Assembly (NCBI RefSeq): GCF_013314895.1
Contig: NZ_JABTYE010000006.1
Coordinates: 186,001 to 250,000, forward strand
From: Cupriavidus gilardii
GTDB lineage: Bacteria > Pseudomonadota > Gammaproteobacteria > Burkholderiales > Burkholderiaceae
DNA length: 64,000 nucleotides
Direction: 5' to 3'
Shown in pieces: positions 1 to 64,000 of this stretch. Under the pieces are notes generated by a model. The model worked only from the letters and a program-made list of their open reading frames with translations, made no database searches and was not told where the DNA came from. Within the stretch, counting starts at the first letter, position 1, and each line of letters starts with the position of its first letter. Made by a program: the position numbers and the translations under genes.

Positions 1-478
1 AGAACTCGCGCATCAGCTTCATGCCGTTGCCCTGCACCATCCACGCGTTCTGCTGGCGCGCGGTCAGGCCGAACGGAATCGTGGTGTCGAAGCACAGCGT
101 CGGGTTCTTGCCGAAGTAGTAGTAGCCGGCGGTGTGGCCGATCTGCACGGTGTTGTTCTGCACAGCGTCGAGCACCTGCAGACCCGGCACGATTTCGCCG
201 GCGGCGAACACCTTGATGTTGAACTTGCCGTCGGTCAGTTCCTTGACCCGGTTGGACAGCGTCTCGGCGCCGCCGTAGATGGTGTCGAGCGACTTCGGAA
301 AGCTCGACGCCAGGCGCCATTCGACGGCCGGATTGCTGCCGACCACGGCAGGCGCGGCGGGCGTTCCGGGCGCGCTGGCCGGCGCCGGGGCGGCGGCCTG
401 CTCTTGCTTGCCGCAGGCGGCCAGGGCACCGGTGGCGGCCACGGCCGACGCTTTCAACAGAAAGGAACGACGTTCCAT
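1..478 (-). CDS. TRAP transporter substrate-binding protein (DctP family, TakP-like), partial
   Basis: The C-terminal part lies beyond the window; about 159 residues are visible. The start ATG at 478 opens a signal that combines a twin-arginine motif (ERRSFLLK, residues 2-9) with a lipobox-like LAAC (19-22), so the product is probably exported folded and lipid-anchored or periplasmic. After an Ala/Pro linker the mature part begins WRLASSFPKSLDTIYGGAE and continues with FAAGEIVPGLQ, TAGYYYFGKNP and FGLTARQQNAWM. This pattern is typical of TRAP binding proteins for 2-oxo acids and related monocarboxylates (TakP type). In the family the protein delivers its ligand to a DctQ/DctM membrane pair, whose genes would lie left of position 1. 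The ligand cannot be read from the sequence. Confidence 0.9.
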   Translation of the reverse strand, partial: MERRSFLLKASAVAATGALAACGKQEQAAAPAPASAPGTPAAPAVVGSNPAVEWRLASSFPKSLDTIYGGAETLSNRVKELTDGKFNIKVFAAGEIVPGLQVLDAVQNNTVQIGHTAGYYYFGKNPTLCFDTTIPFGLTARQQNAWMVQGNGMKLMREF

Positions 479-992
479 CGACTACTCTCCTCGTTTTCGA
501 ATTTTGATCCGGCCGAAGGCAGAGCGTGCGTCGACGCCAGCGCTGGCCGGGAAGGCGCGGCAGGCCGTGGTACGGCAGCGCGCAACAACGGGCCTGTTAC
601 CGGCGCACCCGCCGACGTGGCAGTTCGCGCCGATAACAGGCCCGGATTCACCCCTTTGATCGCCCGCTCATACCCGTTCCAGCAGGCTGATCGATTATAG
701 CGGTGCCCAATTCGGCACGGGGCCGCGCCAGGCTCCGGGTTTTCGCTAGGAAAGTGCGGTATGACGCGCCTTGGCGGGGCCATCGTCGTCGACCGCCATC
801 GACCGTTGGTGGCGCAGGCATCCGTCGCCGAACGCACGCTGCCGCCACCTTGCCGTCACCTGCAGTGCACAGGCGATGGATTTTGTAACCGCTCTTGCTG
901 TCCAATCAGCCCGACTGATAAAACCGTCGGTCCGGCACGGCCGAGCCCAGGGGGCTCGCCGTTGCGCACCGTTGCCGTCCTGTTGTCACCGC
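479..992. other. Divergent intergenic region with a long imperfect inverted repeat
   Basis: This 514-bp gap separates the TRAP binding-protein gene (minus) from the porin gene (plus) and should hold both promoters. No convincing gene is seen. Its main structure is a 17-bp inverted repeat: arm 590-606 (GGGCCTGTTACCGGCGC) and arm 627-643 (GCGCCGATAACAGGCCC), with 16 of 17 positions complementary and a 20-nt loop. It sits 112 bp upstream of the TRAP start codon. Confidence 0.6.
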
Positions 993-2729
993 ATGTCGTT
1001 GTCCGCGTCGTCTTCCTCTCGCCGTCGTTTGCCGAACCGGTCCGCCCGTTCGTCCGTACTGCCGCGTCCGCGCTGGCTGTATCTGGCCGCACTGGGGGCA
1101 TGGGGCATCGCCGCCTGCGCGCAGACGCCGGCGGCGCCGGAGCCGATCGCGCCGCCGGTGCTGGCGCCGGCCGCCGAGGTGCCCGCGGTGGTGCAGCTGT
1201 CGACCTGGCCCGCCAATGCACCGTCGAACCGGCCGGCGCCCGCTGTCCCGCCGGCCGACGCCGCGGATCCGCTCGCCGGCCTGCTGCAGCGGGAAGCGCA
1301 AGCCGCCCCGACCACTGCACCGACCACTGCACCGACCACCGCATCGGACGCCGCTGCCACCGAAACGCTGAACCTGCCCCCCGCCGATACCCCGGAACAG
1401 ACTGCGCTGGCCGAACTCGACCCGGGCCTGGTCGGCCCGCCGGAGCCGCTGCCGCCGGCACCGCCGCCGGTGGTGCTGTTCCCGAACCGGCTGGGCGAAT
1501 TCATGCCCGAGTTCGTGCCCGACACGCGGGCCTTGGCGGGCGGCGATGCGGCGACGCCCGGCGATGCCCCGCCGGTGTTCGCCTCCAACCTGCCGAGCAC
1601 CGAGCCGGCCGAGGAGAGCGTCTGGAGCCTGTCCTACAGCGGGCGCGCCGCCTACGAGGACAACTCCCATGCGATGCGCGCCTGCCCGGGCGGCAGCCTG
1701 TCGACCGGCATCGGCCTGGGCGTGGCCTGCCAGAGCAGCGGCGAGGTCAAGCTGCGCGAGCAGCTGTATACGCTCGACGGCGGCGGCGCGATCGAGGTGG
1801 TCGCCCAGGCGCGCGGCACCAACACCACCACCATCGACGGGCGCCCTGCCCCGGTCGACCCGTACCAGCTGATCCCGCAGTTCTATACCGCGGTCAAGGG
1901 CATCGCCGCGCTCGACGGCGCGACCATGTGGGCCGGGCGGCGCGATACGTCGCCGTTCCTGATGTCGTCGGGCCTGCTGCCGCCGACCTCCAGCGCGCTG
2001 CGTTTCGGCGTCGACGACGCCAAGCTCGCCGGCGTCGGCCTGAGCTACCAGTACACCGCGCGCAACGACACCAATGGGCAGCATCTGCCCAGCTATCACT
2101 CGGTGCGCACCGCGCCGATCGGCGTCAACGACAAGGGCACGCTGCAGTTGGGCTTTACGCGTGTCGAGGCGGACGCGCTGGCCGATGCCGCCGGCAACGC
2201 CTGGTGGGCGTCGGCGATGCACGAGCAGAAGGGCGTGCTGGCCGGCACCAACCGCTTCGGCCTGCAATACGGCACCGGCAGCCGCACCGCGATGACCGGC
2301 TACTCCGGCATGGGCGACACGCTGTCGCGCGTGCGGGTGGCCGAATCGATGGAATGGAAGGGCCGCGCGGGCCTGATCGGCTCAGTCGAATCGAGCCTGC
2401 AATACGATCGCTCGGCGCTGGGCACGCTGCAATGGATGACCACGCGGGTACGCCCGGCTTACGCGCCGACCGAGCGCTTTCGGCTGAGTTTCGAGGTCGC
2501 GCACGACCAGATCTCGTCGGGCTTCGGCGTCAGCGGGCAGCGTACCGCCTTGACGGTGGCGCCGACGCTGACGTTCGGCAAGGCCGCCGGCAACGCCAAT
2601 CTGCGCGCCTTCTATACCTACAGCCGCGCCAGCGACGTCGACGGCATCAGCTTCGCGCCGCCGGCCGATGCGTGGGCGTCGCAGGCCACGGGTTCGATCT
2701 TCGGGATCCAGCTCAATCGGCGCTGGTAG
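993..2729 (+). CDS. Carbohydrate porin, LamB (maltoporin) family
   Basis: Predicted outer-membrane sugar porin of 578 residues. The ATG at 993 is chosen because it precedes a basic N-terminus and the hydrophobic segment WLYLAALGAWGIAACA (about 27-42), a signal sequence. A Pro/Ala-rich low-complexity stretch follows (about 43-190), containing a triplicated TTAP unit. The C-terminal 380 residues carry LamB-like strand blocks: a cysteine pair in AMRACPGG...GVACQSSGEVKLREQLY, TMWAGRR, GTLQLGFTRV, VLAGTNRFGLQYGTGS, TTRVRPAYAPTERFRLSFEVAHDQ and LRAFYTYSRASD, ending in an aromatic residue (RRW). The extra N-terminal region makes it longer than typical maltoporins (about 420-450 residues). The last 17 bp overlap the convergent aquaporin gene. 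The sugar is unknown, since no sugar-transport or catabolic genes are adjacent. Confidence 0.82.
   Translation: MSLSASSSSRRRLPNRSARSSVLPRPRWLYLAALGAWGIAACAQTPAAPEPIAPPVLAPAAEVPAVVQLSTWPANAPSNRPAPAVPPADAADPLAGLLQREAQAAPTTAPTTAPTTASDAAATETLNLPPADTPEQTALAELDPGLVGPPEPLPPAPPPVVLFPNRLGEFMPEFVPDTRALAGGDAATPGDAPPVFASNLPSTEPAEESVWSLSYSGRAAYEDNSHAMRACPGGSLSTGIGLGVACQSSGEVKLREQLYTLDGGGAIEVVAQARGTNTTTIDGRPAPVDPYQLIPQFYTAVKGIAALDGATMWAGRRDTSPFLMSSGLLPPTSSALRFGVDDAKLAGVGLSYQYTARNDTNGQHLPSYHSVRTAPIGVNDKGTLQLGFTRVEADALADAAGNAWWASAMHEQKGVLAGTNRFGLQYGTGSRTAMTGYSGMGDTLSRVRVAESMEWKGRAGLIGSVESSLQYDRSALGTLQWMTTRVRPAYAPTERFRLSFEVAHDQISSGFGVSGQRTALTVAPTLTFGKAAGNANLRAFYTYSRASDVDGISFAPPADAWASQATGSIFGIQLNRRW
1309..1344 (+). 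repeat. Tandem 12-bp repeat (3 units) in the porin gene
   Basis: Three consecutive units of CGACCACTGCAC (the last with two changes) encode TTAPTTAPTTA in the Pro/Ala linker of the porin. Confidence 0.9.
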
Positions 2730-3591
2730 GGGCAGCGCTGTTGGTGCGGCCGCTGGTAGTCCCGCCTTCGGCGCTTCCTGCAGCGAGGCCGATACTGGTC
2801 GGCGCCGCGCTCTCGCCCGGTGCCTGCCGCAGCAGCCAATGGAACAGCAGCGTCGCCGTCAGCGCACCGGCGCATTGCGCCAGCATGAAGCCCGGCACAT
2901 CGATCGCGCGGATGCCGGTGAACGTCGCCGTCAGCGCGCACGCCAGAGTCAGCGCCGGATTGGCGAACGAGGTCGAGGCGGTGAACCAGTAGCCCGCGCC
3001 GATATAGCCGGCCACCGCGAACGGCAGCAGCGCGGGCCGGGCGCGCGCGGTGCCCATCGCCACGCCGATCAGGCCGAAGGTCGCCAGGAATTCGCTCCAC
3101 CACAGTGGCGCGCCGGTGCGCACCTGAGCCGACCATGCCAGCAGCGGCTCGCCGAACATCAGATGGACCGCGATCACGCCGGCGACTGCGCCCAGCGCCT
3201 GCGCGGCGACATAGCGCAGCGCCTCGCGTGCCGGCAGCATGCCGCGCAGCCAGGCCGACAGCGTGACCGCCGGATTCAGATGGCCTCCGGAAATGCCGCC
3301 GAAGGTCAGCAGCAGCGCGGCGAGGCCCGCGCCGCTCGCGAGAGAGTTGGCGAGCAGGGCGAGCGCGACATTGCCGGCCGCAAGCCGCTCGGCACGCAGC
3401 CCCGAGCCGATCACCACTGCGATCAGCAGCGCCGTGCCCAGGGCCTCGGCGACCAGCCGGCGCGCCAGCGGGACGGGCGCTTCAGGACCGGCGGCGGCGT
3501 GAGTTCCCACGTGAATTTCGGCGTGATCTTCGGCGCGAATTTCGGCGCGAATTTCGGCGCGAATTTTGGCGTGAGGACGGCGGATGGACAT
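2713..3591 (-). CDS. MIP/aquaporin family channel
   Basis: Integral membrane channel for water or small neutral solutes. Both half-helix signatures are visible: SGGHLNPAVTL in the first half and STSFANPALTLACALT in the second. About six hydrophobic segments start at LVAEALGTALLIAVVIGSG. The first NPA box is normal, but the second is NPAL, so the arginine that follows the second NPA in strict water channels is absent; this suggests a wider or differently selective pore. The ATG at 3591 gives 292 residues. The preceding N-terminal segment is coded by a 12-bp tandem repeat (IRAE units), so the true start may lie inside or after it; a GTG at 3510 is an alternative, and an upstream ATG at 3711 is less likely. 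The 3' end overlaps the porin gene tail to tail. Confidence 0.85.
   Translation of the reverse strand: MSIRRPHAKIRAEIRAEIRAEDHAEIHVGTHAAAGPEAPVPLARRLVAEALGTALLIAVVIGSGLRAERLAAGNVALALLANSLASGAGLAALLLTFGGISGGHLNPAVTLSAWLRGMLPAREALRYVAAQALGAVAGVIAVHLMFGEPLLAWSAQVRTGAPLWWSEFLATFGLIGVAMGTARARPALLPFAVAGYIGAGYWFTASTSFANPALTLACALTATFTGIRAIDVPGFMLAQCAGALTATLLFHWLLRQAPGESAAPTSIGLAAGSAEGGTTSGRTNSAAPTSAD
3511..3570 (-). repeat. Tandem 12-bp repeat (5 units) at the aquaporin 5' end
   Basis: Five 12-bp units related to GCGAATTTCGGC on the plus strand, three of them nearly identical. Depending on the start used, they encode AEIR-type repeats or form part of the leader. Confidence 0.9.
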
Positions 3592-3796
3592 CGAACGGAG
3601 GCGAAGGTGGACACGGATCCGTGCACGGCTTCTTGCTGGTGCTGATGCTGCTGTTGATGCTGCTGCCCGGCGCGGAGCGCGCAGTGTTCCGTCCGCCCCG
3701 CGCGCCGTCAATGCGCGCCGGCGCAGTTGTGTCCTGACTCGCGGTATCGAATGCGCCGCGCGGCAGTACTTGCGCGGCGCGCGTCCGTGCGGCCCG

Positions 3797-4936
3797 CTAG
3801 CCGAAGCGCACGCAATAGACCGGCGGCAGATGCGCCGACACGCAGGTCCAGCGTTCGCCGCCGTTCTCCGACACCCACAGCCCGCCGGTAGTCGAGCCCA
3901 TCGCCAGCCGTTCGCCGCTGTCGTCGACCGCCAGGCCGTGCCGATAGATCAGGTCGTAGGCCGGCGGCGGCGGCAGGCCTTCACTGAAGACCTCGAAGCT
4001 GCGGCCGCCGTCGCGCGTGCGGGACACCACGAGCTTGCCGTCGACCGGCACGCGGCATTCGTCCTTGGTCGCGGGCACGAACCACGCGGTCTCGGGATCG
4101 CGCGGATGCACCGCGACCGCGAAGCCGAACTTCGATGGCTTGCCTTCGATGCGCCGCCAGCTGGCGCCGCCGTCCTCGGAGCGGAAGATGCCGTCGTGAT
4201 GCTGCACCCACAGCGCATCGGGGCGGGCCGGGCATTGCACCATGTAGTGCGGGTCCTGGATATTGGGATCCTCACTGCGCTCGGGCGGCATATAGCCCGC
4301 CTTCATGCCGCGCGTGGTGGCTTCCCAGCTGTCGCCGCCGTTGCGGGTTTGCCAGACGCCGCCGCACGAGATCGCGATCGACACATGGCGGCTGTCGCGC
4401 GGATCGACGCAGATCGAATGGATGCCCGGATAGTCGTAGCCGCCGCCGAACCATTCGGCGCGCTCGGGACGGTCCCACATCGGCCGGTTCAACGCCCAGC
4501 TGGCGCCGCGATCGTCCGAGCGGAACAGGCCGCCGGGGATGGTGCCGGCCCACAACACGCCGGGCTCGTCGGCACCGCCCGCCTCCAGCACCCACAGCTG
4601 CTGCAGCGACCAGGGCACCGGCCTGGGCGCGTCGGGGTCGGCCGGCGCGTTGGCTGCGGCATTGGCCAGCGCCGCGGTCTGCTCTTCCGGCTGCGGCGGA
4701 TAGACCGGCACCGCGCAAGCGGCCCACTCGGACTCGCCGCGCGCGCGGCGCCACAGCTTGACGCCGAAGTGGCCCAGATTCAGGGCGGCATAGAGCGTGC
4801 CATCGCGCGGGTCGGACAACACCATGTTGACGGGCTCGCCGAGAAAATGCGCCTGGGTTTGCTGCCATTGCCCCTGCGGCTGGCGTTCGATCTCGAACAG
4901 GCCCTTGCGTGTGGCCACGAGAAGTCGGTCGTTCAT
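3797..4936 (-). CDS. BNR/WD40-YVTN-type beta-propeller protein
   Basis: Protein of 379 residues with no signal peptide, so probably cytoplasmic. It is built from repeated blades with Asp-box (BNR) signatures such as SDDRGASW, TRNGGDSW, SEDGGASW, TRDGGRSF and SENGGERW, each following a strand ending in LFR, VWQ or IFR. It starts MNDRLLVATRKGLFEIERQ. The fold is that of sialidase or photosystem-II-stability-like propellers, but catalytic arginine and aspartate sets of true sialidases are not evident, so enzymatic activity should not be assumed. The MoaD/ThiS-like gene lies 133 bp upstream on the same strand and the two probably form one transcription unit. The function of this pair is unknown to me. 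Confidence 0.85.
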   Translation of the reverse strand: MNDRLLVATRKGLFEIERQPQGQWQQTQAHFLGEPVNMVLSDPRDGTLYAALNLGHFGVKLWRRARGESEWAACAVPVYPPQPEEQTAALANAAANAPADPDAPRPVPWSLQQLWVLEAGGADEPGVLWAGTIPGGLFRSDDRGASWALNRPMWDRPERAEWFGGGYDYPGIHSICVDPRDSRHVSIAISCGGVWQTRNGGDSWEATTRGMKAGYMPPERSEDPNIQDPHYMVQCPARPDALWVQHHDGIFRSEDGGASWRRIEGKPSKFGFAVAVHPRDPETAWFVPATKDECRVPVDGKLVVSRTRDGGRSFEVFSEGLPPPPAYDLIYRHGLAVDDSGERLAMGSTTGGLWVSENGGERWTCVSAHLPPVYCVRFG

Positions 4937-5069
4937 CGTTCAGGTCTCCTGGTATCGATTGGCCGCCGGTCGCGTGGCCGTCGGCGCGTTGGCTGTCGAA
5001 GCGTGAAACGTCCAAGCGCGACATGCCGATGCATTGACCGCTCCCGGTGTCCCGCTCCCCCGCTGTCTG

Positions 5070-5339
5070 CTATCCGCCGGAAAGCGCCTGCACCACGTAG
5101 ACCTTGCTGTCCTCGCGCAACGCATCGCTGAGCCGTTGCCGGTCGCGGATCATGGTGCCGTCGATAAAGACGGTCACATGCCGGCGCAACTGGTTCTGGT
5201 CATCGAGGATGTAGCCGCGCAGTTCCGGCTGTTCGGCGAACACCGCATCGAGCGCGGCGCGCACGGAGGCCGCGGGCAGGTGGCGGTCAGGGGTGGGGAC
5301 ATGGCGCTGGATCGCCGGCGCAAAGGTGATATGGGCCAT
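5070..5339 (-). CDS. MoaD/ThiS-family ubiquitin-fold protein
   Basis: Small protein of 89 residues ending in Gly-Gly (LSGG), the hallmark of sulfur-carrier and ubiquitin-like proteins that are adenylated or thiocarboxylated at the C-terminus. The N-terminus MAHITFAPAIQRHV, the central LRGYILDDQNQLRRHVTVFIDG and the segment SDALREDSKVYVVQALSGG fit the beta-grasp fold. The ATG at 5339 gives the normal length for the family. No MoaE, MoeB/ThiF or ThiG gene lies nearby, so a role in molybdopterin or thiamine synthesis is not indicated. It is followed on the same strand by the propeller gene, suggesting a shared function. Confidence 0.82.
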   Translation of the reverse strand: MAHITFAPAIQRHVPTPDRHLPAASVRAALDAVFAEQPELRGYILDDQNQLRRHVTVFIDGTMIRDRQRLSDALREDSKVYVVQALSGG

Positions 5340-5753
5340 GGTGCAGCGATGGTAAGAACCGCAAAAAACGGTCACTACAGTGTAGGCGCTCGGCGCTGCG
5401 CGAGAAGGGAGGAATGCGGGGAATGCGGGGGGATTTGCGGGCGGATGAATGTGGACACATCGATGTGGACGCCCCGATGTGGACACCGGCGATGTGGACA
5501 CCGGCGATGTGGACACCGGCGATGTGGACGGGCCCCGTCAGAACCGGCGTCTTTGCCGCTCTCGCGACAAAGACGCCGCCTGGCAGTCCTGTCTTTTTTC
5601 ACGTCGTGTTACCACTGAGACGGCACCGGCGGCAGCCAGGCCCGGCACCGAAGTGCGCATGACTTCCAGCCTTGTCCAATCCCCGCGTCGCATGCGCGCA
5701 CGCAGTCTAGCAAGACTGGATCGAACTGGCGACATGCAAGACGATATCGGAAT
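5340..5753. other. Intergenic region between the MoaD-like gene and dctD
   Basis: This 414-bp region holds the 15-bp tandem array and presumably the promoter of the MoaD-like/propeller unit. The rest shows no gene that I can support. Confidence 0.5.
5447..5530. repeat. Tandem 15-bp minisatellite upstream of the MoaD-like gene
   Basis: About 5.6 copies of a 15-bp unit with consensus GATGTGGACACCGGC; units at 5476-5490, 5491-5505 and 5506-5520 are identical, and outer copies are diverged or one base short. The array starts 108 bp upstream of the MoaD-like start codon. Confidence 0.92.
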
Positions 5754-7151
5754 TCAATCGGTCGCCGCCGCCGAGCGGAATGCCTCGAGATTGACGCCGA
5801 GCCGCTTGATCTTGTCGTACAGCGTTTTCTTCGGCACGCGCAGCAGATCGCTCGCCGCGGCGGTGCGTCCCGACGCCGCGCGCAGCGCCTCCTCGATCAG
5901 ATGCCGTTCGAACACGGCGACCTGCTCGTCCAGCGAACGCGGCTCGCTGGTGCTGCCGCTGCTGGTGCCATTGCCCTGGCCATTGGCTGCCGGCACGCCG
6001 CTGCTGCCGCCGGACAGTCCCAGCACGAAGCGATCGGCAGCATTGCGCAGCTCGCGCACGTTGCCAGGCCACGGATGCATCATCAACTCGCGCATATGCT
6101 GCGGCGAGACCTCGGGCACCGGCCGCTCGTAGCGCAGCGCCGCCTGCAGCAGGAAGTGCGAGAACAGCAGCGGAATGTCCTCGCGCCGTTCGCGCAGCGG
6201 CGGGATGTCGATCACCGCGACATTGAGTCGATAGTACAGATCGGCGCGGAAGCGCTGCTCCGCCGACAGCGCCAGCAGATCGACCTTGGTCGCGGCGATC
6301 ACGCGGCAGTCCATCGGCAGCAGCGTGTTGGACCCCAGCCGCTCGAACTGCCGCTCCTGCAGCGTGCGCAGCAGCTTGATCTGCAGCGACATCGGCATGG
6401 TCTCGATCTCGTCGAGAAACAGCGAGCCGCGCTGCGCGTATTCGATCTTGCCGACCCGCCGCCGCGCCGCGCCGGTGAACGCGCCCGACTCGTGGCCGAA
6501 CACCTCGCTCTCGAACAGCGACTCGGGTACGCCGCCGCAATTGAGCGCGGCGAAGTTGCCCTGCCGGCGCGGCCCGTACTCGTGCAGGCAGCGCGCCACC
6601 AGCTCCTTGCCGGTCCCGGTCTCGCCGAGGATCAGCACATCGGCGTCGGTGCACGCCAGATCGAGAATCAGCTTGCGCAGCCGTTCGACTGCCGCAGAGC
6701 GGCCGATCAACTTGGCCTCGATCGCCTGCGTGTCGGCCAGCTGCCGGCGCAGCGCCTCGACCTCGAGCGTCAGCGCGCGCTTGTCCATCGCCCGTTGCAC
6801 GACCTCGGTCAGCTCGCCCGGCGAATACGGCTTCTCGACGAAATCGTAGGCGCCGCGGCGCATCGCCTGCACCGCCATCGAGATGTCGCCGTGACCGGTG
6901 ACAAGGATCACGGGCAGCGCGGCATCGATTTCCAGCGCCTTGTCGAGCAGCGCCAGCCCGTTGATGCCGGGCAGCCGCACATCGGTGACCAGCACGCCGG
7001 CAAAGCCTGGCGTGAGGCGATGCAGCACTTGTTCGGCCGAGCCGAACGCTTCCACCGACAGGCCGGCGATCTGCAGCGACTGGGTGCTGCCCAGCCGCAC
7101 CGCGGCATCGTCTTCGACGTAGAGGACCGACAGATCAGTTCGCATCGGCAT
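5754..7151 (-). CDS. dctD: Sigma-54-dependent response regulator DctD
   Basis: Transcription activator of 465 residues for the C4-dicarboxylate response. An N-terminal receiver domain ([11 protein letters not shown], phospho-acceptor in VTDVRLPG, K in EKPYSPGE) is followed by a full AAA+ domain with Walker A GETGTGKE, the sigma-54 contact loop GAFTGA and arginine-finger region [11 protein letters not shown]. The C-terminus is a Fis-type helix-turn-helix ([25 protein letters not shown]). AGGAG lies 4 nt before the ATG at 7151 and 10 nt before a second in-frame ATG at 7145, so either may be used. It overlaps the end of dctB, so the two are co-translated. Known DctD proteins activate dicarboxylate transporter genes; here the target is not adjacent. 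Confidence 0.92.
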
Positions 7152-9165
7152 GATTCTCCTGTGCGGCTGGCAGTTGGATGATGAAGCGGGCGCCGGCGAT
7201 CTCGTCGTTGCTGCCCGCGTCCTCGGCATCGGGGGCGGCATCGGTGGCGGTATCGACGGCGGTATCGACTGCGGTACCGACGGCGGTATCGAGGTTCCCG
7301 CGGCGATTCTCCGCGCGCAGCGTGCCGCCGAACTCGCGCACGATGCCGGCGGAGATCGCCAGCCCGAGGCCGAGGCCCACGCCCTGCTCCTTGGTGGTGA
7401 AAAACGGCTCGAACAGCCGCGGCATCACGTCGTCGTCGATGCCGCAGCCGCGGTCGGCCACCTCGATCGTGACCCACTGCGGGTCCGCGTGCACGCGGAT
7501 CTCGAGCACGCGGGCTGCGGGGTCCTCGGTAGCGTCCTCGGCCGCGTCGGCGCTGGCGTCCTTCATCGCATCGAGCGCGTTCGACAGCAGATTGACCAGC
7601 ACCTGCTCGAGCCGGTTGCCTTCGCACAGCGCCAGCGGCGACGGCTCGGGCACCGATACGATCAGTTCTGCGCCATCGGCGCGAATGCGCGAGTCCAGCA
7701 GAAACAGCGCGTCGGCGATCACCGTGCCGACCGGCGTGGGCACCGATTGCACCGGCGTCTTGCGTGCGAATTTCTTCAGCTGCGCGGTGATCTTGCCCAT
7801 CCGCTCGACCATCTGGCAGATCACGTTCAGGTTGGTCTCGACCGCCTCGGTCTGGCCGCGGCGGAAGAACACGATGGTGTTGGCCGACAGCGTGCGCAGC
7901 GCCGCCAGCGGCTGGTTCAGCTCGTGCGTGATGCCGGCCGACATCTGGCCGAGCGCCGCCATCTTGCTGGCCTGCACCAGCTCGTCCATCGCCGCCTTCA
8001 GCACCTGTTCGGCGCGCTTGCGCTCGGCGATCTCCTTCTGCAGCTTCAGGTTCGAACCGGACAGCGCCTGCGTGCGCATCGCCACCTTGCGCTCGAGTTC
8101 GTCGTGCGCGCGCTGCAGCGCTTCCTTGGCCGAGCGGTTCTGCGCGGCCGCGCGGCGACGCTGCAGCACGTACAGGATCAGCAGCAGCAGGAAGCCGAGC
8201 GCGAAGGCGGCAATCACCGCGCTGTTGCGCGCCAGCGTGCGGATCGGCTCCATGTCGGACAGCACGATCAGCCGCCAGTCGGTGTCGGCGATGCGGCGGC
8301 TCTGCGCCAGAAACTCGTCGCCATCCGGCATCTGCACCACGCTGATATCGGCCGCGAAGCGGCGCTGCTCGCGAAAGCCGATCGGATCGAGCGAATCGAC
8401 GGTCGAGTACTGCCGCGTGGTGGCGAGCTGCCAGCGCGTTTCGCTGGGCAGCTCGCGCAGCGACTTGAAGCGCCAGTCCGGCTGCGAGCTCAGGAACACG
8501 ATGCCGTTGGCGTCGACCACCAGGATGCGGTCGTCATTGGCGATCCACGGCTCGTCGATCTTGTCCAGATTGACCTTGACGGCGGCCACGCCCAGCATCG
8601 CGCCGTCGCGGACGATCGGCTGCGAGAAGTAGTAGCCCGGTTCGCGGCTGACCGTGCCGATGCCATAGAAGCGGCCGGGCTTGCACTGCATCGCGTCGCG
8701 GAAATACGGCCGGTACGAGAAGTTGATGCCGACGAAGCTGGCCGCCTCGTTCCAGTTGCTCGCAGCCAGCGTCAGGCCGTGGGCGTCCATCACATAGATC
8801 GCCGTCGATTTGGCGGCGGCGTTGACCTCGGCCAGGAAGCGGTTGGCCGCCATCGGCAGGCCGGGCGTTGCCGGTTCGCGCAGCAGCCGCTGCACGTCGT
8901 GGTTCAGCGCGACCACTGCGGGCAGATACTCGTAGCGGCGCATCTCGCTGCGCAGCCCGCCGATATAGGCCTCGATGCGGTGCGCGGTGCCATCGCGCTG
9001 CGCGCGGATGCCGACGCGCTCGCCCCACAGATAGGCGATGGTGACGCCCACCGCCATCACCGCGCAGACCGCCGCGATCGCGGCCGCGCGACGGGCCCGC
9101 CCGCGCGGCCAGGCCGAGGGCGCTATCGCCTGCGTCGCAGCAGAAGTCGCGGAGGAGTCGGTCAT
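7135..9165 (-). CDS. dctB: C4-dicarboxylate sensor histidine kinase DctB
   Basis: Membrane sensor kinase of 676 residues. A first membrane helix (about 27-48) and a second (about 315-336) enclose a periplasmic double-Cache sensor with the segments YVMDAHGLTLAASNWN, SFVGINFSYRPYF, YFSQPIVRDG and RILVVDANGIVF, typical of DctB. A coiled-coil linker leads to the H-box ITHELNQPLAALR (H414), then the ATPase domain with NLLSNALDAMKD, VADRGCGI and GVGLGLGLAIS. The ATG at 9165 is chosen because it precedes the short basic N-terminus; 9189 and 9222 are possible. The C-terminal tail is a Thr/Ala/Val/Asp repeat encoded by a 12-bp tandem array. It is predicted to phosphorylate the DctD encoded immediately downstream. 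Confidence 0.92.
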   Translation of the reverse strand: MTDSSATSAATQAIAPSAWPRGRARRAAAIAAVCAVMAVGVTIAYLWGERVGIRAQRDGTAHRIEAYIGGLRSEMRRYEYLPAVVALNHDVQRLLREPATPGLPMAANRFLAEVNAAAKSTAIYVMDAHGLTLAASNWNEAASFVGINFSYRPYFRDAMQCKPGRFYGIGTVSREPGYYFSQPIVRDGAMLGVAAVKVNLDKIDEPWIANDDRILVVDANGIVFLSSQPDWRFKSLRELPSETRWQLATTRQYSTVDSLDPIGFREQRRFAADISVVQMPDGDEFLAQSRRIADTDWRLIVLSDMEPIRTLARNSAVIAAFALGFLLLLILYVLQRRRAAAQNRSAKEALQRAHDELERKVAMRTQALSGSNLKLQKEIAERKRAEQVLKAAMDELVQASKMAALGQMSAGITHELNQPLAALRTLSANTIVFFRRGQTEAVETNLNVICQMVERMGKITAQLKKFARKTPVQSVPTPVGTVIADALFLLDSRIRADGAELIVSVPEPSPLALCEGNRLEQVLVNLLSNALDAMKDASADAAEDATEDPAARVLEIRVHADPQWVTIEVADRGCGIDDDVMPRLFEPFFTTKEQGVGLGLGLAISAGIVREFGGTLRAENRRGNLDTAVGTAVDTAVDTATDAAPDAEDAGSNDEIAGARFIIQLPAAQENHADAN
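7234..7293 (-). repeat. Tandem 12-bp repeat (5 units) in the dctB 3' end
   Basis: Five units of GGCGGTATCGAC or close variants (plus-strand reading) encode DTAV-type repeats in the DctB tail after the ATPase domain. Confidence 0.92.
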
Positions 9166-9252
9166 ATCGATGGATGACACCGGCGGCATGCGCCAACGAC
9201 CGGCCATTAGGCAAAGCCGCACCCCAGCGCGTCAATCGGCGTAAACATCAGG

Positions 9253-9288
9253 CGCGCCGATGCATCGGATCGTCGATGCATCGGCGCG
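9253..9288. terminator. Perfect 15-bp inverted repeat downstream of the DUF6351 gene
   Basis: Arms 9253-9267 and 9274-9288 (CGCGCCGATGCATCG and its exact complement) are separated by 6 bp. It sits 50 bp beyond the DUF6351 stop codon and about 90 bp upstream of dctB. There is no T-run, so it may act as an mRNA 3' stabiliser, a Rho-independent-like terminator or a protein-binding palindrome. Confidence 0.5.
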
Positions 9289-9337
9289 AGCCCGTCAGCG
9301 CAACCCAATCAGGGCAGCCTCGTTGGCGCAAGGCCGA

Positions 9338-11548
9338 TCAGGGTTGTGTCACATCGAACAGCAGGTTGACCGGCGACGGACCGAACGACAGCCAGGTGCC
9401 CTTCAACGGCTGCTGCTCGACGCCCGGACGAGACCAGTCGCACACGCCGGTCGGGAAGACCGACTGCAGCCGCGCCAGTTGCGTCGGGGTCATCATCACC
9501 CTGTAGTCGGCCGGATCGATCGGCTTGAGCTGGCACTTGACGATATCGTCGGCCAGCGGACCGCCGGCGACCATGCGCGGCGTGGTGCCGGCCGGGTACA
9601 AGGTATTGCACTGGCCCGGGCCGTGCGCGGTCTGCGGCTCCACGATCTTGTTGCCGCCTGCGTCCCAGCACGCATCGACAAGGTCCGCCGGCTTGTTGCG
9701 CACCACCTTTTCGGCCTTGCTGCCCGGGCCGGTGTCGCGCAGCATCGCCGTCAGCCAGCGGTCCATCTGGTCGAAGTTGTCGTCGCGGATGGTGCCCGGT
9801 CCGACGATGACCTGATTGTCCGCATGCCCGTTGGCCGCGATCAGCCGCGCGCGCACCGAGTAGCTATGGATCTTGTTGTGGATGTCGCCGTTGACGCGGT
9901 CGTCGAAATAGTCGCGCTGATCGATGATCGGCGTGGTCGCGAGGCCGCCGCCGGTCGAGGTGATGCGACCCGACTGGTACGCGCGTGCGATCGCGTCGAG
10001 ATCGCCGACGGTGCGCTGCGCAATCTTCTTGAAGTCCACGTCGACGCCGCCGATCTTCTCGTTCAGGTCGATGAACTGGTCGGCCGTGATCATGCCGTCG
10101 TTCAGCGCCTTCAGGCCGTACTGCACGCCGACATTGTCGATCGGCCGCTTGGCGAAGCCGCGCGCGTCCTTGCCGTAGACGTTGACCGTATGGTCGTAGA
10201 CCGTGGCACGCACGCCGGTCGGGTTGTTGACCGGATGGTATTTCTGGTCGGCCGGGAAGCCCGCCGGGAACGACACCACCGGATCGAGACGGCCTGCGCT
10301 GCTGCTCATCGCCGCGATATTGCCCGGCTTCAGATAGCCCGAGATCGCCGAGCGCTGCGCATCGCTGTATTGGCCCGGAGCCGACTGCGTGAAGTACAGA
10401 TGCAGCAGGCGCGAGTCGTGCAGCTTGAAGATCGTCGACGAGGTCACGTCCGGGAACACCGAGGTCACGATGATGCCGTCGAACAGGCCCGGATAGTTGT
10501 CGCCGGTCTGGTGGCTCTGGTAGGCCCCGCCCGAGCCGCCGGTGCCGATCGTGAAGAACGGCACGCCGTAGTTTTCGATCAGCCGTTCCTTGACCATCGC
10601 GATGGTCTCGGACGACAGCAGGTCGTTGCAGTTGTTGCCGAAGGTATTGAGCGAGGCGCTGACCACTGCATAGCCCTTGCGCAGGTGATTGTGGTTCAGC
10701 ACCGCCACCGGCGTGCCCTGCATGTACCAGCCGCCCTGGCAACCGCCGCCCAGCGGATAGACGACCTTGCGGTTCCAGCCCGAAGGCGGCGCCAGCGGGG
10801 TCGGCTCGGCGTCCTTCATCGGATCGTGCAGGATCGCGGTCTGGTAGATCGCGCGATTGATGGTGCCGGTCTCGACGCGGACGATGTACGGCACCGTCGC
10901 ACCCGCGTTGTTGGTGGTGCTGGCCAGATCCCCCGGATACGCGGTGACCGGCGTCGGCAACGGCTTGAAGCTGTTGGCGGTGGAGCGATAGACGTAATGC
11001 ACGCGGCGTTCGACCGAGCAGTTTTCATCGAGCGGCGCGCCGAGCTTGCTGCCGTCCGGCAGCGTGAAGTTCTGCGTCGCGCAGATGTAGGGCTTTTCGT
11101 GCGGGCCGGAGAAGACGGGGCCGGTGATCGGATAGTTGGTCAGCGTCAGCGTGGTGCGCGCCGGGCCGTGCTTGACCTCCAGCGTGTTCTCGCCGAGCTT
11201 GAGTCCGCTGACGATGCCGAGCGCCTCGCCATCGCCGGTCGGCGTGAAGGCATCGCTGACATCGACGCCGTTGACGCTGACCTTGAACTTCTTGCCGGGC
11301 GCGCGCTCGCTGGCGCTCAAGCGGATCAGCGCATCGCCGCCGGTCACGCGCTCGGGCGCGGAAGACAGCACGGTCGCCTCGACCGTGGCCCTGTGTCCGA
11401 GGCCCAGGCCCGGCGCGTTCTCGGCGCTCTGCGGCTGCAGATTGCCGCCGCCATCGTCACCGCCGCCGCATCCGGCGACCAGCAAGGCCGCCACCATTGC
11501 GCCAGTCCCCAAGGACGGCCGCTTCCACCGTGCTGCTGTTTGCCGCAT
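9338..11548 (-). CDS. DUF6351-family lipoprotein, putative alpha/beta hydrolase
   Basis: Exported protein of 736 residues. The ATG at 11548 is preceded by AGGAG and opens a signal with lipobox LVAGC followed by a glycine run, so it is probably a lipoprotein. The N-terminal 200 residues look beta-rich. The central part contains VVYPLGGGCQGGWYMQG and IGTGGSGGAYQSHQ, a nucleophile-elbow-like GGSGG motif, followed by YPGLFDGIIVTSVFPDV, which resembles secreted esterases such as tannase or polyhydroxybutyrate-type hydrolases. I recognise the family as DUF6351 from its overall pattern; no substrate is established to my knowledge. It stands alone between intergenic regions and is not in an obvious operon. 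Confidence 0.75.
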   Translation of the reverse strand: MRQTAARWKRPSLGTGAMVAALLVAGCGGGDDGGGNLQPQSAENAPGLGLGHRATVEATVLSSAPERVTGGDALIRLSASERAPGKKFKVSVNGVDVSDAFTPTGDGEALGIVSGLKLGENTLEVKHGPARTTLTLTNYPITGPVFSGPHEKPYICATQNFTLPDGSKLGAPLDENCSVERRVHYVYRSTANSFKPLPTPVTAYPGDLASTTNNAGATVPYIVRVETGTINRAIYQTAILHDPMKDAEPTPLAPPSGWNRKVVYPLGGGCQGGWYMQGTPVAVLNHNHLRKGYAVVSASLNTFGNNCNDLLSSETIAMVKERLIENYGVPFFTIGTGGSGGAYQSHQTGDNYPGLFDGIIVTSVFPDVTSSTIFKLHDSRLLHLYFTQSAPGQYSDAQRSAISGYLKPGNIAAMSSSAGRLDPVVSFPAGFPADQKYHPVNNPTGVRATVYDHTVNVYGKDARGFAKRPIDNVGVQYGLKALNDGMITADQFIDLNEKIGGVDVDFKKIAQRTVGDLDAIARAYQSGRITSTGGGLATTPIIDQRDYFDDRVNGDIHNKIHSYSVRARLIAANGHADNQVIVGPGTIRDDNFDQMDRWLTAMLRDTGPGSKAEKVVRNKPADLVDACWDAGGNKIVEPQTAHGPGQCNTLYPAGTTPRMVAGGPLADDIVKCQLKPIDPADYRVMMTPTQLARLQSVFPTGVCDWSRPGVEQQPLKGTWLSFGPSPVNLLFDVTQP

Positions 11549-11840
11549 CGTTGTCTCCTGTTTGGCCGGCGTCGCCGGCATTGCCTTTTCCACGCTCCGC
11601 ACGGGAGCGGTCAGCGCGTCTGCCGTCTGTCGCGGCAGCTTGCGAGGCGCCTGCGTTGCAATGGGCGTGCCATTGCGGGCGGGATTGTGCGGCGGAGACT
11701 AAGCCTCTGAAAGACAAGCGCTTTTGCGCGGAGACAATGTCTGCATCGCGGCAGACATGGATGGGAATCCGCACAGCCCCGAGCGGGCGGCGTGCGGAAA
11801 GTCGCGTCGGTGGCCCTAGGTGTTCCAGCGTTCGCGCGTG

Positions 11841-12674
11841 TTAACGGACCCAGGCCGAACACCCTGCCGGCGCGACCGTCCCGCTGACGTACATCGCGCC
11901 ATGCCGGTACAAGAGCAGGCGGTCGACCGTCTCGGCGCCGCTGAGCACCCAGACGCCGCCGCGCTGGTCGGTCCAGACGATACGGGCGTCGGTGCCTTCG
12001 AGCGCGGTAAACAGATGCGCGGGCGCGACGCCGGGGCGCATCACGACGGTGGTGGTGTCGGCCAGTGCCGCGCGGACCGGGAACAGGTTCAGCGCGGCGC
12101 CGAGCAGCGAGCCGCCGACCAGCATGGCGGCGACCCAGCTCGTCGCGATGCCGGGGCCGCGTGGGCCTGCGCCGGAGCGGGGCCCGGCCGGCCTGTTCGT
12201 CTTCCGCATGCGGATGCCGACGATCAGCGGGATGATGCCGAACAGGAACAGCCACAGCAGATCCCACAGCAGGGGATTGGGCGAGTCCATGCGGATGCGA
12301 TGGATGCCGGTGATCCAGTGCGACAGCACGGCATCGACCACGTGCCAGACGCCGAAGCCGATCCAGAAGTTCGCCAGCAGACGTCGCGGCGCATGCGGGA
12401 CGGCGAAGGCATCGCGGCTTCGATACAGCAGCCACAGGCCGATCGCGGCGATCACGTACATCAGCGCGTGGAACACGCCATCGGCCATCACCTGCACGCG
12501 CAGGTCGCCGAGCGCACCGCGTTCGATGCCGGACAGCAGATGGTGCCACTGCAGGATCTGATGCAGCAGGATGCCGTCGAAGAAGCCGCTCATCGCGAAG
12601 CCGAGCGTGTAGCCGGCCCATTCGAACGCGCGGGGATGGGCGGTATCGGCGGAGATGGCAGCGGCGGTCGGCAT
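11841..12674 (-). CDS. DUF2243 membrane protein
   Basis: Protein of 277 residues. Four hydrophobic segments make up the DUF2243 part, which begins with the family's characteristic GFFDGILLHQILQWHHLLS (about 31-49). Histidines H39, H44 and H45 and later HVVDAVLSHW and GIHRIRMD suggest heme or metal coordination. A fifth hydrophobic segment (about 185-205) is followed by a soluble tail of about 75 residues containing TDARIVWTDQRGGVWVLSGAE. The function of the family is unknown. The gene ends 113 bp upstream of the small lipoprotein gene's start direction boundary and shares its strand. Confidence 0.8.
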   Translation of the reverse strand: MPTAAAISADTAHPRAFEWAGYTLGFAMSGFFDGILLHQILQWHHLLSGIERGALGDLRVQVMADGVFHALMYVIAAIGLWLLYRSRDAFAVPHAPRRLLANFWIGFGVWHVVDAVLSHWITGIHRIRMDSPNPLLWDLLWLFLFGIIPLIVGIRMRKTNRPAGPRSGAGPRGPGIATSWVAAMLVGGSLLGAALNLFPVRAALADTTTVVMRPGVAPAHLFTALEGTDARIVWTDQRGGVWVLSGAETVDRLLLYRHGAMYVSGTVAPAGCSAWVR

Positions 12675-12791
12675 GGCAACGCTCCCTGGAAGGAATCGGA
12701 CGCAGTGCTGCTCGAAAAAACCAAGCGGGCCGCATCGACATCGCCAATGGGCCCGCTGACGCGACAGGCAGTCGCAAGTGGGTAGCGGCGC

Positions 12792-13016
12792 TTAACGCGT
12801 GCCGCTCGTGCCCGTAGCGGATCCGCTCGAGCTGCCCGTCGCGCTGCCGCTTGTGCCGGTGGCCGTGCCCGTGCCGGTCCGCGAGGAGTCGGTCGGCGTC
12901 ACGGCGCCCGATCCCGAGACCGAGCCGGACCCGGCCCCGGTGCCGCTGCCCGCGGCGGTACATCCGGCCAGTCCCAGGGCAAAGGCCAGGGTTGCGATAG
13001 AAGCCGTCTTTCTCAT
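12792..13016 (-). CDS. Small Gly/Ser/Thr-rich lipoprotein
   Basis: A 74-residue predicted lipoprotein. The ATG at 13016 has GGAGG a few bases upstream. The signal MRKTASIATLAFALGLAGC carries a lipobox (LAGC, Cys19), and the mature part is almost entirely Gly, Ser, Thr and Ala in TGTS/GSAT-type short repeats with no predicted globular fold. I cannot assign a function; a spacer or surface coat protein is possible. It precedes the DUF2243 gene on the same strand. Confidence 0.7.
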   Translation of the reverse strand: MRKTASIATLAFALGLAGCTAAGSGTGAGSGSVSGSGAVTPTDSSRTGTGTATGTSGSATGSSSGSATGTSGTR

Positions 13017-13402
13017 GTTGTTTTCCTCCAGCGATGCGCTAAGTCCCCGTAGCGCTGACATGAACTCCCGTCATCGGGAGTCGGTCGTCAATATGCAATC
13101 GGCGTTCCAATACATGGCCGCCGGTGCTGCGATGGGTACGGGTCTGCGGGCGCCGAGGCGGAAAACCCTAGCGGCAGCGTAAGACGTACCAATGCTTGTA
13201 AGCTTTGCCAGCGGCGAGGGTCATCACGATGCACGTTGTTGCATGGCGAGGACGGGACGACAAAGGCGCGGAGGTATCGCGGAGATCGCGAGGCGGTCAG
13301 CGGGCGGGGCGTTGCATCGCCGCAGCCACATGGCATGGTGTCGACGGTAGCGAACGCACCAAAGAAAAACGGACGCCGAAGCGTCCGTTTTTCCTTTCAA
13401 CC
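13017..13402. other. Intergenic region upstream of the small lipoprotein gene
   Basis: This 386-bp stretch should contain the lipoprotein promoter and ends with the terminator of tRNA-Phe. I see no supportable gene in it. Confidence 0.5.
13365..13392 (-). terminator. Rho-independent terminator after tRNA-Phe
   Basis: Perfect 12-bp stem (AAAAACGGACGC / GCGTCCGTTTTT) with a CGAA tetraloop. It lies 11 bp beyond the tRNA 3' end and gives a T-run on either strand. Confidence 0.9.
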
Positions 13403-13478
13403 TGGTGGCCTGGGACGGAATCGAACCGCCGACACAAGGATTTTCAATCCTCTGCTCTACCGACTGAGCTACCGGGCC
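13403..13478 (-). tRNA. tRNA-Phe (GAA)
   Basis: A 76-nt tRNA with an encoded CCA end. The D arm (TAGCTCAGTCGGTAGAGC), anticodon loop TTGAAAA with anticodon GAA, and T loop TTCGATT are all present. The acceptor stem GGCCCGG/CCAGGCC has one C-A mismatch at pair 5-68, unusual for this tRNA. The promoter upstream and terminator downstream make it an independent unit. Confidence 0.96.
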
Positions 13479-13489
13479 AAAGAAGCGAA

Positions 13490-13518
13490 ACTATAACAGC
13501 GGGCATGGGACTGGTCAA
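13490..13518 (-). promoter_or_regulatory. Sigma-70-type promoter of tRNA-Phe
   Basis: On the minus strand TTGACC (13513-13518) and TATAGT (13490-13495) are spaced by 17 bp, placing the start site a few bases before the tRNA 5' end at 13478. It lies between the ntrX-like stop codon and the tRNA. Confidence 0.8.
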
Positions 13519-13544
13519 CCCCCTGCCGCCTGGAATCGTCGTCC

Positions 13545-14237
13545 TTATTGCTCGGCCGGCTCCGGCTTGTTTCGGCTCAGCTCGACGCCAAGCTGCTTGA
13601 GCTTGCGATACAGGTGGGTACGCTCCAGGCCCGTCTTTTCGGCCACGCGCGTCATGCTGCCGTGTTCGCGCAGCAGGTGGTATTCGAAGTAGGCGCGCTC
13701 GAACATGTCGCGCGCCTCGCGCAGCGGCATGTCGAAGGAAAACTGCATTTCGGCTTCGGGCACGCGCTGCGGCGTGCCGTTGGCCGCGGCTTCGGCCGGC
13801 GCGGTTTCGGCGGCGCGAGCGGCGGGCTCGGCCGCCGGTGCCGCGGGCGCGGCGGCCGCGCGCGGACGTTCCTGGCCGCGTGCGAGGCCCTGCTCCACCG
13901 CGGACAGCAGCTTCTGCAGCGCGATCGGTTTTTCCAGGAAATTGAGCGCGCCGATCTTGGTCGCTTCCACCGCGGTATCGATGGTCGCGTGCCCGGACAT
14001 CATGATCACGGGCATCGTCAGCTGGCCCTGCGAGGACCATTCCTTGAGCAGCGTCACACCGTCGGTGTCCGGCATCCAGATATCGAGCAGCACCAGGTCG
14101 GGCGTATTGCCGGCACGGTATTCACGGGCTTGTTGCGCGTTTTCGGCTACTTCGACTACATGGCCTTCGTCGCTGAGGATTTCCGAGAGCAGTTCACGGA
14201 TACCCATTTCGTCGTCGACTACGAGGATGGTTGCCAT
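13545..14237 (-). CDS. NtrX-like response regulator lacking the AAA+ domain
   Basis: Regulator of 230 residues. The receiver domain (ILVVDDEMGIRELL, phospho-acceptor in LLDIWMP, K in EKPIALQ) occupies about 1-120. An Ala/Pro/Glu linker of about 40 residues follows, then a C-terminal Fis-type helix-turn-helix (SMTRVAEKTGLERTHLYRKLKQLG). The roughly 240-residue sigma-54 ATPase domain of classical NtrX is missing, so it cannot activate sigma-54 promoters by the usual mechanism and more likely works as a repressor or sigma-70 regulator. It directly follows ntrY, its probable kinase, with a gap of 56 bp. Confidence 0.88.
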   Translation of the reverse strand: MATILVVDDEMGIRELLSEILSDEGHVVEVAENAQQAREYRAGNTPDLVLLDIWMPDTDGVTLLKEWSSQGQLTMPVIMMSGHATIDTAVEATKIGALNFLEKPIALQKLLSAVEQGLARGQERPRAAAAPAAPAAEPAARAAETAPAEAAANGTPQRVPEAEMQFSFDMPLREARDMFERAYFEYHLLREHGSMTRVAEKTGLERTHLYRKLKQLGVELSRNKPEPAEQ

Positions 14238-14293
14238 ACTTTCCTCTTAACCCCTCCGCGGCGTTCCGGGTCGGACCGCATCATCATGCATCA

Positions 14294-16753
14294 CTATGCC
14301 AGCTTGGCGAACAGGATCGATATCTGTGCGCCGGCGACCTCGGCGCCTTCCATGCGGTTGCGCAGTTCGATGCGCGCCCCATGTTCGTCAATGATCTTCT
14401 TCACCATCGCAAGACCCAGACCCGTCCCCTTGGCCTTGGTCGTCACGTATGGCTCGAACGCGCGGCTGAGGATGCGCGGGGCGAACCCCGGACCATTGTC
14501 AGCGATGGTCAGCTTGACAGCCTGACGGCTTTCGCCGGAGGCATCTTTGTATTCTACAGTCTCGGTGTGCAGAGCGATACAAGGCGCCGGACGGCCCGCC
14601 GCCAGGTTCTCCGCGACCGCATCCTGCGCATTCTGCAGCAGATTGTGTATCACCTGCCGAAGCTGGGTCGGGTCGCCCTTGATATCGGGCAGATCGTCGG
14701 CCAGCGACGGGTGAATCACGGGATGCTCGTGCAGGCCGGGATCGTCGATGCCGTACAGATGCAGCACCTCGGCCACCAGCGCATTGAGCTGCAGCGTCTG
14801 CAGCATGGCCGGCGGCGTGCGGGCGTAATCGCGGAAATCGTCGACCATGCGCTTCATCGCGGCTACTTGGTTAACGATCGTGGTGGCGCCGCGCTTTAGC
14901 ACGTCGGCATCGTTGCCTTCGAGCTTGGGCGCGAGCTTCATCTGCAGCCGCTCGGCCGACAGCTGGATCGGCGTCAGCGGGTTCTTGATTTCGTGCGCGA
15001 GGCGCCGGGCCACTTCGCCCCATGCGACCGACCGTTGAGCCGAAATCACATCGGAAATATCGTCGAACACGACCACGTAGCCGGGTTCGGAATGATCGCT
15101 GATATGGTCGCCGCCCGGCAGTCGCGCGCCGCGCACCAGCAGCGTCAGCGGCTGTTCCTCGTCGCCGTGCGGCAGTTCGATCTGCTTCTGCCAGTGCGCG
15201 GCGCCGCCCAGCACCTCGCTGGTGCTCTGCTCCGAGAAGGCCTGCCGCACGATTTCGCCGAATGCCGCCATGCCGGGGATGGCCTCGACAGGATGGCCGA
15301 TGGTCGGCCCGAGCGGCTGCCCGAAGATGCGTTCGGCGCCGGGATTGGCGGTCACCAGCGAGAAGCGCCGGTCCATCACCAGCACGCCGGCGGTCAGGTT
15401 CTGCAGCACGCTTTCGAGGAAGGCCTTCGATTGCTCGAGCGCGGCGCGATTCTGCTCCACGGCCAGGCGCGCCTCCGCCAGCTGGCGCGTCATCATGTTG
15501 AACTGCTGGGTCAGCATGCCGAGCTCATCGCGGCTCTTGAGCTCGCGCTTGGGCGACAGATCGCCTTCGGCCACTTCCTTGGTTCCCTGCAGCAGCATCA
15601 GCAGCGGCCGCGCCAGCTGCCCGCCGAGCAGCAGCGCGAGCATCACGGCGATGAACACCGCGAGGAACAGCGTCAGCGTCAGCGTGCCGATATACATCTT
15701 GCGCAGACCGGTGCGGCCCAGCGCCTTTTCCTGATAGTCCTGATAGGCGCGCTGGACCTCGTCGGCATTGCGCGCGAGCACGGCCGGGACCGGATGCACG
15801 ATCTGCAGATAGCGTTCCTCGCGCACCGTATCGCCGATCAGGCCGAAGCCCGACGATGGATAGTCCTCGGCGCGACGCTCCAGCGACAGGCCCGAGCCCG
15901 CCCAGCGATCCTTGCCTGCCGGACGCGGCGGGGCGCCCAGCGAGGATTCGTCGGCCGGTGCAGCGGGTCCGAGCGGAATGATCACGCGCAGCCGGTACAG
16001 GTGAGTGGCGTCGGCGCGCTCGGGCTGCGGATGGCCATCGCTGCCGCCGTCGGTGCCGGGATCGGTGCCGCCCTCGACCGCCGCATAGCCGCCCGCAAGA
16101 CGCGCCTGCTCGACCAATACGCCGGACGGCAGGCTCGGCACCAGCATCGCGTAGTTGCTCGACGCGGAGGCGATCACGCGCCCGCCGCCGGTGAAGATCG
16201 ACGCCTCCTGCACGCCGTATTGCTCGCGCAGCCGATTCAGCTGCAGCGAGTTCGTCGGCTCGCTCGCGCTGATGATCTGATCGCTCATCTGGCGCGCCTT
16301 GGCCTGCAGATCGGCCAGCGCGCTGTCGATGGTCGAGCGGCCCAGGTTCAGGCCCGCCTCGAGCGCGGTCTCGACACGCACGTCGAACCACGATTCGATG
16401 CTGCGCGAGACGAACTGCAGCGACACCAGATAGATCAGCACGCCCGGCAGCACGCCAACGATGCCGAAGAACAGCGCCAGCTTGGTCATCAGCCGCGTGC
16501 CGAACTTGCCGCGGCGATAGCGCACCCACAGTGCCACCGCCAACGCGCCGATGATCAGCACCATCAGCACGCCGATCACCAGATTGATCTTGTACAGCAG
16601 CGTGAAGTAGCGGTCGAAGAATTCGGTGTTGGCCGACGCGGCCGCCAACAGCATCACCAGCACCAGCGCCAGAAAGACGATGGTGCCGGCGACCACGCGG
16701 CTCAGTACCCGGCGAAGCCGGCTGTCGAGCACGCTGTAGAGCGGCGAGATCAT
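14294..16753 (-). CDS. ntrY: NtrY-like PAS/HAMP sensor histidine kinase
   Basis: Membrane kinase of 819 residues. Hydrophobic segments lie at about 20-40, 52-72 and 88-110, followed by an extracytoplasmic region and another membrane helix at LTLTLFLAVFIAVMLALLLGG. A HAMP domain (ARPLLMLLQGTKEVAEGDLS), a PAS domain (LTAGVLVMDRRFSLVTANPGAERIFG), an H-box (ARRLAHEIKNPLTPIQLSAERL) and an ATPase domain (NLLQNAQDA, IADNGPGFAP, TGLGLAMVKKI) complete it. Its ATG at 16753 overlaps the TGA of the upstream DUF4390 gene, so they are translationally coupled. The NtrYX pair is linked to nitrogen and redox control in other proteobacteria; the signal here is unknown. Confidence 0.9.
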   Translation of the reverse strand: MISPLYSVLDSRLRRVLSRVVAGTIVFLALVLVMLLAAASANTEFFDRYFTLLYKINLVIGVLMVLIIGALAVALWVRYRRGKFGTRLMTKLALFFGIVGVLPGVLIYLVSLQFVSRSIESWFDVRVETALEAGLNLGRSTIDSALADLQAKARQMSDQIISASEPTNSLQLNRLREQYGVQEASIFTGGGRVIASASSNYAMLVPSLPSGVLVEQARLAGGYAAVEGGTDPGTDGGSDGHPQPERADATHLYRLRVIIPLGPAAPADESSLGAPPRPAGKDRWAGSGLSLERRAEDYPSSGFGLIGDTVREERYLQIVHPVPAVLARNADEVQRAYQDYQEKALGRTGLRKMYIGTLTLTLFLAVFIAVMLALLLGGQLARPLLMLLQGTKEVAEGDLSPKRELKSRDELGMLTQQFNMMTRQLAEARLAVEQNRAALEQSKAFLESVLQNLTAGVLVMDRRFSLVTANPGAERIFGQPLGPTIGHPVEAIPGMAAFGEIVRQAFSEQSTSEVLGGAAHWQKQIELPHGDEEQPLTLLVRGARLPGGDHISDHSEPGYVVVFDDISDVISAQRSVAWGEVARRLAHEIKNPLTPIQLSAERLQMKLAPKLEGNDADVLKRGATTIVNQVAAMKRMVDDFRDYARTPPAMLQTLQLNALVAEVLHLYGIDDPGLHEHPVIHPSLADDLPDIKGDPTQLRQVIHNLLQNAQDAVAENLAAGRPAPCIALHTETVEYKDASGESRQAVKLTIADNGPGFAPRILSRAFEPYVTTKAKGTGLGLAMVKKIIDEHGARIELRNRMEGAEVAGAQISILFAKLA

Positions 16754-17751
16754 GGTACGGCGACCAGCGACGACAGCGAGACCGGCGCCAGCATGCTGGC
16801 GACCGTGCGTCCCAACGCCGGCGACGGCGGACGGGCGTTGCCGATGCCCGGGGCCGAGGCCGGTGTGGCATTGGGCGCGGAGGCGGGGTTCGGTGCGCTG
16901 GCCGGGGCGGAACCGGGCAGCGATGGCGGCACCGAGGCCGGGCCAGACGCCTGTCCCGGTGCGGGCGCGGCGGCCGCCGGCGAAGCGTTCGCGGGCGAGG
17001 CGGCATGTCCGTTCGCCGGTGCGGGTGTCGGCGCGGGCGGCGAAGCGGGGGCAGCCGGGGCGGCGGGTGCGGGCGGCGGTGCCGGCGGAGCCTCGGCCAC
17101 CGGCGTATATGCAAAGCGCCGCCAATCGGACGACAGATTCCAGTCGCGCGTATTGACCGCGTTGATCTGAAACGGCTTGGGCAGCTGCGACAGGTCCAGC
17201 CGCATGCGGACCTCGGCCTGGTAGGGGGCGCCGAGCTTGACGTCGCCGCGCTCGAACACGCGCCAGCCACGCACCTGCTTGATGAAATCGAGCGCGCCCT
17301 TCAGACGCATAAAGGGCAGCTGCAGTCCGCCGGTCGAGACCCGGTACTGCCGCGTCAGCGGATGGAAGGTCAGGCGGACGCTGCGGCTGGTGCTGACCGG
17401 CTTCTCGTCGAACCAGTACCAGCGCGGGCGGCTCAGCTGGAAATCCACCGCGAAATACAAGGGGATGCCCTTGTGCAAGGCGTCCTCCAATGCCGGCGAC
17501 AACTCGAAGTCGAAGCCTGCGTTCAGCTCGAAGCCGCCGTCCTGATATTCGATGCGTGCCTCGCGTATGTCGATGTTCTGTGCCTGCCCGGCACGCGGCG
17601 ACAACGCGCTCGCGCACAGGACCACCACCATCAGCAGCAGCCACGCCAGCCGGCGCAGCGAGGCCAGGCCAATATCGGCACGGTCTGCTGCGGATCCGCA
17701 CGCCTTGTCGTCATGGGCACGGAGGACGGACAAGCGAAGCGGTGCGAGCAT
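16750..17751 (-). CDS. DUF4390 domain protein
   Basis: Predicted exported protein of 333 residues. The ATG at 17751 lies 4 bp after the rsmB stop codon. A signal segment (LAWLLLMVVVLCASALSPRAGQA, about 32-54) is followed by the DUF4390 domain (IDIREARIEYQDGGFELNAGFDFELSPALEDALHKGIPLYF to NLSSDWRRFAYTP). The last 120 residues are a Pro/Ala-rich tail of low complexity, presumably extended in the periplasm. The family is of unknown function but is regularly placed between rsmB and ntrY in Burkholderiales, suggesting a link to NtrY signalling. Confidence 0.85.
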   Translation of the reverse strand: MLAPLRLSVLRAHDDKACGSAADRADIGLASLRRLAWLLLMVVVLCASALSPRAGQAQNIDIREARIEYQDGGFELNAGFDFELSPALEDALHKGIPLYFAVDFQLSRPRWYWFDEKPVSTSRSVRLTFHPLTRQYRVSTGGLQLPFMRLKGALDFIKQVRGWRVFERGDVKLGAPYQAEVRMRLDLSQLPKPFQINAVNTRDWNLSSDWRRFAYTPVAEAPPAPPPAPAAPAAPASPPAPTPAPANGHAASPANASPAAAAPAPGQASGPASVPPSLPGSAPASAPNPASAPNATPASAPGIGNARPPSPALGRTVASMLAPVSLSSLVAVP

Positions 17752-17755
17752 CGGA

Positions 17756-19126
17756 TCAGAGGCGTTTCTGGAAGCGGGCGTAGAAGAAACCGTCGTGGTC
17801 CGACGGCAGGCCATCGTGGCTGCCGGTCCCGCCATCAGCCACGCCATTTGGGATGCTGCCGGGCAGCAGCTGGCCGGGCGCCTGCAATCGTATCGCATCT
17901 GGTAGCTGGTCACCAAACCAGCGCGCCTGCTCCTCGCCCTCCGTTGGGAAAATAGAACAAGTCACATACACCAGAATGCCTCCCGGTTTCAGCAGCGGCC
18001 ACAGCTGCGAGACGATGCGGCGCTGCTCGTTGACGAGCTTGCCCAGATCGCTTTCGCGGCGCAGCCAGCGGATATCGGGATGGCGGCGCACGCTGCCCGA
18101 GGCCGAGCATGGAACATCGGCCAGGATGCGGTCGTATGGCTTGCCGTCCCACCATGCCTGCGGCCGGCTCGCGTCGCCGATCACCACCTGCGCGCGCCGA
18201 TGCAGCCGCGCGAGATTCTCGTCGATGCGCTGGGCGCGCGCGGCATCGCTCTCGACCGCGGTCAGTTCCACATCGGCCAGTTCGAGCAGATGGCCAGTCT
18301 TGCCGCCCGGCGCGGCGCAGGCGTCGAGCACGCGCTGACCGTCGGCGATCTCGAGCAACGGCGCGGCGAGCTGCGCGCCGGCGTCCTGCACCGAGACCTC
18401 GCCGCTGTCGAAGCCGGGCACTTGCGCGACCGGCAGCGCGCGCGCCAGGCGCACCGCCTGGGCGCCGACGCGCTCGGCGGCGATGCCGGCGGCGGCGAGG
18501 CGGGCCAGATAGTCGTCGAGCGAAACGCGCGCGGTATTGACCCGCAGCGTCATCGGCGGGCGCTCGTTCGCGCTGCCGGCCAGCGTCTGCCAACGGTCGG
18601 GATAGGCCTCGCGCAGCAGGCGCAGCCACCAGGCCGGCAGGTTCCAGCGCGCTTCCTCGTCGCGGCGCACTTCGGCCAGCAGCGCCTCGCGCTCGCGCAA
18701 AAAGCGCCGCAGTACCGCATTGACCATGCCGCGCGCGTGCGCGGATTTCGGATCGGAAGCGGCGGCGTTGACGGCCTGGTCCACCACGGTGAAGGCCGCA
18801 TAGCCGCCCTGCCCGCCGTCCTGCCCTTGCTCTTCCCCTTCGATCAGCAGCGTCAGCGCGACCGCGAGCAGCGAGTCGACCAGCGCGCCAGGCGGGCGCG
18901 ACACCATGCGCGTGACCAGCGCACGGACCGTGCCGAACTGCCGCATCGTGCGATAGGCCAGATCCTGCAGCGCGCCGCGCGCGCCGGCGTCGCGGCTGCG
19001 TTCGAGCCGGTACTGCGCGCAGGCGGCGTCGATCGCCTGCGGCAGCGCGCTGCCCTCGTTGACGCCACGCACCGCGGCCGCGGCGGCGAGCATCTGAAAG
19101 GCAAGGGAATCGGGAGGCAAGCGCAT
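17756..19126 (-). CDS. rsmB: 16S rRNA (cytosine-967-C5)-methyltransferase RsmB
   Basis: S-adenosylmethionine-dependent RNA methyltransferase of 456 residues. The N-terminal NusB-like helical domain spans about 1-150 (including VDQAVNAAASDPKSAHARGMVNAVLRRFLRER). The catalytic domain has the cofactor motif LDACAAPGGKTGHLLEL and the two catalytic cysteine motifs DVPCSASGSVRRHPDI and YVTCSIFPTEGEEQ. Length and motif order match the family. It is the first gene of the rsmB-DUF4390-ntrY-ntrX-like cluster. Confidence 0.95.
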   Translation of the reverse strand: MRLPPDSLAFQMLAAAAAVRGVNEGSALPQAIDAACAQYRLERSRDAGARGALQDLAYRTMRQFGTVRALVTRMVSRPPGALVDSLLAVALTLLIEGEEQGQDGGQGGYAAFTVVDQAVNAAASDPKSAHARGMVNAVLRRFLREREALLAEVRRDEEARWNLPAWWLRLLREAYPDRWQTLAGSANERPPMTLRVNTARVSLDDYLARLAAAGIAAERVGAQAVRLARALPVAQVPGFDSGEVSVQDAGAQLAAPLLEIADGQRVLDACAAPGGKTGHLLELADVELTAVESDAARAQRIDENLARLHRRAQVVIGDASRPQAWWDGKPYDRILADVPCSASGSVRRHPDIRWLRRESDLGKLVNEQRRIVSQLWPLLKPGGILVYVTCSIFPTEGEEQARWFGDQLPDAIRLQAPGQLLPGSIPNGVADGGTGSHDGLPSDHDGFFYARFQKRL

Positions 19127-19182
19127 GGATCGGACACCGTGAAAAAACGAACAGATAAAACGCGGAAATACGCGCGGACATC

Positions 19183-19217
19183 AAAAAGCCCGCCGGCTCG
19201 CTAGGAGCAAGGCGGGC
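19183..19217 (-). terminator. Rho-independent terminator after htpX
   Basis: On the minus strand a GCCCGCC...GGCGGGC stem (19188-19194 with 19211-19217), extended inward by GCTC/GAGC, is followed by TTTTTGA. It lies 55 bp downstream of the htpX stop codon. Confidence 0.8.
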
Positions 19218-19271
19218 AGTTTACCTTGTCGGCGCAGACCGACCGCGATGGGGCCGGCGTGCCGCCTGGAA

Positions 19272-20132
19272 TCAGACCGGATACGTGCCGGTCTGCGCCA
19301 TCTGCATCAGCCGCGCGACGCGCTCCTCGGTGGCCGGGTGCGTCGAGAACAGATTGGCGATGCCGCCGCCCGACAGCGGGTTCAGGATCATCATCTGCGC
19401 GGTGGCCGGATGCGCCTCGGCGGCCTGGAACGGAATGCCGCGCGCATAGCGGTCGATCTTGTCCAGCGCCATCGCCAGCGCCTGCGGATCGCCGCTGATT
19501 TCGGCACCGCCGCGGTCGGCCTCGAACTCGCGGGCCCGCGAGATCGCCATCTGGATCAGCGAGGCGGCCAGCGGCGCCAGGATCGCCATCGCGATGCCGG
19601 CGATCGGGTTGGCGGGGCGGCCGTCCTCCCCGCGTCCGCCGAAGAACATCGCGAAGTTGGCCAGCGCGGCGATCGCACCGGCCATGGTGGCCGCGACGGT
19701 CGAGATCAGGATGTCCCGATGCTTGACGTGCGCGAGCTCGTGCGCCATCACGCCGCGCAGTTCGCGGTTGCTCAGCACGCGCAGGATGCCGGTGGTCGCC
19801 GCAACGGCAGCGTTCTCGGGATTGCGGCCGGTGGCGAAGGCGTTGGGCGCGTCCTCGTCGATCAGATAGACGCGCGGCATCGGCAGGCCGGCGCGCTGCG
19901 CCAGTTCCTGCACCATGGCGTAGAACTGCGGGGCGCTGGCCGCATCGACTTCCCGCGCGTTGTACATGCGCAGGACCATCTTGTCCGAGAACCAGTACGA
20001 GAAGAAATTCATGCCGAGCGCCATCAGCAGCGCGAACATCATGCCGCTGCGGCCGCCGATCATGCCCCCGATGACGATGAACAGCGCCGTGATGGCGGCC
20101 ATCAGCATGAAGGTCTTGACCCAGTTGAACAT
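19272..20132 (-). CDS. htpX: Protease HtpX (M48 membrane metallopeptidase)
   Basis: Zinc metalloprotease of 286 residues involved in membrane-protein quality control at the inner membrane. Two N-terminal membrane helices ([19 protein letters not shown] and [19 protein letters not shown]) precede the zinc site [12 protein letters not shown] (HExxH) and the third ligand region [10 protein letters not shown]. Two further helices lie between ([18 protein letters not shown] and [21 protein letters not shown]). The ATG at 20132 gives the normal family length and starts MFNWVKTF. It is transcribed alone with its own terminator. Confidence 0.95.
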
Positions 20133-20294
20133 TGCCGTGGTCTCCGTGGTAACGCCGTCGCGCGCCCGCGGCGCCCTGGCTGCCCGGTTATTGCAGCCGC
20201 ATTCGGTGCGCCCGCGCGCGATCGTGCGGTGACGGTTAGATAGGGGCCGGGCCGCTAAATTCAATGCCGGCAAGGCTTTTTGCCGGCGGCGGCG

Positions 20295-20945
20295 CTAGCG
20301 CTGCGTCATCGCCAGGCGCGCCCCGAGGCCGATGAAGGCCACGCCGATCACGCGGTCGAGCCAGCACTTCAGGCGCGGCGCTCCGCTGGCCCGGCGCGTC
20401 AGCGTGCCGGCCATCCATGCGACCGCCACCGTCCACACCGTCGACATCGCCGCCATGATCGCGCCCAGCGCGAGGAAGGCGAGCGTCTGCTGCCCGGCGC
20501 GCGGATCGACGAATTGCGGGATGAACGACACGAAGAACAGGATCACCTTCGGGTTCAGCACGTTGGTCAGGAAGCCCTGGATGAACAGCGCACGCAGGCT
20601 GCGGCGGTCGGTGGCAGGCGCGCCAGCGGGCCCCTGGCCGCCGGAGGCCGGCGTGCGCCAGCTCGACAACAGCAGCCGCAGGCCGAGCCAGGCCAGATAG
20701 GCGCCGCCCGCATACTTGATCACCGTGAAGGCCACCGGCGAGGCCGCCAGCACCGCGGTCAGCCCGAACGCGGTGGCCAGCGCGTGCACGCAGCAGCCGG
20801 CGCTGACGCCCAGCGCCGACATCACGCCCGCGGCGCGACCCTGCGCCACGGTGCGGCCGACGATATAGGCCGTATCCGGGCCGGGCGTCACGTTCAGCAG
20901 AAACACGGCGCCGATGAACAACGGCAGATCGACGATGCCCAGCAT
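20295..20945 (-). CDS. LysE/RhtB family amino-acid exporter
   Basis: Inner-membrane exporter of 216 residues with about six hydrophobic segments. The family N-terminal signature LLNVTPGPDTAYIVGR and the segment VLNPKVILFFVSFIPQFVDP are both present. In the family these proteins expel amino acids such as lysine, threonine or homoserine; the substrate cannot be decided here. The start MLGIVDLPLF at 20945 is 34 bp after the fmt stop, so it may be the last gene of a def-fmt-lysE unit. Confidence 0.9.
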   Translation of the reverse strand: MLGIVDLPLFIGAVFLLNVTPGPDTAYIVGRTVAQGRAAGVMSALGVSAGCCVHALATAFGLTAVLAASPVAFTVIKYAGGAYLAWLGLRLLLSSWRTPASGGQGPAGAPATDRRSLRALFIQGFLTNVLNPKVILFFVSFIPQFVDPRAGQQTLAFLALGAIMAAMSTVWTVAVAWMAGTLTRRASGAPRLKCWLDRVIGVAFIGLGARLAMTQR

Positions 20946-20979
20946 GATGGTCGGTCCTCGCGGGAATGGGTCGCCGAGA

Positions 20980-21984
20980 TTATGCCGCGCCGCCGGGCAC
21001 CACGCAGCGCGTGCCGGCCGCCAGCGGCGTGCCCTGCAGGAAGGCCTGCGCGGACAGGCGCTTGCCGCCCGCCTTCTGCAGTTCCGTGATGCGCAGCGCG
21101 CCTTCGCCGCAGGCGATCACCACGCCGTGCGCGTCGGCCGACAGCACCGTACCCGCCGCAGCGTTGCCATGCTCGAGCGCGCGTGCCAGCGGCTCGGCCT
21201 GCCAGCATTTGATCGGGACGTCGCCGATCTGCACGCTCGCGCCGGGGAAGGGATTGAAGGCGCGGATCTGCCGGGCCAGTACCACCGCGGGGCGGCGCAG
21301 ATCGAGCCTGGCCTCGTCCTTGCCGATCTTCTCGGCATAGGTGATGCCCTGCTCCGGCTGTGGCTCGGCCGGCAGCGCGCCTTCCGCCGCCAGCCGCTGC
21401 AGCGCCTGCACGATCATGCGGCCGCCAAGCGCCGCCAGGGTGTCGTGCAGCGTACCGGTGGTGGTGCCCTCGCCGATCGGCACCGCTTCGCGCGCGATCA
21501 TCGCGCCGGTGTCGAGCCCCTCGTCCATCTGCATCAGCGTGATGCCGGTCTGCGCGTCGCCGGCCTCGATGGCCCGGTGAATCGGCGCCGCGCCGCGCCA
21601 GCGCGGCAACAGCGAGGCATGGATGTTCAGGCAGCCATGGCGCGGCAGCGTCAGCACCTCGGCCGGCAGGATCAGGCCATAGGCGGCCACGACCATCACA
21701 TCGGGCGCCTGCGCGGCCAGCGCGTCGATCGCGCCGACCGCTTCGTCGGGATACTTGCCGTGGCGGCGCAGCGAGCGCGGTTGCAGGATCGGGCCGAACC
21801 CCTGTGCCAGCGCATGCTGCTTGACCGGACTGGCCTGCAGCTGCATGCCGCGTCCCGCGGGCCGGTCCGGCTGCGTCAGCACCGCGACCACCGGAAAGCC
21901 GGCTTCCTCGATGGCCGCCAGCGCGACGCGGGCGAATTCGGGCGTGCCGGCAAAGGCGACGCGCAGGGTGGCGGGGCTGGTCAT
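20980..21984 (-). CDS. fmt: Methionyl-tRNA formyltransferase
   Basis: Cytoplasmic enzyme of 334 residues that formylates initiator Met-tRNA with 10-formyl-tetrahydrofolate. The N-terminal domain has [11 protein letters not shown], the catalytic segment [21 protein letters not shown] and [16 protein letters not shown]. The C-terminal OB-fold domain begins near [13 protein letters not shown]. It lies downstream of def, the usual partner that removes the formyl group. Confidence 0.96.
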
Positions 21985-22022
21985 GGAACGCTCCGGCTGG
22001 ACGATTGAGCTCTGAAAGGCAA

Positions 22023-22046
22023 CACCGGCCGCGAGGGCGGCCGGTG
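22023..22046 (-). terminator. Hairpin between def and fmt
   Basis: Perfect 10-bp stem CACCGGCCGC/GCGGCCGGTG with a 4-nt loop, located between the def stop and the fmt start. No T-run follows, so it may attenuate or stabilise mRNA rather than fully terminate. Confidence 0.5.
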
Positions 22047-22115
22047 CGGGGACTGCAAGGGAGACATCAGCATAGCAAACCCGCTGCGGCGGGGCCGACG
22101 TCTGATGGCGCGTGG

Positions 22116-22622
22116 TTACATGCGGGTACGCGCGCGCTTCTGCAGCTTGGACTTGATCCGGTTCAGCTTCAGCGGCGACAGGTATTCGACGAAGACCTTG
22201 CCCTTCAGATGGTCCATCTCGTGCTGGATGCAGACCGCCAGCAGGTCGTCGGCCTCCAGCTCGAACGTCTCGCCGTTCTCGTCCAGTGCGCGCACGCGGA
22301 CACGGTCGGGGCGCTCGACCCGGTCATAGACCTCGGGCACCGACAGGCAGCCCTCTTCCCAGACCTTGCGGTTGTCGCTGGCCCAGACGATCTCCGGATT
22401 GATGAAGACGCGCAGCTCGTCGCGGGTCTCCGAGATGTCGATCACGATGACCTGCTCGTGCACGTCGACCTGGGTCGCCGCCAGGCCGATGCCGGGGGCT
22501 TCGTACATGGTTTCCGCCATGTCCTTGACCAGCTGGCGGATGCGGTCGTCCACCTGCGCGACGGGCTTGGCCACGATGTGCAGGCGGGGATCCGGGTAGG
22601 TGAGGATGTCGAGTTTGGCCAT
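22116..22622 (-). CDS. def: Peptide deformylase
   Basis: Metalloenzyme of 168 residues that removes N-formyl groups from nascent proteins. The three signature motifs are intact: GIGLAATQ (about 44-51), EGCLSVPE with metal ligand Cys92, and QHEMDHL with ligands His134 and His138 and the catalytic Glu135. Length is normal. It starts the def-fmt unit and faces the LysM-remnant/dprA unit across a shared promoter region. Confidence 0.97.
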
Positions 22623-22826
22623 GGTGCTGATGCGCGACGCCGTTGCGCTGCCGCTTGCCGCTGCTTTCGATTGGGCCGTTGTCGCATTGTCGCGGCAGGG
22701 GCCATGTCAGCAAAATCGGGGCGCGAATGGAAAAAATCAAGGCGCGCCGGCGGTCGCTGCGCGCTTCAGGGTTTTCAGGGCAAATCTGCAGTCAATCCGG
22801 CCAAGGCATCCAACCGGCTCAACAAA

Positions 22827-23333
22827 GTGCGCGATCTTACCAAAGAACCTCTGATAGCGCCGCGGCGGCGGCTGTGGCGGCTGTGGCGGCTGCCGCGGCT
22901 GTGGGCCCGGCTGTCGGCCGGGTGGGTGCTGGCGACGGCGGGACTGATCGTGGCGCTGCGGTGCGGCGCCGAGCCGGCCATCGTGGCGCTGCAGGACGGG
23001 CGACAGTTCGGCGCGGCCGGCGATCTTGCTTATGTGCTCGATATGCCTCTGGATGCCGCGGTAGGCAGCCGCTGGCACGTGGTCGCACCCCCATCCGGCG
23101 CGAATCTGGAGGACCGGCGAGGCCAGGACCGGCGAGGCGGGGACCGGCTGGCACGGCTGCCGGCCGACGCACCGACGCACAATCTCGGTACGGTCGAACT
23201 GGTGTCGCGTCCGGCCGTGCCGGGCGGTCTTGCGGTCGTCACCGTGGTGTCTTCCGTCCGCGAGGTGGTGCCGGGCAGCGTCCTGGTGCCGTTGCCGGCC
23301 GGACACGTCGGAGTGGAATGGACAGCACACTGA
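22827..23333 (+). CDS. Membrane-anchored protein resembling the C-terminal part of the LysM protein usually upstream of dprA
   Basis: The reading frame ends at 23333 and overlaps the dprA start by 16 bp. A GTG at 22827 is the best start I can see, giving 168 residues. A hydrophobic segment (LSAGWVLATAGLIVALRC) follows a basic N-terminus. The part AIVALQDGRQFGAAGDLAYVLDM...GSRWHVVAPP...LGTVELVSRPAVP...VTVVSSVREVVPGSVLVPLPAGH resembles the conserved C-terminal domain of LysM-containing proteins encoded at this position in Burkholderiales. The LysM domain itself is not present. It may be a shortened paralogue or a decayed gene. A Gln/Arg/Gly-rich insert interrupts the middle. Confidence 0.5.
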   Translation: MRDLTKEPLIAPRRRLWRLWRLPRLWARLSAGWVLATAGLIVALRCGAEPAIVALQDGRQFGAAGDLAYVLDMPLDAAVGSRWHVVAPPSGANLEDRRGQDRRGGDRLARLPADAPTHNLGTVELVSRPAVPGGLAVVTVVSSVREVVPGSVLVPLPAGHVGVEWTAH

Positions 23334-24553
23334 ACTGCCCTATGCCGGAACCATGCTCTGCCACCGTCGCCGCTGCTTCCGTCGCTGCGATCGATCCCGA
23401 CGAGATCGCAGCGTGGGTGCGGCTCGATGCCGTCCCGGGCCTCGGCCGCCGCACCGCGCGGCTGCTGCTGGACAAGTTCGGGTTGCCGCAACAGGTGCTC
23501 GCGGCGGGGACGGCCGAGCTGGCGCGCTGGGTACCTGCCGCCATGGTCGGCGCGATCCGGGCGCGGCCGGATTCGGCCCTGTCGGCGCAGATCGACCGTA
23601 CCTTGCAGTGGCTGCGCGAACCCGGCCACCACCTGCTGACCCTGGCGGATCCGGCGTACCCGCGTGCCATGCTGGACCTGAGCGACCCGCCGCTGATGCT
23701 GTACGCGCTCGGTCGGCTGGAGCGCCTGCGCAGCCCGGCGCTGGCCGTGGTCGGCGCGCGCAGCGCGACCGTGCAGGGCGGGCGCGATGCCGAGCGGTTC
23801 GCCGCGGCCTTCTCCGGTGCGGGGATTACGGTGGTATCCGGCCTCGCGCTGGGGATCGACGCGGCCGCGCATGCCGGCGGGCTGAACGGCCCGGGCGGCA
23901 CCATCGCAGTGGTCGGGACCGGGCTGGATCGCTGCTATCCGGCCTGTCATCGGACGCTGGCCCAGCGGATTGCAGCCGACGGGCTGGTGCTGGGCGAACT
24001 ACCGCTGGGTACTCCTGCGCGCAGCCTCCATTTTCCGCAGCGCAACCGGCTGATCGCGGCGCTGTCGCGCGGCGTGCTGGTGGTCGAGGCGGCGTTGCGT
24101 TCCGGTTCTCTGATCACTGCGCGGCTGGCCGCGGAGCTCGGCCGGGAGGTGTTCGCGGTGCCCGGGTCCATCCACGCGCCACTGGCAGCCGGCTGCCACC
24201 GGCTGATCCAGCAAGGGGCGAAGCTGGTGGAATGCCCGCAGGACGTGTTCGATGAACTGGGTTTGAGCCCGGGTTTGAGCCCGGGTGCGAGCCCGGGTGC
24301 GAGCCCCGCTGCGAGTCGGCGTTCGAGCGCCGCATTGAGCCCCGCCGGAATGCCGCCACCGCCGACGTCTGCGCCGGCCCCCGACCGCGCCGATGCGCTC
24401 GGCGCCGCGCTGGCGTACGATCCGGTCGATCCCGACACGCTGTGCGCCCGTACCGGGATGCCACCGGAGGCCGTCACCGCCGTGCTGCTGGATCTGGAAC
24501 TGGCAGGGGCGGTCGAGCGAATGCCGGGCAATCGGTACCGGCGTCTGACCTAG
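23318..24553 (+). CDS. dprA: DNA-processing protein DprA (Smf)
   Basis: Protein of 411 residues that loads RecA on incoming single-stranded DNA during natural transformation. An N-terminal SAM/HhH-like domain (VRLDAVPGLGRRTARLLLDKFG) is followed by the Rossmann fold with VVGARSATVQGGRDAE, VSGLALGIDAAAHAGGL, VVGTGLDRCYP, FPQRNRLIAALS and EAALRSGSLITARLAAELGREVFAVPGS. A C-terminal winged-helix domain lies at about 350-411. The linker between the two carries an LSPG repeat coded by a 12-bp tandem array. The ATG at 23318 is chosen; one at 23342 is an alternative. It overlaps the upstream gene and is probably co-transcribed with it. Confidence 0.94.
   Translation: MDSTLNCPMPEPCSATVAAASVAAIDPDEIAAWVRLDAVPGLGRRTARLLLDKFGLPQQVLAAGTAELARWVPAAMVGAIRARPDSALSAQIDRTLQWLREPGHHLLTLADPAYPRAMLDLSDPPLMLYALGRLERLRSPALAVVGARSATVQGGRDAERFAAAFSGAGITVVSGLALGIDAAAHAGGLNGPGGTIAVVGTGLDRCYPACHRTLAQRIAADGLVLGELPLGTPARSLHFPQRNRLIAALSRGVLVVEAALRSGSLITARLAAELGREVFAVPGSIHAPLAAGCHRLIQQGAKLVECPQDVFDELGLSPGLSPGASPGASPAASRRSSAALSPAGMPPPPTSAPAPDRADALGAALAYDPVDPDTLCARTGMPPEAVTAVLLDLELAGAVERMPGNRYRRLT
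24259..24306 (+). repeat. Tandem 12-bp repeat (4 units) in the dprA linker
   Basis: Four units of GGGTTTGAGCCC or GGGTGCGAGCCC, two of each, encode LSPG/ASPG repeats between the Rossmann and winged-helix domains of DprA. Confidence 0.92.
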
Positions 24554-24674
24554 CGCCGGGGCCGGCGCGGCACGGCCGATGGTCATAGTCGCTACAATCG
24601 CCGTTCCTCGTGCCTGATCAAGCGCCCACTGCGGGCCACGTCGAGCGCACGCAAGGCTCATGTTTGGATGACCG

Positions 24675-25100
24675 ATGGCCGTTTACTTCCCCGAACGCGA
24701 TGCGGCCGCGATAGCGGCGGCGCTGCGGGCACACCCCGACGGTCGCCTGGTGGCGTGCCTGTGCGCCGAGTGGTGCGGCACCTGTCGTGACTATCTGGCG
24801 GTCTGGCGCGACCTGGCAGAGCGCCACCCGGACGATTGCTTCGTCTGGATCGATATCGAAACGCATGCCGACGCCCTGGGCGACATCGATATCGAGAACT
24901 TCCCGACCGTGCTGGTGCAGGATGCCGCCGGCGGTGCGCCGCGTTTCTATGGCACATTGCTGCCCCACGCCGACACGCTGGCGCGACTGCTGAGCCGCGG
25001 CGCGACCATGCCGGCCGGTGGAGAACCGCCGCCGGACCTGCTCGGCTGGTTGAATCCTGACGGATCCGGCCGGTCACAGCAGGAAGAAAGCGGCGTTTGA
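24675..25100 (+). CDS. Thioredoxin-like protein
   Basis: Cytoplasmic protein of 141 residues with a thioredoxin fold: strand LVACLCAEWCGTCRDYLAVW carries the redox pair Cys34-Gly-Thr-Cys37, and IENFPTVLVQD supplies the cis-proline. The last 30 residues form a short extension rich in Pro, Gly and Gln. No signal sequence is present. It lies between dprA and topB on the same strand and may be part of that unit. Its redox partner is unknown. Confidence 0.9.
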   Translation: MAVYFPERDAAAIAAALRAHPDGRLVACLCAEWCGTCRDYLAVWRDLAERHPDDCFVWIDIETHADALGDIDIENFPTVLVQDAAGGAPRFYGTLLPHADTLARLLSRGATMPAGGEPPPDLLGWLNPDGSGRSQQEESGV

Positions 25101-25302
25101 AGCCCGCGGGGGCCGGCTCCGGACAGCGTCCGGGCCAACGATAAGGCGCGAAGGCGGCGATGGAACTCGCCTTGCACCGTTGTCAATACCCCGCTTATTA
25201 TTGGCGCCTCATGGCCCCCCGGGGGCCTCAAGTGTGCTGTTTACATATTAGTGCTGTGCCAAACGCGGTCCGCCAAGGGGCGGCCGGCAAGGATTCCCAC
25301 TC

Positions 25303-27966
25303 ATGTCCAAAGCTCTCATCATCGCGGAAAAGCCATCGGTCGCGGCCGATATCGCCCGTGCGCTCGGGGGCTTTACCAAGCATGACGAGTATTACGAGAG
25401 CGACGAATATGTGCTCTCGTCGGCGGTCGGCCATCTGGTGGAAATTGCCGCGCCCGACGAATACGAGGTCAAGCGCGGCAAGTGGAGCTTCGCCAACCTG
25501 CCGGTGATCCCGCCGCATTTCGACCTGCGTCCGATCGCCAAGACCGAGTCGCGCCTGAAGGTGCTGAACCGGCTGATCAAGCGCAAGGACGTCACCCGCC
25601 TGATCAACGCCTGTGACGCGGGGCGCGAAGGTGAACTGATCTTCCGCCTGATCGTGCAGCAGGCCAAGGCCAAGCAGCCGGTGCAGCGGCTGTGGCTGCA
25701 ATCGATGACGCCGCAGGCGATCCGCGACGGCTTCGCCAGCCTGCGCGAGGACGCCGAGATGCTGCCGCTGGCCGACGCCGCGCGCTGCCGCTCGGAGGCC
25801 GACTGGCTGGTCGGCATCAACGGCACCCGCGCGATGACCGCCTTCAACAGCAAGGGCGGCGGCTTCTTCCTGACCACGGTGGGCCGGGTGCAGACGCCGA
25901 CACTGTCGATCGTGGTCGAGCGCGAGGAGAAGATCAAACACTTCGTGCCGCGCGACTACTGGGAAGTGCGGGCCGAATTCATCGCCGCTGCCGGGCTGTA
26001 CGAGGGCCGCTGGTTCGACCCGAAGTTCAAGAAGAACGAGTTCGATCCCGAGGCGCGCGAGTCGCGGCTGTGGAGCGAGGCCGAGGCCAAGAGCATCGTC
26101 GCGGCGTGCCGCGACAAGCCGGGCACGGTCAGCGAGGAATCCAAGCCTTCGACGCAGCTGTCGCCGGCGCTGTTCGACCTGACCAGCCTGCAGCGCGAGG
26201 CCAACTCGCGCTTCGGCTTCTCGGCCAAGAACACGCTGGGCCTGGCCCAGGCGCTGTACGAAAAGCACAAGGTGCTGACCTACCCGCGTACCGACTCGCG
26301 CGCGCTGCCCGAGGACTACATGGGCACGGTCAAGGAAACGCTGGACATGCTGGCGGACAGTTCGCCGAACTACCTGAGGCATGCCAAGAAGATCCTGAAC
26401 AGCGGCTGGGTCAAGCCGAACAAACGGATCTTCGACAACAGCAAGATCAGCGATCACTTCGCCATCATCCCGACGCTGCAGGCGCCGAAGAACCTGTCGG
26501 AGCCCGAGCAGAAGCTGTACGACCTGGTGGTGCGGCGTTTCCTGTCGGTGTTCTTCCCGGCGGCCGAGTACCAGATCACCACGCGGATCACCGAGGTCGC
26601 CGGCCACCACTTCAAGACCGAAGGCAAGGTGCTGGTCAATCCGGGCTGGCTGGTGGTCTATGGCCGCGAGGCGCAGGGCGACGACGCCAACCTGGTGCAG
26701 GTCGGCAAGGACGAGAAGGTCCGCACCGACAAGATCGAACCGGTCGGGCTGACCACCAAGCCGCCGGCGCGCTACAACGAAGCGACGCTGCTGTCGGCGA
26801 TGGAAGGCGCCGGCAAGCTGGTCGACGACGACGCGCTGCGCGAGGCGATGGCCGGCAAGGGCCTGGGCACGCCGGCGACGCGCGCGGCCATCATCGAAGG
26901 CCTGCTGACCGAGAAATACCTGGTGCGCGAAGGCCGCGAGCTGATCCCGACCGCCAAGGCGTTCCAGCTGATGACGCTGCTGCGCGGCCTCGGCGTCGAG
27001 GAACTGACGCAGGCCGAACTGACCGGCGAGTGGGAACACAAGCTGGCGCAGATCGAGCGCGGCCGGCTCAAGCGCGACGAATTCATGCGCGAGATCGCAC
27101 AGATGACGCAGCAGATCGTCAAGCGCGCCAAGGAATACGACAGCGACACCATTCCGGGCGACTACGCCACGCTGCAGACCCCGTGTCCGCAATGCGGGGG
27201 CCAGGTCAAGGAGAATTACCGGCGCTTTGCCTGCACGGCGTGCGAGTTCTCGATCAGCAAGATCCCGGGCGGCCGTCAGTTCGAGATCGACGAGGTCGAG
27301 ACGCTGCTGCGCGACAAGGAAATCGGGCCGCTGCAGGGCTTCCGCAGCAAGATGGGCCGCCCCTTCGCCGCGATCCTGAAGCTGGCGCGCGACGACGACG
27401 GCAACTACAAGATGGAGTTCGACTTCGGCCAGAACGAGGACGAGAACGACGGCGAGCCGGTCGACTTCAGCGGCCAGGAGCCGGTCGGCACCTGCCCGAA
27501 GTGCAGCGGCTCGGTGTTCGAGCACGGCATGAAATACGTCTGCGAGAACGCGGTCGGCTCGCCCAAGTCGTGCGACTTCACCACCGGCAAGATCATCCTG
27601 CAGCAGGAGATCTCGCGCGAGCAGATCGGCAAGCTGCTGGACCAGGGCCGCACCGACCTGCTGACCGGCTTCAAGTCGTCGCGTACCGGCCGCAACTTCA
27701 AGGCCTATCTGGTCAAGCAGCCGGACGGCAAGATCGGCTTCGAGTTCGAGGTGCGCGAGCCGAAGCCTGGCGCCAAGACGGCGGCTGGCAAGACGGCCGC
27801 CAAGACGGCTACGAAGACGGCCACGAAGACGGCCGCCAACGCCGCGGAGCCGGCGAGCAAGACCGCGGCGGCAAAGACGGGCACCAAGGTCGCGGCCAAG
27901 GCGGCCAGCAAGACGCCGGCCAAGAAGACGGCCCGTACCAAGACGGCGGCCAGCGCGAGCGAATAA
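25303..27966 (+). CDS. topB: DNA topoisomerase III with a histone-H1-like tail
   Basis: Type IA topoisomerase of 887 residues that decatenates DNA by single-strand passage. The TOPRIM domain (ALIIAEKPSVAADIARAL, then ACDAGREGELIF) and the active-site tyrosine motif LTYPRTDSR are intact. Zinc-ribbon-like modules follow, with CPQCGG/CTAC (about 626-646) and CPKCSGS/CDF (about 728-765). The last 60 residues are an Ala/Lys/Thr-rich tail with repeated KTAA and KTAT, like histone H1 or HctB tails, which presumably binds DNA. The gene ends with a terminator. Confidence 0.96.
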   Translation: MSKALIIAEKPSVAADIARALGGFTKHDEYYESDEYVLSSAVGHLVEIAAPDEYEVKRGKWSFANLPVIPPHFDLRPIAKTESRLKVLNRLIKRKDVTRLINACDAGREGELIFRLIVQQAKAKQPVQRLWLQSMTPQAIRDGFASLREDAEMLPLADAARCRSEADWLVGINGTRAMTAFNSKGGGFFLTTVGRVQTPTLSIVVEREEKIKHFVPRDYWEVRAEFIAAAGLYEGRWFDPKFKKNEFDPEARESRLWSEAEAKSIVAACRDKPGTVSEESKPSTQLSPALFDLTSLQREANSRFGFSAKNTLGLAQALYEKHKVLTYPRTDSRALPEDYMGTVKETLDMLADSSPNYLRHAKKILNSGWVKPNKRIFDNSKISDHFAIIPTLQAPKNLSEPEQKLYDLVVRRFLSVFFPAAEYQITTRITEVAGHHFKTEGKVLVNPGWLVVYGREAQGDDANLVQVGKDEKVRTDKIEPVGLTTKPPARYNEATLLSAMEGAGKLVDDDALREAMAGKGLGTPATRAAIIEGLLTEKYLVREGRELIPTAKAFQLMTLLRGLGVEELTQAELTGEWEHKLAQIERGRLKRDEFMREIAQMTQQIVKRAKEYDSDTIPGDYATLQTPCPQCGGQVKENYRRFACTACEFSISKIPGGRQFEIDEVETLLRDKEIGPLQGFRSKMGRPFAAILKLARDDDGNYKMEFDFGQNEDENDGEPVDFSGQEPVGTCPKCSGSVFEHGMKYVCENAVGSPKSCDFTTGKIILQQEISREQIGKLLDQGRTDLLTGFKSSRTGRNFKAYLVKQPDGKIGFEFEVREPKPGAKTAAGKTAAKTATKTATKTAANAAEPASKTAAAKTGTKVAAKAASKTPAKKTARTKTAASASE

Positions 27967-27999
27967 GACCAAGGATCGGCTGAAGGGGAGGCCGAAGGG

Positions 28000-28025
28000 C
28001 CGAGGACGGCACACGGCGTCCTCGG
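28000..28025 (+). terminator. Hairpin after topB
   Basis: Stem CCGAGGACG (28000-28008) with CGTCCTCGG (28017-28025) followed by a pyrimidine-rich stretch, 34 bp after the topB stop codon. It also faces the end of the convergent LysR gene. Confidence 0.7.
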
Positions 28026-28079
28026 TTCTACTTCCTCCTTCGGCGCTCGGCCCGCAGCGTTGCGTGCCTGGCTGTGCGC

Positions 28080-29027
28080 CTAGTTGCCCGCCACAGCCGC
28101 GCTCGCGGCGCCGGGGGCCCCACCCGCCCCATCGGCGCTTTTCTTCTTCCCTTCTTCCAGCAGGAAGTCGATGAAGGCCCGCGCCTTGGTCGGCAGGAAC
28201 TTGCGGCTCGGATAGACCACGCTGATGTCGCGGCGCGGCAGCTGGTATTGCGGCAGGATGTGCTCCAGCAGGCCGGCCTCGATACTGGGCCGCGCCAGGT
28301 ACGACGACAACATCGCGATGCCGAGATTGGCCAGCGCCGCCTGGTGCGCCAGTTCGGCGTTGCTGCAGAGCAGACCGGGCCGGATCGGCACGGTCACCTC
28401 CCCTTCCGGACCGGACAGCGTCCAGGCATGCTCGGCATTGGTCAGCCGCATGGCGATGCAGCGGTGCTGCGTCAGCTCATGGGCATGGCGCAGCGGCGCG
28501 TGGGCGCGCAGATAGCCGGGCGAGGCACACAGGATGATCTCGGCGGACAACAGAGGCCGCGCCACCAGATGCGAGCCCAGCCCCAGGTCGGACAGCACGA
28601 TGCCGACGTCCCGGCCCTCCTCGACGATATCGATGCTGCGGTCCGACAGCAGCACATCGAACACCACGTCGGGATACATCTGCTGGAAGCGCGCCAGCAT
28701 GTCGGGCAACAGATGCAGCCCGAACATCACCGGCGTAACGATCCGCAGCGTGCCCGATAGCGACTGGCTGCGGGTCGTCACCACCGACTCGGCTTCCTCG
28801 ACGTCCTCGAGGATCTGCTGGCAGCGCTGCAGATAGGTTTCGCCCGCATCGGTCAGCGACAGGCTGCGGGTGGTCCGGTTCAGCAGCCGCGTACCCAGAT
28901 GGCTCTCCAGGTCCGCGACATAGCGGGTCACCACCGCGTTCGACATTTCCAATTGCTGCGCCGCACGGGCGAAGCTGCCCAGCTCGACGACCTTGGCGAA
29001 CACGCGCATCGATTGCAGCCGATCCAT
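28080..29027 (-). CDS. LysR-type transcriptional regulator
   Basis: DNA-binding regulator of 315 residues. The N-terminal winged helix (DRLQSMRVFAKVVELGSFARAAQQLEMSNAVVTRYVADLESHLGTRLLNRTTR) is typical. An effector-binding domain spans about 95-300. The ATG at 29027 gives MDRLQSMRVF; the extra residues upstream are not typical. The target is not given by the sequence, but LysR genes usually control a divergent neighbour, here the repeat-only secreted protein 192 bp away. Confidence 0.92.
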   Translation of the reverse strand: MDRLQSMRVFAKVVELGSFARAAQQLEMSNAVVTRYVADLESHLGTRLLNRTTRSLSLTDAGETYLQRCQQILEDVEEAESVVTTRSQSLSGTLRIVTPVMFGLHLLPDMLARFQQMYPDVVFDVLLSDRSIDIVEEGRDVGIVLSDLGLGSHLVARPLLSAEIILCASPGYLRAHAPLRHAHELTQHRCIAMRLTNAEHAWTLSGPEGEVTVPIRPGLLCSNAELAHQAALANLGIAMLSSYLARPSIEAGLLEHILPQYQLPRRDISVVYPSRKFLPTKARAFIDFLLEEGKKKSADGAGGAPGAASAAVAGN

Positions 29028-29219
29028 TGCACAGTCTCCCTTTTTTCTTCCCCATTTTTCCACAGCTTGGGGTTTTTGTTGTTCTTTATAGAACTAATCA
29101 TTGTTTGCGGTAACGTTTATTCATATAAGGGAAATGCCTAATATGCAGTCATCGGATGCCGCATTGCAGCGAAACCAAGCCGCCGCGGACGTCCTCCCGA
29201 CCAGAAGAAAGGACACATC

Positions 29220-29450
29220 ATGACGATCTCCCGCTTTGCCCTGACCGCCGCCGCCACCGCTCTCGTGGCCACCCTGACCGCCGCGCCCGCCTTCGCCAAG
29301 GCCGGCAAGTTCGACCCGTACACCGACGGCGCCAGGACCGGCCAGTTCGACGTGTTCAGCGAAGGCGCACGCCAGGGCCAGTTCGACGTGTTCACCGAAG
29401 GTGCCCGCCAGGGCAAGTTCGACGTCTTCACCGAAGGCGCCGCCCGCTAA
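29220..29450 (+). CDS. Secreted protein made of four 12-residue repeats
   Basis: A 76-residue protein with a good ribosome-binding site (AAGGA) before the ATG. A signal peptide (MTISRF...APAFA, 1-26) is predicted to be cleaved after AFA. The mature part is a two-residue start (KA) plus exactly four 12-residue units at 29-40, 41-52, 53-64 and 65-76: GKFDPYTDGART, GQFDVFSEGARQ, GQFDVFTEGARQ and GKFDVFTEGAAR. Each unit has a Phe-Asp core, an acidic pair and a Gly-Ala turn. I do not recognise a function. It is divergent from the LysR gene and ends with a hairpin terminator. Confidence 0.85.
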   Translation: MTISRFALTAAATALVATLTAAPAFAKAGKFDPYTDGARTGQFDVFSEGARQGQFDVFTEGARQGKFDVFTEGAAR

Positions 29451-29485
29451 GTCTGCCTCCCCCAGGACCGCTTCCCAGCGGCCCC

Positions 29486-29511
29486 GATGCCCGTGCCTCG
29501 GCACGGGCATC
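29486..29511 (+). terminator. Terminator-like hairpin after the repeat protein
   Basis: Perfect 12-bp arms GATGCCCGTGCC (29486-29497) and GGCACGGGCATC (29500-29511) with a 2-nt gap, followed by GTCGTTTA. It lies 35 bp beyond the stop codon. Confidence 0.75.
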
Positions 29512-29574
29512 GTCGTTTACGGCGGCCCGGCGCTGTCGCGCGCGGAGGTGGAACAACCGGACGTTGGCCGCCGC

Positions 29575-29605
29575 AAAACAAAAACGGGCCGCTTGCGCGG
29601 CCCGT
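29575..29605 (-). terminator. Rho-independent terminator after the glycine-zipper gene
   Basis: On the minus strand ACGGGCCGC/GCGGCCCGT (29584-29592 with 29597-29605) with a 4-nt loop is followed by TTTTTGTTTTG. It lies 34 bp downstream of the stop codon at 29639. Confidence 0.9.
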
Positions 29606-29638
29606 CGAACTGGCTGTCAGGGTGCACTACCCCTGCGA

Positions 29639-30121
29639 TCAATCGTCCCAATCACGATGGCCGCGGCGGTGGTGGCGGTGCTTGTTCTTGTACTTGCTCT
29701 TGTGATAGCCGCGATCGCGGTAGTAGCGGTCACGGTCGTTGGCGTACGAGTTGCTGCGCGACACGTTGCCGCCCAGCGCCGCGCCAGCGCCGCCGCCCAG
29801 GGCCGCGCCGATCAGGCCGCCGCCACGGCCGCCCATCGCGTTGCCCGCCGCGGTACCCGCACCGCCGCCGAGCGCGCCGCCCAGGATGGCGCCGGTACGC
29901 TCGCGGCGATTCGAGCTGATCGCGCCGCCGGCGCCACCGCCCACCGCGCCGCCGATCACGGCGCCGGTGGAACCACCCAGTGCGCCTCCGACGGCTGCAC
30001 CGGCGACGCCGCCGAGGGCGCCACCCAGTGCGTTATTCATGTCGCTCGCGAATGCAGGCAGCGTCGTCGATGCCGCCAGGGCGAGGGCCACGGTCATATT
30101 GCGAACGAGTCGGCGAGACAT
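29639..30121 (-). CDS. Glycine-zipper exported protein with a basic His/Arg tail
   Basis: Protein of 160 residues. The signal peptide (MSRRLVRNMTVALALAASTTLPAFA) is followed by three blocks of glycine-zipper repeats (GGALGGVAGAAVGGALGG, GAVIGGAVGGGAGGA, GAILGGALGGGAG) that are expected to pack as membrane-inserting helices. The last 35 residues are rich in Tyr, Arg, His and Asp (DRDRYYRDRGYHKSKYKNK, then a HRHHRRGH motif) and highly charged. Proteins of this type are often envelope lipoprotein-like factors, but the exact role is unknown. It carries its own terminator. Confidence 0.8.
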   Translation of the reverse strand: MSRRLVRNMTVALALAASTTLPAFASDMNNALGGALGGVAGAAVGGALGGSTGAVIGGAVGGGAGGAISSNRRERTGAILGGALGGGAGTAAGNAMGGRGGGLIGAALGGGAGAALGGNVSRSNSYANDRDRYYRDRGYHKSKYKNKHRHHRRGHRDWDD

Positions 30122-30224
30122 AGTGTTTTTCCTCTGGTTGCCAAACTGTGATGCAAGTGTAGATTTTGGGCACAGACATTGCTGTAACCGCCTGTAAGCC
30201 TTTATTAATGCTGCAGAAACGCAA

Positions 30225-30250
30225 CAAAGGCTGCCCGTGGGCAGCCTTTG
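30225..30250 (-). terminator. Terminator after the cstA-ybdD operon
   Basis: Perfect 12-bp stem CAAAGGCTGCCC/GGGCAGCCTTTG with a 2-nt loop, 93 bp downstream of the ybdD stop codon. Confidence 0.75.
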
Positions 30251-30342
30251 AGATGTTGACAGCTTGTCGCCTTCCGAACGCCGGAACCCGGTGGCCTCGA
30301 ATCAGCGACACCGGATTTCCGCCGCCCGGCAGGCTTGGCAGC

Positions 30343-30546
30343 TCAGCAGCACTTGCCCTGCCCGCCGCCGTAACGCGCCTCCTGGCGCTCGCGGAAGAAC
30401 TCCTCGTAGCTCATCGGCTCGCGGTCCGGATGCGTGCTTTCCATATGGGCCACATAGGTCTGGTAGTCGGGCAGCCCGACCATCAGCCGCAGCGACTGGC
30501 CCAGGTAGCGGCCCATTTGGCCCATCTTGTTCAGCGGATCCAGCAT
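30343..30546 (-). CDS. YbdD/YjiX family small protein
   Basis: A 67-residue protein with the family pattern [46 protein letters not shown]. It ends in GKCC. YbdD-like proteins are regularly encoded directly after cstA and are needed for pyruvate or peptide uptake by CstA-type carriers. Here it lies 53 bp downstream of cstA, supporting that role. Confidence 0.92.
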
Positions 30547-30599
30547 GGCGTTCCTTCCTCTGCGTGGGTTGACCTTACGGCGGGCAAGACAGACGGCGC

Positions 30600-32672
30600 T
30601 CAGCGCTGTGCCGAGGCCGCCGCGGGCAGCGGCTCGAACGGCGTCTCGTGGGCCGTCGGCCGTGCCTGCGCGCCCGCGCGCAGACCGGTGCGCAGGCCGT
30701 AGTAGACGATCGACAGCACCACCGCCATGAACAGCGCGCACAGGCCGGCGTCCAGGTAGTCGTTGAAGACGATGCGGTGCATCTGCTCCATCGTCTTGGC
30801 CGGTGCCAGCACCGTGCCCTGGGCGATCGCCTCGCTGAACTTGCTGGCGTGCGACAGGAAGCCGATCTTCGGGTCGGCATGGAACAGCTTCTGCCAGCCC
30901 GCGGTCAGCGTGCAGATCAGCAGCCAGACGGTCGGCAGCAGCGTGACCCAGGCATAGCGGCCGCGCTTCATCTTGACCAGCACGCAGGTGCCGAGCACCA
31001 GCGCCACCGCGGCCAGCATCTGGTTCGAGATGCCGAACAGCGGCCACAGCGTGTTGATGCCGCCCAGCGGATCGACCACGCCCTGGTACAGGAAGTAGCC
31101 CCAGGCGCCGACGCACAGCGCGGTCGCGATCAGGTTGGCCGGCAGCGAGTCGGTACGGCGCATCGACGGCACGAAGCTGCCCAGCAGATCCTGCAGCATG
31201 AAGCGGCCGGCGCGGGTGCCCGCGTCGACGGCGGTCAGGATGAACAGCGCCTCGAACAGGATGGCGAAGTGGTACCAGAACGCCATCATGGCCTGACCGC
31301 CGACCACCTGGTGCAGGATGTGGGCGATGCCCACCGCCAGCGTCGGGGCGCCGCCGGCGCGCGAGATGATGGTGTTTTCGCCGACGTCCTTGGCGGTCTG
31401 CACCAGCACGTCGGGCGTGATCACGAAGCCCCAGTTCGATACCGCCGCCGCGACCGCTTCCGGCGTAGTGCCGATCGCCGCCGCCGGGCTGTTCATCGCG
31501 AAGTACACCCCCGGCTCGATCACCGAGGCCGCCACCAGCGCCATGATCGCGACGAACGACTCGGCCAGCATCGCGCCGTAGCCGATGAAGCGGGCGTGGG
31601 TCTCGTTCTCCAGCAGCTTGGGCGTGGTGCCCGACGAGATCAGCGCGTGGAAGCCCGACACCGCGCCGCAGGCGATGGTGATGAACAGGAACGGGAACAG
31701 GTTGCCCGACCACACCGGACCGCCGCCTTCGGCGAACTGCGTGAAGGCCGGCATCTTCAGTTCCGGCGCGACGATCAGGATGCCGACCGCCAGCGCGATG
31801 ATGGTGCCGATCTTCAGGAAGGTCGACAGGTAGTCGCGCGGGGCCAGCAGCAGCCACACCGGCAGCACCGCGGCGACGAAACCGTAGCCGATCAGCATCC
31901 AGGTCAGCGCCTTGCCGTCGAAGGTGAACAGCGGCGCCAGCGTGGCGCTCTCGTGCACGTACTGGCCGCCGACGATGGCCAGCATCAGCAGCACGAAGCC
32001 GATCACCGACACCTCGCCGATGCGGCCCGGGCGGATGTACCGCGTGTAGATGCCCATGAAGATCGCGATCGGGATCGTCACCGCCACGGTAAACGTGCCC
32101 CACGGCGAATCGGCCAGCGCCTTGACCACGATCAGCGCCAGCACCGCGAGGATGATGATCATGATCATGAAGCAGCCGAACAGCGCGATCATGCCGGGCA
32201 CCGTACCCATCTCGGCCTTGACCAGATCGCCCAGCGAGCGGCCGTCGCGGCGGGTCGAGATGAACAGCACCATGAAGTCCTGCACCGCGCCGGCGAACAC
32301 CACGCCGGCCAGGATCCACAGCATGCCGGGCATGTAGCCCATCTGCGCGGCGAGCACCGGTCCGACCAGCGGCCCGGCGCCGGCGATCGCGGCGAAGTGG
32401 TGGCCGAACAGCACCGCCTTGTTGGTCGGCACGTAGTCCAGGCCGTCGTTATGGCGCCAGGCCGGCGTCATCCGTTTGGGGTCCAGCTGCATCACCTTGT
32501 CGGCGATGAAGCGGCTGTAGTAGCGGTAAGCGATCAGATAGATGCAGATCGCGGCGACCACGATCCACAAGGCACTGACGGCTTCGCCGCGCGACAGTGC
32601 AACGGTGGCGAAGGCGAACGCGCCGAGCACGGCGACGGCCAGCCACATCAGGTGTTGCCCGATGCGATTCAT
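30600..32672 (-). CDS. cstA: Carbon starvation protein CstA (pyruvate/peptide carrier)
   Basis: Inner-membrane carrier of 690 residues with about 16 hydrophobic segments. Family patterns are clear: [78 protein letters not shown] and [13 protein letters not shown]. CstA and its relatives take up pyruvate and peptides. The ATG at 32672 gives MNRIGQHL. It faces a NarL-type two-component system with CTACGCA half-sites between them, so this system is the likely regulator. Confidence 0.94.
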
Positions 32673-33062
32673 AGTGAAGGTCTCCTCAGACCACATGGAA
32701 CAAAGCCCGCGGGGGAACAAGGCCGGTGGACCGAGGGGCGCGCACGGCGGCACGCGCGCCGTCGGGCGGCGAATGGCGGGCGATCGGGGGCAAGCTGTCT
32801 CCAGATGTCAGCGGCGCCCGGTCCCTCGACTTCCGGTCCGGATCTTGTCTGGCAGGCGGGGCGATACGCCGGTGCTGGGCACTGGCGCATCCCGTTGCGA
32901 ATGACGCGGCGCTGGCTCTCGGAGCCGGTCGCGCGTCGGCGTGTAGTATTGACACCCGCCAATCGAGGCACAAGCGCGTAACTACGCAGCGATCCTGCGT
33001 AGTACTACGCAACGGGACGGTCAGAGGCCGCTTCCCAGGCATCCGTGTTTACCCTGGTCACG
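32673..33062. other. Divergent region between cstA and the two-component system
   Basis: A 390-bp gap without a supportable gene. It holds a TTGACA hexamer at 32949-32954 without a good -10 partner, and the cluster of half-sites at 32982-33011. Confidence 0.6.
32982..33011. promoter_or_regulatory. Cluster of CTACGCA inverted half-sites, probable response-regulator operator
   Basis: CTACGCAG (32982-32989) and its complement CTGCGTAG (32995-33002) are spaced by 5 bp. The second arm is also part of a perfect 16-bp palindrome TGCGTAGTACTACGCA (32996-33011). Three alternating half-sites therefore lie 52 bp before the kinase start codon and 310 bp before cstA. Confidence 0.7.
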
Positions 33063-34556
33063 ATGAAACTCCGCCAGAAGATCCTGCTGCTCGCGGTCGC
33101 GCCGCTGGCGATCGCCATGCTCGGCATCGCGCTGGCCGTGCACTATCAGGCCACCGCGCTGGTCCGCCACGAGCGCGCGCTGGTCGAGGCGGCCTATCTG
33201 CAAAGCAAGGAAACCGAGCTGCGCCACTACGTACAGCTGGCGCAGAGTGCGATCGCGCCGCTGGTGAAGTCCGGCCGCAACGACGAGGCCACGCGCCAGG
33301 CCGCGATGCAGGCGCTGGCGGGGCTGGACTACGGTCCCGACGGCTATTTCTTCCTGTACGACCTGCAGGGCCGCAACCTGATGCACCCGCGCCAGCCGGA
33401 CCTGATCGGCAGGGATCTGTGGGATCTGCGCGATCCCGAGGGCGCGCTGCCGATCCAGCAGCTGATCGCGGCGGCGCGCGCAGGCGGCGGCGCGGTGCGC
33501 TATCGCTGGGAGAAGCCGTCGACCCGGCAGTTGGCACCCAAGCTCGGCTACGTGGTGGCGGTGCCGGAATGGGGCTGGATGCTTGGCACCGGCATCTATC
33601 TGGACGATGTCGAGGCGACGCTGCGCGAGCTCGACACGCGCGCCGAGACCGATATCCGCGCGACGCTGGCGTGGATCGGCGCGATCGCCGCGATCAGCAT
33701 CCTGCTGGTGGGCGCGGGCGGGCTGGCGCTGAACATCAGCGAGCATCGCGAGGCCGACGCCAAGCTGCGCCAGCTGGCGCAGCGCGTGGTGCGCTCGCAG
33801 GAGGACGAACGCGCGCGGCTGTCGCGCGAACTGCATGACGGCGTCAGCCAGCTGCTGGTGTCGGTCAAGCTGGTGCTGGAGACCGCGCTGAACCGGCTGG
33901 CGCAGGCGCCGACCGAGGGCGCGGCGGTGGCGCCGGTGCTAGGCATGGCGCTGAACCGGCTGGAGACGGTGTTCAACGAGGTGCGGCGCGTCGCGCGCAA
34001 CCTGCGGCCGGCGCTGCTCGACGACCTGGGCCTGCAGGCCGCGCTGCAGCATCTGGCCCGCGAGATGCAGGGCGCGAGCGGGCTGCGCATCGATATCGAT
34101 TGCCACGGCGTGCCGCGGCCGCTGTCGGACGAGGGGGCCACCGCGCTGTACCGCATCGCGCAGGAGGCGCTGACCAATGTCGAGCGCCACGCCAATGCGC
34201 GGCGCGTCGAACTGACGCTGTCCTATGCCGAGTCCGGCGTCGCGCTGGTGGTGCAGGACGACGGCAGCGGCTTCGATCTCGAGCGCGTGCAGCGCGACCC
34301 GCGCGGCGGCATCGGCCTGCGCAATCTGCGCGAGCGCATCGCCAGCCTGGGCGGCGAGTTCGATATCGACTCCGCGCCCGGCGGCACGCGCATCCGCGCC
34401 TATCTGCCGGCCTCGGCCTTCGCCCCCGAAACGCTGCAGATGCCGGAGACGCCGGAGACGCCGGAGACGCCGGAGACGCCGGAGACGCCGGCGCCGGCCA
34501 GCACGGCGGAGGCGCCGCCGGCCGCCCCGTCCCACTCTTCCCCGCTGTCCCGATGA
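33063..34556 (+). CDS. Cache-domain sensor histidine kinase (NarX/HisKA_3 type)
   Basis: Membrane kinase of 497 residues. Membrane helices at about 7-27 and 202-224 flank a periplasmic single-Cache domain with LDYGPDGYFFLYDLQGRNLMHP and WGWMLGTGIYLDD, which in the family binds small organic acids. The cytoplasmic part has HisKA_3 with ARLSRELHDGVSQ (phospho-acceptor H258), the segment LTNVERHANA and an ATPase domain (DDGSGF, GIGLRNLRERI). A PET tandem repeat and a Pro/Ala tail end the protein. The ATG at 33063 is preferred to 33045. Its TGA overlaps the response-regulator ATG. Confidence 0.92.
   Translation: MKLRQKILLLAVAPLAIAMLGIALAVHYQATALVRHERALVEAAYLQSKETELRHYVQLAQSAIAPLVKSGRNDEATRQAAMQALAGLDYGPDGYFFLYDLQGRNLMHPRQPDLIGRDLWDLRDPEGALPIQQLIAAARAGGGAVRYRWEKPSTRQLAPKLGYVVAVPEWGWMLGTGIYLDDVEATLRELDTRAETDIRATLAWIGAIAAISILLVGAGGLALNISEHREADAKLRQLAQRVVRSQEDERARLSRELHDGVSQLLVSVKLVLETALNRLAQAPTEGAAVAPVLGMALNRLETVFNEVRRVARNLRPALLDDLGLQAALQHLAREMQGASGLRIDIDCHGVPRPLSDEGATALYRIAQEALTNVERHANARRVELTLSYAESGVALVVQDDGSGFDLERVQRDPRGGIGLRNLRERIASLGGEFDIDSAPGGTRIRAYLPASAFAPETLQMPETPETPETPETPETPAPASTAEAPPAAPSHSSPLSR
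34442..34486 (+). repeat. Tandem 9-bp repeat (5 units) at the kinase 3' end
   Basis: Five copies of GCCGGAGAC encode the PETPETPETP tail of the kinase. Confidence 0.92.
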
Positions 34557-35227
34557 GCTCCTACTCCGAACCCTACCGTCCCGCGCGTGTGCTGCTGGTC
34601 GACGACCACACGCTGGTGCGCGACGGCATGCGCATGCATCTGGCACTGCAGCCGGGGCTGACCGTGGTCGGCGAGGCCGACGACGGCGAAGCGGCGCTGG
34701 CCTGGCTGGCGCGCTGCCGGCCCGATGCGCTGCCGGACCTGGTGATCACCGATATCGGCATGCGCGGCATGGGCGGCATCGCGCTGGCCGACGCGCTGCA
34801 CCAGCGCCATCCCGAGATCGCTGTGCTGATGCTGTCGATGCACGACAACCTCGAATACGTGCGGCAGGCGATGCGCGCCGGCGCGCGCGGCTACGTGCTG
34901 AAGGACGCCCCGGCCGACGAACTGCTGGCCGCAATCGACGCGGTGCTGGCGGGCCGCGTCTTCTACAGTGCCCGCATCGCCCGCCGCATGATCGAGGAAG
35001 GCCCGGCCGCCCATCCGCTCGATGCACTGACGCCGCGCGAACGCGACATCCTGAACGGCATCGGCCGCGGCCTGGCCAACAAGGAAATCGCGGCGTCCCT
35101 TGGCGTGTCGGTGCGCACGGTGGAGACGCATCGGCTCAACCTCAAACGCAAGCTCGGCATCGAGGGGCGCGCGGGGTTGGTCAAGTATGCGGTGGAGCAG
35201 TTGGGGGAAGGGGCCGAAAAGTCATAA
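34553..35227 (+). CDS. LuxR/NarL-family response regulator
   Basis: Regulator of 224 residues. The receiver domain has VLLVDDHTLVRDGMR, phospho-acceptor Asp in ITDIGMRGMGG and Lys in YVLKDAPADE. The C-terminal LuxR helix-turn-helix is LTPRERDILNGIGRGLANKEIAASLGVSVRTVETHRLNLKRKLG. The ATG overlaps the kinase stop (ATGA), indicating coupled translation. Its probable binding site is the half-site cluster at 32982-33011 and its probable target the cstA-ybdD operon; this is inferred from position only. Confidence 0.93.
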   Translation: MSSYSEPYRPARVLLVDDHTLVRDGMRMHLALQPGLTVVGEADDGEAALAWLARCRPDALPDLVITDIGMRGMGGIALADALHQRHPEIAVLMLSMHDNLEYVRQAMRAGARGYVLKDAPADELLAAIDAVLAGRVFYSARIARRMIEEGPAAHPLDALTPRERDILNGIGRGLANKEIAASLGVSVRTVETHRLNLKRKLGIEGRAGLVKYAVEQLGEGAEKS

Positions 35228-35303
35228 CGTCGGCGTTTCTGGATAGCCATAGTGCGTGCCCTTCCATAGGCTTCACCCCTTGGCGCCCCGCTTCCTTCGT
35301 CGA

Positions 35304-35321
35304 GTAGCACGTCTGTGCTAC
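35304..35321 (+). promoter_or_regulatory. Palindrome upstream of the antitoxin, probable operator
   Basis: Perfect inverted repeat GTAGCAC-GTCT-GTGCTAC, 25 bp before the antitoxin start codon. Ribbon-helix-helix antitoxins usually bind such sites to repress their own operon. Confidence 0.65.
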
Positions 35322-35346
35322 AGTCGGAAAACCAACGGAGGCTGCC

Positions 35347-35631
35347 ATGTCGACTACCACCATTCGTTTGTCCGAAGAAATGAAAGCTCGAATTGCACGC
35401 GCCGCGGAACGTGCGGGTACGACGCCGCACAACTTCATACTCCAAGCCATTTCAGAAAAGACTGCCCAGGAAGAACGTCGTGCCGAATTTCACGACGAAG
35501 CGCGGAAGCGCTTGGCCAACATAATCGCCACCGGCAAGACCATTGCGTGGGAGGACATGCGCGCTTATATGGAACAACGGGCCGCAGGGAAACTGCCACC
35601 ACGCCCGCTGCCCAGGAAGCTGGTCCGATAG
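35347..35631 (+). CDS. Ribbon-helix-helix antitoxin of a type II toxin-antitoxin pair
   Basis: A 94-residue protein. The N-terminal ribbon-helix-helix (STTTIRLSEEMKARIARAAERAGTTPHNFILQAISEKTAQEE) binds DNA, and the C-terminal part (IATGKTIAWEDMRAYMEQRAAGK) is the expected toxin-neutralising segment. A GGAGG ribosome site lies 7 bp before the ATG. The toxin gene starts 3 bp after its stop. Base composition is lower in GC than the neighbours, hinting at acquisition. Confidence 0.9.
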   Translation: MSTTTIRLSEEMKARIARAAERAGTTPHNFILQAISEKTAQEERRAEFHDEARKRLANIIATGKTIAWEDMRAYMEQRAAGKLPPRPLPRKLVR

Positions 35632-35633
35632 CA

Positions 35634-35942
35634 ATGACTCGCGTCGAACTTGCATCCGAGGTGACGGATGACTTCGATCGGATCGTTGCTCACCTCGACC
35701 GCCATCACGTCCCGAATCCCGAGGCGCGAATTGGCGAAATCGTCCAGGCGCTGCAAGTGCTGACACACAGTCCGCTGATGGGGCGGCCAGTCGATGACGA
35801 TATACGCGAACTTGTGATCGGGCGGGGCTCGCATGGCTACATTGCCGCGTATCACTATGTAGAAGCCATGGACATGGTTCTCGTGGTGGCCATCCGAAGC
35901 CAGAAGGAAGGCGGCTATGCCGATCGCGACGGCCGGGGCTAA
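35634..35942 (+). CDS. ParE/RelE-family toxin
   Basis: A 102-residue protein of the ParE/RelE fold: TRVELASEVTDDFDRIVAHLDRHHV, ARIGEIVQALQVLTHSPLMGRPVDDDIRELVIGRGSHGYIAAYHYVEAMDMVLVVAIRSQKEGGY. The arrangement of the helical N-terminal half and the C-terminal strands (YIAAYHYV, VLVVAIRSQKE) matches the family. The ATG at 35634 follows the antitoxin stop by 2 bases, so they are coupled. Whether the target is gyrase or the ribosome cannot be decided. Confidence 0.88.
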   Translation: MTRVELASEVTDDFDRIVAHLDRHHVPNPEARIGEIVQALQVLTHSPLMGRPVDDDIRELVIGRGSHGYIAAYHYVEAMDMVLVVAIRSQKEGGYADRDGRG

Positions 35943-35975
35943 TCCATGTTCCGACAGGCGTAGAAGACAAAAAGA

Positions 35976-35999
35976 AAGCCCTCGCAATAGCGAGGGCTT
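35976..35999 (-). terminator. Terminator between the toxin gene and pckG
   Basis: Perfect 10-bp stem AAGCCCTCGC/GCGAGGGCTT with a 4-nt loop. On the minus strand it is followed by TCTTTTTGTC, so it ends the pckG transcript; it can also serve the toxin-antitoxin transcript from the other side. Confidence 0.88.
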
Positions 36000-36056
36000 C
36001 GTCATTTCGGATGACGCCTGCCCGAAGGCAAGCGCGAAAGTCAGGCGTCTACCGCA

Positions 36057-37913
<1,857 letters not shown>

Positions 37914-38562
37914 GGTGGTACTCCAAAGCAAAAAAGAAATCTTTGGCAAAGCCTGGCCCGGGGCCGCGCTCTGAAAAACCGGATGAAACGCGGAATCGAC
38001 GAGAACGCCTGCCATGGCCGCATGCTTGAGGGACCACTTCTTGTGAAAGCGGTTCCGCATGTGGGGCGGGCGTTCTGCCCGCATGGCGCCCGCACGGTGG
38101 TCGGTGTGGACCACGCTCGCTCGGGACCGTCACATCCCGTTACAAGTCCGGCGCGATCCAGTCGGGAATCGATCGCGGCGGGCCTTGCGGCTGCGCTACA
38201 GTGGCGGTTTTCCCGCGGACGTGTCGCAGCGGGTGCCAGTCAAGCTTTGTCCGGCGACAACCCGGTTGCGGGAGCCAGGCTCGACCGACAATCCGGGACG
38301 TCACCGAAGGCGGCAAGGATACCACCGCTGTCGTCCTCCGTTTTTTGCTCTGCAGCAAGCGGGCGGCGCGAAAACCGGTCGGAACGCCGTGTCGCCATGG
38401 CTTGTCGCAGCACTTTGGTGGCCAACCTTACTGGCCGCGCGCATGCCGGTCTGTGGGCACGCGTACCAACCGGGTTGCGGCGTCAATTGCACCGCCATCG
38501 GTCATCGGGCCGCTCACCGTAGTTCACCGAACCGCTCACCGAACCGCTCACCGAATCCGACG
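37914..38562. other. Divergent intergenic region between pckG and the hydroxyacid dehydrogenase
   Basis: This 649-bp gap should contain two promoters. No open frame in it has domain-like content; the antisense frames look like GC-driven noise. Its right end is the 12-bp tandem array at 38510-38555. Confidence 0.5.
38510..38555. repeat. Tandem 12-bp repeat upstream of the hydroxyacid dehydrogenase
   Basis: Two perfect copies of CCGCTCACCGAA (38532-38543, 38544-38555) preceded by a truncated copy and one more variant unit at 38510-38521. It ends 7 bp before the start codon, so it covers the expected ribosome-binding region. Confidence 0.9.
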
Positions 38563-39585
38563 ATGAAAATTGCCGTTCTCGACGACTACCAGGATGCCGT
38601 GCGCAAGCTGGCCTGCTTCCAGCTGCTGCAGGGCCATGACGTCAAGGTGTTCAACAACACCGTCAAGGGCGTGGGCCAGCTGGCGGCGCGCCTGTCCGAT
38701 GTCGAAGCCGTGGTGCTGATCCGCGAGCGCACCCGCATCACGCGCCAGCTGCTGGAGAAGCTGCCGAAGCTGAAGATCATCAGCCAGACCGGCCGGGTCG
38801 GCGGCGCGGGCAGCCATATCGACGTGGACGCCTGCACCGACCGCGGCGTGGTGGTGCTCGAAGGGGTCGGTTCGCCGGTCGCGCCGGCCGAGCTGACCTG
38901 GGCGCTGATCATGGCGGCGCAGCGGCGGATTCCGCAGTACGTTGCCAGCCTGAAGCACGGCGCCTGGCAGCAGTCGGGTCTGAAATCGACCACGATGCCG
39001 CCCAATTTCGGGCTCGGCCAGGTGCTCAAGGGCCAGACGCTCGGCATCTGGGGCTACGGCAAGATCGGCCGCCTGGTGGCCGGCTATGGCCGCGCCTTCG
39101 GCATGAACGTGCTGGTCTGGGGCCGCGAGGCCTCGCAGACGGCCGCGCGCGAGGACGGCTTCGCGGTGGCCGAATCGAAGGAGCAGCTGTTCGCCGACAG
39201 CGACGTGCTGTCGCTGCTGCTGCGGCTGAACGACGAGACCCGCCATATCGTCAAGCTGGCCGACCTGACCTCGATGAAGCCGACCGCGCTGTTCGTCAAC
39301 ACCAGCCGCGCCGAGCTGGTCGAGGAAAACGCGCTGGTGGCGGCGCTCAACCGCGGCCGGCCCGGCATGGCGGCGGTCGACGTGTTCGAGTCCGAGCCGA
39401 TCCTGCAGGGCCACGCGCTGCTGCGGATGGAGAACTGCATCTGCACGCCGCATCTGGGCTATGTCGAGCGCGACAGCTACGAGCTGTACTTCCGCACCGC
39501 GTTCCAGAACATCCTCGACGTGCTGTCCGGCGAGCACGGCAGCGTGGTCAATCCGAAGGCGCTGACGCCCGCGCTGACGCGTTAG
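38563..39585 (+). CDS. D-2-hydroxyacid dehydrogenase family protein
   Basis: NAD-dependent oxidoreductase of 340 residues. The catalytic domain starts MKIAVLDDYQDAVRKLACF, and the Rossmann fold has LGIWGYGKIGRLVAGYGRAFGMNVLVWG. The catalytic residues are placed as usual: Arg in FVNTSRAELVEE, Glu in FESEPILQGH and His in CTPHLGYVERD. It resembles the phosphoglycerate-dehydrogenase group, but the C-terminal ACT domain of some SerA types is absent and the substrate is unknown. The ATG at 38563 lies just after the tandem repeat, and no strong ribosome-binding site is seen. Confidence 0.9.
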   Translation: MKIAVLDDYQDAVRKLACFQLLQGHDVKVFNNTVKGVGQLAARLSDVEAVVLIRERTRITRQLLEKLPKLKIISQTGRVGGAGSHIDVDACTDRGVVVLEGVGSPVAPAELTWALIMAAQRRIPQYVASLKHGAWQQSGLKSTTMPPNFGLGQVLKGQTLGIWGYGKIGRLVAGYGRAFGMNVLVWGREASQTAAREDGFAVAESKEQLFADSDVLSLLLRLNDETRHIVKLADLTSMKPTALFVNTSRAELVEENALVAALNRGRPGMAAVDVFESEPILQGHALLRMENCICTPHLGYVERDSYELYFRTAFQNILDVLSGEHGSVVNPKALTPALTR

Positions 39586-39715
39586 GCGCCGTTCTCGGCC
39601 TCGGTCCGGGGCGATCTCCGCGGCCGCGGCGGCGCCCGACCCGATCGGCGCAAAACCGCTACACTGCCGGGATTCGCGGGCGGTCCCCTGCCGCCATCTC
39701 CCCTCGCGTCCCATC

Positions 39716-40888
39716 ATGGATCCCAGGCTTCTGACGCTTTGCGTCGGCAATTTCGTCATCGGCACCGGCGCGATGATCGTCACCGGCATGCTGAACGACA
39801 TCGCCGGCGATTTCCATTTGAGCGCCGCCACCGCCGGCCAGCTGGTCTCGGCCTTTGCGCTGGCCTGCTGCGTCGGCGCGCCGCTGTTCGCCACGCTCGG
39901 TTCGCGCATTGACCGCCGCCTGCTGCTGGTGGGCGCCCTCGCGCTCTATGGCGCGCTGCATCTGGCCTCGGCGCTGGCGCCGAACTTCGGCGCGCTGGTC
40001 GTGCTGCGTTTCGTCACGGCGATCGGCGCCGCCATCTATACTCCGCAGGCTGCCGCCACGCTGCCGCTGCTGGTCGATGCGAAGCTGCGCGGCCGCGCGA
40101 TCAGCTTCGTTTTCCTCGGCTGGAGCGTGGCCAGCGTGGTCGGCGTGCCGATGGGCACCTGGATCAGCACGACGCTGGGCTGGCGCGTCAGCATGGGCGT
40201 GGTCGGCGTGATGGCGCTGGGCGTGGCGATCGCGCTGTGGCGGGTGCTGCCGCGCGGGCTGATGGTGGCGCCGGTCGGGCGCGCGGCCTGGGGCGCGGTG
40301 CTGCGCCATACGCCGCTGTTGATGGTGGTCGGCGTGACGATGGTGTCGTCGGCCGGCATGTTCACCATGTTCACCTATATCGCGCCGATGCTGCGCGACG
40401 TCCACGGCGTCAGCGGCGGCGCGCTGAGCCTGATGTTCCTGGCCTACGGCGCCTGCGGCGTGCTGGGCAACGTGGTGGCGGCCGCGCGCATGGACCGCGC
40501 CACGCCGGCCCGCGTGGTCCACGTCGCGCTGGGCACCTCGCTGGCGGCGATGCTGCTGTGGCCGTTGACCGGGCTCGGCCCGATCGCACTGGTGCTGATC
40601 TTCATGCTGTGGGGCATCGGCGGCTTCGCCACCAACAGCGCGCAGCAGGCGCGGCTGGTCGCGCTGGCGCCGGAGCGGGCGGCGGTCTCGATCTCGCTCA
40701 ATTCCTCGTCGATCTATCTGGGCCAGGCGATCGGCGCGATGGTCGGCGCGGCGATCTACGCCACCACCGGCGCGCAGGCGCTGCATTGGGGCGCGGCCGC
40801 GCTGATGCTCGGCGCCCTGCTGCTGTCGGCGCGCGCCCGCGCCCTCGGTTGCCGCTGGCTGCGCCGGCAGGCGCCGCAGCAGGCCTGA
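39716..40888 (+). CDS. MFS transporter (DHA1-type exporter)
   Basis: Twelve-helix major facilitator protein of 390 residues. Helix 1 begins LLTLCVGNFVIGTGAMIVTGMLNDIAGDF; motif A-like GSRIDRRLLLVGAL follows helix 2, and a motif C-like GWSVASVVGVPMGTWI lies in helix 5. The pattern is that of drug or sugar-efflux carriers (arabinose/chloramphenicol-type). The substrate is unknown. It is 130 bp downstream of the dehydrogenase gene and may have its own promoter. Confidence 0.9.
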   Translation: MDPRLLTLCVGNFVIGTGAMIVTGMLNDIAGDFHLSAATAGQLVSAFALACCVGAPLFATLGSRIDRRLLLVGALALYGALHLASALAPNFGALVVLRFVTAIGAAIYTPQAAATLPLLVDAKLRGRAISFVFLGWSVASVVGVPMGTWISTTLGWRVSMGVVGVMALGVAIALWRVLPRGLMVAPVGRAAWGAVLRHTPLLMVVGVTMVSSAGMFTMFTYIAPMLRDVHGVSGGALSLMFLAYGACGVLGNVVAAARMDRATPARVVHVALGTSLAAMLLWPLTGLGPIALVLIFMLWGIGGFATNSAQQARLVALAPERAAVSISLNSSSIYLGQAIGAMVGAAIYATTGAQALHWGAAALMLGALLLSARARALGCRWLRRQAPQQA

Positions 40889-41222
40889 GCGCGCCCTGCT
40901 GCTGCAAGGCGCCGCGTGGCGCTTCGCACGGCCCGGGATCGGACGCCTCCTGGGCCGACCCCCGGCCGCACCCCCGGCCCCGGCCGCCCGGGCCCGTTTT
41001 CTGCTAATGTTTGATCCCTGATACAAAGACGGCCCCTCTCCTGTAATCGTTTGTAATACAGACGCGTCTGCCAACGCTTGCCAGATACGGCGCCAAGGCG
41101 GTACCACTGGGGGCGGCCGGCCGCCCACCGGTTCCCAGAAGCCGGCGGCGGTCGTCCGGGTGGGCACGACGAAAAAAGGGAGCGAACCCGCGCACCAGCG
41201 CGGGGCAGCAGAGGGTCCTCGC
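40889..41222. other. Upstream region of the first RND operon with a 12-bp palindrome
   Basis: A 334-bp gap with no supportable gene. It contains TGTAAT repeated at 41042 and 41052 and the perfect palindrome CAGACGCGTCTG (41059-41070), a candidate regulator site about 150 bp before the pump genes. Confidence 0.5.
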
Positions 41223-42440
41223 ATGAAATCGAAGGGTATCGACCAGGCCAAAGGCTTCGTCGAAAGCAACTGGAGCCAGGCCATGGGTACCGGCAGAAGT
41301 CGTGTGTCGCCCTGGCTGGCGCTGGCATTGTTGGCGTTGCTGGCGGTCGCCGGCTGGTACGTATGGAAGACGTGGTTCGCCGCCAGGCCGCAGGCGCAGG
41401 GCCCGGCGCCGGTGGCGGTGACCACCGCGCTGGCACGACAGGGCGACGTGCCGCTGCAGGTCAGCGTCAACGGCAACGTGACCGCGCTGTCGACCGTCGA
41501 GATCCGCCCGCAGGTCTCCAGCACCGTCCGCACCGTCCATATCCGCGAAGGCCAGACCGTCAAGCCCGGCGATCTGCTGTTCTCGCTCGATACCCGCATG
41601 GACGAGGCCAATCTGGCCCGCGCCCGCGCCCAGCTGCTGCGCGACCAGGCCGATCTGGCCGACGCCCGCCGCTCCCTGGCGCGCAGCGAGGAACTGGTCG
41701 CGCGCAACTTCATCTCGCGCAGCGCGGTCGATACCGCGCGCGCCAAGGTCGATGCGCTGGAGGCGACGGTGCGAGCCGACCAGGCCGCGATCGAGGCGAG
41801 CCGCGTCGCGGTCAGCTACGGCGCGATCCGCGCCACCATCGGCGGCCGCACCGGCGTGATCAACGTCTTTCCCGGTTCGCTGGTCTTGCCGACCGCGGCG
41901 CAGCCGATGGTGACGATCGCGCAGATTCAGCCGATCGCGGTCACCTTCACGCTGCCCGAACGCCAGCTCGCCGCGCTGCGCGACGCGCTGCGCAGCGGTC
42001 CGGTGCCGGTGACTGCGCAGCCCAACGACGGCAATCCCGAACCGGTGCAGGGCCGCATCACCTTCGTCGACAACACCGTCGATCCGCAGTACGGCACCAT
42101 CCGCGTCAAGGCGCAATTCGACAACGAGGCCCAGCGCCTGTGGCCCGGCACCTATGCGCGGGTCGAGGCGGTGGTGCAGACGCTGACGGGCGTGGTGTCC
42201 GTGCCGCCGCAGTCGGTGGTCACCGGACCGGAAGGCCGCTTCGTCTATGCGGTGCAGGCCGACGGCAAGGTGCGGGCGATGCCGGTCAAGATGCTGGCGG
42301 CGACCGCCGCGGCGGCGGTGGTCGAAGGCGTGCCGGCCGGCACGCGCGTGGTGGTCGAGGGCGTGCAGAACCTGCGTCCGGGCAGCGCAGTGCGCGAGGC
42401 CAGCGCCGCCGGCGCTGCTCCGGCTCCCGGAAAGCATTGA
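41223..42440 (+). CDS. RND efflux periplasmic adaptor (MdtA type)
   Basis: Adaptor of 405 residues that bridges an RND permease and an outer-membrane channel. An N-terminal membrane anchor (SPWLALALLALLAVAGWYVW, about 29-48) precedes the lipoyl/barrel-sandwich domain (LPLQ-like SVNGNVTALSTVEIRPQVSSTVRTVHIREGQTVKPGDLLFSLD), a coiled-coil hairpin (LARARAQLLRDQADLADARRSLARSEELVARNFISRSAVD) and the beta-barrel and membrane-proximal domains (GRITFVDNTVDPQYGTIRVKAQF). The ATG at 41223 is used, with AGGG upstream; one at 41283 is an alternative. Its permease starts 4 bp downstream. Confidence 0.93.
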   Translation: MKSKGIDQAKGFVESNWSQAMGTGRSRVSPWLALALLALLAVAGWYVWKTWFAARPQAQGPAPVAVTTALARQGDVPLQVSVNGNVTALSTVEIRPQVSSTVRTVHIREGQTVKPGDLLFSLDTRMDEANLARARAQLLRDQADLADARRSLARSEELVARNFISRSAVDTARAKVDALEATVRADQAAIEASRVAVSYGAIRATIGGRTGVINVFPGSLVLPTAAQPMVTIAQIQPIAVTFTLPERQLAALRDALRSGPVPVTAQPNDGNPEPVQGRITFVDNTVDPQYGTIRVKAQFDNEAQRLWPGTYARVEAVVQTLTGVVSVPPQSVVTGPEGRFVYAVQADGKVRAMPVKMLAATAAAAVVEGVPAGTRVVVEGVQNLRPGSAVREASAAGAAPAPGKH

Positions 42441-42444
42441 CGCC

Positions 42445-45400
42445 ATGACGCTGTCCGAACTCTGCATCCGCCGGCCCGTGATGACGGTGCTGCTGGCGAT
42501 CGCGATCGTCGTCACCGGCATCGTGCTGTACCCGACCATCCCGATCGCCGCGCTGCCCAGCTTCAACTCGCCGGTGATCCAGGTCACCGCCCGGCTGCCC
42601 GGGGCGAGCCCGGAGACGATGGCGGCCTCGGTCGCCACGCCGCTGGAGAAGCAGTTCGCCACGATCCCCGGCGTGTCCGTGATCAGCTCGGCGAATACGC
42701 TGGGCAATTCCAGCATCACGATCGAATTCAACAACGACCGCGACATCGACGCCGCCGCGGTCGACGTGCAATCGGCGCTGTTCCGTGCGCAGCGCTCGCT
42801 GCCGACCGAGATGACCGAGCCGCCGTCGTATCGCAAGGTCAATCCGGCCGACGCGGCGGTGATCCTGCTGGCGATCAATTCGCCGGCGATGAGCCTGGCC
42901 GAGCTGAACGCTTTCGGCGACAACCTGATCGCGCCGACGCTGTCGACGCTGCCCGGCGTCGCGCAGGTGCTGGTCTACGGCCAGAAGCGCTTCGCGGTGC
43001 GGGTGCGCGCGCGTCCCGATGCGCTCGCCGCGCGCGGCATGACGCTGGACGAGCTGGCCAGCGCGATTTCCCGCGCCAATGCCAACACGCCGGTCGGCAC
43101 GCTCGACGGCGCACGGCAGATGCTGACGATCCAGGCCAACCGGCAGCTGGCCGACGCCGACGCCTTCCGCAACATCATCGTCGCCAGCCAGCCCAACGGC
43201 TCGCTGGTGCGGCTGTCGGACGTGGCCGAGGTCGAGGACAGCGTCGAGACGCTCAAGACCGGCAGCTGGCTGAACAACGAGCGCTCGATCGTGCTGGCGG
43301 TGCAGCGCCAGCCCGACGCCAACACGGTGGCGGTGGTCGATGCGATCCGCGCCGCGCTGCCGCGGCTGGTGCAGCAGATGCCGGCGTCGGTCAACGTCAA
43401 CGTCGTCAACGACCGCTCGCGCTCGGTGCGCGAGTCGATCCACGACGTGCAGTTCACGCTGGCGCTGACCGCGGCGCTGGTGGTGATGGTGATCTTCCTG
43501 TTCCTGCGCCGGGCCGCCGCCACGCTGATCCCGACCGTCTCGTTGCCGATCTCGCTGATCGGCACGGTGGCGCTGATGAAGGCGTTCGGCTACAGCCTGG
43601 ACAACGTGTCGCTGCTGGCCATCACGCTGGCGGTCGGCCTGGTGGTCGACGATGCGATCGTGATGCTGGAGAACATCGTCCGCCATATCGAGGAAGGCAT
43701 GGCCCCGCTGAAGGCCGCGCTGGTCGGCTCGCGCGAGATGGGCTTCACCATCGTGTCGATCTCGGTGTCGCTGGTGGCGGTGTTCATCCCGATCTTCTTC
43801 ATGCCGGGCGTGATCGGCCTGCTGTTTCACGAGTTCGCCGCGGTGGTGTCGCTGTCGATCCTGGTGTCGGCGCTGGTGTCGCTGACGCTGATCCCGATGC
43901 TGTGCGCGCGCTTCCTGTCGGCCGAGAACGTGCCGGTCGACGAATCGCAGCATGCGTATGGCGATGCCCCGCGGCATGCCGCCGCGCCTGCCGCCGCGCC
44001 CGCCCAACGGCAGAGCTTCGGCCTGCGCTCGACCCAGTGGTTCGAGAACCTGTTCGAATACACGCTGCACCGCTATGCGCGCGGCCTGGACTGGTGCCTG
44101 GCGCATCGCAAGACCGTGCTGGCCGCGGCCGGCATGACGTTCGTGCTGACCGCGGTGCTGTTCGTGCTGATTCCGAAGGGCTTCTTCCCCGAGGAGGACA
44201 TCGGCCAGATCCAGGTCAATGCCGACGGCCCGCAGGACATCTCGTTCGATGCGATGTCGACGCTGATGCGCGACGCGGCCGAACGGATGCGGGCCAACCC
44301 GGCAGTCAAGAGCATCGTGGTGGCGATCGGCGGCGGCCCGTCGCCGGCGATCAATACCGGGCGCATGTTCATCGAGCTGAAGCCGGGCGGCGAGCGGCCG
44401 AAGATGCCGGAGGTGGTCGAGTCGCTGCGTCGCGATGTGTCCGGCATTCCGGGGCTCAACGTCTATTTCCGCCCGGTGCAGAACCTGCAGCTCGGCGGCC
44501 GCGTCAGCAAGGCGCGCTATCAATACACGTTGCAGAGCGTGCAGTCCGGCAATCTGCAGACCGCCGCCGACAAGCTGATGGCACGCATGCGCGCCGATCC
44601 GCTGTTCCGCGACGTCACCAGCGATTCGCAGCAGGCCGGGCTCGAGGCGCAGCTGGCGATCGACCGCGACAAGGCCAACTCGCTCGGCGTGCAGATGCAG
44701 GACGTGCGCACCGCGCTCTATACCGCGTTCGGCGAGCGTCAGGTGTCGACGATCTATACCTCGATCGACAGCTACTACGTGATTCTGCAGGCCGCGGACG
44801 TGGACCGCGTCGACGAGACCGCGTTCTCGAAGATCTATGTGCGCAGCACCAGCGGCACGCTGGTGCCGCTGTCGGCGTTCGCGACCACCGAGCGCCGCGT
44901 CGGTCCGATCGCGGTCAATCACCAGGGCCAGCTGCCATCGGTCACTGTGTCGTTCAACCTGGCCCCGGGCGCGGCGCTGGGCGATGCGTCGGCGCGCATC
45001 GACCGCTTCAAGCAGGAAACCGCGATGCCGCAGGAGATCTTCACCAGCTGGGGCGGCGATGCGGCGGTGTTCCAGTCGTCGCAGTCGACCCAGGTGATCC
45101 TGCTGATCGCGGCGATCGCGGTGATCTACGTGCTGCTGGGCGTGCTGTACGAAAGCTATATCCATCCGCTGACGATCCTGGCCGGCCTGCCGTCGGCCGC
45201 GGTCGGTGCGCTGCTGACGCTGTTCCTGTTCCGCGTCGAGCTGTCGCTGATCGCGATCATCGGCGTGCTGATGCTGATCGGCATCGTCAAGAAGAACGCC
45301 ATCATGATGATCGACTTCGCGCTGGCGGCGCAGCGCGAACAAGGCATGCCGCCGGCCAGGGCGATCCGCCAGGCCTGCCTGCTGCGCTTCCGGCCCATCA

Positions 45401-45648
45401 TGATGACCACGCTGGCCGCCATCATGGGCGCGCTGCCGATCGCGCTGGGCCTGGGCGCGGGCGCCGAACTGCGTCAGCCGCTGGGCCTGGCCGTGGTCGG
45501 CGGGCTGCTGTTCTCGCAGGTCATCACGCTGTTCATCACGCCGGTGATCTACCTGGCGCTGGACCGCTTCTCCGGCAGCGGTCCGCTGGAGATCGATGCG
45601 GACGGCAACCGCGTGCCGGCGACGGTGGGAGCCGATGCGGGACGCTGA
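42445..45648 (+). CDS. RND efflux permease (MdtB/MdtC type)
   Basis: Inner-membrane proton/drug antiporter of 1067 residues with twelve helices. The N-terminus MTLSELCIRRPVMTVLLAIAIVVTGIVLYPTIPIAALPSF matches the MdtB/MuxB group. Helix 4 has the proton-relay pair VGLVVDDAIVMLENI, and helix 10-11 region reads GVLMLIGIVKKNAIMMIDFAL. Two large periplasmic loops flank the halves. Only one permease gene follows the adaptor, whereas MdtABC uses two. No outer-membrane channel gene is adjacent. The C-terminus overlaps the ChaN-like gene by 14 bp. Confidence 0.93.
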   Translation: MTLSELCIRRPVMTVLLAIAIVVTGIVLYPTIPIAALPSFNSPVIQVTARLPGASPETMAASVATPLEKQFATIPGVSVISSANTLGNSSITIEFNNDRDIDAAAVDVQSALFRAQRSLPTEMTEPPSYRKVNPADAAVILLAINSPAMSLAELNAFGDNLIAPTLSTLPGVAQVLVYGQKRFAVRVRARPDALAARGMTLDELASAISRANANTPVGTLDGARQMLTIQANRQLADADAFRNIIVASQPNGSLVRLSDVAEVEDSVETLKTGSWLNNERSIVLAVQRQPDANTVAVVDAIRAALPRLVQQMPASVNVNVVNDRSRSVRESIHDVQFTLALTAALVVMVIFLFLRRAAATLIPTVSLPISLIGTVALMKAFGYSLDNVSLLAITLAVGLVVDDAIVMLENIVRHIEEGMAPLKAALVGSREMGFTIVSISVSLVAVFIPIFFMPGVIGLLFHEFAAVVSLSILVSALVSLTLIPMLCARFLSAENVPVDESQHAYGDAPRHAAAPAAAPAQRQSFGLRSTQWFENLFEYTLHRYARGLDWCLAHRKTVLAAAGMTFVLTAVLFVLIPKGFFPEEDIGQIQVNADGPQDISFDAMSTLMRDAAERMRANPAVKSIVVAIGGGPSPAINTGRMFIELKPGGERPKMPEVVESLRRDVSGIPGLNVYFRPVQNLQLGGRVSKARYQYTLQSVQSGNLQTAADKLMARMRADPLFRDVTSDSQQAGLEAQLAIDRDKANSLGVQMQDVRTALYTAFGERQVSTIYTSIDSYYVILQAADVDRVDETAFSKIYVRSTSGTLVPLSAFATTERRVGPIAVNHQGQLPSVTVSFNLAPGAALGDASARIDRFKQETAMPQEIFTSWGGDAAVFQSSQSTQVILLIAAIAVIYVLLGVLYESYIHPLTILAGLPSAAVGALLTLFLFRVELSLIAIIGVLMLIGIVKKNAIMMIDFALAAQREQGMPPARAIRQACLLRFRPIMMTTLAAIMGALPIALGLGAGAELRQPLGLAVVGGLLFSQVITLFITPVIYLALDRFSGSGPLEIDADGNRVPATVGADAGR

Positions 45649-46489
45649 GCGCGGACCGCGGCGACGCTCGGCCACGGCCGCGCTGGCCGCGACGCTGGCA
45701 CTGGTCGCCGGTTGCGCGGCGACGCCCGCGGCGCCGGAGGGCACCGCGCCTGGGCTGTCGGCCTACCGCTATGTGCTGCTGGGCGAGGTGCATGACAATG
45801 CCGACGGGCATCGCCGCCGGCTGGCGTCGCTGACCGCAGCCATCGACGCCGGCTGGCGTCCCGCCATTGCGATGGAGCAGTTCGATCGCGAGCGTCAGGC
45901 CGATATCGACCGCGCCCGGCGCGAGCGGCCCGGCGACGCCGACTATCTGATCGCGCAGGCAGGCGCTCCGGGATGGGACTGGTCGCTGTATCGGCCGGTG
46001 ATCGCGTTGGCGCTGCGCCACGATCTGCCGCTGGTTGCCGCAAACCTGTCGCGCGACGATGCGCGCCGCGTGATGCGCGGCGGCGCGGTGTTCAGCACGT
46101 CGGAACGGGAACGGCTGGGCCTCGCCGGGCCGCTGCCCGCCGATCTGGCCGCGACCCAGACCGCCGTGCTCGACGACAGCCATTGCGGCCATTTCCCGCG
46201 CGCCATGCTGCCCGGCATGCTGCAGGCGCAGGCCGCGCGCGATGCCGTGATGGCGGCCGCGCTGAAGGATCATGCCGCCGCCGGCGTGGTGCTGCTGGCC
46301 GGCAACGGCCATGTGCGGGAGGACATCGGCGTGCCGCGCTGGCTCGGTGCCAGGCCGGCCGAGGTGTTGACGGTGGCGTACCTGGAAACGGCCGAGCAAG
46401 GCGAGGCCGGCGCCTACGACAGGATCGTGCTGGTGCCGCCGGTCAAGCGCACCGATCCTTGCGACGGTGCCCGGCCGGCGCCGCGCTGA
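45635..46489 (+). CDS. ChaN-like heme-binding lipoprotein
   Basis: Lipoprotein of 284 residues. The signal contains lipobox LVAGCAAT. The ChaN (Cofac_haem_bdg) core has YVLLGEVHDNADGHRRRL, RPAIAMEQFDRERQADID, DDSHCGHFPRAMLPGMLQAQAARDAVMAAAL and VLLAGNGHVREDIGVPRWL, including the histidines expected for heme contact. The ATG at 45635 overlaps the pump permease gene, suggesting coupled translation. A role in heme handling next to a pump is unproven. Confidence 0.85.
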   Translation: MRDAERGPRRRSATAALAATLALVAGCAATPAAPEGTAPGLSAYRYVLLGEVHDNADGHRRRLASLTAAIDAGWRPAIAMEQFDRERQADIDRARRERPGDADYLIAQAGAPGWDWSLYRPVIALALRHDLPLVAANLSRDDARRVMRGGAVFSTSERERLGLAGPLPADLAATQTAVLDDSHCGHFPRAMLPGMLQAQAARDAVMAAALKDHAAAGVVLLAGNGHVREDIGVPRWLGARPAEVLTVAYLETAEQGEAGAYDRIVLVPPVKRTDPCDGARPAPR

Positions 46490-46490
46490 G

Positions 46491-46520
46491 CCTCACTGAG
46501 CCTCACCGAGCCTCACTGAG
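46491..46520. repeat. Tandem 10-bp repeat between the ChaN-like gene and soxR
   Basis: Three units CCTCACTGAG, CCTCACCGAG, CCTCACTGAG directly after the ChaN-like stop codon. Confidence 0.85.
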
Positions 46521-46550
46521 CCGACGCCCAGGCGAGATGGCTCGTTCGAT

Positions 46551-47066
46551 CTACTGCGAACGCCCGCCCTCGCCGCCGATCAACTGCGGCCACGGCCCCT
46601 GTCCCGCCAGCGTGTCGCCCGGATTGCGCAGCGGGCAGGCCTTCAGCGACAGGCAGCCGCAGCCGATGCAGCCGTCGAGCTGGTCGCGCAACTGCGTCAG
46701 CGTGCGGATGCGTTCGTTCAGATCGTCGCGCCATGCCGCCGACAGCCGGCGCCAGTCGGCCACCGTCGGCGCGCGTCCCTCGGGCAGCCGTGCCATCGCC
46801 TCCGCAATCGACGCCAGCGGCAGGCCCATGCGCTGCGCGACGCGGATCACCGCGAGCTGGCGCAGCACCGCGCGCGCATAGCGGCGCTGATTGCCGGCGC
46901 TGCGCGTACTGCGGATCAAGCCCTTGGACTCGTAGAAATGCAGTGCAGAGACGGCCAGTCCGGTGCGCGCCGCGACCTCGCCGACCGACAGCAGGTCGGC
47001 CGGCTTTGGGCCGCGTCGGCGCGGTGGCCGTTCGTTCGATTCGTCGTGGGAGGGCTGGCGTGGCAT
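46551..47066 (-). CDS. soxR: Redox-sensitive transcriptional activator SoxR
   Basis: MerR-family regulator of 171 residues. The winged helix (LLSVGEVAARTGLAVSALHFYESKGLIRSTRSAGNQRRYARAVLRQLAVIRVAQRMGL) and dimer helix are complete. The [2Fe-2S] ligands are Cys133, Cys136, Cys138 and Cys144 in the SoxR-specific arrangement CX2CXCX5C (GCIGCGCLSLKACPL). It senses redox-active compounds and activates promoters with 19-bp spacers. It is divergent from the RidA-family gene that carries the SoxR box. Confidence 0.96.
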   Translation of the reverse strand: MPRQPSHDESNERPPRRRGPKPADLLSVGEVAARTGLAVSALHFYESKGLIRSTRSAGNQRRYARAVLRQLAVIRVAQRMGLPLASIAEAMARLPEGRAPTVADWRRLSAAWRDDLNERIRTLTQLRDQLDGCIGCGCLSLKACPLRNPGDTLAGQGPWPQLIGGEGGRSQ

Positions 47067-47120
47067 GGCGGGATTCCGTCGATCTTCGCAGCGAAAGACC
47101 CAATGCTAGCAGGGTCACGG

Positions 47121-47151
47121 TTGACCTCAAGTCAACTTGAGGTTCGATACT
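47121..47151 (+). promoter_or_regulatory. SoxR-controlled promoter with SoxR box
   Basis: The 18-bp perfect palindrome CCTCAAGTCAACTTGAGG (47125-47142) is the SoxR operator. It lies within a promoter with -35 TTGACC (47121-47126) and -10 GATACT (47146-47151) spaced by 19 bp, the overlong spacer that MerR-family activators correct. It reads toward the RidA-family gene. Confidence 0.92.
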
Positions 47152-47213
47152 GGCGCGGCTCTTCGGCATCCCGCCCTGACATGTCCTTCGCGATCTTCTA
47201 CCGAACCTCCGCC

Positions 47214-47642
47214 ATGATCGAATCCCGCCGCCCTGCCTGCAGCCTGCATTTCGTCAATCCGCACGGCTTGTACGACCCCAGCCCGAATGCCTACTCCCAT
47301 GTCGCGGTCGCGACCGCCCCGGCCCGCATCGTGTTCGCCAGCGGGCAGGGCGGCGAAGATCGGCACGGCCGGCTGGCGCCCGACTTCCCCGGCCAGGTCC
47401 GGCGGGCGCTGGAAAATCTGGAGATCGCGCTGCATGCGGGCGGCGCGGAGTTGCGCGACGTGGCCAAGCTGACGGTGCTGATCGTCGACCATTCGCTGGA
47501 ACGCCTGCAGGTGTTCGGCGCGGAGCTGCGCCGCATGTGGGGCACGCTGCCGCCGCCGGCCTGCACGCTGATTCCGGTGCCGCGGCTGGCGCTGGACGGC
47601 ATGCTGTTCGAGATCGAGGCAACCGCGGTGGTGTCGCGCTAG
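47214..47642 (+). CDS. RidA-family protein, SoxR target
   Basis: Protein of 142 residues (153 if the ATG at 47181 is used). The core has HVAVATAPARIVFASGQGGEDRHGRLAPDFPGQVRRALENLEIALHAGGAELRDVAKLTVLIVDHS and a C-terminal PPACTLIPVPRLALDGMLFEIEATAVVS. RidA proteins hydrolyse reactive enamine/imine intermediates or act as chaperones under oxidative chlorination. The conserved arginine of the active RidA class near the C-terminus appears as Pro-Arg-Leu rather than the usual Arg-containing motif, so the exact subgroup is open. It is controlled by the SoxR promoter. Confidence 0.87.
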   Translation: MIESRRPACSLHFVNPHGLYDPSPNAYSHVAVATAPARIVFASGQGGEDRHGRLAPDFPGQVRRALENLEIALHAGGAELRDVAKLTVLIVDHSLERLQVFGAELRRMWGTLPPPACTLIPVPRLALDGMLFEIEATAVVSR

Positions 47643-47661
47643 GCGGGGCCACCGCGCGCCT

Positions 47662-49137
47662 TCAGCCGAACAGTTCCTCGGCGACGGTCGGGTGCAGCCG
47701 CATCGTGGTCTCCAGATGCGACAGCCGCACGCCGAGCCGCAACGCCACCGCGATCGACTGCGCGATCTCGGGCGCCGCGTTGTCCAGCATGTGCACGCCC
47801 AGCACGCGCCCGCTGCGCGCGTTGTAGACGATCTTCATCACCGACGGCATCGTATTGCCGGCAAAGCGGTTCTCCAGCGAGACGAAGCGCTTGATGCGCG
47901 TGCCGATGCGCTCTGGCTTGCCGGCCGCCTCGATCGCCGCGGCCTCGGTCAGGCCGACGCTGCCGATCGCGGGCTCGCAGAACACCGCGGTGGGAATCAC
48001 GTCGAAGTCGGCGCGCTCGCCGCGCCGGCCGAACAAGCGGTCGGCCAGCCAGCGCCCCTGCGCGATGGCCACCGGCGTCAGCTGCAGTCCTTCGGTGACG
48101 TCGCCGATCGCATGGATGCCACGCACGCTGGTGCGGAACTGCCGGTCCACGCGCAGGCCGCGCTGACCGCGTGCCACGCCCAGCGCCTCGAGGCCCAGGC
48201 CGTCGAGATTGGGCTCGCGTCCGATCGCGGCGAGCGCCGCCTGGGCGCGCACGCTGTGGGTCCGTTCCTTGCCCTTGCCGCCGTTTTCGCCTTGCGCCAC
48301 CTGCCTGTAGCAGACCTCGAGGGCGCCATTGGCCTGGTCGAGCAGCGTCACGTCGGTATTCAGATGCAGCCGCACGCCCTTGGCGGTCAGCGCCTCGGCC
48401 AGCGCATTGGCGATGTCCTCGTCGAAGTTCTCCAGCAAGCGCGACTCGCGCACCAGCATGTCGACCTTGACGCCGTAGCGCGACAGGATGGACGCCATCT
48501 CGACCGCGATATAGCCGCCGCCGATCACCACCAGCGAGGCCGGCACGCCGTTCCACTCGAACACGTCGTCCGAGGTGCTGGCCAGCTCGGCGCCCGGCAC
48601 CGGCAGCGCGGTGGGCCGCGAACCGGTCGCGATCAGGATGCGGCGCGCCTGCAGCGTGTCGCCGCCGACGCGCACCTGGCCCGGCGCGCTGACGCTTGCC
48701 TCGCCGCGCAACACCTGCACGCCGGCCTCCTGCAGCCGCTGCGTATAGCTGGCATGCAGCCTTGCCATCTCGGCCTTGACGCGCACGATGGCATCGCTCC
48801 AGTCCTCGCGTCCGCCGGTATGCGACAGGCAGCCCGACAGGATCGCGGCCCAGGTCGCGCCATAGCTGAGCATCTTCTTGGGAATGCAGCCGCGGTTCAC
48901 GCAGGTGCCGCCGATCTGCTCGCGCTCGACCAGGATCACGCTGGCGCCGTGCGAGGCGGCCCGCATCGCCGCGGCGACGCCGGCCGAGCCCCCGCCGATC
49001 ACGACGAAGTCGGCCTGGCGCGCGCGGCCGGCGCCGGCGTTGCTCTTGCCGCGCGGTACGCGCTCCATCCGGGGTTCGGCGGATACCTTGCTTGCGCGCT
49101 TGCGTTCGTTGTCGGTGCCAGCTTGCCGCTTCGTCAT
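47662..49137 (-). CDS. Glutathione-reductase-like FAD/NAD(P) disulfide oxidoreductase
   Basis: Flavoenzyme of 491 residues. The FAD site is VVIGGGSAGVAAAMRAASHGASVILVE, the redox-active disulfide is GGTCVNRGCIPKK (Cys79/Cys84), the NAD(P) site starts VVIGGGYIAVEMASIL, and the C-terminal proton-transfer His-Pro motif is MRLHPTVAEELFG. This arrangement is that of glutathione reductase. AGGAGG lies 5 bp before the ATG at 49137, supporting the long start, which adds a basic N-terminal extension of about 40 residues not usual in the family. It is convergent with the RidA gene with only 19 bp between. Confidence 0.92.
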   Translation of the reverse strand: MTKRQAGTDNERKRASKVSAEPRMERVPRGKSNAGAGRARQADFVVIGGGSAGVAAAMRAASHGASVILVEREQIGGTCVNRGCIPKKMLSYGATWAAILSGCLSHTGGREDWSDAIVRVKAEMARLHASYTQRLQEAGVQVLRGEASVSAPGQVRVGGDTLQARRILIATGSRPTALPVPGAELASTSDDVFEWNGVPASLVVIGGGYIAVEMASILSRYGVKVDMLVRESRLLENFDEDIANALAEALTAKGVRLHLNTDVTLLDQANGALEVCYRQVAQGENGGKGKERTHSVRAQAALAAIGREPNLDGLGLEALGVARGQRGLRVDRQFRTSVRGIHAIGDVTEGLQLTPVAIAQGRWLADRLFGRRGERADFDVIPTAVFCEPAIGSVGLTEAAAIEAAGKPERIGTRIKRFVSLENRFAGNTMPSVMKIVYNARSGRVLGVHMLDNAAPEIAQSIAVALRLGVRLSHLETTMRLHPTVAEELFG

Positions 49138-49215
49138 CGATGCCTCCTGCCGCGGCGCGGTGGCCGCGAGAATGCCGCAAGAATCGGAGGGAGCAGCTGC
49201 TGTGCCGCTCCCGCG

Positions 49216-50193
49216 CTACGAGGCCGGCGCCAGGTCCGCGGACGCCTCGGCCGTCCAATCGCGCAGGAAGGCCTCGCCATCGCGCCGGCCGAGATCGTAG
49301 GCCAGCGTCATGCCTTCCGGGCGCGTGTAATCCCAACTGGAGACCGGCACCCGCCGCGACGGTTGCAGATACAGGCGCCGCTGGCCGTTCCACTCGACCA
49401 CGAAACGGCGCGGGCGCGGATACAGCCGAGTCATCAGCACCAGCACGTCGCCCGGCGTGGGGTCGAGCGCGTCGACCGGCACGTTGTCGACCAGGCCGCC
49501 GTCGAGCACCGCACGCCCATCGCGCCGCAGCACGGGCGTAAACGGCGGCGTGCATGAGGACTGCAGCAAGAGGTCTGCCAGCTGCTCGGCCGTGGCGCAG
49601 TCCTGGGCCCGCACGAACTCCGGATGAAAGCCCAGCGTGCGGCCCAGCCGCGGATGCAGCGTCTTGAGCAGATGCTTGTCGATGTTGTAGGCCAGCAGCC
49701 CTGCCATCACCGCCAGCCGGGGGCCGCACCAGCGGGGGATATGCGCCACGCCGACGCGAATCTCGGGCGCAGCCTGCAGGCGATCCATGCGGCCGTCGCC
49801 CAGGATCGACAGCAGGGCCGCCCGGTAGATGCCGTAATGCGGAAACACGCGCTGGTTGCCGAGCAGGTTGCGCCAGTAGACGTTGCGCTTGTTGCCGGCC
49901 AGCACGCCGCGGTAGTAGTCCATCACCTGCCGCGACTCGTGTGTGTAAATCATGCAGGCGGTGGCAGCACCGGCAGAGATGCCGGCGATCACGCGCGGGC
50001 GCAGCCCAAGCTCGGGCGCGACGGTATCCCACCAGCCTGCCTGCCACCAGCAGCGGTTGCCGCCGCCGGCGAACACCACCTGCTCGAAGGGGCCGCCGTA
50101 CTGCGGCGTCCGCGACGGCGCGGTTCGCGTGGGCGTGGCCGGGTCCGTGGCCCGGTCCATCGCCATGTCCGGGCGGGCCGCAGACATCGTCAT
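49216..50193 (-). CDS. Patatin-like phospholipase
   Basis: Protein of 325 residues. The patatin catalytic pair is present: serine in GISAGAATA with the oxyanion GGG motif VVFAGGGNRCWWQAGWW upstream, and aspartate in VLDGGLVDNVPVDAL. A short N-terminal Pro/Thr-rich tail precedes the domain. Patatins cleave lipid acyl groups. It overlaps the thioesterase stop (ATGA) and is probably in one operon with it. Confidence 0.92.
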   Translation of the reverse strand: MTMSAARPDMAMDRATDPATPTRTAPSRTPQYGGPFEQVVFAGGGNRCWWQAGWWDTVAPELGLRPRVIAGISAGAATACMIYTHESRQVMDYYRGVLAGNKRNVYWRNLLGNQRVFPHYGIYRAALLSILGDGRMDRLQAAPEIRVGVAHIPRWCGPRLAVMAGLLAYNIDKHLLKTLHPRLGRTLGFHPEFVRAQDCATAEQLADLLLQSSCTPPFTPVLRRDGRAVLDGGLVDNVPVDALDPTPGDVLVLMTRLYPRPRRFVVEWNGQRRLYLQPSRRVPVSSWDYTRPEGMTLAYDLGRRDGEAFLRDWTAEASADLAPAS

Positions 50194-50606
50194 AGCAATG
50201 CGTAGGTCGTGGTGGCGTGGACGGCCAGCTTGCCGTCGGGGCCGCGCAGATCGATCTCGCCGAACACCACGGTCTTGCCCAGGCGCAGCACGGTGGCCTG
50301 CACCAGCATGTCGCCCTCGATCACGGGGCGCATGAAGTTGGTGGTCAGGCTGACGGTGGTCATCGGGCGGAAGCCGCCCAGCGCGCTGGAGATCGCGACG
50401 ATCATCGCGGTGTCGGCGGCGGACATCAGCACCTGTCCGCAGACCACGCCGCCGGCGTGGCGAAGGGAGGGATCGAAGGGCAGCCGCAGCGTGACACTGT
50501 CGGCGTCGACGCGCTCGGCGCGCAGATTCAGCTGGCGGACCCAGGGCGCAAGCACGCGCTCCAGGATGGCGTCGATGTCGGCAATGGCAAGCGTCGTCTC
50601 TGGCAT
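50190..50606 (-). CDS. Acyl-CoA thioesterase (PaaI/hotdog family)
   Basis: Hotdog-fold thioesterase of 138 residues. The core reads LRHAGGVVCGQVLMSAADTAMIVAISSALGGFRPMTTVSLTTNFMRPVIEGDMLVQATVLRLGKTVVFGEIDLR, with the family helix after GGVVCGQ and the strand at TTVSLTTNF. The ATG at 50606 is chosen. Its stop overlaps the patatin start, so the pair may act on the same acyl pools. Confidence 0.9.
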   Translation of the reverse strand: MPETTLAIADIDAILERVLAPWVRQLNLRAERVDADSVTLRLPFDPSLRHAGGVVCGQVLMSAADTAMIVAISSALGGFRPMTTVSLTTNFMRPVIEGDMLVQATVLRLGKTVVFGEIDLRGPDGKLAVHATTTYALL

Positions 50607-50647
50607 GGCGGCCCGTCGGTGGTCCTCGGTTGTGCCTGGCCGCCCGG

Positions 50648-51706
50648 CTACTCGATCTCCTCCGGGGCGGCGCGATGTTTCAGCCAATGATACAGGGGGC
50701 CGGTACACAGCACCACGAAGGCCATCCGGATCACGTGGAAGGCCGTGACCAGCGGCACGCCGAGCTGGAGCACCTTGGCGGTGATGCACATCTCGGCGAT
50801 GCCGCCCGGCGTGGTGCCCAGGATCACGGTGGCCGGATGCGCGCCCGACAGTGCCGCCAGCCCCCAGCCGAACAGCGCCGATATCACCAGCGCCACCAGC
50901 GTGTAGAGCGCCACGCCGCCCAGGAAGCGCGGCGCCGTGTGCAGGAATTCGCGCGAGAACCGCACGCCGAGCGAGATGCCGATCAGCAGCTGGCCGGCAT
51001 GGCTCATCGAGGTCGGGATCGCCGACAGCTCGATGCCGGAGGCAGTCAAAGCGGCGGCGGCGATCAGCGTGCCGATGACGAAGGGGTTGGGCAGGTTCAG
51101 CCGGTTCATGACCAGCGCAAAGGCGACCGTGATGGCGATCAGCCCGACGAGCCCCAGCGCGTCGACCGTGCGCGGTCCGGGGATATAGGTATCGAGCCCA
51201 TGAATACCGCCGTATTGAAAAAGCGCTGGCACGATTACTACCACCAATAGCACCCGCAGCGAATGCGCGGCCGCGACCTGGTCGATGCGGGCGCCGTTGC
51301 GCTCGGCGAGATTGGCCATTTCGGAGGCGCCGCCGATCGCGGTGGAGAAGAACGCGGTCTTGAACGCGACGCCGGTGGTCCGGCGCAGCATCAGCGCGCC
51401 GGCGGTGCCGAGCACCAGCGCGAACAGCGAGCCCGCAATGACGTAAGGCGAGAACTCGACCAGCTTGGCGACCACGTCGGGGGTGAAGTAGAGCCCCAGC
51501 GAGGTGCCGATCGCCCATTGGCCGGCGTTGCGCGCCTGCGATGGCGCGCGCAGGTCGGCGCCCATCATGCGGGCCGCCGCCACGGCCAGCAGCGGGCCGA
51601 TCATCCAGGGCAGCGGCGTGCGCAGCCATTCGCACAGCAGGGCTGCGGCCAGTCCAAGCAGCAGCGTCAGCAGCGTCGGACGCCAACGGGAGAGTACGGA
51701 TCGCAT
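50648..51706 (-). CDS. AbrB-family membrane protein (duplicated AbrB domains)
   Basis: Polytopic protein of 352 residues with about ten hydrophobic segments and two homologous halves: LRTPLPWMIGPLLAVAAARMMG and, later, LNLPNPFVIGTLIAAAALTASG. The motif FFSTAIGGASEMANLA in the first half and ILGTTPGGIAEMCITAKVLQL in the second are characteristic of this family. It was once tied to ammonia monooxygenase by name, but its function is unknown. The ATG at 51706 is used. It lies 41 bp upstream of the thioesterase gene on the same strand. Confidence 0.87.
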   Translation of the reverse strand: MRSVLSRWRPTLLTLLLGLAAALLCEWLRTPLPWMIGPLLAVAAARMMGADLRAPSQARNAGQWAIGTSLGLYFTPDVVAKLVEFSPYVIAGSLFALVLGTAGALMLRRTTGVAFKTAFFSTAIGGASEMANLAERNGARIDQVAAAHSLRVLLVVVIVPALFQYGGIHGLDTYIPGPRTVDALGLVGLIAITVAFALVMNRLNLPNPFVIGTLIAAAALTASGIELSAIPTSMSHAGQLLIGISLGVRFSREFLHTAPRFLGGVALYTLVALVISALFGWGLAALSGAHPATVILGTTPGGIAEMCITAKVLQLGVPLVTAFHVIRMAFVVLCTGPLYHWLKHRAAPEEIE

Positions 51707-51770
51707 GGCGGTGGCAGGCTGGCGCGGGGCGCCGCCGCTTTCTTGTGGTGAGAGGAGAGCAGGCAAACGA

Positions 51771-51795
51771 CAAGGCCCGGGAGCCCCGGGCCTTG
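51771..51795 (-). terminator. Hairpin after the tctA gene
   Basis: Perfect 11-bp stem CAAGGCCCGGG/CCCGGGCCTTG with a 3-nt loop, 82 bp downstream of the tctA stop. On the minus strand it is followed by TCGTTTG, a weak T-run. Confidence 0.7.
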
Positions 51796-51876
51796 TGGCG
51801 TCACGCGCATTGTCGCGCATTGTGGCGCGGCATGCCGCACGTCATGCCGAGCTTCATGCCGCGACCACTGCGCCGA

Positions 51877-53388
51877 TCAATTGGCCGCGTCGGCCACGCC
51901 CCGCATCGCGGAGCGCCGCGACATCCAGCGCAGCAGGCGCGGCACCACCACCACCGCGACGGTCAGCGCGAGGATCGACGCCGAGATCGGATGGCGCAGG
52001 AACATCGTCCAGTCGCCCTGGCTGATCGACAGCGCGTTGCGCAGCTGCTTCTCGGCCATCGGCCCGAGGATCATGCCGACGATCACCGGCGCGGTCGGGA
52101 AGTCGAAGCGGCGCATCGCCATGCCGAGCAGGCCGATCAGGAACAGCAGCAGCAGGTCGAAGGCCGACTGGCGGATGCCGTAGGCGCCCAGGCCCGCGAA
52201 GATCAGGATGCCGCCATAGAGCAGCGGGGTCGGGATGCGCAGCATGCGGACCCACAGGCCGATCGCCGGCAGGTTCAGCACCAGCAGCATCACGTTGCCG
52301 ATATAGAGCGAGGCCAGCAGCCCCCACACCAGGTCGCCCGAGGTCTGGAACAGCATCGGCCCCGGCTGCAGGTTGTAGTTCTGGAACGCCGCCAGCATGA
52401 TCGCCGTGGTGTTCGAGGTCGGGATGCCCAGCGTCAGCAGCGGCGCCAGCGTGGCCGTCACCGCCGCATTGTTGGCCGCCTCGGGACCCGCCACACCCTC
52501 GATCGCGCCCTTGCCGAATTCTTCAGGATGCTTGCTCAGCTTCTTCTCGCTGGCGTACGACAGGAAGGTCGGAATCTCGGCGCCGCCTGCCGGGATCAGG
52601 CCGAACGGAAAGCCGATGAAGGTGCCGCGCAGCCAGGCGGGGATCGAACGCTTCCAGTCCGAGCGCGACATCATCACGCGGCCCACCTTGTTGAAGGTGC
52701 CCTCGGGCTGCGGGAAGAACGCATTGAACAGCGCCTCGCCGACCGCGAACAGGCCGACCGCGACCACGACGATGTCGATGCCGTCGTACAGCTCCTGGAT
52801 GCCGAGCGTATAGCGCGTCTGGCCCGACAGCGAATCCATGCCGATCAGGCCGATGCCCAGGCCCAGGAACAGGCTGGTCATGCCGCGCAGCAGCGAGGAG
52901 CCCAGCACCGCCGACACCGTGGTGAAGGCCAGCAGCATGATCATGAAGTACTCGCCGGGGCCGAACTGCAGCGCGACGTCGGCCGCGACCGGCGCGAACA
53001 GCGACAGCAGCACGGTGGCGATGGTGCCGGCCACGAACGAGCCGATCGCGGCGGTGGCCAGCGCGGGGCCGGCCAGGCCGCGCTTGGCCATCAGGTTGCC
53101 TTCCATCGCGGTGATCATCGTCGAGGACTCGCCCGGCGTGTTCATCAGGATCGAGGTGGTCGAGCCGCCGTACATCGCACCGTAGTAGATGCCGGCGAAC
53201 ATGATCAGCGCCGCGGTGGGTTCGACCTTGGCGGTCAGCGGCAGCAGCATCGCCACCGTCAGCGCCGGGCCGATGCCGGGCAGCACGCCGATCGCGGTGC
53301 CCAGGAAGCAGCCGACCAGTGCCCACATCAGGTTCAGCGGCGTGATGGCGACGGCAAAGCCGTTCATCAATTGATTCAGCGTATCCAT
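51877..53388 (-). CDS. tctA: Tripartite tricarboxylate transporter large permease TctA
   Basis: Inner-membrane protein of 503 residues with twelve helices. The family motifs are [21 protein letters not shown] near the N-terminus, [23 protein letters not shown] and [26 protein letters not shown]. It forms the translocation path with TctB for substrates brought by the periplasmic TctC. It follows tctB by 31 bp. Confidence 0.95.
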
Positions 53389-53419
53389 TTGCGTGTCTCC
53401 GGCCTTGCAGGCCCGCGAT

Positions 53420-53893
53420 TTACAGGCCCGCGATCGGCAGCAGCGGCAGGTTGATGCCGAGCAGGAAATCGAACAGCAACCACATCGGCACCGTGATCGC
53501 CAGGCCGATCAGCGCATCGCGGACGACGCGCCGGCTGCCGTAGCCGCGCGCGACGCAGACCATCAGCAGCGTGGACGCCAGCACGAAGCCCAGCGTGCCG
53601 ATCAGCGCCATGTTCAGCAGCAGACCAGCCGCGACCCACAACAGGCCGCGCGGGCTGTGCGGCTGCGAGGGCAGCTCGGCGTCCTCCTCGGGCATTGCGC
53701 GAAAGCCCCCGCGCACACCCTGCCAGGTCAGCAGCGCGCCGCAGACGGCCAGGCCGACGCCGACCAGCGTCGGAACGAAACGCGGCGACAGGCCGGCGTA
53801 GCCAGACTCGCCCGAGATGCCGCCAAGGCCGGCGAAGAAGCAGGCCGACAGCAACAGCACGACGATGCCGATGGCAGTGTGGGAAGGTTTCAC
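53420..53893 (-). CDS. tctB: Tripartite tricarboxylate transporter small permease TctB
   Basis: Protein of 157 residues with four membrane helices ([70 protein letters not shown] and [21 protein letters not shown]). The best start is a GTG at 53893 with GGAG 7 bp upstream; no in-frame ATG precedes it. It lies between tctC and tctA in the expected order. Confidence 0.92.
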
Positions 53894-54009
53894 GATGGAC
53901 TCCGGATGGAGGCCGGACGGGGGCGTCCGGCAGGGCGAAAACGAACGGGCCGCGGTCCGGGAGGCCGCGGCACCGGTACAGCTGTCAGGTCTTGATGAGC
54001 CGGAACGCC

Positions 54010-54999
54010 TTACTTGGCCACGCCCAGTTCGCGCAGCATCGCGCCCAGGCGCGCCGATTCGGCATCGACGAACTTGCCGAACTCGTCGCCGGTCAGCAGG
54101 AACGGCGTCCAGTCGTTCTTGGCCAGCGCCTGCTTCCACGCGGGCGATTCGGTCGCCTTGACCACCGCGTCGGTCAGCGCCTTGCGCTGCTCGGGGGTGA
54201 TGCCCGGCGCGCCATAGACGCCGCGCCAGTTGTAGATCTCGACGTTGACGCCCTGCTCCTTCAGCGTCGGGATATCGGCGACGCGGTCCTTCGAGGTCAC
54301 CGCCAGTGCGCGCATCTTGCCGCTCTTGATGAAGGGCAGGAACTCGGACACGCCGGCGATGCCGGCCGTCACGTGGCCGCCCAGCACCGAGGCCGAGGCC
54401 TCGCCGCCGCCCTGGAACGGCACGTAGTTGATGCGCTTCGGATCGACGCCGATGTCCTTGGCGATCAGGCCGGCCAGGATATGGTCGATCGAACCCTTGG
54501 AGCCGCCGCCCCAGCTGACGCTGCCCGGGTTGGCCTTCAGTTGCGCGGTCAGGTCCTTGATCGACTTGATCGGCGAGCTGGCCGGCACCGTGATCACCAT
54601 CGTGTCGGTGAACAGCCGGGCGATCGGCGTGGCGTTCTTCAGCGTGACCGGCGGCTTGTTGGTTTCGATCGCGCCGACCATCACGGCACCGGTGACCAGC
54701 AGCGCGTTCGGGTTGCCCTTGTCGGTGTTGACGAACTGGGTCAGGCCGATGGTGCCGCCGGCGCCGCCGCGATTGTCGTACGAGGCCGACTTGGCCACGC
54801 CCGCCGACACCATTGCGGCGCCGAGCGTGCGGCCCGCCTGGTCCCAGCCGCCGCCGGGGTTGGCGCCGATCATGAATTTGGCGGTGTCGACCGCGAAGGC
54901 CGGGCCGGCTGCCATGGCGGCGCCGAAGGTGGCGCCGACCAGCGCGACGCGAAGGAATTGCGGGAACAGACGGGGAAGCCGATCGAAGGCGGGGCGCAT
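54010..54999 (-). CDS. tctC: Tricarboxylate-binding protein TctC (Bug family)
   Basis: Periplasmic binding protein of 329 residues. The signal peptide (MRPAFDRLPRLFPQFLRVALVGATFGAAMAAGPAFA) has an AFA cleavage site. The mature part has the Bug-family loop ANPGGGWDQAGRTLGAAM and GGAGGTIGLTQFV, and the second ligand loop VPFQGGGEASASVLGGHVTAG. It captures a carboxylate ligand and hands it to TctAB. The ATG at 54999 gives the normal signal length. Its promoter region holds TctD-like direct repeats. Confidence 0.94.
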   Translation of the reverse strand: MRPAFDRLPRLFPQFLRVALVGATFGAAMAAGPAFAVDTAKFMIGANPGGGWDQAGRTLGAAMVSAGVAKSASYDNRGGAGGTIGLTQFVNTDKGNPNALLVTGAVMVGAIETNKPPVTLKNATPIARLFTDTMVITVPASSPIKSIKDLTAQLKANPGSVSWGGGSKGSIDHILAGLIAKDIGVDPKRINYVPFQGGGEASASVLGGHVTAGIAGVSEFLPFIKSGKMRALAVTSKDRVADIPTLKEQGVNVEIYNWRGVYGAPGITPEQRKALTDAVVKATESPAWKQALAKNDWTPFLLTGDEFGKFVDAESARLGAMLRELGVAK

Positions 55000-55081
55000 G
55001 GGGTCTCCTGCTTGCAATGTTGTCGTTCTACGATCCGACGGCCGCACGTACGGCCATGGCGGCGATTCTAGGAGCCGGAAA

Positions 55082-55099
55082 CTGTCAATAAGCTGTCAA
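55082..55099 (-). promoter_or_regulatory. Direct repeats upstream of tctC, probable TctD site
   Basis: On the minus strand TTGACAG occurs twice with an 11-bp period (55093-55099 and 55082-55088), the spacing used by OmpR/PhoB-type regulators. It lies 83 bp upstream of the tctC start codon, within the 190-bp gap after tctE. Confidence 0.7.
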
Positions 55100-55189
55100 A
55101 TCGTCAGCTTTATGACTGGGGTTTACGCTGATCGGGTTGACGTCGTGACGGGGCGCAGTGGTTCCGCTGTGGTCATCCGCAGCGGTCCT

Positions 55190-56710
55190 TTACATCGGCA
55201 CGTCGGCGGCCAACGGCAGCCGCAGTTCGGCCCGGAGCCCTTGGCCCTGGCGCGCCTCGTGCAGCGTCACGCTGCCGCCGAACCGCGCCGCCATCTCGCG
55301 CGAGATGGCCAGGCCCAGGCCCGAACCGGGCTCGTCGTGGCCGACGCGGCGATAGAAGCGCGCAAACACCTGCTCGCGTTCCTCGGCCGGAATGCCCGGC
55401 CCATCGTCCTCGACCGCCAGGCAGGCGCTGTCGCGCTCGCGCGCGGCCGACAGCGTGATACGGCTGCCGCGCGGCGAATACTGGATCGCGTTGTGGACCA
55501 GATTGGCCAGCGCTTCGCGCAGCAGCGCCGCGTCTGCGCGCACCGGCAGCGGCCGGCCGCCGCCGTCCTCCCAGCCGAAGTCCTGCTGCTTGGCGCGCGC
55601 CAGCGGCAGATAGTCGAGCGCAACCTGGCCGGCCACGGCGGCGGCATCGATCACGGTGTCGGCCACCGGTGCTTGCCCGCCCGCCTCGGTGGCCTGCGCT
55701 TCGTGCTGGCGTACCCGCGCCAGCGCCAGCAACTGGTTGGCCAGGCGGGAAGCCTGTTCGAGCTGGGTCACGATGCCGTTGACCGCCTCGCGCGCCGGCC
55801 GCAGGTCACGACCGGGTTTGGCCGGCTCTTCGCCCTGCCGCTCTGCGCCGCCGTCGAGCTGCCGTCGCGCAAACTCGGCCTGCGTCTTCAGGATCGCCAG
55901 CGGCGTGCGCAGCTGATGCGCGGCATCGGCGATGAACTGCGCCTGGGACTGCGCCATCGCCGCCGAGCGCGACACGTGCCGATTGACCGCATCGACCAGC
56001 GGCCGGACCTCGGCGGGTACATGGCCGAGCGCGAGGGGCGTCAGGTCGTCGGGCGAGCGCGCCTCGACGTCGTCGCGCACGCGCTTGAGCGGCTGCAGCA
56101 CGAAGGTGATGCCGCCCACCAGGATCAGCGCGCTCGCCACGATCAGCAGCGCGTCGCGCGCCAGCGTGTTGCGCCACACGGCGCCGACCAGCGCCGCGCG
56201 CGGCTCGGCCGATTCCGCCACCTGGATGATCACGCGCATGTGGGCATCGGGCCGGTAGACCGGCCGCGCCATCGCCGCGATGCGCACCGGGGCATCGCGA
56301 TAGACGGCGTCGTAATAGCGCGGCACGTTGTTGGCCAGCGTGCCGCGCGGCAGCGGCAGGTCGCCGTAGCCCGTCACGGTTTCGACGGAGCCGTCGCGTT
56401 CCAGCGCGACGCGATAGAAGACCCGCGTCTGTGCCGCGGTCTCGAACATTTCCATGGCGGCGTCGGGCAGCGTCAGCTGCACGGTCTCGCCGGCCATGCC
56501 GATCGCGTTGTCGATCGCCCGCACCGAGCCGAACAACGAGCGGTCGTAGGCGGTGTTGGCGGCGTCGCGCAGCGTGCCGTAGGTCATCCAGCTGTCGAGC
56601 GCCATCATCGCCGCCAGCGCCGGCAGCAGCAGCACCAGCAGCTGGCGGCGCAGGCTGCCGCGCAGCCAGCGGCGCAGTGGACCCCCTCGGGGACCGCCCG
56701 ACGCGGTCAA
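55190..56710 (-). CDS. tctE: Sensor histidine kinase TctE
   Basis: Membrane kinase of 506 residues. A first helix (RRQLLVLLLPALAAMMALDSWM), a periplasmic region of about 120 residues with the TctE_N pattern (AYDRSLFGSVRAIDNAIGM) and a second helix (ALLIVASALILVGGITFVL) lead to a HAMP segment. The H-box is IADAAHQLRTPLAILKTQAE, and the ATPase domain has NLVHNAIQYSP, VEDDGPGIP and GSGLGLAISREM. The best start is a TTG at 56710 whose TGA overlap (TTGA) couples it to tctD; there is no suitable in-frame ATG. Confidence 0.9.
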   Translation of the reverse strand: MTASGGPRGGPLRRWLRGSLRRQLLVLLLPALAAMMALDSWMTYGTLRDAANTAYDRSLFGSVRAIDNAIGMAGETVQLTLPDAAMEMFETAAQTRVFYRVALERDGSVETVTGYGDLPLPRGTLANNVPRYYDAVYRDAPVRIAAMARPVYRPDAHMRVIIQVAESAEPRAALVGAVWRNTLARDALLIVASALILVGGITFVLQPLKRVRDDVEARSPDDLTPLALGHVPAEVRPLVDAVNRHVSRSAAMAQSQAQFIADAAHQLRTPLAILKTQAEFARRQLDGGAERQGEEPAKPGRDLRPAREAVNGIVTQLEQASRLANQLLALARVRQHEAQATEAGGQAPVADTVIDAAAVAGQVALDYLPLARAKQQDFGWEDGGGRPLPVRADAALLREALANLVHNAIQYSPRGSRITLSAARERDSACLAVEDDGPGIPAEEREQVFARFYRRVGHDEPGSGLGLAISREMAARFGGSVTLHEARQGQGLRAELRLPLAADVPM

Positions 56711-57381
56711 GCCGCGGCCTCCGGTTCGAGCAGATAGCCGAAGCCGCGCAGCGTGACGATGGTCACGCCGTGGCCGGACAGCTTCTTGCGCAGCCGGTAG
56801 ATCAGCACCTCGATGGCATCGGGATTGACGTCGGCGTCTAGCGAGAACACCTTGTCGAGCAGCTGCGCCTTGGTCAGCGGCTGGCCGCTGCGCGCCAGCA
56901 GCGCGCCGAGCAGCGTCGATTCGCGCGGGGTCAGCGCCAGCGGCGCGCCGTCCAGCGTGAAGCTGCGCGTCTCGCCATCGAATACCAGCGCGCCGCACTG
57001 CAGGCGCGGATGGGCGCGGCCGCGGCTGCGGCGGATCAGCGCCAGGATGCGCGCCTCCAGTTCGGCCAGCGCGAACGGTTTGGGCAGATAGTCGTCGGCG
57101 CCGAGGTTCAGGCCGCGCACGCGCTCGTCCAGCGTGTCCTGCGCGGTCAGGATCAGCACCGGCGTGCGGTCGTCGCGGCCGCGCATGGACTTGAGCACCG
57201 ACAGGCCGTCCTTGCCGGGCAGGCGCAGGTCCAGCACCACGGCGTCGTATTCCTCGGCCTGCAGGCGCGTGTCGGCGAGCAGGCCGTCGGCCACGTGCTC
57301 GACCACGAAGCCGCCCTGCTCCAGCGCGCGCGCCACCCAGTGCGCCAGTTCGGTTTCGTCTTCCACCAGCAGAATGCGCAT
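56707..57381 (-). CDS. tctD: OmpR-family response regulator TctD
   Basis: Regulator of 224 residues. The receiver domain has MRILLVEDETELAHWVARAL, phospho-acceptor Asp in VVLDLRLPGKDGL and Lys in YLPKPFALAELEARI. The C-terminal winged helix ends LIYRLRKKLSGHGVTIVTLRGFGYLLEPE. TctD controls tct transporter genes in response to tricarboxylates. Here it heads the tctDE-tctCBA strand, in the same direction rather than the divergent order seen elsewhere. The ATG at 57381 gives a normal length. Confidence 0.94.
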   Translation of the reverse strand: MRILLVEDETELAHWVARALEQGGFVVEHVADGLLADTRLQAEEYDAVVLDLRLPGKDGLSVLKSMRGRDDRTPVLILTAQDTLDERVRGLNLGADDYLPKPFALAELEARILALIRRSRGRAHPRLQCGALVFDGETRSFTLDGAPLALTPRESTLLGALLARSGQPLTKAQLLDKVFSLDADVNPDAIEVLIYRLRKKLSGHGVTIVTLRGFGYLLEPEAAA

Positions 57382-57710
57382 GCCGGCCTCCTGCCGGAGT
57401 TGAAACGCGGAAAGGATGCGAAATCGGCGCGCCATGGCGCAGAAGGCCCGGGGTACGCGCGACAAGCAGGCCGCTGCCCGCCCGCCGCCCGCTGTCACGC
57501 GGCGCCAGCCGCTGTCGCCTGGCAGACGTGGACTCGCGGCCCGATTCGGGCGCCTATAATACCGCTCCACCGTCGCGCCGGTTGCCGCTGCCGGATGCGC
57601 CGCACCGACCGATTGGCGCTCAGGTCCGCGCCTTGTTCCGCGCCCTGTTCTGCGCCTTGTTCCGCGCCCCGCTTCCGCGCCCTGCCCGCTTGCCTGTCCT
57701 GCCGCCTTCC
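57382..57710. other. Intergenic region with a -10 element and a tandem repeat
   Basis: A 329-bp divergent gap between tctD and an orphan ABC binding protein. A perfect TATAAT lies at 57555-57560 on the plus strand with a poor -35, and the region ends with the 12-bp tandem array at 57626-57673. No gene is supportable in it. Confidence 0.55.
57626..57673 (+). repeat. Tandem 12-bp repeat (4 units) upstream of the orphan ABC binding protein
   Basis: Four 12-bp units related to CCGCGCCTTGTT, the last more diverged. If the upstream start codon were used they would be translated, but the ATG at 57711 places them in the leader. Confidence 0.88.
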
Positions 57711-58892
57711 ATGCCCGCCGATCCGACCGCGCCAGCCGAGCGCGGCGACCCGCCCTCCGCGCTGCGCCGCCGCCTGCTGGCGGGCGCCGGCGCGCTGGCG
57801 TGGCAAGGCGCGTTCGCGGCGCCGGCCGATGCGGCCAATCCGCCGGCAAGCTCGACGACCCCGCCGCCTGGCTATCCGGCCGACTATCCGCAGATCATCG
57901 CCCGCGCGCAGCGCGAAGGCATGGTCACCGTCTATGCGTCGACCGACGAGGATGTCGCGCGGCCGCTGCTCAATGCCTTCGAGGCGCGCTTTCCCGGCGT
58001 CAAGGTCTGCTATCGCGACCTGAACACGATCGAGCTGAACAAGCGTTTTCTCGCCGAGTCCGCCCAGCCCGTCCGTGCCGATCACGCCGACGTGCTGTGG
58101 AGCACCGCGATGGACCTGCAGATCAAGCTGGTCAACGACGGCCACGCGCTGCACTACGCCTCGCCCGAGCGCGCCGGCCTGCCCGGCTGGGCCAGCTGGC
58201 GCGAGGAAGCCTGGGGCACCACCTTCGAGCCGGCGGTGATCGTCTACAACCGCCGCCATTTCGACGGCATGCCGGTGCCGCGCAGCCGCACCGCGCTGGC
58301 GCGGCTGCTGCAGGACAACGCCACGCGCTGGCGCGGACGCGTGGTCACCTACGATATCGAGCGCTCCGGCGTGGGCTATCTGCTGGCGCAACAGGATGCG
58401 CGCATGGGCGGCGAGTTCTGGTATCTGGCGCAGGCGCTGGGGCGCGCCGGCGTAAAGCTGTCTGCCTCGACCGCCGACATGGTCGAGTCGGTGGCCAGCG
58501 GCGAACTGGTGCTCGCCTACAATCTGCTCGGTTCGTATGCGCTGTCGCTGATGGAGCGCGGCGCGGCGATCGGCGTGGTCGCGCCGAGCGACTACACGCT
58601 GGTGATGTCGCGTGTGGCCTTCATCGCGCGCCGCGCGCCGCATCCGTGGGCGGCGCGGCTATGGCTCGATTTCCTGCTGTCGCGCGAGGGCCAGGCGCTG
58701 CTGGCGCGCTCGGCCTCGCGGCTCTATACGATCCGCACCGATACGAAGAGCGGCCATACCGCGGCGGCCCTGGCCGAGCGGCTCGGCTACGCCTTCAAGC
58801 CGATCAGCGTCGGCCCGGGCCTGCTGGCCGCGCAGGATGCGCTGCGCAAGCAGGCGTTTCTCGCGCGCTGGCGCGAGGCGATGACAGGATGA
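57711..58892 (+). CDS. ABC-type substrate-binding protein (iron/thiamine type), orphan
   Basis: Periplasmic binding protein of 393 residues. A twin-arginine-like signal (ALRRRLLAGAGALAWQGAFAAPADA) follows a short N-terminal segment. The fold resembles Fe(III)/thiamine/phosphonate binding proteins: MVTVYASTDEDVARPLLNAFEARFPGVKV, DVLWSTAMDLQIKLVNDG, PWASWREEAWGTTFEPAVIVYNRRHF and GELVLAYNLLGSYALSLMERGAAIGVVAPSDYTLVMSRVAFIA. No permease or ATPase gene is adjacent, so it may be shared with or split from its transporter. The ATG at 57711 is the most likely start. The substrate is unknown. Confidence 0.82.
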   Translation: MPADPTAPAERGDPPSALRRRLLAGAGALAWQGAFAAPADAANPPASSTTPPPGYPADYPQIIARAQREGMVTVYASTDEDVARPLLNAFEARFPGVKVCYRDLNTIELNKRFLAESAQPVRADHADVLWSTAMDLQIKLVNDGHALHYASPERAGLPGWASWREEAWGTTFEPAVIVYNRRHFDGMPVPRSRTALARLLQDNATRWRGRVVTYDIERSGVGYLLAQQDARMGGEFWYLAQALGRAGVKLSASTADMVESVASGELVLAYNLLGSYALSLMERGAAIGVVAPSDYTLVMSRVAFIARRAPHPWAARLWLDFLLSREGQALLARSASRLYTIRTDTKSGHTAAALAERLGYAFKPISVGPGLLAAQDALRKQAFLARWREAMTG

Positions 58893-58959
58893 GACGGCGG
58901 ATGACGTGAATCCGGGAGGCGTGGTGGAGCGTTTGGCGAGACGGGGGCCGCGCGACGCG

Positions 58960-59679
58960 TCAGCCGCCCGGACATTGCTGCTGCTGGACCTTGAGCCGCA
59001 AGGCAGCCATTTCCTCGTCCAGCCTGGCCATCGGACGCGGCACATAGCCCTTGCGCAAGGAAGGCGCGAAGCGCAGCGTGTCGACGAAGACGTCGGCGAG
59101 CCGTTCCGCGTCCGCATCCAGGTCGAAGTCGCCCGGCGCGAACAGCCAGTGGGCCAGCACGCCGCCGATCGCCGCATGGAACGCATTGACCGCGAGGTCC
59201 AGATCGAGGTCGGCGGCCAGCTGGCCGCGTTCGACCGCCAGCCGCAGGTGCTCGCGCATCTTCAGCAGCCCCTGCTCGTGCGACTGCCGCTGGCGCTCGA
59301 GAATCGCGCCGTTGTCGTCGACCATCTCGCACTTGTGGAACACGATCTCGAACACGCGCCGCCATTGCGGATTGACCACCGTTTCGCGGAACACCAGCGC
59401 GACGATGTCGCGGATGCCGCCGAGCGGGTCTTCCTGGCTGGCGATCCGCTCCGGCTCGCACAGCGCCTCGACCGGCAGATGGACGCGGTCGCACATCGCG
59501 GCGAACAGATCGCTCTTGTTCTTGAAATGCCAGTAGATGGCGCCACGGGTCACGCCGGCCGCCTCGGCGATATCGGCCAGCGAGGGCCGCGCCACCCCAC
59601 GCGCATGGAATACGGCCTCGGCCGCGTCGAGGATGCGATGTCGCGTCTCGAGGGCTTCTTCCTTGGTACGTCTGGCCAT
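58960..59679 (-). CDS. TetR/AcrR-family repressor of the adjacent RND pump
   Basis: Regulator of 239 residues. The helix-turn-helix is RPSLADIAEAAGVTRGAIYWHFKNKSDLFAAMCDR (about 32-66). The C-terminal ligand domain begins RETVVNPQWRRVFEIVFHKCEMVD, similar to AcrR/TtgR-type repressors. It faces the acrAB-like operon across a 560-bp region that holds an AcrR-like palindrome, so it probably represses the pump and itself. Confidence 0.92.
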   Translation of the reverse strand: MARRTKEEALETRHRILDAAEAVFHARGVARPSLADIAEAAGVTRGAIYWHFKNKSDLFAAMCDRVHLPVEALCEPERIASQEDPLGGIRDIVALVFRETVVNPQWRRVFEIVFHKCEMVDDNGAILERQRQSHEQGLLKMREHLRLAVERGQLAADLDLDLAVNAFHAAIGGVLAHWLFAPGDFDLDADAERLADVFVDTLRFAPSLRKGYVPRPMARLDEEMAALRLKVQQQQCPGG

Positions 59680-59942
59680 AAGCGGTGTCTTCAGTGGGCG
59701 GTGGGAACGGTCGCGACGGCGGCGCCAGCGGTCCGGGCGGCTGCCCGATGTCGCCAGCCAGCCTCGAAAGAAACCAATCCGTCACGAAATTGCGGTACCA
59801 CTGGACTTCCTGCCTCTGCTTTGCTGCGGTGCGACGGCCGGCATGCTAACCGATCCGGGGCCGGCCCGCCTATGCGGTCGCCGACCGATTGCAAAAGGCA
59901 ACAAGGCAAGGTCAGGGCATCCTTGCGGTGCAATATTTCTCT

Positions 59943-59966
59943 TACATACATGCTTGAATGTATATA
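59943..59966. promoter_or_regulatory. AcrR-like operator
   Basis: TACATACAT (59943-59951), six bases, then ATGTATATA (59958-59966): eight of nine arm positions are complementary. The half-site and spacing match the AcrR operator known from E. coli acrAB. It is the most AT-rich patch of the region and is expected to overlap the pump promoter. Confidence 0.82.
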
Positions 59967-60128
59967 TACTACGCGCTAGCCACAATTTGGACCAGCCCCG
60001 CCCCTGTTTCCATCAAGAGACCCTGACGATTCGGGTCCTGCGGGCTGCATGTTGTGACGCATACGCGACCATTCGTCGCAATCCAGTCGGCACCATTGCG
60101 GTTTGTGGCTAGTATTGTTCTTTTTTCT

Positions 60129-60147
60129 CCACGACGGTCCGTCGTGG
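60129..60147 (+). other. Perfect palindrome in the pump leader
   Basis: CCACGACGG, one base, then CCGTCGTGG. It is followed 20 bp later by the larger hairpin, so both would be part of the leader transcript. Confidence 0.6.
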
Positions 60148-60167
60148 GGTTCTGCCGCACAGACGTC

Positions 60168-60197
60168 AACGCCGGCCCCTTGCCACGGGCCGGCGTT
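60168..60197 (+). other. Strong leader hairpin 43 bp before the pump adaptor gene
   Basis: Perfect 11-bp stem AACGCCGGCCC/GGGCCGGCGTT with an 8-nt loop, followed by TTGG. It could attenuate transcription or control translation of the pump mRNA. Confidence 0.6.
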
Positions 60198-60239
60198 TGG
60201 CGTATCCGGCCGATCTCAATTGCCATCACGGGGTTATCG

Positions 60240-61445
60240 ATGAGGAAGTCCCAACGTTCGAGTTTGCTTGCCGTTACCGCTGCGCTGACGGTACTGACGC
60301 TGTCCGCCTGCGGCAACGACGCCCCGCAGGGCGGCGCGATGCCGCCGCCCGAGGTGGGCGTGGTGACGGTGACGCCGACGGCGGTGCCGGTCGTCAACGA
60401 GCTGCCGGGCCGTCTCGAAGGCGTGCGCACCGCCGAAGTGCGGGCACGTGTCGAAGGTATCGTGCTGTCGCGCAACTACCGGGAAGGCGGCGAGGTCAAG
60501 GCCGGCCAGGTCATGTTCAAGATCGACCCGGCGCCGTACCAGGCCCAATTGGCGTCGGCCAAGGCCAGTCTGGCCCGGGCCGAGGCCAATGCGGTCGCGG
60601 CACGGCAGAAGGCCGAGCGCTACAAGCCGCTGGTGGCGGTCAACGCGGTCAGCAAGCAGGAATATGACGAGGCGGTCGCCGCCGCGGGCCAGGCCAGCGC
60701 CGAGATCGCCTCGGCCAAGGCCGCGGTCACCACGGCGCAGATCAATCTGGGCTATACCACCGTCACCGCCCCGATCTCCGGCCGCGCCGGCCGTGCGCTG
60801 GTGACCGAGGGCGCGCTGGTCGGCAACGGCGAGGCGACCCGTCTGGCGCTGGTCGAGCAGGTCGATCCGATCTGGGTGACCTTCACCCAGCCCGCCACCG
60901 AGGTGATGCGGCTGCGCCGCGGCATCGAGTCCGGCGCCATCAAGGGCGTCGACGGCGGTGCCAAGGTGCGCCTGTTCCTCGAGGACGGCACCGAATACGG
61001 CGAGACCGGCAAGCTGCTGTTCTCGGACATGACGGTCGATCCGAGCACCGGCGCCATCACGCTGCGCGCGCAGTTCCCGAATCCGCGGCGCGAGCTGCTG
61101 TCGGGCACCTACGTGCGCGTGCGGGTCGAGCAGGGTGTCGACGAGAACGCACTGACCGTGCCGCAACGCGCGCTGATCCGTAACGCCACCGGCGCGACGG
61201 TGATGGTAGTCGGCGCGGACGGCAACGTCGCGGCGGTACCGGTCAAGGCCGGCGCCGCGATCGGCGACCGCTGGATCGTCACCGAGGGCCTGAAGGGCGG
61301 CGAGAAGGTGATCGTCGAGGGCCTGCAGAAGGTCAAGCCGGGCGCCCCGGCCAAGGCCGTGCCGTTCCAGGCGCAGGCCCCGGCCGGCCAGGGCGGCGCG
61401 TCGGCACCGGCGGCCGCCTCGGCGGCCGCAGCCAAGCAGGGCTGA
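60240..61445 (+). CDS. RND efflux periplasmic adaptor (AcrA/MexA type)
   Basis: Lipoprotein adaptor of 401 residues. The lipobox is LTLSAC, so it is anchored in the inner membrane. The barrel-sandwich core (ELPGRLEGVRTAEVRARVEGIVLSRNYREGGEVKAGQVMFKIDPAPYQAQLASAKASLARAEANAVAARQKAERYKPL) and coiled-coil hairpin are complete, followed by TAPISGRAGRALVTEGALV and FSDMTVDPSTGAITLRAQFPNP. An Ala/Pro/Gln tail ends it. The permease gene follows 77 bp downstream. Confidence 0.95.
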   Translation: MRKSQRSSLLAVTAALTVLTLSACGNDAPQGGAMPPPEVGVVTVTPTAVPVVNELPGRLEGVRTAEVRARVEGIVLSRNYREGGEVKAGQVMFKIDPAPYQAQLASAKASLARAEANAVAARQKAERYKPLVAVNAVSKQEYDEAVAAAGQASAEIASAKAAVTTAQINLGYTTVTAPISGRAGRALVTEGALVGNGEATRLALVEQVDPIWVTFTQPATEVMRLRRGIESGAIKGVDGGAKVRLFLEDGTEYGETGKLLFSDMTVDPSTGAITLRAQFPNPRRELLSGTYVRVRVEQGVDENALTVPQRALIRNATGATVMVVGADGNVAAVPVKAGAAIGDRWIVTEGLKGGEKVIVEGLQKVKPGAPAKAVPFQAQAPAGQGGASAPAAASAAAAKQG

Positions 61446-61522
61446 GCACCGCCCCGGCAGGGACAAGCGACAAGCGCAAAGCAAGCGCAAGCAGATAGCG
61501 GAATAAACAGGGAGCCAGCCTC

Positions 61523-64000
61523 ATGGCCAAGTTTTTCATCGACCGGCCGGTGTTCGCGTGGGTGATCGCGCTGATCATCGTGCTGGGCGGGATATTGTCG
61601 ATCACGCAGCTACCGATCGCCCAGTATCCCAATATCGCGCCGCCGACCATCTCGGTCACGGCCACCTACCCCGGCGCCTCCGCCAAGACGCTCGAAGACT
61701 CTGTCACCTCGGTGATCGAGCAGGAGCTCAATGGCGCGCCCGGGCTGATGTACTACCAGTCGACCAGCGAGTCGACCGGTCTGGCGACCATCACCATCGC
61801 CTTCCAGCCGGGTACCAATGTCGACCTGAACTCGGTCGAGGTACAGAACCGGCTCAAGCGCGTCGAGGCGCGCCTGCCGGCCGAAGTGCGCCAGCAGGGC
61901 GTGCGCGTCGAGAAGGCCGGGAACAACTACATGATGTTCCTGACCGTGACGTCCAAGTCCGGTAGCGCCAGCGCGATCGAACTGGGCAACTACGTGTCGG
62001 CCAGCGTGCTCGACTCGATCCGCCGCGTGCCCGGCGTCGGCCAGGCCGACCTGTTCGGTACCGAATACGCGATGCGGGTCTGGCTGGACCCGGCCAAGCT
62101 GACCGGCTACAACCTGACCCCGCTGGACGTCACCGCGGCGATCTCGGAGCAGAACATCCAGGTCGCCGTCGGCGAACTGGGCGGCACGCCGTCCCCGCGC
62201 GGCACCGAGCTGAACGCCACCGTCACCACGCAGAGCCGGCTGTCGACGCCCGAGGAATTCGCCAACATCCTGTTGCGCGTGAATCCGGACGGCTCGCAGG
62301 TGCGCATCCGCGACGTCGGACGTGTCGAACTCGGCGGCGCCGACTATTCGACCGTCGCCCGCACCAACGGCAAGCAGTCGGCCGCCATCGCCATCAAGCT
62401 GGCCCCGACCGCCAACGCGCTGGCCACCGCCACCGCGGTGCGCGCGAAGATGGAGGAGCTGTCGAAGTTCTTCCCGGCGGACTACGAGTACACCGTCCCG
62501 TACGACACCTCGGCCTTCGTCAAGATCTCGATCGAGGAAGTGGTCAAGACCCTGCTCGAAGCGATCGTGCTGGTGTTCCTGGTGATGTACCTGTTCCTGC
62601 AGAACTTCCGCGCCACGATCATCCCGACGCTGGTGGTGCCGGTCGCGCTGCTCGGTACGTTCGGCATGCTGCTGGCGTTCGGCTTCTCGATCAACGTGCT
62701 GACGATGTTCGGCATGGTGCTGGCCATCGGTATTCTGGTGGACGACGCGATCGTGGTGGTCGAGAACGTCGAGCGGATCATGAGCGAGGAAGGCTTGTCC
62801 CCGCGCGAAGCGACCCGCAAGGCGATGGGCCAGATCACCGGCGCGATCGTCGGCATCACGCTGGTGCTGACCGCGGTGTTCATCCCGATGGCGTTCTTCG
62901 CCGGTTCGGTCGGCAACATCTATCGCCAGTTCTCGCTGTCGCTGATCGCCTCGATGGCGTTCTCCGCCCTGATGGCGCTGACGCTGACGCCGGCACTGTG
63001 TGCGACGCTGCTCAAGCCGGTCGAGGCGGGCCATCACCACGAGAAAAAGGGTTTCTTCGGCTGGTTCAACCGTACCTTCGCCCGCGCCGCTACCGGCTAC
63101 CAGAGCATGGTGGCGAAGATCCTGGGCCGCACCGGCCGCTATCTGATCCTGTACGGGCTGATTGTCGCCGCGGTCGTGCTGCTGTTCCAGCGTCTGCCGT
63201 CGTCGTTCCTGCCCGACGAGGACCAGGGCTACACCATCACCGTGGTGCAGCTGCCCAACGGCGCGACGCAGGAACGTACCCTCGGCGTGCTCAAGCAGAT
63301 CGAGGACTACTACCTGCAGAAGGAAAGCAAGATCGTCGACCAGATGATCACGGTGGCCGGCTTCTCGTTCTTCGGCCGCGGCCAGAACGGCGGTATCGCG
63401 TTCGTGCGCCTGAAGGACTGGAAGGAGCGTACCGGCTCGGACGAAACCGCGCAGGCCCTGGTGGGCCGCGCATTCGGCGCGCTGTCGTTCATCAAGGACG
63501 CGATCATCTTCCCGCTGAACCCGCCGGCGATTCCGGAACTGGGCAACTCGTCCGGCTTCGACTTCCGCCTGCAGGACCGCTCGGGCCAGGGTCACGCCAA
63601 GTTGATGGAAGCCCGCAACATGATGCTCGGCATGGCCGCGCAGAACCCGGTGCTGGCCGGCGTGCGTCCGGAAGGTCAGGAAGACGCGCCGCAGCTGCAG
63701 ATCGATATCGATCGGGAGAAGGCGCGCGCGCTGGGCGTGTCGATCGCCGACATCAACTCGACGCTGTCGATCGCGTTCGGCTCCTCGTACGTCAATGACT
63801 TCATCTACGAGGGCCGCGTGCGCCGCGTGATCGCCCAGGCCGAAGGCGCCGACCGCCGCCTGCCGGACGATCTGACCAAGCTGCGCGTGCGCAACAGCAA
63901 CGGCGACATGGTGGCCTTCGCGGCGTTCGCGACGTCGAAGTGGATCATGGGCTCGCCGCGTCTGGAGCGCTACAACGGCCTGCCGGCGGTCAAGCTGGCC
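61523..64000 (+). CDS. RND efflux permease (AcrB/MexB type), partial
   Basis: Inner-membrane proton/drug antiporter; the window contains its first 826 codons and the frame runs on past 64000. The HAE1-type N-terminus is MAKFFIDRPVFAWVIALIIVLGGILSITQLPIAQYPNIAPP. The helix 4 proton-relay pair lies in GILVDDAIVVVENVERIM. The first large periplasmic loop and the second half up to the pore domain FDFRLQDRSGQGHAKLMEARNMM are present. With the upstream adaptor it would form an AcrAB-type pump; an outer-membrane channel gene may follow outside the window. Confidence 0.95.
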   Translation, partial: MAKFFIDRPVFAWVIALIIVLGGILSITQLPIAQYPNIAPPTISVTATYPGASAKTLEDSVTSVIEQELNGAPGLMYYQSTSESTGLATITIAFQPGTNVDLNSVEVQNRLKRVEARLPAEVRQQGVRVEKAGNNYMMFLTVTSKSGSASAIELGNYVSASVLDSIRRVPGVGQADLFGTEYAMRVWLDPAKLTGYNLTPLDVTAAISEQNIQVAVGELGGTPSPRGTELNATVTTQSRLSTPEEFANILLRVNPDGSQVRIRDVGRVELGGADYSTVARTNGKQSAAIAIKLAPTANALATATAVRAKMEELSKFFPADYEYTVPYDTSAFVKISIEEVVKTLLEAIVLVFLVMYLFLQNFRATIIPTLVVPVALLGTFGMLLAFGFSINVLTMFGMVLAIGILVDDAIVVVENVERIMSEEGLSPREATRKAMGQITGAIVGITLVLTAVFIPMAFFAGSVGNIYRQFSLSLIASMAFSALMALTLTPALCATLLKPVEAGHHHEKKGFFGWFNRTFARAATGYQSMVAKILGRTGRYLILYGLIVAAVVLLFQRLPSSFLPDEDQGYTITVVQLPNGATQERTLGVLKQIEDYYLQKESKIVDQMITVAGFSFFGRGQNGGIAFVRLKDWKERTGSDETAQALVGRAFGALSFIKDAIIFPLNPPAIPELGNSSGFDFRLQDRSGQGHAKLMEARNMMLGMAAQNPVLAGVRPEGQEDAPQLQIDIDREKARALGVSIADINSTLSIAFGSSYVNDFIYEGRVRRVIAQAEGADRRLPDDLTKLRVRNSNGDMVAFAAFATSKWIMGSPRLERYNGLPAVKLA

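Follow-up and report, generated by a model that had tools for sequence, protein, structure and literature searches.

A LysR-paired repeat protein of Cupriavidus gilardii, very probably a member of the CopQ-like family

The closest described relatives of the protein considered here are the CopQ-like proteins. CzcJ, MmrQ and CopQ carry signal sequences and the motif RDXXTDG, repeated three to four times with spacers of defined length, and MmmQ, MmtQ and MmsQ, which have 'similar domains', are counted with them (Janssen et al., 2010, PMC2864759). CopQ-like genes are reported to be metal-induced and restricted to Cupriavidus and Ralstonia (PMC2864759), with 21 copQ homologues in strain CH34 (PMC7563307); CzcJ is listed as a periplasmic protein (PMC9045368), and PrsQ1 and PrsQ2 are described as CopQ-like and predicted to be periplasmic (PMC7380067). 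In a silver-resistant mutant, prsQ2 is reportedly up 507-fold; prsQ1/prsQ2 deletion derivatives are stated, with reference to a 2019 paper, to lose silver resistance, and prsQ1, in the accessible part of that account, shows neither differential expression by RNA-seq nor AgrR binding (PMC7380067). CopQ and CzcJ are given as undetected in the accessible text of a 2024 CH34 proteome, as are CopK, CopM, CopG and CopJ (PMC11647595). The family is reportedly needed for enhanced silver resistance and has no known molecular activity in the parts of the literature examined. SilE/PcoE, periplasmic silver and copper sponges, offer a second comparison: SilE is reported to be disordered and to depend on His and Met (PMC5008109).

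The window, the whole 64,000-nucleotide stretch of the Cupriavidus gilardii genome that was analysed, contains on its plus strand a 76-residue ORF (29220-29450) for a CopQ-like repeat protein. The ORF opens with a putative Sec-type signal peptide, MTISRFALTAAATALVATLTAAPAFA (29220-29297), whose cleavage was placed by eye between AFA and KA; AAPAFAK or a close variant recurs in the aligned orthologues, and on these two grounds the protein is apparently exported. With cleavage at this point, the predicted mature chain is 50 residues long, KA followed by four 12-residue units on the same strand: GKFDPYTDGART (29304-29339), GQFDVFSEGARQ (29340-29375), GQFDVFTEGARQ (29376-29411) and GKFDVFTEGAAR (29412-29447). 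A sequence-only reading of the locus had proposed this makeup, two residues plus exactly four units with a strict Phe-Asp core and a Gly-Ala turn, and the numbers bear it out: the lag-12 identity of the 48 repeat residues is 0.72, a value reached by none of 100,000 shuffles (the best gave 0.33), and both Phe-Asp and Gly-Ala are present in all four units. At the DNA level, units 2-4 differ from one another at 3-8 of 36 nt. The ribosome site claimed by the same reading is also found, as a Shine-Dalgarno-like AAAGGA (29208-29213, plus strand) placed by sequence 6 nt upstream of the ATG.

That reading could not assign the protein. We regard its membership in the published CopQ-like family as nearly certain: the window repeats match CzcJ (E 1.3e-11), MmrQ (3.2e-11) and CopQ (1.7e-4) on plasmid pMOL30, and two near-identical genes of the CH34 chromid, probably mmsQ/mmsQ1, at 6.1e-11. 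The CH34 sequences searched were the chromid and pMOL30; CzcJ was named by fit to the start positions in PMC9045368, MmrQ and CopQ from their neighbours. Like the named proteins (CopQ, MmrQ, CzcJ, MmmQ, MmtQ, MmsQ, PrsQ1 and PrsQ2), the window member has a signal-like N-terminus and several D-x-[FY]-[ST]-[DE]-G units with defined spacers, is significantly similar in sequence, and falls within the same two genera. By contrast, its units are contiguous with a strict period of 12, they carry FD rather than RD, and its neighbour regulator is a LysR protein instead of one of CzcR/CopR/AgrR type. The strict RDXXTDG motif occurs in none of the four window units and the relaxed D-x-[FY]-[ST]-[DE]-G in all four. 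The strict form does not bound the family, because MmmQ, MmtQ and MmsQ are counted as similar and units of the KFDPYTDG type are found in members on the CH34 chromid. The window member is recognised by no model of Pfam or NCBIfam (best Pfam score 14.4 bits against a cut-off of 27.9, best NCBIfam score 11.1 against 192). A known domain was also sought among PHROGs, with a best match (E 0.0026, 22 residues, function unknown) as unconvincing as those in Pfam and NCBIfam; resemblances to MORN-like and calcium-loop sequences are unsupported by Pfam, and the search for phage homologues returned nothing convincing (best E 2).

The window gene has many relatives in its own genome. A search of 5.54 Mb in 60 contigs gave 21 matches, 19 of them at E < 0.005, which fall into 13 loci including that of the window; each of the other 12 encodes a hydrophobic N-terminal stretch and repeats, with just two clear units in L016 and L020. 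L019 is an apparent CopQ orthologue and adjoins a CzcE-family gene (Pfam E 1.1e-25). L015, in an MmmQ-like place, and L019 have the repeat core in common with the window member, but L015 lies beside a heavy-metal response regulator and L019 beside the CzcE-family gene, and the repeats of L019 have a period of 13 residues and linkers that contain His and Met. L012 encodes the same protein as CzcJ, which C. metallidurans carries on plasmid pMOL30. Complete czc clusters are reported in some C. gilardii strains (PMC12029693), and the sequence at L012 suggests that a metal-resistance region of czc type was transferred recently. The DNA identical to pMOL30 extends there over 3,093 bp (14-3106 of the locus, C3:43013-46105 of the own genome).

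Regulators lie beside several of these paralogues: L014 and L015 adjoin heavy-metal response regulators that score above the TIGR01387 cut-off, L010 and L011 adjoin TetR regulators, and L016 adjoins a second LysR. The remaining neighbours follow no single theme. L009 adjoins a putative neutral zinc metallopeptidase gene (171-1040 of that locus, Pfam E 1.1e-114), with similar DNA at L085, L092, L097 and L109. L017 adjoins an EmrB-like efflux gene that falls below the cut-off of that model; its MarR gene, one gene away, was left out of the regulator count. A substrate-binding protein, a kinase-like gene and a short-chain dehydrogenase are found beside others. For six of the 13 family loci of this genome, a domain of LysR, TetR or OmpR type is found no more than 1 kb away, against 1.03 expected from the 185 such domains in the genome (p = 2.7e-4) in a post hoc test designed after the neighbours were known, in which two of the regulator pairs, TetR and response regulator, are paralogous (58% and 55%). 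A further 76 LysR and 11 TetR candidates went unscored; were all of them real, the expectation would rise to 1.49 and p to 0.0019. The 58% identity of the L010 and L011 TetR regulators suggests that regulator and output were duplicated together. In the longer members L011, L018 and L010 the repeats are accompanied by another recurring element, similar to VAGLDRTGVSA, and by a box near the N-terminus that resembles PADKYGYEFR.

With 13 loci here and 21 reported in CH34, the family is confined to two genera as far as the searches reach. The family-level sample contains 150 genomes of 25 genera, and 27 genomes from two genera match: 14, counting the one analysed here, are of its own genus and 13 of a second genus, g24. 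We take g24 to be Ralstonia, since the repeat stretch of its member L034 equals that of the Ralstonia sp. A12 locus L087. A repeat-only profile matches three genomes in the order sample (of 399) and three in the phylum sample (of 398). In both cases they are the genome analysed here and two others from the same genus, with no Ralstonia among these matches. Among the best 80 of 90 relatives in a scan of named genomes, at least 71 are from Cupriavidus, at least five from Ralstonia and at least four from 'Burkholderiaceae bacterium 16', and all 23 matching records of a plasmid collection are Cupriavidus. Among the matches listed, the window locus has its closest named relatives in C. cauae MKL-01 and in C. 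gilardii CCUG 38401. In the collections searched, the two-genus restriction agrees with the published Cupriavidus/Ralstonia range.

The sequence-only reading had the repeat gene divergent from a LysR regulator, an identification that Pfam confirms: the protein encoded at 28080-29027 on the minus strand has HTH_1 and LysR_substrate domains (E 1.3e-42 and 1.6e-20). Its conserved start is MDRLQ, the listed ORF extends to 29063 from an upstream GTG, and the best NCBIfam model, YafC, is matched at 220.9 bits, below the cut-off of 470. This LysR gene and a divergent repeat gene occur together in 23 loci besides the window, with the LysR proteins 83-97% identical; some of these loci are duplicates, because one genome was reached in two ways. 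Whether the neighbour is conserved and whether the repeat number varies had both been raised from the sequence, and the answer is yes to each: the pair is present in all 14 own-genus genomes sampled (ten by locus comparison, G002, G089 and G123 by further locus searches, and the own genome), and the aligned orthologues have three to five canonical units by the pattern used, some with degenerate units besides. Where the locus extends far enough and a match was detected, TopB, a glycine-zipper protein, YbdD and CstA flank the pair. The long ORF beyond LysR we take to be topoisomerase III (TopB), and that on the side of the repeat gene is presumably the CstA transporter. No metal-resistance genes were recognised among the examined neighbours, in the 25-33 kb part of the window. 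By these comparisons the window gene is a member of a LysR-paired syntenic orthologue group inside the CopQ-like family; a LysR-paired CopQ-like gene is not described in the literature searched, most subscription papers lying beyond reach. As a simple, LysR-paired member, the window gene would be suited to functional testing.

Two of the flanking genes deserve a remark of their own. The glycine-zipper protein (29639-30121, minus strand), recognised by Pfam, begins like a signal peptide and ends in a tail rich in His and Arg (HRHHRRGHRDWDD), and its gene adjoins the repeat gene in many Cupriavidus loci. The YbdD-like protein (30343-30546, minus strand), of 67 residues, belongs to the Sel_put family of Pfam and ends in GGQGKCC; with 71.7 bits against the NCBIfam KCU-star selenoprotein model, below the cut-off of 85, it may be a cysteine form.

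The region between LysR and the repeat gene is strikingly conserved in an alignment of 25 loci. Within it lies a probable LysR operator, a candidate drawn from sequence, TTTGTTGTTCTTTATAGAACTAATCATTGT (29075-29104, no strand assigned), which contains GTTC-TTTATA-GAAC at 29081-29094. A putative -10 element, TAATAT (29139-29144, plus strand), sits within a conserved AGGGAAATGCCTAATAT block, and a putative transcription start lies near 29151, so that the centre of GTTC-N6-GAAC would fall about 63 nt upstream of it. An operator centre about 63 nt before the start is the usual geometry of LysR-type sites. A consensus scan finds no sigma-70 site, which fits an activator-dependent promoter without showing one. 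The complete promoter pattern was found in 33 loci, the window and some places counted twice included. Two of these loci, L031 and L108, are repeat genes for which the 3.2 and 8.1 kb of sequence available contain no match to LysR; they are possible second copies controlled in trans. On the other side of the gene, the terminator claimed by the sequence-only reading survives in part: the fold of 29448-29530 has z = -3.8, and 3' of the stop codon the centroid structure shows a strong, G+C-rich hairpin with 12 pairs (29485-29512, plus strand) that may mark the transcript end, but the hairpin has no canonical T-run and is not listed by the scan.

The LysR protein itself reaches beyond Cupriavidus. 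It was searched in ten selected genomes of the family, six of the 13 g24 genomes with repeat matches and four of the 123 genomes without, and a match was found in eight: all six of g24 and two of the four others, the remaining two genomes having no match at the cut-off. In all eight the LysR gene adjoins topB, and the roughly 1.5 kb on the side away from topB contain no repeat gene. Upstream of LysR, the six g24 loci have the palindrome ATTTGTT-N11-AACAAAT, whose arms in two of these loci are one pair longer, with eight pairs; it is recognisably like TTTGTTGTTCTTTATAGAACTAATC of the window; the two matching genomes outside g24 have no such palindrome upstream of LysR. The simplest reading of these sequences is that the topB-LysR arrangement predates the association with the repeat gene and that the CopQ-like gene joined it in Cupriavidus, the alternative being loss elsewhere. 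An ancestor of Cupriavidus probably gained a repeat output next to a LysR gene that adjoins topB in other genera.

What the repeat protein does has to be judged against its chemistry. The 50-residue mature window chain contains no Cys, His or Met. Among 122 family-like ORFs of the loci collected, a species-redundant set selected with a motif pattern in which D and G are invariant, two have Cys, 44 have His, 26 have Met and 63 have none of the three after the presumed signal, removed by a crude cleavage rule. Their 582 units give the consensus G-K-F-D-P-Y-T-D-G-A-[R/K]-x, and 309 unit spacings are exactly 12. AlphaFold reaches a mean pLDDT of 49.0 and 51.8 from 13 and 29 sequences, which is no confident fold, and the PDB holds no sequence relative of the window protein at E up to 10. 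The chain is likely disordered, although low confidence with so few sequences is not proof. Classical copper or silver chelation by it is unlikely, because the mature chain is without Cys, His and Met and AlphaFold gives no confident fold.

A disordered envelope-stress protein under LysR control is the best fit, a proposal to which we give about an even chance. LysR would sense some compound or stress and, through the intergenic operator that both genes share, switch on the repeat gene. Its product would be exported to the periplasm, largely disordered without a partner, where a multivalent set of positions, aromatic (F/Y), acidic (D/E) and basic (K/R), may bind envelope components or weakly bind cations, and it would protect the envelope during metal or related stress. 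The family members appear to act as one interchangeable output under many sensors (CzcR/CopR-type, TetR, LysR). That about half of the sampled members are without a classical metal ligand, that the neighbour regulators are unrelated and that one member was probably added beside a LysR gene shared with other genera all favour a generic output over a chelator specific for metals. Counting against the proposal are the non-detection of CopQ and CzcJ in the 2024 proteome, which also missed other Cop proteins (PMC11647595), the prsQ1 results (PMC7380067) and the absence of the strict RDXXTDG motif from the window units.

A periplasmic metal sponge, in which Asp/Glu and aromatic side chains bind and buffer free ions in the manner of SilE, is the rival that survives best, and we consider it possible but on the unlikely side. 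It would account for the reported metal induction of family genes (PMC2864759) and the reported need for PrsQ1/PrsQ2 in enhanced silver resistance (PMC7380067); the linkers of CopQ contain His and Met, and D-x-[FY]-[ST]-[DE]-G supplies two carboxylates per unit. The window protein resembles SilE/PcoE in being small, apparently exported, repetitive and perhaps disordered, but it has no His or Met in its mature chain, the residues on which SilE is reported to depend (PMC5008109), and Pfam and NCBIfam scans gave no related family. The absence of all three ligands from 63 of the 122 family-like ORFs argues against a sponge more widely, as does a putative MmmQ gene, perhaps the PrsQ2 counterpart, whose part behind the signal contains a single His but neither Cys nor Met; this gene was identified by eye from an adjoining IS30-type transposase and a CzcR-like/kinase pair. 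The metal-binding role once suggested for the window protein is weakened accordingly for this member.

An improbable variant of the envelope-protection proposal is independent of metal: a disordered, multivalent chain would condense with or shield periplasmic proteins or the envelope surface, and, with its copies placed under many different sensors, the promoters rather than the proteins would determine specificity. In a bolder form, the Asp-flanked Tyr units of Tyr-rich members would reduce noble-metal ions and nucleate them into particles, and the Phe-rich window member would be a non-reducing shield. There is some support for silver reduction by Tyr and Asp residues. In the accessible text of one review, aspartic acid is among several silver-reducing residues, and tyrosine is unnamed in that role (PMC7711612).

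Envelope protection by a generic output may also be set against a regulatory accessory. Like small periplasmic modulators, the exported repeats would attach to an efflux pump or to the periplasmic part of a sensor kinase and adjust its activity. The response regulators beside L014 and L015, the CzcE-family gene beside the CopQ-like L019 and the EmrB-like efflux gene, below its cut-off, beside L017 are what such a role would lead one to expect, but the conserved neighbours of the window member include no two-component or efflux genes, the identified neighbours of L009, L013 and L016 likewise, and repeat number differs among orthologues; we hold this role to be decidedly improbable. Very improbable is a peptide precursor, cut by proteases after the unit-closing Arg/Lys so as to free several near-identical peptides of 11-12 residues. 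A basic residue does follow Gly-Ala in most of the 582 units (49% R, 37% K), and L009, together with the similar DNA at L085, L092, L097 and L109, provides a putative metallopeptidase; against it, no protease is among the named conserved neighbours of the window member (some of the names provisional), and spacings differ between paralogues.

Finally, that 29220-29450 is a chance open frame, of the kind that high-G+C DNA yields in many long false examples, is virtually ruled out, because dN is below dS in all ten whole-gene comparisons of the window repeat gene and synteny with LysR is conserved; the lag-12 repeat identity argues the same way. The sequence-only reading had judged such a frame unlikely, and an orphan gene is set aside along with it by the 12 further loci of the same genome. 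Against one of its two closest orthologues the window gene has dN 0.036 and dS 0.219, and its tandem repeats are, as far as sequence comparison shows, under purifying selection.
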